From the NCBI GenBank assembly GCA_003695745.1, contig RFHW01000068.1:1-10750 (forward strand): a stretch of 10,750 nt of DNA. Direction: 5' to 3'. The position numbers were made by a program, and so were the translations under genes. The DNA is from Methanobacteriota archaeon. GTDB taxonomy: Archaea; Hydrothermarchaeota; Hydrothermarchaeia; Hydrothermarchaeales; SZUA-236. Under the pieces are notes generated by a model that saw only the letters and a list, made by a program, of their open reading frames with translations, made no database searches and had not been told where the DNA came from. How positions within the stretch are numbered: position 1 is the first letter of the stretch; each line of letters begins with the position of its first letter. Positions 1 through 10,750 of the stretch are shown piece by piece.

Positions 1-195
1 GGACTTGTTTTGCAGGGAGAACAGCCCAAGGAGGGGATCCTGTTAGTTGAAGACTATTCTACGAATTTGGAACAAATGGCAAATCTAATGAACCAAATGG
101 CTCCACCAAATTTTCAGATAAACCCGGGTGCAAAACCGCGCCAAAGTGATCCATACAATTTTATTATTAGAAAACATAGCGATATCGGTTTGTAA
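1..195 (+). CDS. C-terminal end of an unidentified protein (partial, runs off left edge)
   Basis: The frame is open from base 1 to a TAA at 193-195 and gives about 64 residues. I do not recognise the family. The visible part has a hydrophobic start (GILLVEDYS), then a Met/Asn/Gln-rich stretch (LEQMANLMNQMAPP), then a basic tail ending HSDIGL. Codon use (TTA, CTA, ACG, AAT, CAA) and base composition are clearly more AT-rich than the genes after position 420. This suggests either a different gene class, recently acquired DNA, or that the frame is not coding. A start inside the window is possible (TTG at 10), but nothing like a ribosome site or TATA box supports it. A true gene tail is plausible but unproven. 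Confidence 0.3.
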   Translation, partial: GLVLQGEQPKEGILLVEDYSTNLEQMANLMNQMAPPNFQINPGAKPRQSDPYNFIIRKHSDIGL

Positions 196-422
196 CTGTT
201 ATATAGTATTATTTCATGAACTCTGGCACCCTTCGCTGACGCTTCGGCCCCTTTGGGATTCAGATAACAAAGCGGGTATTTGGCTTCTGCTATCGCCTTC
301 TGCAACTCCAGATACACGCAACACGTTAACCTAACCGCCCCTTCCCAAGCATTTAAAACACCTCTTTTTGCGCGCATCCCGCGCAAGCACCGTTGGAACT
401 GTGATTCCTATGTGAACAGCTG
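196..422. other. Intergenic stretch with no convincing gene
   Basis: This gap lies between the AT-rich frame end at 195 and the stop of the leftward gene at 423. It contains no tRNA-like cloverleaf and no good start with a promoter. The minus strand is open from 386 to 114, but the only start at its full length is TTG. The translated product mixes a plausible middle (LQKAIAEAKYPLCYLNPKGA) with an unlikely hydrophobic end, and it overlaps the plus-strand frame at 114-195. It may be a decayed gene remnant. One short hairpin is listed separately. Confidence 0.4.
368..386. other. Short perfect hairpin downstream of the DUF498 gene
   Basis: TTGCGCG (368-374) is followed by a 5-base loop (CATCC) and its exact complement CGCGCAA (380-386), a 7-bp GC-rich stem. 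It sits 37-55 nt beyond the stop of the leftward DUF498 gene, so it could shape that transcript's 3' end. There is no U-run after it on the minus strand (an A-run follows), so it is not a canonical intrinsic terminator. Confidence 0.3.
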
Positions 423-767
423 TTAGCATGTGAGGTGCAGCGCTGCCACAGCCCCTTCCTTGTCTGGCAGCCTGTTATAGGCTTCGCATGCCTCCCCTGT
501 CTTCAATATCTGCAGCTCTATCCCTCTGGACTCGATGAAACGCCTTGTCTCATCAGGCACCTTCATCCTTCCATATGCGCCTGTGCCAATGATTAAAAGC
601 CGGGGGGAACCTTCGAGGACATCCTTCAGATCCTCTTTCCGGAGCGTATGTCCTTCTCTTCGCCACCACCCGCCGTCCACCCTGTCCTGATACACTATCA
701 CGTCGCTTGTGTACTCTTCTCCATCTATGACTATGCGGCCGAATCGATAGGAGTCGATCATCGCCAT
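423..767 (-). CDS. Mth938-like (DUF498) domain protein
   Basis: This is a complete 114-residue protein of the Mth938/AAMDC/NDUFAF3-like family (archaeal COG1504). Family features visible are the opening SYRFGRIVIDGEEYTSDVIV beta region, the central LLIIGTGAYGRMKVP glycine-rich strand-turn that matches the family's IIGTG core, and the ending AALHLTC, typical of archaeal members. The fold is a small alpha/beta domain. The biochemical role in archaea is unknown, and only the eukaryotic relatives are tied to respiratory complex assembly. The start is ATG at 767, and a second ATG two codons on (761) is also possible. A minus-strand TATA box at 794-804 places transcription start a few bases before the ATG. 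The gene is divergent from thrS. Family call is firm, function is not. Confidence 0.85.
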   Translation of the reverse strand: MAMIDSYRFGRIVIDGEEYTSDVIVYQDRVDGGWWRREGHTLRKEDLKDVLEGSPRLLIIGTGAYGRMKVPDETRRFIESRGIELQILKTGEACEAYNRLPDKEGAVAALHLTC

Positions 768-793
768 CTGAATAAATGGTACAATCCAGCCCT

Positions 794-804
794 CTTAAAT
801 ATCT
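794..804 (-). promoter_or_regulatory. TATA box for the DUF498 gene
   Basis: Read on the minus strand this is AGATATTTAAG, an archaeal TATA-like box centred about 32 nt before the ATG at 767. Initiation about 25 nt downstream would give a leader of only a few bases. Confidence 0.55.
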
Positions 805-819
805 TTTTGGCTGCTGGCG

Positions 820-843
820 TGATAAGGATCGGCGGCGCTATCA
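820..843. promoter_or_regulatory. Inverted repeat between divergent promoters (possible operator)
   Basis: TGATA (820-824) and TATCA (839-843) form a dyad with half-sites 19 bp apart, about two helical turns. It lies between the leftward DUF498 TATA box and the rightward thrS TATA box. Five-base arms are short enough to occur by chance, so this is only a candidate binding site. Confidence 0.2.
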
Positions 844-874
844 TGGAGAAGGGCGGGTTTCACAGACCTCAACC

Positions 875-882
875 TTAATATA
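875..882 (+). promoter_or_regulatory. TATA box of the thrS operon
   Basis: TTAATATA is centred about 27 nt before the thrS ATG at 906. That spacing puts the transcription start at or next to the A of the ATG, so the message is probably leaderless. This box would drive the five-gene operon through flpA. Confidence 0.6.
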
Positions 883-905
883 CCTCCTCCTGTAATCTTT
901 CTGGC

Positions 906-2768
906 ATGCAGCTTCTCCTCCTGCACAGCGATTTCATCGAATACGAGGCGTTGAAGAAGACGCCTGTGGCAGAGGATGTGCCAGAGGGGCAGAAAAAGGG
1001 CCGCCTTGAGGAGGTTTTGGCCGTCTTCATGGCCGTTGAGAAGGTGGATGAAAAAGACCCCGGTGGGGCGGCTGAGGAGGCGGCGAAGGCCATTGTGGAT
1101 GTCTGCGGGAAGGTGAAGGCCGGCTCCATCATGCTCTATCCCTATGCCCATCTCAGCCCGAGCCTCTCCAAACCCGATGTGGCCGTGTCTGTGATGAAGG
1201 ATGTTGAAAAGAGGCTCAAAGACAGGGGCTACACCGTAATGAGGGCGCCCTTCGGCTACTATAAGTCCTTTAACATCCGGTGCAAGGGCCATCCCCTTGC
1301 AGAGCTCTCACGAAGGATCGTTCCAGGAAAAGAGGAGGAGGAAGGCGAGTCAGAGGCCCTTAAGGCTGAGAGGAGGCTCAAGTCAAAGTGGTATGTCCTT
1401 GACACAGATGGAAGCCTTGTGGAGGCCGAGAAATTCAACTTCAAAGAACACCCGTCCCTCAGGATATTCTATGAATATGAGACCCGCGGGACCCGTGTGT
1501 CTGAGGAGGAGCCAGCCCATGTGAGGCTCATGCAGGCCATGGAGCTCGTGGACTATGAGCCGGGCTCAGACTCAGGCAATTTCAGATGGTATCCCAAGGG
1601 GAGCCTTATCAAAAGGCTTCTCGAGGCCCATGTGAACTCTATCCTCGCCGGATACGGCGCCATGCAGGTGGAAACCCCCATCATGTATGACTTCCACCAC
1701 CCCGCGCTATCGAGATACCTCCACAGGTTCCCGGCGCGCCAGTACACCATCCGGTCCGATGACAGGGAGTATTTCCTCAGGTTCAGCGCCTGCTTCGGCC
1801 AGTATCTCATGAAACATGACATGACCATTTCCTATCGGAGCCTGCCGCTGCGGCTCTATGAGCTCACCCACTACAGCTTCAGGCGGGAGCAGAGCGGCGA
1901 GCTATCCGGGTTGAAGCGCCTCCGGGCATTTACCATGCCTGATATGCACACCCTCTGCAGGGACATGGAGCAGGCGCGTGCCGAGTTCATCGAGCAGTTC
2001 AGGCTCTCCATGAGGTGGATGAAGGATATAGAGGTGGGATATGATGTGGCCATCAGGGTGGTGAAGGACTTCTACGAGGAGAACAGGGGTTTTGTGGAGG
2101 AGCTCGCCGGGCTCATAGGCAGGCCCGTGCTCATCGAGATGTGGGAGGAGCGCTTCTTCTACTTTGTCATGAAGTTCGAGTTCAGCGTGAATGACACGCT
2201 CAAGAAGTCATCCACCCTCTCAACGGTGCAGATAGATGTGGAGAACACAGAGCGCTTTGACATAAGCTATGTGGACGAGAATGGTGAGAAGAGGCATCCC
2301 CTCATGCTCCATGCATCGATCTCCGGGAGCATAGACCGCAACCTCTACGCCATCTTAGAGCATCAGGCCATGGAGGCGAAAAAGGGCAGTAAGCCCATGC
2401 TCCCTGTGTGGCTCTCGCCCACCCAGGTGCGCCTCATCCCGGTCAGCGAGGAGCATATCAAGCACTGCCAGCGGCTTGCAGAGAGGTTTGAGGAGGCGCG
2501 GATCAGGGCTGACGTGGACGATGAGAACGAGACAGTGGCAAAGAAGATAAGGGGAGCTGAGAAGGAATGGATACCCTATATCGTGGTGGTGGGGGAGAAA
2601 GAGGCGGGCTCTGGAAGGCTCACCGTAAGGATACGCTCTGAAGGCGGGGCGCAGCAATCCCTTACAACGGAGGAGCTGATCGGAAGGATTCGGGAGGAGG
2701 TTTCAGGCAGGCCCTATCTCCCCCTCCCACTGGATCGGATGCTCTCCAAGAGACCGAGATTCAGATGA
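906..2768 (+). CDS. thrS: Threonyl-tRNA synthetase, archaeal type with N-terminal editing domain
   Basis: This 620-residue cytoplasmic class II synthetase charges tRNA-Thr. Residues 1-140 are the archaeal D-aminoacyl-deacylase-like editing domain that removes mischarged serine, recognisable from the MQLLLLHSDFIEYE start, PYAHLS (His82), GYYKSF (Lys120) and KGHPLAEL (Glu133). The catalytic core (about 200-490) has motif 2 FRREQSGELSGLKRLR (Arg326, Glu328), the zinc ligands Cys296, His348 and His469 and motif 3 GSIDR (Arg478). The anticodon-binding domain starts near 497 (MLPVWLSPTQVRLIPV). Length matches archaeal homologues and no key residue is missing. The ATG at 906 is supported by the conserved N-terminus and the TATA spacing. 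The stop overlaps the next gene's ATG (ATGA at 2765-2768). It is the first gene of the operon. Confidence 0.97.
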   Translation: MQLLLLHSDFIEYEALKKTPVAEDVPEGQKKGRLEEVLAVFMAVEKVDEKDPGGAAEEAAKAIVDVCGKVKAGSIMLYPYAHLSPSLSKPDVAVSVMKDVEKRLKDRGYTVMRAPFGYYKSFNIRCKGHPLAELSRRIVPGKEEEEGESEALKAERRLKSKWYVLDTDGSLVEAEKFNFKEHPSLRIFYEYETRGTRVSEEEPAHVRLMQAMELVDYEPGSDSGNFRWYPKGSLIKRLLEAHVNSILAGYGAMQVETPIMYDFHHPALSRYLHRFPARQYTIRSDDREYFLRFSACFGQYLMKHDMTISYRSLPLRLYELTHYSFRREQSGELSGLKRLRAFTMPDMHTLCRDMEQARAEFIEQFRLSMRWMKDIEVGYDVAIRVVKDFYEENRGFVEELAGLIGRPVLIEMWEERFFYFVMKFEFSVNDTLKKSSTLSTVQIDVENTERFDISYVDENGEKRHPLMLHASISGSIDRNLYAILEHQAMEAKKGSKPMLPVWLSPTQVRLIPVSEEHIKHCQRLAERFEEARIRADVDDENETVAKKIRGAEKEWIPYIVVVGEKEAGSGRLTVRIRSEGGAQQSLTTEELIGRIREEVSGRPYLPLPLDRMLSKRPRFR

Positions 2769-3937
2769 AAACCTCTTTGACTGAGCGCAGGCTCCTGATA
2801 CTCATCGTTGCCCTCGGATTTCTGGCGAGGGCCGGGGCAGCCCTTCACTTCACAGGCCAGGGAGCGGCGATAGACTATTTCGGCTACGATGAATCCGTCT
2901 ATTACTCCCTGGCAAGGCACATGGCCGGGACAACGCCCTTCAGCTACACACTGCAGGGGGCTGAGCTCTATTTCCAGGACTACCGCATATGGTATGTCGA
3001 TGCGCCTTTGTTCCACCATCCCCCGCTCTTTGTGTGGCTCCTGTATCTGTGGCAGCGGCTCCTGGGAAGCGACGTCCTTCTCTCGAGGATGCTGAACGTG
3101 CTGATCGGGACCGTCACCATATATGTGGTGTATCTCATCGGCAGAAGGGTCTCTGGATATGCCGGGCTCCTCTCAGCGGCATTCATCTCCCTTTCAGCCA
3201 TCAGCATCCAGCAGTCAGGGCTCCTGCTCATGGACAGCCTCCTCGCCATGCTGACAGCGGCCTTCATACTCTCGGTCATCCGCTTCTCAGAGGATGGGAC
3301 ATGGACCAGCCTCTGCCTCTCCATTGCAGCGCTGGCCCTTTCCATGTGGACCCGGTACACAGGGTCTCTGGCCGCATCCTTCCTCATAGTCTACGGGGCG
3401 CGAAAAAAGATCGGCTGGAAAGACTCTTTAAAGACCGTTGGAGCGGCCCTTCTGCTGTTCACACCATGGCTTCTGTGGAACCACAGGGTCTACGGGATGG
3501 CGATCCCCATTGGCACGTGGCAGAGGATCGCCTCCTGGCCGCAGGTGCCTCTGCCCATCTACGCCTATGTGGCCTTCCTCCCTGTGGTGGCGCCCTTCGC
3601 GGTCCTGGGTTTCCTCGGTCTCTTCAGGACAGGGAGGGATGCCTTGAAAGAGGGGCTTGCAGCCCTTGTGCTCCTCTATCTCATCACCTTCTCCATTCCG
3701 GCGGAAAAGGAGATGCGCTTCATCCTCCCCGCCATAGCGCCCCTCTCCATCCTGGCAGCGGATTACGTGGATGGTGTCAGAGCAGGCTGGAGAAGACCTC
3801 TTTCCCTTCTGGCCATCGCTGCCACAGCGGCATCTGCCTATGTGGTCGTGAGGGCAGGCTACTACTGGTACCTGCCATTCTGGCATTACCATGAGCTCCT
3901 GCCTGGACAAAACCCTTTTATGAGTGGTCTCACATAA
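2765..3937 (+). CDS. GT-C membrane glycosyltransferase, ArnT/PMT-like (family 39 type)
   Basis: This 390-residue polytopic membrane protein resembles the PMT_2/ArnT glycosyltransferases, which move a sugar from a lipid-phosphate carrier to an acceptor on the outer face of the membrane. After a first membrane helix (about 9-27) comes the GT-C acidic pair Asp42-Glu43 in FGYDESVYYSLA. The family's HPPLFVWLLYLW (85-96) and SRMLNVLIG (107-115) follow, then about eight more hydrophobic segments. The KEMRFILPAIAP segment (315-326) is also typical. It is shorter than ArnT/PMT proteins because the soluble C-terminal part is nearly absent. The acceptor and donor cannot be read from sequence, though S-layer or lipid glycosylation is plausible. 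It overlaps thrS by 4 nt, so the two are translationally coupled. Its place inside a tRNA/rRNA-processing operon is unexpected. Confidence 0.87.
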   Translation: MKTSLTERRLLILIVALGFLARAGAALHFTGQGAAIDYFGYDESVYYSLARHMAGTTPFSYTLQGAELYFQDYRIWYVDAPLFHHPPLFVWLLYLWQRLLGSDVLLSRMLNVLIGTVTIYVVYLIGRRVSGYAGLLSAAFISLSAISIQQSGLLLMDSLLAMLTAAFILSVIRFSEDGTWTSLCLSIAALALSMWTRYTGSLAASFLIVYGARKKIGWKDSLKTVGAALLLFTPWLLWNHRVYGMAIPIGTWQRIASWPQVPLPIYAYVAFLPVVAPFAVLGFLGLFRTGRDALKEGLAALVLLYLITFSIPAEKEMRFILPAIAPLSILAADYVDGVRAGWRRPLSLLAIAATAASAYVVVRAGYYWYLPFWHYHELLPGQNPFMSGLT

Positions 3938-3960
3938 AGTGTCGGAGACCATTCAGTTCC

Positions 3961-4440
3961 ATGTTCCTCGGTCACGATGAGATACTTGAAAGGATCAGGA
4001 CGCAGAACCTGATCGAAGGTTATCTGCCTGAGGCTGTGCAGGGCGCGGGTGTGGACCTCCGCATCCACAGGCTATATGAGCTCAGGGGCGGCGGCTTCAT
4101 CGGCAGGGAGGAGAGGAGGCTGCCAGAGGTGGTTGAGCAGAGCTTCACCCTCAAACCAGGCCAGTATTACCTCCTCTCCACCATGGAAAGGGTGAACATG
4201 CCAGAGGACCTTGTGGCCTTCATGTTCAACCGGTCAAGCCTCTTTCGATGCGGCGCCTCACTGCGCACAGCGGTGATCGACCCGGGCTATCACGGCGAGC
4301 TCACAGTGGGCATAAAAAATGAAGGCACAGAGGAGATCCATCTGGAAGAGGGGGCGAGAGTGCTTCAGCTCGTCTTCGCGCTGGTGAAGGGCGGGACCCG
4401 GAGATACGAGGGCAGGTATCAGGGTGGCAGGGTGGTCTGA
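3961..4440 (+). CDS. dut: dUTPase of the dCTP-deaminase fold family (archaeal Dut)
   Basis: This 159-residue homotrimer-type enzyme probably hydrolyses dUTP to dUMP and pyrophosphate, keeping uracil out of DNA. Family motifs are GAGVDLRI (28-35), FNRSSLFRCGASLRT (89-103, with Arg91-Ser92-Ser93), AVIDPGYHGELTV (104-116) and the C-terminal RYQGGR. Bifunctional and plain dCTP deaminases carry the catalytic Glu of the GxxGxxxLE motif at the position aligned with 117. Here the residue is Gly. Asp107 of the dUTPase-like IDxxYxG motif is kept. I therefore call dUTPase rather than dCTP deaminase, although automatic annotation may say the latter. It starts 23 nt after the glycosyltransferase with a weak GGAG at 3944-3947 and ends 2 nt before nop5. 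Confidence 0.82.
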   Translation: MFLGHDEILERIRTQNLIEGYLPEAVQGAGVDLRIHRLYELRGGGFIGREERRLPEVVEQSFTLKPGQYYLLSTMERVNMPEDLVAFMFNRSSLFRCGASLRTAVIDPGYHGELTVGIKNEGTEEIHLEEGARVLQLVFALVKGGTRRYEGRYQGGRVV

Positions 4441-4442
4441 GG

Positions 4443-5411
4443 ATGACCTTCACCATAGAGACACCGGCAGGCATATTGCAGTTGGACGAAAAGGGTGGTT
4501 TCTCTGGCTTCACCGGCTATGATGAGGATGAGGCTGTGGAGGGGATCTTGGGGAGATGGGCGGCTGACGCCTCTTTATCGGTGGAGGCCGCACGCTTTTT
4601 TGTGAAGGGCCTAAGAAGGCTTCTTGAGGAGGCAGGGATAGATCTGAAGGCGTATGTTGAGATCAGGCGCAGGGTGGCCTTCAAAGTGGCTGAAAGGCTT
4701 CTCCAGTCCATGCCAGGGGCGGATGAGCCCATAATACAGGCGGTGGCCATCCTTGAAACTGCGAGCCAGACCATAGGGCTCCTTGTGTCAAGGCTCATCT
4801 CCATGTGCGCCGCATACGGCCGGGCGATAGAGGCAGGGAACGGGAAGGCTGATGTGGCAGAGCTCCTTGAGGCCGCCGCATCCATACCATCCCCATTTGT
4901 GCATGGCCTCACAGCCCAGATAGGGGAGATGATGGAATATCGGGCCTCTGTGGAGTCAGAGCTGGAGGAGCTTATGAAGGCAAGGGCTCCTAACGTGGCC
5001 GGGGTCCTTGGACCGCTCCTCGGCGCAAAGCTCATATCCTCTGCAAGGGGTTTGGAGCAGCTTGCAAGGATGCCAGCATCCCGTATACAGGTCCTGGGCG
5101 CCGACCGCGCCATGTTCCGCCACCTGAGGGAAAGGGGAGCGCCGCCTAAACACGGGCTCATCTTCCAGCACCCCGCCATCTCCAGGTCGCCATGGTGGCA
5201 GCGTGGAAAGATCGCGAGGAGCCTTGCAGCCAAGACCGCCATTGCAGCGCGCCTTGACGCCTATTCAGGCGAGGATCGCTCTGAAGAGCTGAAAGAGGCT
5301 TTTCTCAGGAGGTATGAGGCCGTTAAGAAGACCTGTCAGGAGGAGCCTGCGAGGATGAGGATCATCAGGACCCAGAAGAGGAAGGGAAGGACCCGCAGGA
5401 GGAGAGGATGA
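4443..5411 (+). CDS. nop5: Nop5 (Nop56/58-like) C/D box RNP core protein
   Basis: This 322-residue scaffold of the box C/D guide RNP bridges L7Ae-bound kink-turn RNA and fibrillarin for 2'-O-methylation of rRNA and tRNA. The N-terminal fibrillarin-binding part (1-65) is short, and a helical coiled-coil region covers about 70-180. The Nop domain (about 182-275) is unmistakable: APNVAGVLGPLLGAKLISSA, then VLGADRAMFRHL, PPKHGLIFQHPAI and WWQRGKIARSLAAK. A lysine/arginine-rich tail (310-321) ends the protein. The usual GAEK motif in the Nop domain reads GADR (219-222), a conservative change. The overall length is somewhat short for archaeal Nop5. The stop overlaps the flpA start (ATGA at 5408), the usual archaeal gene pair. 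Confidence 0.95.
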   Translation: MTFTIETPAGILQLDEKGGFSGFTGYDEDEAVEGILGRWAADASLSVEAARFFVKGLRRLLEEAGIDLKAYVEIRRRVAFKVAERLLQSMPGADEPIIQAVAILETASQTIGLLVSRLISMCAAYGRAIEAGNGKADVAELLEAAASIPSPFVHGLTAQIGEMMEYRASVESELEELMKARAPNVAGVLGPLLGAKLISSARGLEQLARMPASRIQVLGADRAMFRHLRERGAPPKHGLIFQHPAISRSPWWQRGKIARSLAAKTAIAARLDAYSGEDRSEELKEAFLRRYEAVKKTCQEEPARMRIIRTQKRKGRTRRRRG

Positions 5412-6067
5412 AAGAGATATATCCCGGCGTATATCTGACAGAGGGGGACCGGCTTGCCACTGTGAACCTGGCCCCGGGAAGACGGGTCTATGGGGAGAGG
5501 CTTATCGCCGATGGGGAAAGGGAGCTCAGGGAGTGGAACCCGGCGCGGAGCAAGCTATCGGCAGCCCTGCTCAAAGGCCTCAAAACCCTCCCCATAGAGC
5601 GGAAGAGCAGTGTCCTCTATCTTGGCGCTGCCACAGGCACCACGGCGAGCCACGTCTCAGATATAGCGGCTGAGGGACGGGTGTTCTCTGTGGAGTCCTC
5701 TGTGACGCCCATGTCAAAGCTCATTGAGGTGTGCCGGGACAGGGAGAACATGATCCCGATCCTTGCCGATGCAAACCGCCCTGAGGTGTATGCGCCCCTT
5801 CTGGAGGAGGTGGACGTGATATATCAGGACATCGCCCAGAGGAATCAGGCCGAAATCCTCCTGAAGAACTCGGACCTTTACCTGAAGGAGGGCGGCCACA
5901 TCCTGCTCGCGGTGAAGTCGAAAAGCATTGACTCGACGCGAAAGGCGGGATCTGTGATATCAGATGAGGTTGCAAAGCTCAAAGACCTTTTCAGAATACT
6001 GGAGGTGGTGGACCTTGAGCCCTATGAAAAGGACCATGCAATGATTGTGGCTGTGAAAGCGCCTTAG
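5408..6067 (+). CDS. flpA: Fibrillarin-like rRNA/tRNA 2'-O-methyltransferase
   Basis: This 219-residue SAM-dependent methyltransferase is the catalytic subunit of the box C/D RNP and works with Nop5 encoded just upstream. Visible signatures are REWNPARSKLSAALL (41-55, Lys49), the SAM loop YLGAATGTTASHVSDI (71-86), VFSVESS (92-98), LADANRP (119-125) and VDVIYQDIAQRNQAEIL (135-151, Asp141). AVKSKSID (Lys170) and the late KDHAMIV (His210) complete the family's K-D-K-H set. Length is normal for archaea. It overlaps nop5 by 4 nt and is the last gene of the thrS operon. An 85-nt gap with a fresh TATA box follows. Confidence 0.97.
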   Translation: MKEIYPGVYLTEGDRLATVNLAPGRRVYGERLIADGERELREWNPARSKLSAALLKGLKTLPIERKSSVLYLGAATGTTASHVSDIAAEGRVFSVESSVTPMSKLIEVCRDRENMIPILADANRPEVYAPLLEEVDVIYQDIAQRNQAEILLKNSDLYLKEGGHILLAVKSKSIDSTRKAGSVISDEVAKLKDLFRILEVVDLEPYEKDHAMIVAVKAP

Positions 6068-6118
6068 CACAGAGGGCGTCCTCTCAGGCGTTGGCTGCTG
6101 GGGAATCCCTGGGATTAG

Positions 6119-6127
6119 ATATAAATA
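6119..6127 (+). promoter_or_regulatory. TATA box for the rubredoxin-like gene
   Basis: ATATAAATA is centred about 30 nt before the ATG at 6153, in the gap after flpA. No Shine-Dalgarno sequence is close to that ATG, so a leaderless or near-leaderless message is likely. Two tiny dyads lie upstream (AGAGG/CCTCT at 6071-6084 and AATCC/GGATT at 6104-6116), both too short to interpret. Confidence 0.6.
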
Positions 6128-6152
6128 ACAGGATGTACAATCCCCGGTTTGT

Positions 6153-6305
6153 ATGACTGAGTGGAAGTGCTCTGACTGCGGGTATTCCATGAGCGGCGAT
6201 AAGCCTCCTGAGGTGTGCCCCTCGTGCCAGCACAAGTGCGAGTTCATAGACGTCACCTGCTACATCCCTGAGTGCAAGGAAGAGGGCAGGGACTACAGGC
6301 TGTAA
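6153..6305 (+). CDS. Small rubredoxin-like, Cys-rich metal-binding protein
   Basis: This 50-residue protein opens MTEWKCSDCGYSM. It carries a rubredoxin/rubrerythrin-type pair of knuckles, Cys6-x2-Cys9-Gly-Tyr and Cys22-Pro-x-Cys25, expected to bind one iron or zinc. Three more cysteines (29, 36, 41) and His27 follow in a tail ending GRDYRL and may hold a second metal or disulfide. Known rubredoxin-like mini-proteins carry electrons or serve as structural zinc ribbons, and which applies here cannot be told. The upstream TATA box, typical codon use and strong family-like cysteine pattern support a real gene despite its size. It stands alone and converges on the nucleotidyltransferase gene 34 nt away. 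Confidence 0.82.
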   Translation: MTEWKCSDCGYSMSGDKPPEVCPSCQHKCEFIDVTCYIPECKEEGRDYRL

Positions 6306-6339
6306 TGGCCCTGTATGTCCATGGCGCCTTGGATCGGGC

Positions 6340-7323
6340 TTACATCCCTTTAGACTGCGCTGGGCTCTCCCTCTGCCCGGAGGGCGGATCCAGCTCCGGC
6401 CTCACAACCCTTATGTACTCCCCCACTGCCTCCCGTGTGGTCCCCACCACAACCCTCCATCCCCTGTCTTTTTTCTCCAGAACCCCTGAGACCTCTATCA
6501 CCTCGCCCTCCATCGCCTGCCCTGCATAGGTATGGGTGTATGACAGGACCTCGTCAACAAGGTCATGGTCCACCAGATAGATGGAGGGCACATGGAAGGC
6601 CATGGACGCATCTGTCACCGTGCACATGAGCTTTACCGGGCCAACCGGTGTTGATGGTCTGAGCTTCACAGCATCATCCACAAGGAGGAGGTTGTAGATC
6701 GTTCCTTTGTAGACGCCGATGTTGCCCTTCCTCTTCTCATGCCAGAGAAAGTCCTCATGGGACAGCGCCCTCTCACCAGGGAACCGCTTCTCATAGTACC
6801 GCTGCCACTGCTCCTCGGTGAGGTTGCCGGCAAGCCCTGACTCCATGAGAGCCTCTCTTGCCCTGTGGAATTGGCGGACGCCGTAGACCACGAAATCTAT
6901 GTCTGAGGAGTCCCTGTGCATGTCCACGAGGAGGGAGCCTGTAACGCCCTTGCGCTCCTCAGGGACATCCTCCAGGAGCCTGCTCAGCCCCAGCGCCTTC
7001 ATTGCAAGGGGGTCGCCGGCTGCCTCTGCCTCCAGCTCCATGAGCCTCTGAGCAGGGCTGTAAACCTGCCGGATCGTCTCAGGTGGACAGCGCTGGAGGA
7101 GGCGGCCGCCGCGGAGGTGAAGGTGCTCAGGGGCATTCTCTCTGAGGTACTGGAAGGACTCCATGGTAGAGGCCACCTTCCTGTATGCCACGCCCCTGCG
7201 CATTCTGTCTCCCTGTGGATGTGGATAGTACCGCAGAAAGGCGATGTCCCCAGCAATGGCTGCGAAGAAAAGCCCTTTTTCTGTCTCCATAAAATCCCTT
7301 GGCCGGATAGCCTGCCGGTCCAT
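6340..7323 (-). CDS. Predicted archaeal nucleotidyltransferase (pol-beta-like fold)
   Basis: This 327-residue protein belongs to an archaeal family of predicted nucleotidyltransferases (I believe COG1665). An N-terminal domain (1-60: IRPRDFMETEKGLFFAAIAG, then RGVAYRKV) precedes the nucleotidyltransferase core. The core has Gly129-Ser130, then SSDIDFVVYG (139-148) with the metal-binding Asp141 and Asp143. The C-terminal third (about 225-310) is beta-rich and may be a substrate domain. The natural substrate is unknown and no toxin-antitoxin partner is next to it. I chose ATG at 7323 over TTG at 7329 because a minus-strand TATA box centred near 7350 predicts transcription start right at 7323-7326. 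It is divergent from the tubulin-like operon. Confidence 0.83.
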   Translation of the reverse strand: MDRQAIRPRDFMETEKGLFFAAIAGDIAFLRYYPHPQGDRMRRGVAYRKVASTMESFQYLRENAPEHLHLRGGRLLQRCPPETIRQVYSPAQRLMELEAEAAGDPLAMKALGLSRLLEDVPEERKGVTGSLLVDMHRDSSDIDFVVYGVRQFHRAREALMESGLAGNLTEEQWQRYYEKRFPGERALSHEDFLWHEKRKGNIGVYKGTIYNLLLVDDAVKLRPSTPVGPVKLMCTVTDASMAFHVPSIYLVDHDLVDEVLSYTHTYAGQAMEGEVIEVSGVLEKKDRGWRVVVGTTREAVGEYIRVVRPELDPPSGQRESPAQSKGM

Positions 7324-7344
7324 GTTCAAATCAATTTATGGAAA

Positions 7345-7357
7345 GGTTTATAAGACC
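7345..7357. promoter_or_regulatory. Symmetric TATA element shared by divergent genes
   Basis: GGTTTATAAGACC contains the palindrome TTATAA (7348-7353). Read leftward it is CTTATAAAC, about 27 nt before the ATG at 7323, fitting a leaderless nucleotidyltransferase message. Read rightward it predicts transcription start near 7375, giving a roughly 20-nt leader that includes the GGAGG at 7383-7387 of the tubulin-like gene. One element could serve both directions. Confidence 0.55.
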
Positions 7358-7363
7358 TCCGGC

Positions 7364-7375
7364 TTTATCTATAAA
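7364..7375. promoter_or_regulatory. Inverted AT repeat, second TATA or operator
   Basis: TTTAT (7364-7368) and ATAAA (7371-7375) form a perfect dyad around CT. As a rightward TATA box (CTATAAAC) it would start transcription at about 7397, exactly at the ATG, skipping the ribosome site. It is therefore either an alternative leaderless promoter or an operator overlapping the predicted transcription start. Confidence 0.35.
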
Positions 7376-7382
7376 CAGCTTT

Positions 7383-7387
7383 GGAGG
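7383..7387 (+). promoter_or_regulatory. Shine-Dalgarno site deciding the CetZ-like start
   Basis: GGAGG lies 9 nt before ATG 7397. The frame is open upstream to 7244, but that extension runs back through the promoter region and into the divergent gene. The site and the homology (MKTLVIGLGQAGGK) both fix the start at 7397. Confidence 0.75.
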
Positions 7388-7396
7388 ATAAATCAG

Positions 7397-8566
7397 ATGA
7401 AGACACTTGTTATCGGCTTAGGACAGGCAGGGGGCAAGATCGCTGACACATTCCTTGCAGACGATCGGAAAAGCCCTGTTCCGCACACCTTTGAGGCCAT
7501 AGCCGTGAACTCTGCCCTCTCAGACCTCACAGGTCTTGCCAACATCCCTGAGGAGGACAGGATACTCATAGGCGAGACCGTTGTGAAGGGCCATGGCGTT
7601 GGGGCTGACAACCGCCTTGGCGCCGAGATCGCTGAGGACGAGGCGGACGCGATACTTAACAGGGTCTCAAAGATCGGTGTGGCCGAGTTTGACGCCTTTC
7701 TCCTTGTGGCAGCCCTCGGCGGCGGCACCGGGAGCGGCGCCATCCCTGTTGTGGCAAAGCACCTCAAAGAGGTCTATGACGAGCCTGTATATGCCGTGGG
7801 GATCCTGCCTGCAGAGAACGAGGGCGACATCTACACCCTGAACGCCGCGCGGAGCCTGAAGACGCTTCTACCAAGCGCAGATGCGGTGATCCTCGTGGAC
7901 AACGGAACCTTCCTGCGCGGAGGCGAGAGCGTGAAAGAGGCCTATGAAAGGATCAACAGGGAGATCGTGAAGCGCATCGGGATCATCGCAAGGGCCGGTG
8001 AGGTGCGCGGCAGAAAGAGCGTGGCAGAGATGGTGGTGGACACCTCTGAGATCATAAACACCATGCGCACAGGAGGCATATGCAGCATAGGCTATGCCTC
8101 GGAACGGGTTTCTGTGAAGAAGAGGGGTTTCCTGTCCAGGCTGCTGTCCCTTTTTGTGGGCGGCAGGAGGGATCAGATTGGCAAGGCATCGCGCATACTC
8201 TCTGTGGTGAAACGGGCCACAAAGGGCAGGCTTCTGCTTCCCTGCGACTACCGGTCCGCCAACAAGGCCCTTATCGTGCTTGCAGGTCCGCCGAGCGAGC
8301 TTGACCGCAAGGGCATTGAGAAGGCGCGGCAGTGGCTTGAGCAGAACATATCAGGCGCTGAGGTCCGGGGAGGCGACTATCCCCTGCCGAAGAGCAGCTA
8401 TGTGGGCTGTGTCGTCTTGCTAGCAGGCATATCAAACGCCCCACGTGTCAGGTCGCTCCTTGAGCGGGCGAAGATCGTTCAGGAGAAGGTTGCCGAGGAG
8501 CCTAAGAGGGAGAGGGACATCGAAGCCCTTCTAAGCGATATTGACAAGCTGGGTGGAAAGACATAA
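7397..8566 (+). CDS. cetZ: CetZ-like tubulin/FtsZ-superfamily GTPase
   Basis: This 389-residue cytoplasmic cytoskeletal GTPase has a T1 loop GLGQAGGK (7-14) that is the CetZ form of the FtsZ/tubulin loop. NSALSDLTGLANIPEEDRI, KGHGVGAD (64-71) and the tubulin signature GGGTGSG (108-114) follow. LPAENEGDIYTLNAARSL (138-154) and the T7 region VVDTSEIINTMRTGG (213-227) with catalytic acid Glu218 also match CetZ. The second half retains GRLLLPCDY and GIEKARQWLE/EVRGGDYPLP typical of CetZ. A charged linker then leads to a C-terminal peptide DIEALLSDIDKL (374-385). CetZ proteins in haloarchaea control cell shape and motility, and the role here is inferred. It is the first gene of a three-gene operon, and the stop is 1 nt before the next ATG. 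Confidence 0.9.
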   Translation: MKTLVIGLGQAGGKIADTFLADDRKSPVPHTFEAIAVNSALSDLTGLANIPEEDRILIGETVVKGHGVGADNRLGAEIAEDEADAILNRVSKIGVAEFDAFLLVAALGGGTGSGAIPVVAKHLKEVYDEPVYAVGILPAENEGDIYTLNAARSLKTLLPSADAVILVDNGTFLRGGESVKEAYERINREIVKRIGIIARAGEVRGRKSVAEMVVDTSEIINTMRTGGICSIGYASERVSVKKRGFLSRLLSLFVGGRRDQIGKASRILSVVKRATKGRLLLPCDYRSANKALIVLAGPPSELDRKGIEKARQWLEQNISGAEVRGGDYPLPKSSYVGCVVLLAGISNAPRVRSLLERAKIVQEKVAEEPKRERDIEALLSDIDKLGGKT

Positions 8567-8567
8567 G

Positions 8568-9584
8568 ATGCTCTATCTTGTCGGTGTGGGAGGGGCCGGG
8601 TCAAAGATTGTTGACTCCTTCCACAGGAAGAATGTGGTGAAGAAGCTCATAAGCCGGATCCAGACGAGGGATCAGGAGCGTTTTGCAGGCATAGCGGCAG
8701 ACACCTCTGAAAAGATAAAGGCCCTTTCAAACATCCCGCCTGAGCACACGGTGATGATAGGCAAAAGCAGGGTAAAGGGACACGGCACCGGTGTGGACGT
8801 CTCGCTGGGACAGCGCATCGCCAAGGAGGAGCTGGGGCTTGTGATGAACCTCCTTCGAAAGACCGTGTCTGAGAAGCCCTGGGCGGTGGTGATCTTTGCA
8901 GGGCTTGGAGGCGGGACAGGGACAGGCGCCGCCCCGTTGATCGCCCGGAAGATAAAGGACACCTACCGGTGCAAGACCCTTGGCGTCTTCATCCTGCCCT
9001 CATCTGGCGAGGGGAGGGTGTATCAGAAAAACGCCTATGAGAACCTTGAGAAGGTGGCTGCAAGCGTGGACGGCTCCCTCTTCTTCGACAACAACGTGCT
9101 CACAGAGAAGGGTGAGGACATCCTTGCAGCCCATCAGATCCTGAACCAGCATATCCAGAGCTTCTTCCGTCTGGTGGATGAGGGTTTTCTGGAGCGGTGC
9201 TTCGGAAATTGGTCCACCGCAGGGTACTGTCGGCTTGACTCGGACCATGTGTCTGTGAAGGAGGTGGTGGAAAGGATACTCAGGGACCACATCTATCTGA
9301 GGTTCAACATGGAGCGGATCAGGAAGATGGTCTTTATAGCGCGAGGCGACCTTGACGCCCTCTTCGGCCACGACTTCGCCCAGGGATGGGCCAAGAACAA
9401 ATTCGGAGTGGACCTTGAATACCAGTTCTACGGGGACACAGGCGCGAGGGGCGTGGAGACCGGGCTTCTCATAGTTGGAACGAAGGATTTAAATGGTAGA
9501 TTCGATGATATAAAAGAGGTGAAGGGCGCCGGACAGGCCTCTGAGCTGGAGGCGCTGCTGAAGGACATAACCCCCATATTCTAA
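8568..9584 (+). CDS. Divergent tubulin/FtsZ-superfamily protein, probable partner of the CetZ-like protein
   Basis: This 338-residue paralogue of the upstream protein has T1 GVGGAGSKIVDSF (6-18, closer to FtsZ in GGAG), VKGHGTGVD (69-77), GGGTGTG (114-120), LPSSGEGRVYQKNAYENL (144-160) and FFDNNVL (172-178). GTP binding should therefore be intact. Against its neighbour it lacks about 17 residues between the conserved Asn193 and Val203-Asp204. No acid occurs at the position of the neighbour's catalytic Glu218, and the H8 region reads GFLERCFGNWSTAGY. The C-terminal domain is more diverged, and the end SELEALLKDITPIF resembles the neighbour's tail. ATG 8568 was chosen over an upstream in-frame start at 8541 because T1 begins right after it. 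Likely a poorly hydrolysing subunit (inference). Confidence 0.85.
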   Translation: MLYLVGVGGAGSKIVDSFHRKNVVKKLISRIQTRDQERFAGIAADTSEKIKALSNIPPEHTVMIGKSRVKGHGTGVDVSLGQRIAKEELGLVMNLLRKTVSEKPWAVVIFAGLGGGTGTGAAPLIARKIKDTYRCKTLGVFILPSSGEGRVYQKNAYENLEKVAASVDGSLFFDNNVLTEKGEDILAAHQILNQHIQSFFRLVDEGFLERCFGNWSTAGYCRLDSDHVSVKEVVERILRDHIYLRFNMERIRKMVFIARGDLDALFGHDFAQGWAKNKFGVDLEYQFYGDTGARGVETGLLIVGTKDLNGRFDDIKEVKGAGQASELEALLKDITPIF

Positions 9585-9589
9585 GGAGG
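9583..9589 (+). promoter_or_regulatory. Strong Shine-Dalgarno site of the membrane-anchored protein
   Basis: AAGGAGG overlaps the TAA stop of the preceding gene and lies 8 nt before ATG 9598. It selects that start over the out-of-frame ATG at 9591. It is the strongest ribosome site in the operon. Confidence 0.75.
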
Positions 9590-9597
9590 AATGAGCG

Positions 9598-10422
9598 ATG
9601 AACTATCAGGTTAGGATGCTGCTGACCCTGTCAGTTGTGTTGCTTGTCTCGATTGGCCTTTCCAATGCCGTTGAGAACGACTATCTCGCTGTTTCAGGGC
9701 AGCCCAAGATCACCCATACAGAGAAGATATACTCTGGCGACCCCTATGCCGCGGAGGTGAAGCTTGTGAGGGTGGGGATCATACCGAGGGAGGCGACTCT
9801 CAACGTCTCCACAGGCTCTGTGAACCCCATCATAAAGCTGAAGGTGGACGGCGGTGATGAGCAGACCTACACCTCCCAGTCGGTCATCCTGCCCCTGCCG
9901 CCGGATGGTGTGAGCGAGATAGAGGTGAAGATATCGGGCAACGCCCCCACCGTCACAACCGACAGGGAGGTGGAGATGTTCTCCATAAGCACCTATGTGG
10001 TCTATGATGATATGAACAAGGGGGATCAGCTGGAGATTGAAAGGAGCCTTAAGGTGACCAACCCTGAGATCGAGGATGCCCTGAGGTCCATTGCAGAGGC
10101 CAAGAGCAGGCTTATGGAGGCTGAGACAGCTATCTCGGATCTGAAGTCCCAGAACATTGACACCACCTCTCTTGAATCCCGGCTTGAGATCGCCAGGGAC
10201 ACCATCAGGGATGCCGAGCTTTCAAAGGAGAGGGGATACCCTATTGAGGCTAAGAGGCAGGCTGACAACGCCGTGAAGTCCCTTGAGGGCATAATCCAGG
10301 ATGCCTCGGCCAGATCCAAAACCGTCTATGACATAAAGAAATACGCCGCCATTGCGGTGGCGGTCATTGTCGCTATCATCGGCATCTCTGTGCTGAGGCG
10401 CAAGCGAGAGGAGCTGGGCTAA
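9598..10422 (+). CDS. Secreted, C-terminally anchored surface protein with helical stalk
   Basis: I do not recognise a named family, though the layout resembles archaeal COG1361/S-layer-related surface proteins. A signal peptide is visible (basic start, hydrophobic 7-22, likely cut after SNA at 24). A beta-rich domain covers about 28-155 with one N-glycosylation sequon (NVS, 69-71). A charged, Ala/Glu/Arg/Lys-rich helix (about 156-245) includes AEAKSRLMEAETAISDLKSQ, and SLESRLEIARDTIRDAE suggests a coiled-coil stalk. One membrane helix (249-266) and a short basic cytoplasmic tail RRKREELG close the protein. The bulk therefore lies outside the cell with only about 8 residues inside. It is the third gene of the tubulin-like operon, 13 nt after the second, with a strong ribosome site. 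Topology is well supported and a link to the cytoskeletal proteins is inferred from the operon. Confidence 0.78.
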   Translation: MNYQVRMLLTLSVVLLVSIGLSNAVENDYLAVSGQPKITHTEKIYSGDPYAAEVKLVRVGIIPREATLNVSTGSVNPIIKLKVDGGDEQTYTSQSVILPLPPDGVSEIEVKISGNAPTVTTDREVEMFSISTYVVYDDMNKGDQLEIERSLKVTNPEIEDALRSIAEAKSRLMEAETAISDLKSQNIDTTSLESRLEIARDTIRDAELSKERGYPIEAKRQADNAVKSLEGIIQDASARSKTVYDIKKYAAIAVAVIVAIIGISVLRRKREELG

Positions 10423-10500
10423 AGCATACGACGGGTCTGTAGACTGGGGCGGCGAATGCAAAAACTTGTAGGGGCCGCGCAAGGAGGTTTCACGGTCACC

Positions 10501-10508
10501 TATATATA
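10501..10508 (+). promoter_or_regulatory. TATA box for the terminal isomerase-like gene
   Basis: TATATATA is centred 30 nt before ATG 10535, matching a leaderless start there. The in-frame ATG at 10517 is only about 12 nt from this box and would lie upstream of the predicted transcription start. Confidence 0.6.
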
Positions 10509-10534
10509 CCACCCTGATGGAAAGCCCCTTTAAT

Positions 10535-10750
10535 ATGAATGTCATCGCAGCCTCTACACTGGCCTTTCTCACAAAACCCCTCTCCGAGGCAATAGAAGAT
10601 GTGGCAGCGCTCGGGTTCAGGGGTATCGAGATATACTATGAAGGGGCTCATGCCCTCTCTGAAAGAGAGCTCAGGGACCTGCTGTCGCCCTATGACCTCA
10701 GACCCTTTCTCCACGCCCCCTTCTCAGACCTGAACCTGGCAAGCTTCAAC
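10535..10750 (+). CDS. Sugar phosphate isomerase/epimerase-like TIM barrel (partial, runs off right edge)
   Basis: Only the first 72 residues are present. They start MNVIAASTLAFLTKPLSEAI and continue with a first beta-alpha unit ending GFRGIEIYYEG. The second strand PFLHAPFSDLNLASFN is the typical barrel strand of AP endonuclease-2/xylose isomerase-like proteins (COG1082), in which the His and nearby acids line the active site. The family includes sugar epimerases, isomerases and endonuclease IV. The N-terminal fragment cannot separate these, but HAPFSDLN is what I associate with the archaeal uncharacterised sugar phosphate isomerase group. ATG 10535 was chosen from TATA spacing, with 10517 as the alternative. 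It follows the operon after a 112-nt gap and is probably a separate transcript. Confidence 0.8.
   Translation, partial: MNVIAASTLAFLTKPLSEAIEDVAALGFRGIEIYYEGAHALSERELRDLLSPYDLRPFLHAPFSDLNLASFN

Follow-up and report, generated by a model that had tools for sequence, protein, structure and literature searches.

CetZ is a shape-controlling relative of tubulin in archaea, and the genes described here bear on how it reaches the membrane and the envelope. In a genome of the phylum Hydrothermarchaeota, a cetZ gene (A) is followed closely by a second gene of the tubulin superfamily (B) and by a gene for a membrane protein (C). Do these genes form a conserved unit, and what might such a unit do?

The A-B-C(-D) operon is conserved in Hydrothermarchaeota

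The window, the whole stretch of 10,750 nucleotides that was analysed, is the entire contig C86 of genome G000 (1.28 Mb, 89.7% complete). Between positions 7397 and 10422 it carries A, B and C as three adjacent genes on the + strand, with gaps of 1 nt (A-B) and 13 nt (B-C); our open reading frame calls agree with the first-pass annotation on both coordinates and gaps. The features referred to below are as follows.

7347-7354, + strand: TATA-like TTTATAAG ahead of A (by eye, without a promoter tool)
7383-7387, + strand: ribosome-binding site GGAGG ahead of A (by eye)
7397..8566, + strand: gene A, CetZ, 389 aa (Pfam, match to CetZ1 4b46, tree)
8048..8050, + strand: codon for Glu218 of A, equivalent of the T7-loop catalytic acid (alignment with CetZ1)
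8513..8563, + strand: C-terminal peptide of A, RDIEALLSDIDKLGGKT, resembling the tail of B
8568..9584, + strand: gene B, reduced CetZ-type protein, 338 aa (Pfam Tubulin, fold model, alignments)
9537..9581, + strand: C-terminal peptide of B, ASELEALLKDITPIF, of low confidence in the model
9598..10422, + strand: gene C, single-pass membrane stalk protein, 274 aa (model; homologues adjoining cetZ elsewhere)
10342..10395, + strand: predicted transmembrane helix of C, about residues 249-266 (hydrophobic stretch by eye; helix in the model)
10396..10419, + strand: predicted cytosolic tail of C, RRKREELG (sequence comparison)

A longer open reading frame from 7244 is unnecessary for A, because the GGAGG at 7383-7387 precedes the ATG at 7397. 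The other genes of the window matched DUF498, ThrRS, PMT_2, DCD, Nop and fibrillarin in Pfam, and one was without a match. An open reading frame after C, isomerase-like by eye, extends to the end of the contig.

Synteny was assessed in 23 Hydrothermarchaeota genomes. B was present at full length in 18, and in G005 a contig end truncates it; it was not found in G016, G019, G020 and G022. A CetZ gene lies directly 5' of B in all 19 genomes with B, at a gap of 0-14 nt, three of these (G002, G009 and G011) having a contig-cut CetZ remnant rather than a whole gene. C comes directly after B in each of the 17 genomes with room for it (gaps 4-60 nt). In 15 of the 17 genomes having B-C, C is succeeded by a fourth gene, D, which lies within 60 nt in 13 of them and farther away in G006 and G012. 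The remaining two are G009 and the window genome, whose D is on another contig (G000:C122); no tubulin-like frame was seen after C in the window, and D does not continue at the window end. The order is A-C-D, without B, in G022, which is of another family, and A-C up to the contig end in G020. A pattern scan of contigs, with patterns fitting common GTP loops, gave one phylum member (L057) among the matches listed, the rest being weak.

A-B-C(-D) is a conserved operon of Hydrothermarchaeota. As CetZ and B are adjacent in 19 of the 23 phylum genomes, the three-gene arrangement is not an accident of one genome, and the tight coupling singled out at first pass is a conserved property. That annotation placed A, B and C correctly and missed D.

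A division ring was considered as the product of the operon and rejected: two FtsZ-type genes are encoded elsewhere in the window genome, as is SepF (G000:C57).

Unequal CetZ-type proteins

A matched the Pfam families CetZ_C (225 bits) and Tubulin (104 bits), both over the curated cut-offs, and CetZ1 (4b46) with an E value of 2.8e-115. The trees were quick builds with SH-aLRT support, made without eukaryotic or Asgard tubulins and with some rows cut from the second; B, D and G205_TSF2/TSF3 form long branches in them. In the first, A fell within the canonical CetZ fork, apart from FtsZ (51-row fork, SH-aLRT 98), and in the second it grouped with A2 (96), the deeper order not being separated. 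Glu218 of A aligns with Glu218 of CetZ1, which we take to be the T7-loop catalytic acid. All 18 A rows are acidic at this position (Glu in 16, Asp in 2; the contig-cut A of G002, G009 and G011 were left out of this alignment, A3), as are 15 of 15 other canonical CetZ. The T7-H8 segment of A has a conservation of 0.824, slightly under the A average of 0.852, and mean column identity across the phylum rows is 82%. A PLF/SLF-type peptide ends 77 of the 82 CetZ proteins that scored above 400 bits. These comparisons identify A as a genuine CetZ that keeps the T7 catalytic glutamate.

The first-pass annotation had seen an unequal pair, a CetZ-like A and a divergent tubulin/FtsZ homologue, B. The identity of A and the inequality of the pair were borne out, while B proved nearest to CetZ. 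B matched Tubulin in Pfam (104.6 bits), CetZ_C was absent from its Pfam matches at E<=0.01, and its C-terminal part was matched by CetZ only in a profile-profile comparison with A. The predicted model is nevertheless a whole CetZ fold; fold ranking and profile comparison place B nearest CetZ and, together with the sequence search, disfavour FtsZ or a true tubulin. We conclude that B is a divergent CetZ-type protein, neither FtsZ nor tubulin. The B proteins form one clade (SH-aLRT 100, quick tree), which stands on a long branch outside the canonical CetZ clade in the first tree (98); the second tree did not separate the order, and its weak grouping of G205_TSF2/TSF3 with B (82-90) carries no weight here, given the long branches.

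Relative to A, B lacks 17 residues before helix H8 in 17 of 17 rows, and also the M-loop stretch, which serves lateral contacts. The GTP loops are kept (conservation 0.72-0.98); the T7 segment is the least conserved of the segments compared (0.39 vs 0.58 overall), and mean column identity across the phylum rows is 60%. At the T7 position the window pair has Glu in A and Phe in B. The acid is absent from 11 of 17 B rows and present in 6, and in a wider set of 62 B proteins the column is acidic in 22 and non-acidic in 40, the alignment being uncertain in both cases beside the deletion. Helix H10, which by the geometry of the subunit lies on the same face as T7, keeps a G..FA..W pattern. The B alignment (A1) left out G004, which has an in-frame TAG, and the contig-cut G005; P0063 (184 aa) was left out of a further alignment (A5).

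No full-length match to B was obtained in 38 genomes of other phyla, the best hit there (84.5 bits) being a CetZ. A database comparison was confined to the 7999 candidates with the most words in common; some of the B copies there carry the label Candidatus Pyrohabitans or Hydrothermarchaeales. In this non-exhaustive survey, B is so far limited to Hydrothermarchaeota.

D is a divergent CetZ, the third CetZ-type paralogue of the module. The D of the window genome matched Tubulin (63.6 bits) and CetZ_C (82.8 bits) in Pfam, and that of G022 Tubulin only. The T7 acid is present in 14 of 14 D rows (alignment A4, without the contig-cut G002, G004 and G018 and the divergent G022), and the T7 segment is conserved above the D average (0.735 vs 0.635). 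The GTP glycine loop is altered, the H10 residues are kept, and mean column identity across the phylum rows is 59%. D forms one clade (SH-aLRT 98, quick tree). For B and D alike, GTP-loop residues are invariant over the phylum and synteny is retained.

C belongs to a widespread family of cetZ neighbours

C had no family match in Pfam or NCBIfam, and a fold search returned only generic Ig-like matches of low TM-score, from which no function was deduced. A hydrophobic, signal-like stretch was seen by eye at the N-terminus, and the model has a beta domain (about residues 30-154) followed by helices at 156-184, 190-211 and 215-273. The N-terminal stretch, the single predicted C-terminal membrane helix and the RRKREELG tail support the earlier description of C as a single-pass surface protein. 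Within the phylum, 15 of 17 rows finish with ELG, the exceptions being G008 and G021.

At E<=1e-4 the C profile had matches in 136 of the 392 genomes from the phylum of G028, many of them weak and perhaps due to coiled coils only; the C of G481, from that phylum, is identical to a protein of Methanoplanus sp. FWC-SCC4. Forty C-match regions were hand-picked, 20 from among the 29 best profile matches, 19 from lower ones and one (L268) from another search. CetZ lies directly upstream of C on the same strand in 34 of the 40, one CetZ being contig-cut. The remaining six comprise a contig end (L242), two f16 regions with C away from cetZ (L258 and L259), and L262, L268 and L269, without a CetZ in view. 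Comparison by hhalign supported homology of C across groups (99.9% and 99.5%); the widened C profile was built without L268 and L269.

We also read 51 distinct CetZ loci, partly from the same genomes as the C-match regions: 27 new top-scoring loci, eight from earlier searches and 16 hand-picked for spread, four duplicate loci having been left out. With L309 discounted for want of room, C lies beside cetZ in 39 of 50 such loci outside Hydrothermarchaeota. Of these, 37 were found by script, including a contig-cut C (L304) and a partial, frameshifted-looking one (L308, 29 bits), G318 was found by eye, and in G205 C is one gene away; there, a second CetZ-type gene stands between cetZ and C, as B does in the window. 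The 11 loci without C are seven of family f16 together with L278, L279, L300 and L301. From genome context we take f16 to be Archaeoglobaceae, L297-L301 haloarchaea and G058 Korarchaeum. C follows cetZ in L297-L299, with a cofC-like gene next in L298 and L299; in L300, without C, a cofC-like gene comes directly after cetZ (gene names by comparison with the available part of PMC9856176).

The ends of the C proteins show a recurrent pattern. Across the family, a single membrane helix lies close to the C-terminus, ahead of a short tail that is generally basic. Among 89 distinct proteins, 68 end in [DE]xL(G), 10 are KRG[IV]Y-like, 2 end in PPLG, 7 in another L or LG, and 2 (G008 and G205) in neither kind. 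The tail has a median of 10 residues and a net charge of +2 (range -1 to 9), and final residues WDELG or EELG are kept between C groups that are about 21% identical. Protein size ranges from 261 to over 400 aa. Among 49 relatives of one C, those named by their source are mostly called hypothetical or uncharacterized, and one is called DivIVA.

A is paired with C more widely than with B. Since A and C occur without B in G022 and in many other archaea, C looks primarily to be a partner of CetZ rather than of the A/B pair. The family is widespread next to cetZ and has been overlooked: C is unnamed in the available main text of PMC9856176 and PMC9871819, and the supplementary tables (Table S2, PMC9856176) may list it as an uncharacterised arCOG.

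A candidate membrane-tethered CetZ cytoskeleton

Our working interpretation, to which we give slightly less than an even chance, is that the operon specifies a CetZ cytoskeleton tethered to the membrane, in which A makes the filament, C tethers it, B co-assembles and D modulates. By homology to CetZ1 and CetZ2, A would be a GTP-hydrolysing CetZ that forms filaments. C would cross the membrane once, with its beta domain and coiled-coil stalk outward and its short basic [DE]xL(G) tail in the cytoplasm; the tail may bind the CetZ filament or the acidic-hydrophobic C-terminal peptide of CetZ, which would make C a transmembrane tether or receptor fixing CetZ filaments to the envelope. B, with its GTP loops kept and its T7 catalytic segment lost, would most likely co-assemble with A, and in one orientation the A/B contacts would give no GTP hydrolysis, as at the N-site of alpha/beta-tubulin. 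D, with the T7 acid kept and the glycine loop altered, probably modulates the same filament. The data show the genes with their order and conservation, the loss of motifs, the predicted fold of B and the sequence features of C; the polymer, the tether, the stoichiometry and the function in cell shape are what we infer for the module.

An unequal A/B polymer is plausible. The likeness to alpha/beta-tubulin suggested at first pass survives in part: the T7 acid is found in every A row and missing from 11 of 17 and 40 of 62 B proteins, whereas A and B are both closest to CetZ. The partition would resemble the catalytic/non-catalytic split of tubulin, reached through a different change. Against such a split stand the 22 of 62 B proteins that are acidic at T7 and the T7-H8 conservation of A, slightly under its average; moreover, B is dispensable for the A-C system, as G022 has A-C-D without it. 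Against C as a tether stand the 11 of 50 CetZ loci with no adjacent C and the variation in tail ends (10 of 89 KRG[IV]Y-like), and we know of no instance of CetZ binding to such a tail. A bolder version, in which an obligate catalytic/non-catalytic A/B heterodimer evolved among CetZ independently of tubulins and hangs on C, an ancestral and widespread CetZ membrane receptor, seems to us improbable.

The loss of the M-loop stretch from B is as compatible with a cap or a regulator as with a subunit of a polymer. B might be a minus-end nucleator or cap, able only to start or end a filament much as a base plate would, with C perhaps keeping it at the membrane. An A subunit could dock on its GTP-bearing face, which is intact, but its opposite face is without the T7 segment, the 17 residues before H8 being gone from every row while the GTP loops are kept. 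However, H10, which shares a face with T7, keeps its G..FA..W pattern, as would be expected if that face remained in use, and we consider a cap a doubtful reading of B.

Alternatively, C might be an adhesin or a sensor at the cell surface and no tether, its gene transcribed together with cetZ for a shared role in cell shape and its tail acting as a positive-inside topology signal only. Such a signal usually consists of basic residues beside a membrane helix, and the wide spread of sizes would suit such a protein. The conservation of WDELG/EELG between groups of about 21% identity nevertheless goes beyond charge, and we consider this reading of C unlikely.

Regulation from outside the filament, with B and D as GTP-binding relatives that control A or C, would be in keeping with their lower conservation (60% and 59% mean column identity, vs 82% for A) and with the missing M-loop stretch of B. 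An allosteric regulator need not, however, preserve the whole fold of B or the H10 residues of both, and we rate such a role as distinctly unlikely. That B and D are drifting tandem CetZ duplicates without shared function, as their fast divergence and the detachment of D from the operon in the window genome might suggest, was already disfavoured and is highly improbable, as each forms one clade (SH-aLRT 100 and 98) with invariant GTP-loop residues and retained synteny.

Comparison with known systems

The proposed tethered CetZ module has partial counterparts. In alpha/beta-tubulin, the T7 position is a glutamate in one subunit and a lysine in the other, which leaves one GTP site silent; the same split is described for Asgard pairs (PMC13394414 and PMC13371889, in the parts available), and convergent evolution has been suggested for it by the authors of the Asgard tubulin work (PMC13394414, available part). 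The AtubA/B operon and the Heimdallarchaeales alpha/beta-tubulins resemble the A/B pair of the window in combining a protein with the T7 acid and one without it. They are, however, tubulins with demonstrated heterodimers, whereas A and B are both CetZ-type and at most a putative dimer; the silent Heimdallarchaeales subunit carries Lys, while B has a deletion and no clean swap. The closest fold and sequence matches of A and B are CetZ, placing neither in the tubulin clade.

Prosthecobacter BtubA/B/C likewise combines two tubulin-superfamily genes and a third gene in one operon, but the tubulin types differ, and BtubC is kinesin-light-chain-like, unlike C with its beta domain, helices, membrane helix and lack of a Pfam match (PMC9871819, available part). 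The quasi-tandem Halo.Tub genes of the same source are tubulin-like paralogues lying near one another, and coiled-coil genes neighbour archaeal tubulin-like groups; the C-terminal model of Halo.Tub matched no other tubulin/FtsZ protein in that work, whereas A is a canonical CetZ. The available part of PMC9871819 also records CetZ in Hydrothermarchaeota. FtsZ with its SepF anchor (PMC8178401, available part) shares with our proposal an archaeal tubulin-family filament tied to the membrane through a dedicated partner; C differs in having no SepF match in Pfam, in crossing the membrane and in bearing an outer domain.

For CetZ1 and CetZ2 of Haloferax volcanii (PDB 4b46 and 4b45), the available part of PMC9856176 describes no operon partner of the B or D type, and B differs from both in lacking the T7 segment and the M-loop stretch. 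That part reports few similarities between cetZ neighbourhoods within and across Archaeoglobales, Methanomicrobiales and Methanosarcinales, with the exception of four gene families shared in Methanosarcinales. CetZ genes stand beside type IV pili genes in Thermococcales and at halobacterial cetZ2, but no pilin or PilB/PilC genes were found in the window.

What is new is a CetZ module that combines an unequal partner with a membrane stalk, the stalk belonging to an overlooked, widespread family of cetZ neighbours. The A/B pair is a possible further case of a catalytic/non-catalytic split. C stands next to cetZ in methanogens and Hydrothermarchaeota, and from genome context we infer the same for Archaeoglobus-type archaea and some haloarchaea. 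The C family is thus a candidate for the link between the archaeal CetZ cytoskeleton and the cell surface, and one that could be deleted in cultured organisms.

The operon in the window genome and relatives

In the window genome, G000, contigs C122 and C46 (loci L055 and L056) carry D, the divergent CetZ that lies 3' of the stalk gene C in most relatives, and a contig-cut paralogue resembling the CetZ gene A. Both stand beside genes that by eye resemble those for isopropylmalate synthase and acetolactate synthase, and such genes are the surroundings of the entire operon in several relatives. The position of D and the A-like paralogue among such genes suggests that the operon was split in G000.

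The reduced CetZ-type gene B of G004 (L010, G004:C221:8513-9520) contains one in-frame TAG, which is damage or a sequencing error. At L308 (G701:C7), the C gene adjoining cetZ has a partial open frame only, its tail being matched further on in the C profile search, and it looks frameshifted.

Further genes of note in the window are listed below.

4443-5411, + strand: Nop5/Nop56-like protein, 322 aa, matching an NCBIfam model from residue 153 onward only
6340-7329, - strand: gene of no known family, 329 aa, divergent from A
10535-10750, + strand: first part of an ORF that by eye resembles an isomerase gene, after C and running off the contig end

At the position of the 329 aa gene, G001 also has a gene (L037:5734-6672), whose beginning looks similar by eye.

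Additional CetZ genes

Several Hydrothermarchaeota members carry a second CetZ paralogue, A2, convergent with large-protein genes.

L154, 4076-6981: A2 and convergent large-protein gene
L156, 1693-5168: the same arrangement
L205, 3-2948: the same arrangement
L206, 3359-6565: the same arrangement

Judged by eye from their sequences, these large proteins look secreted and single-pass. The 576 aa protein of L154, the sole A2-convergent protein checked, has PKD domains.

A same-strand cluster in G058 (L158:6591-12157) holds five tubulin-superfamily genes with small genes interspersed. Second CetZ-like proteins with long C-terminal extensions (591 to >900 aa) were seen in four genomes (L329, L330, L331 and L334), one of them Methanoplanus (L331, G481).

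In G205, from another phylum, a CetZ gene is followed by another gene of CetZ type and then by C (L199:3929-7192); the product of the middle gene has Ser in the T7 acid column (the aligned position of the CetZ1 catalytic acid). This order is the same as that of Hydrothermarchaeota A-B-C, and the layout is perhaps of independent origin.
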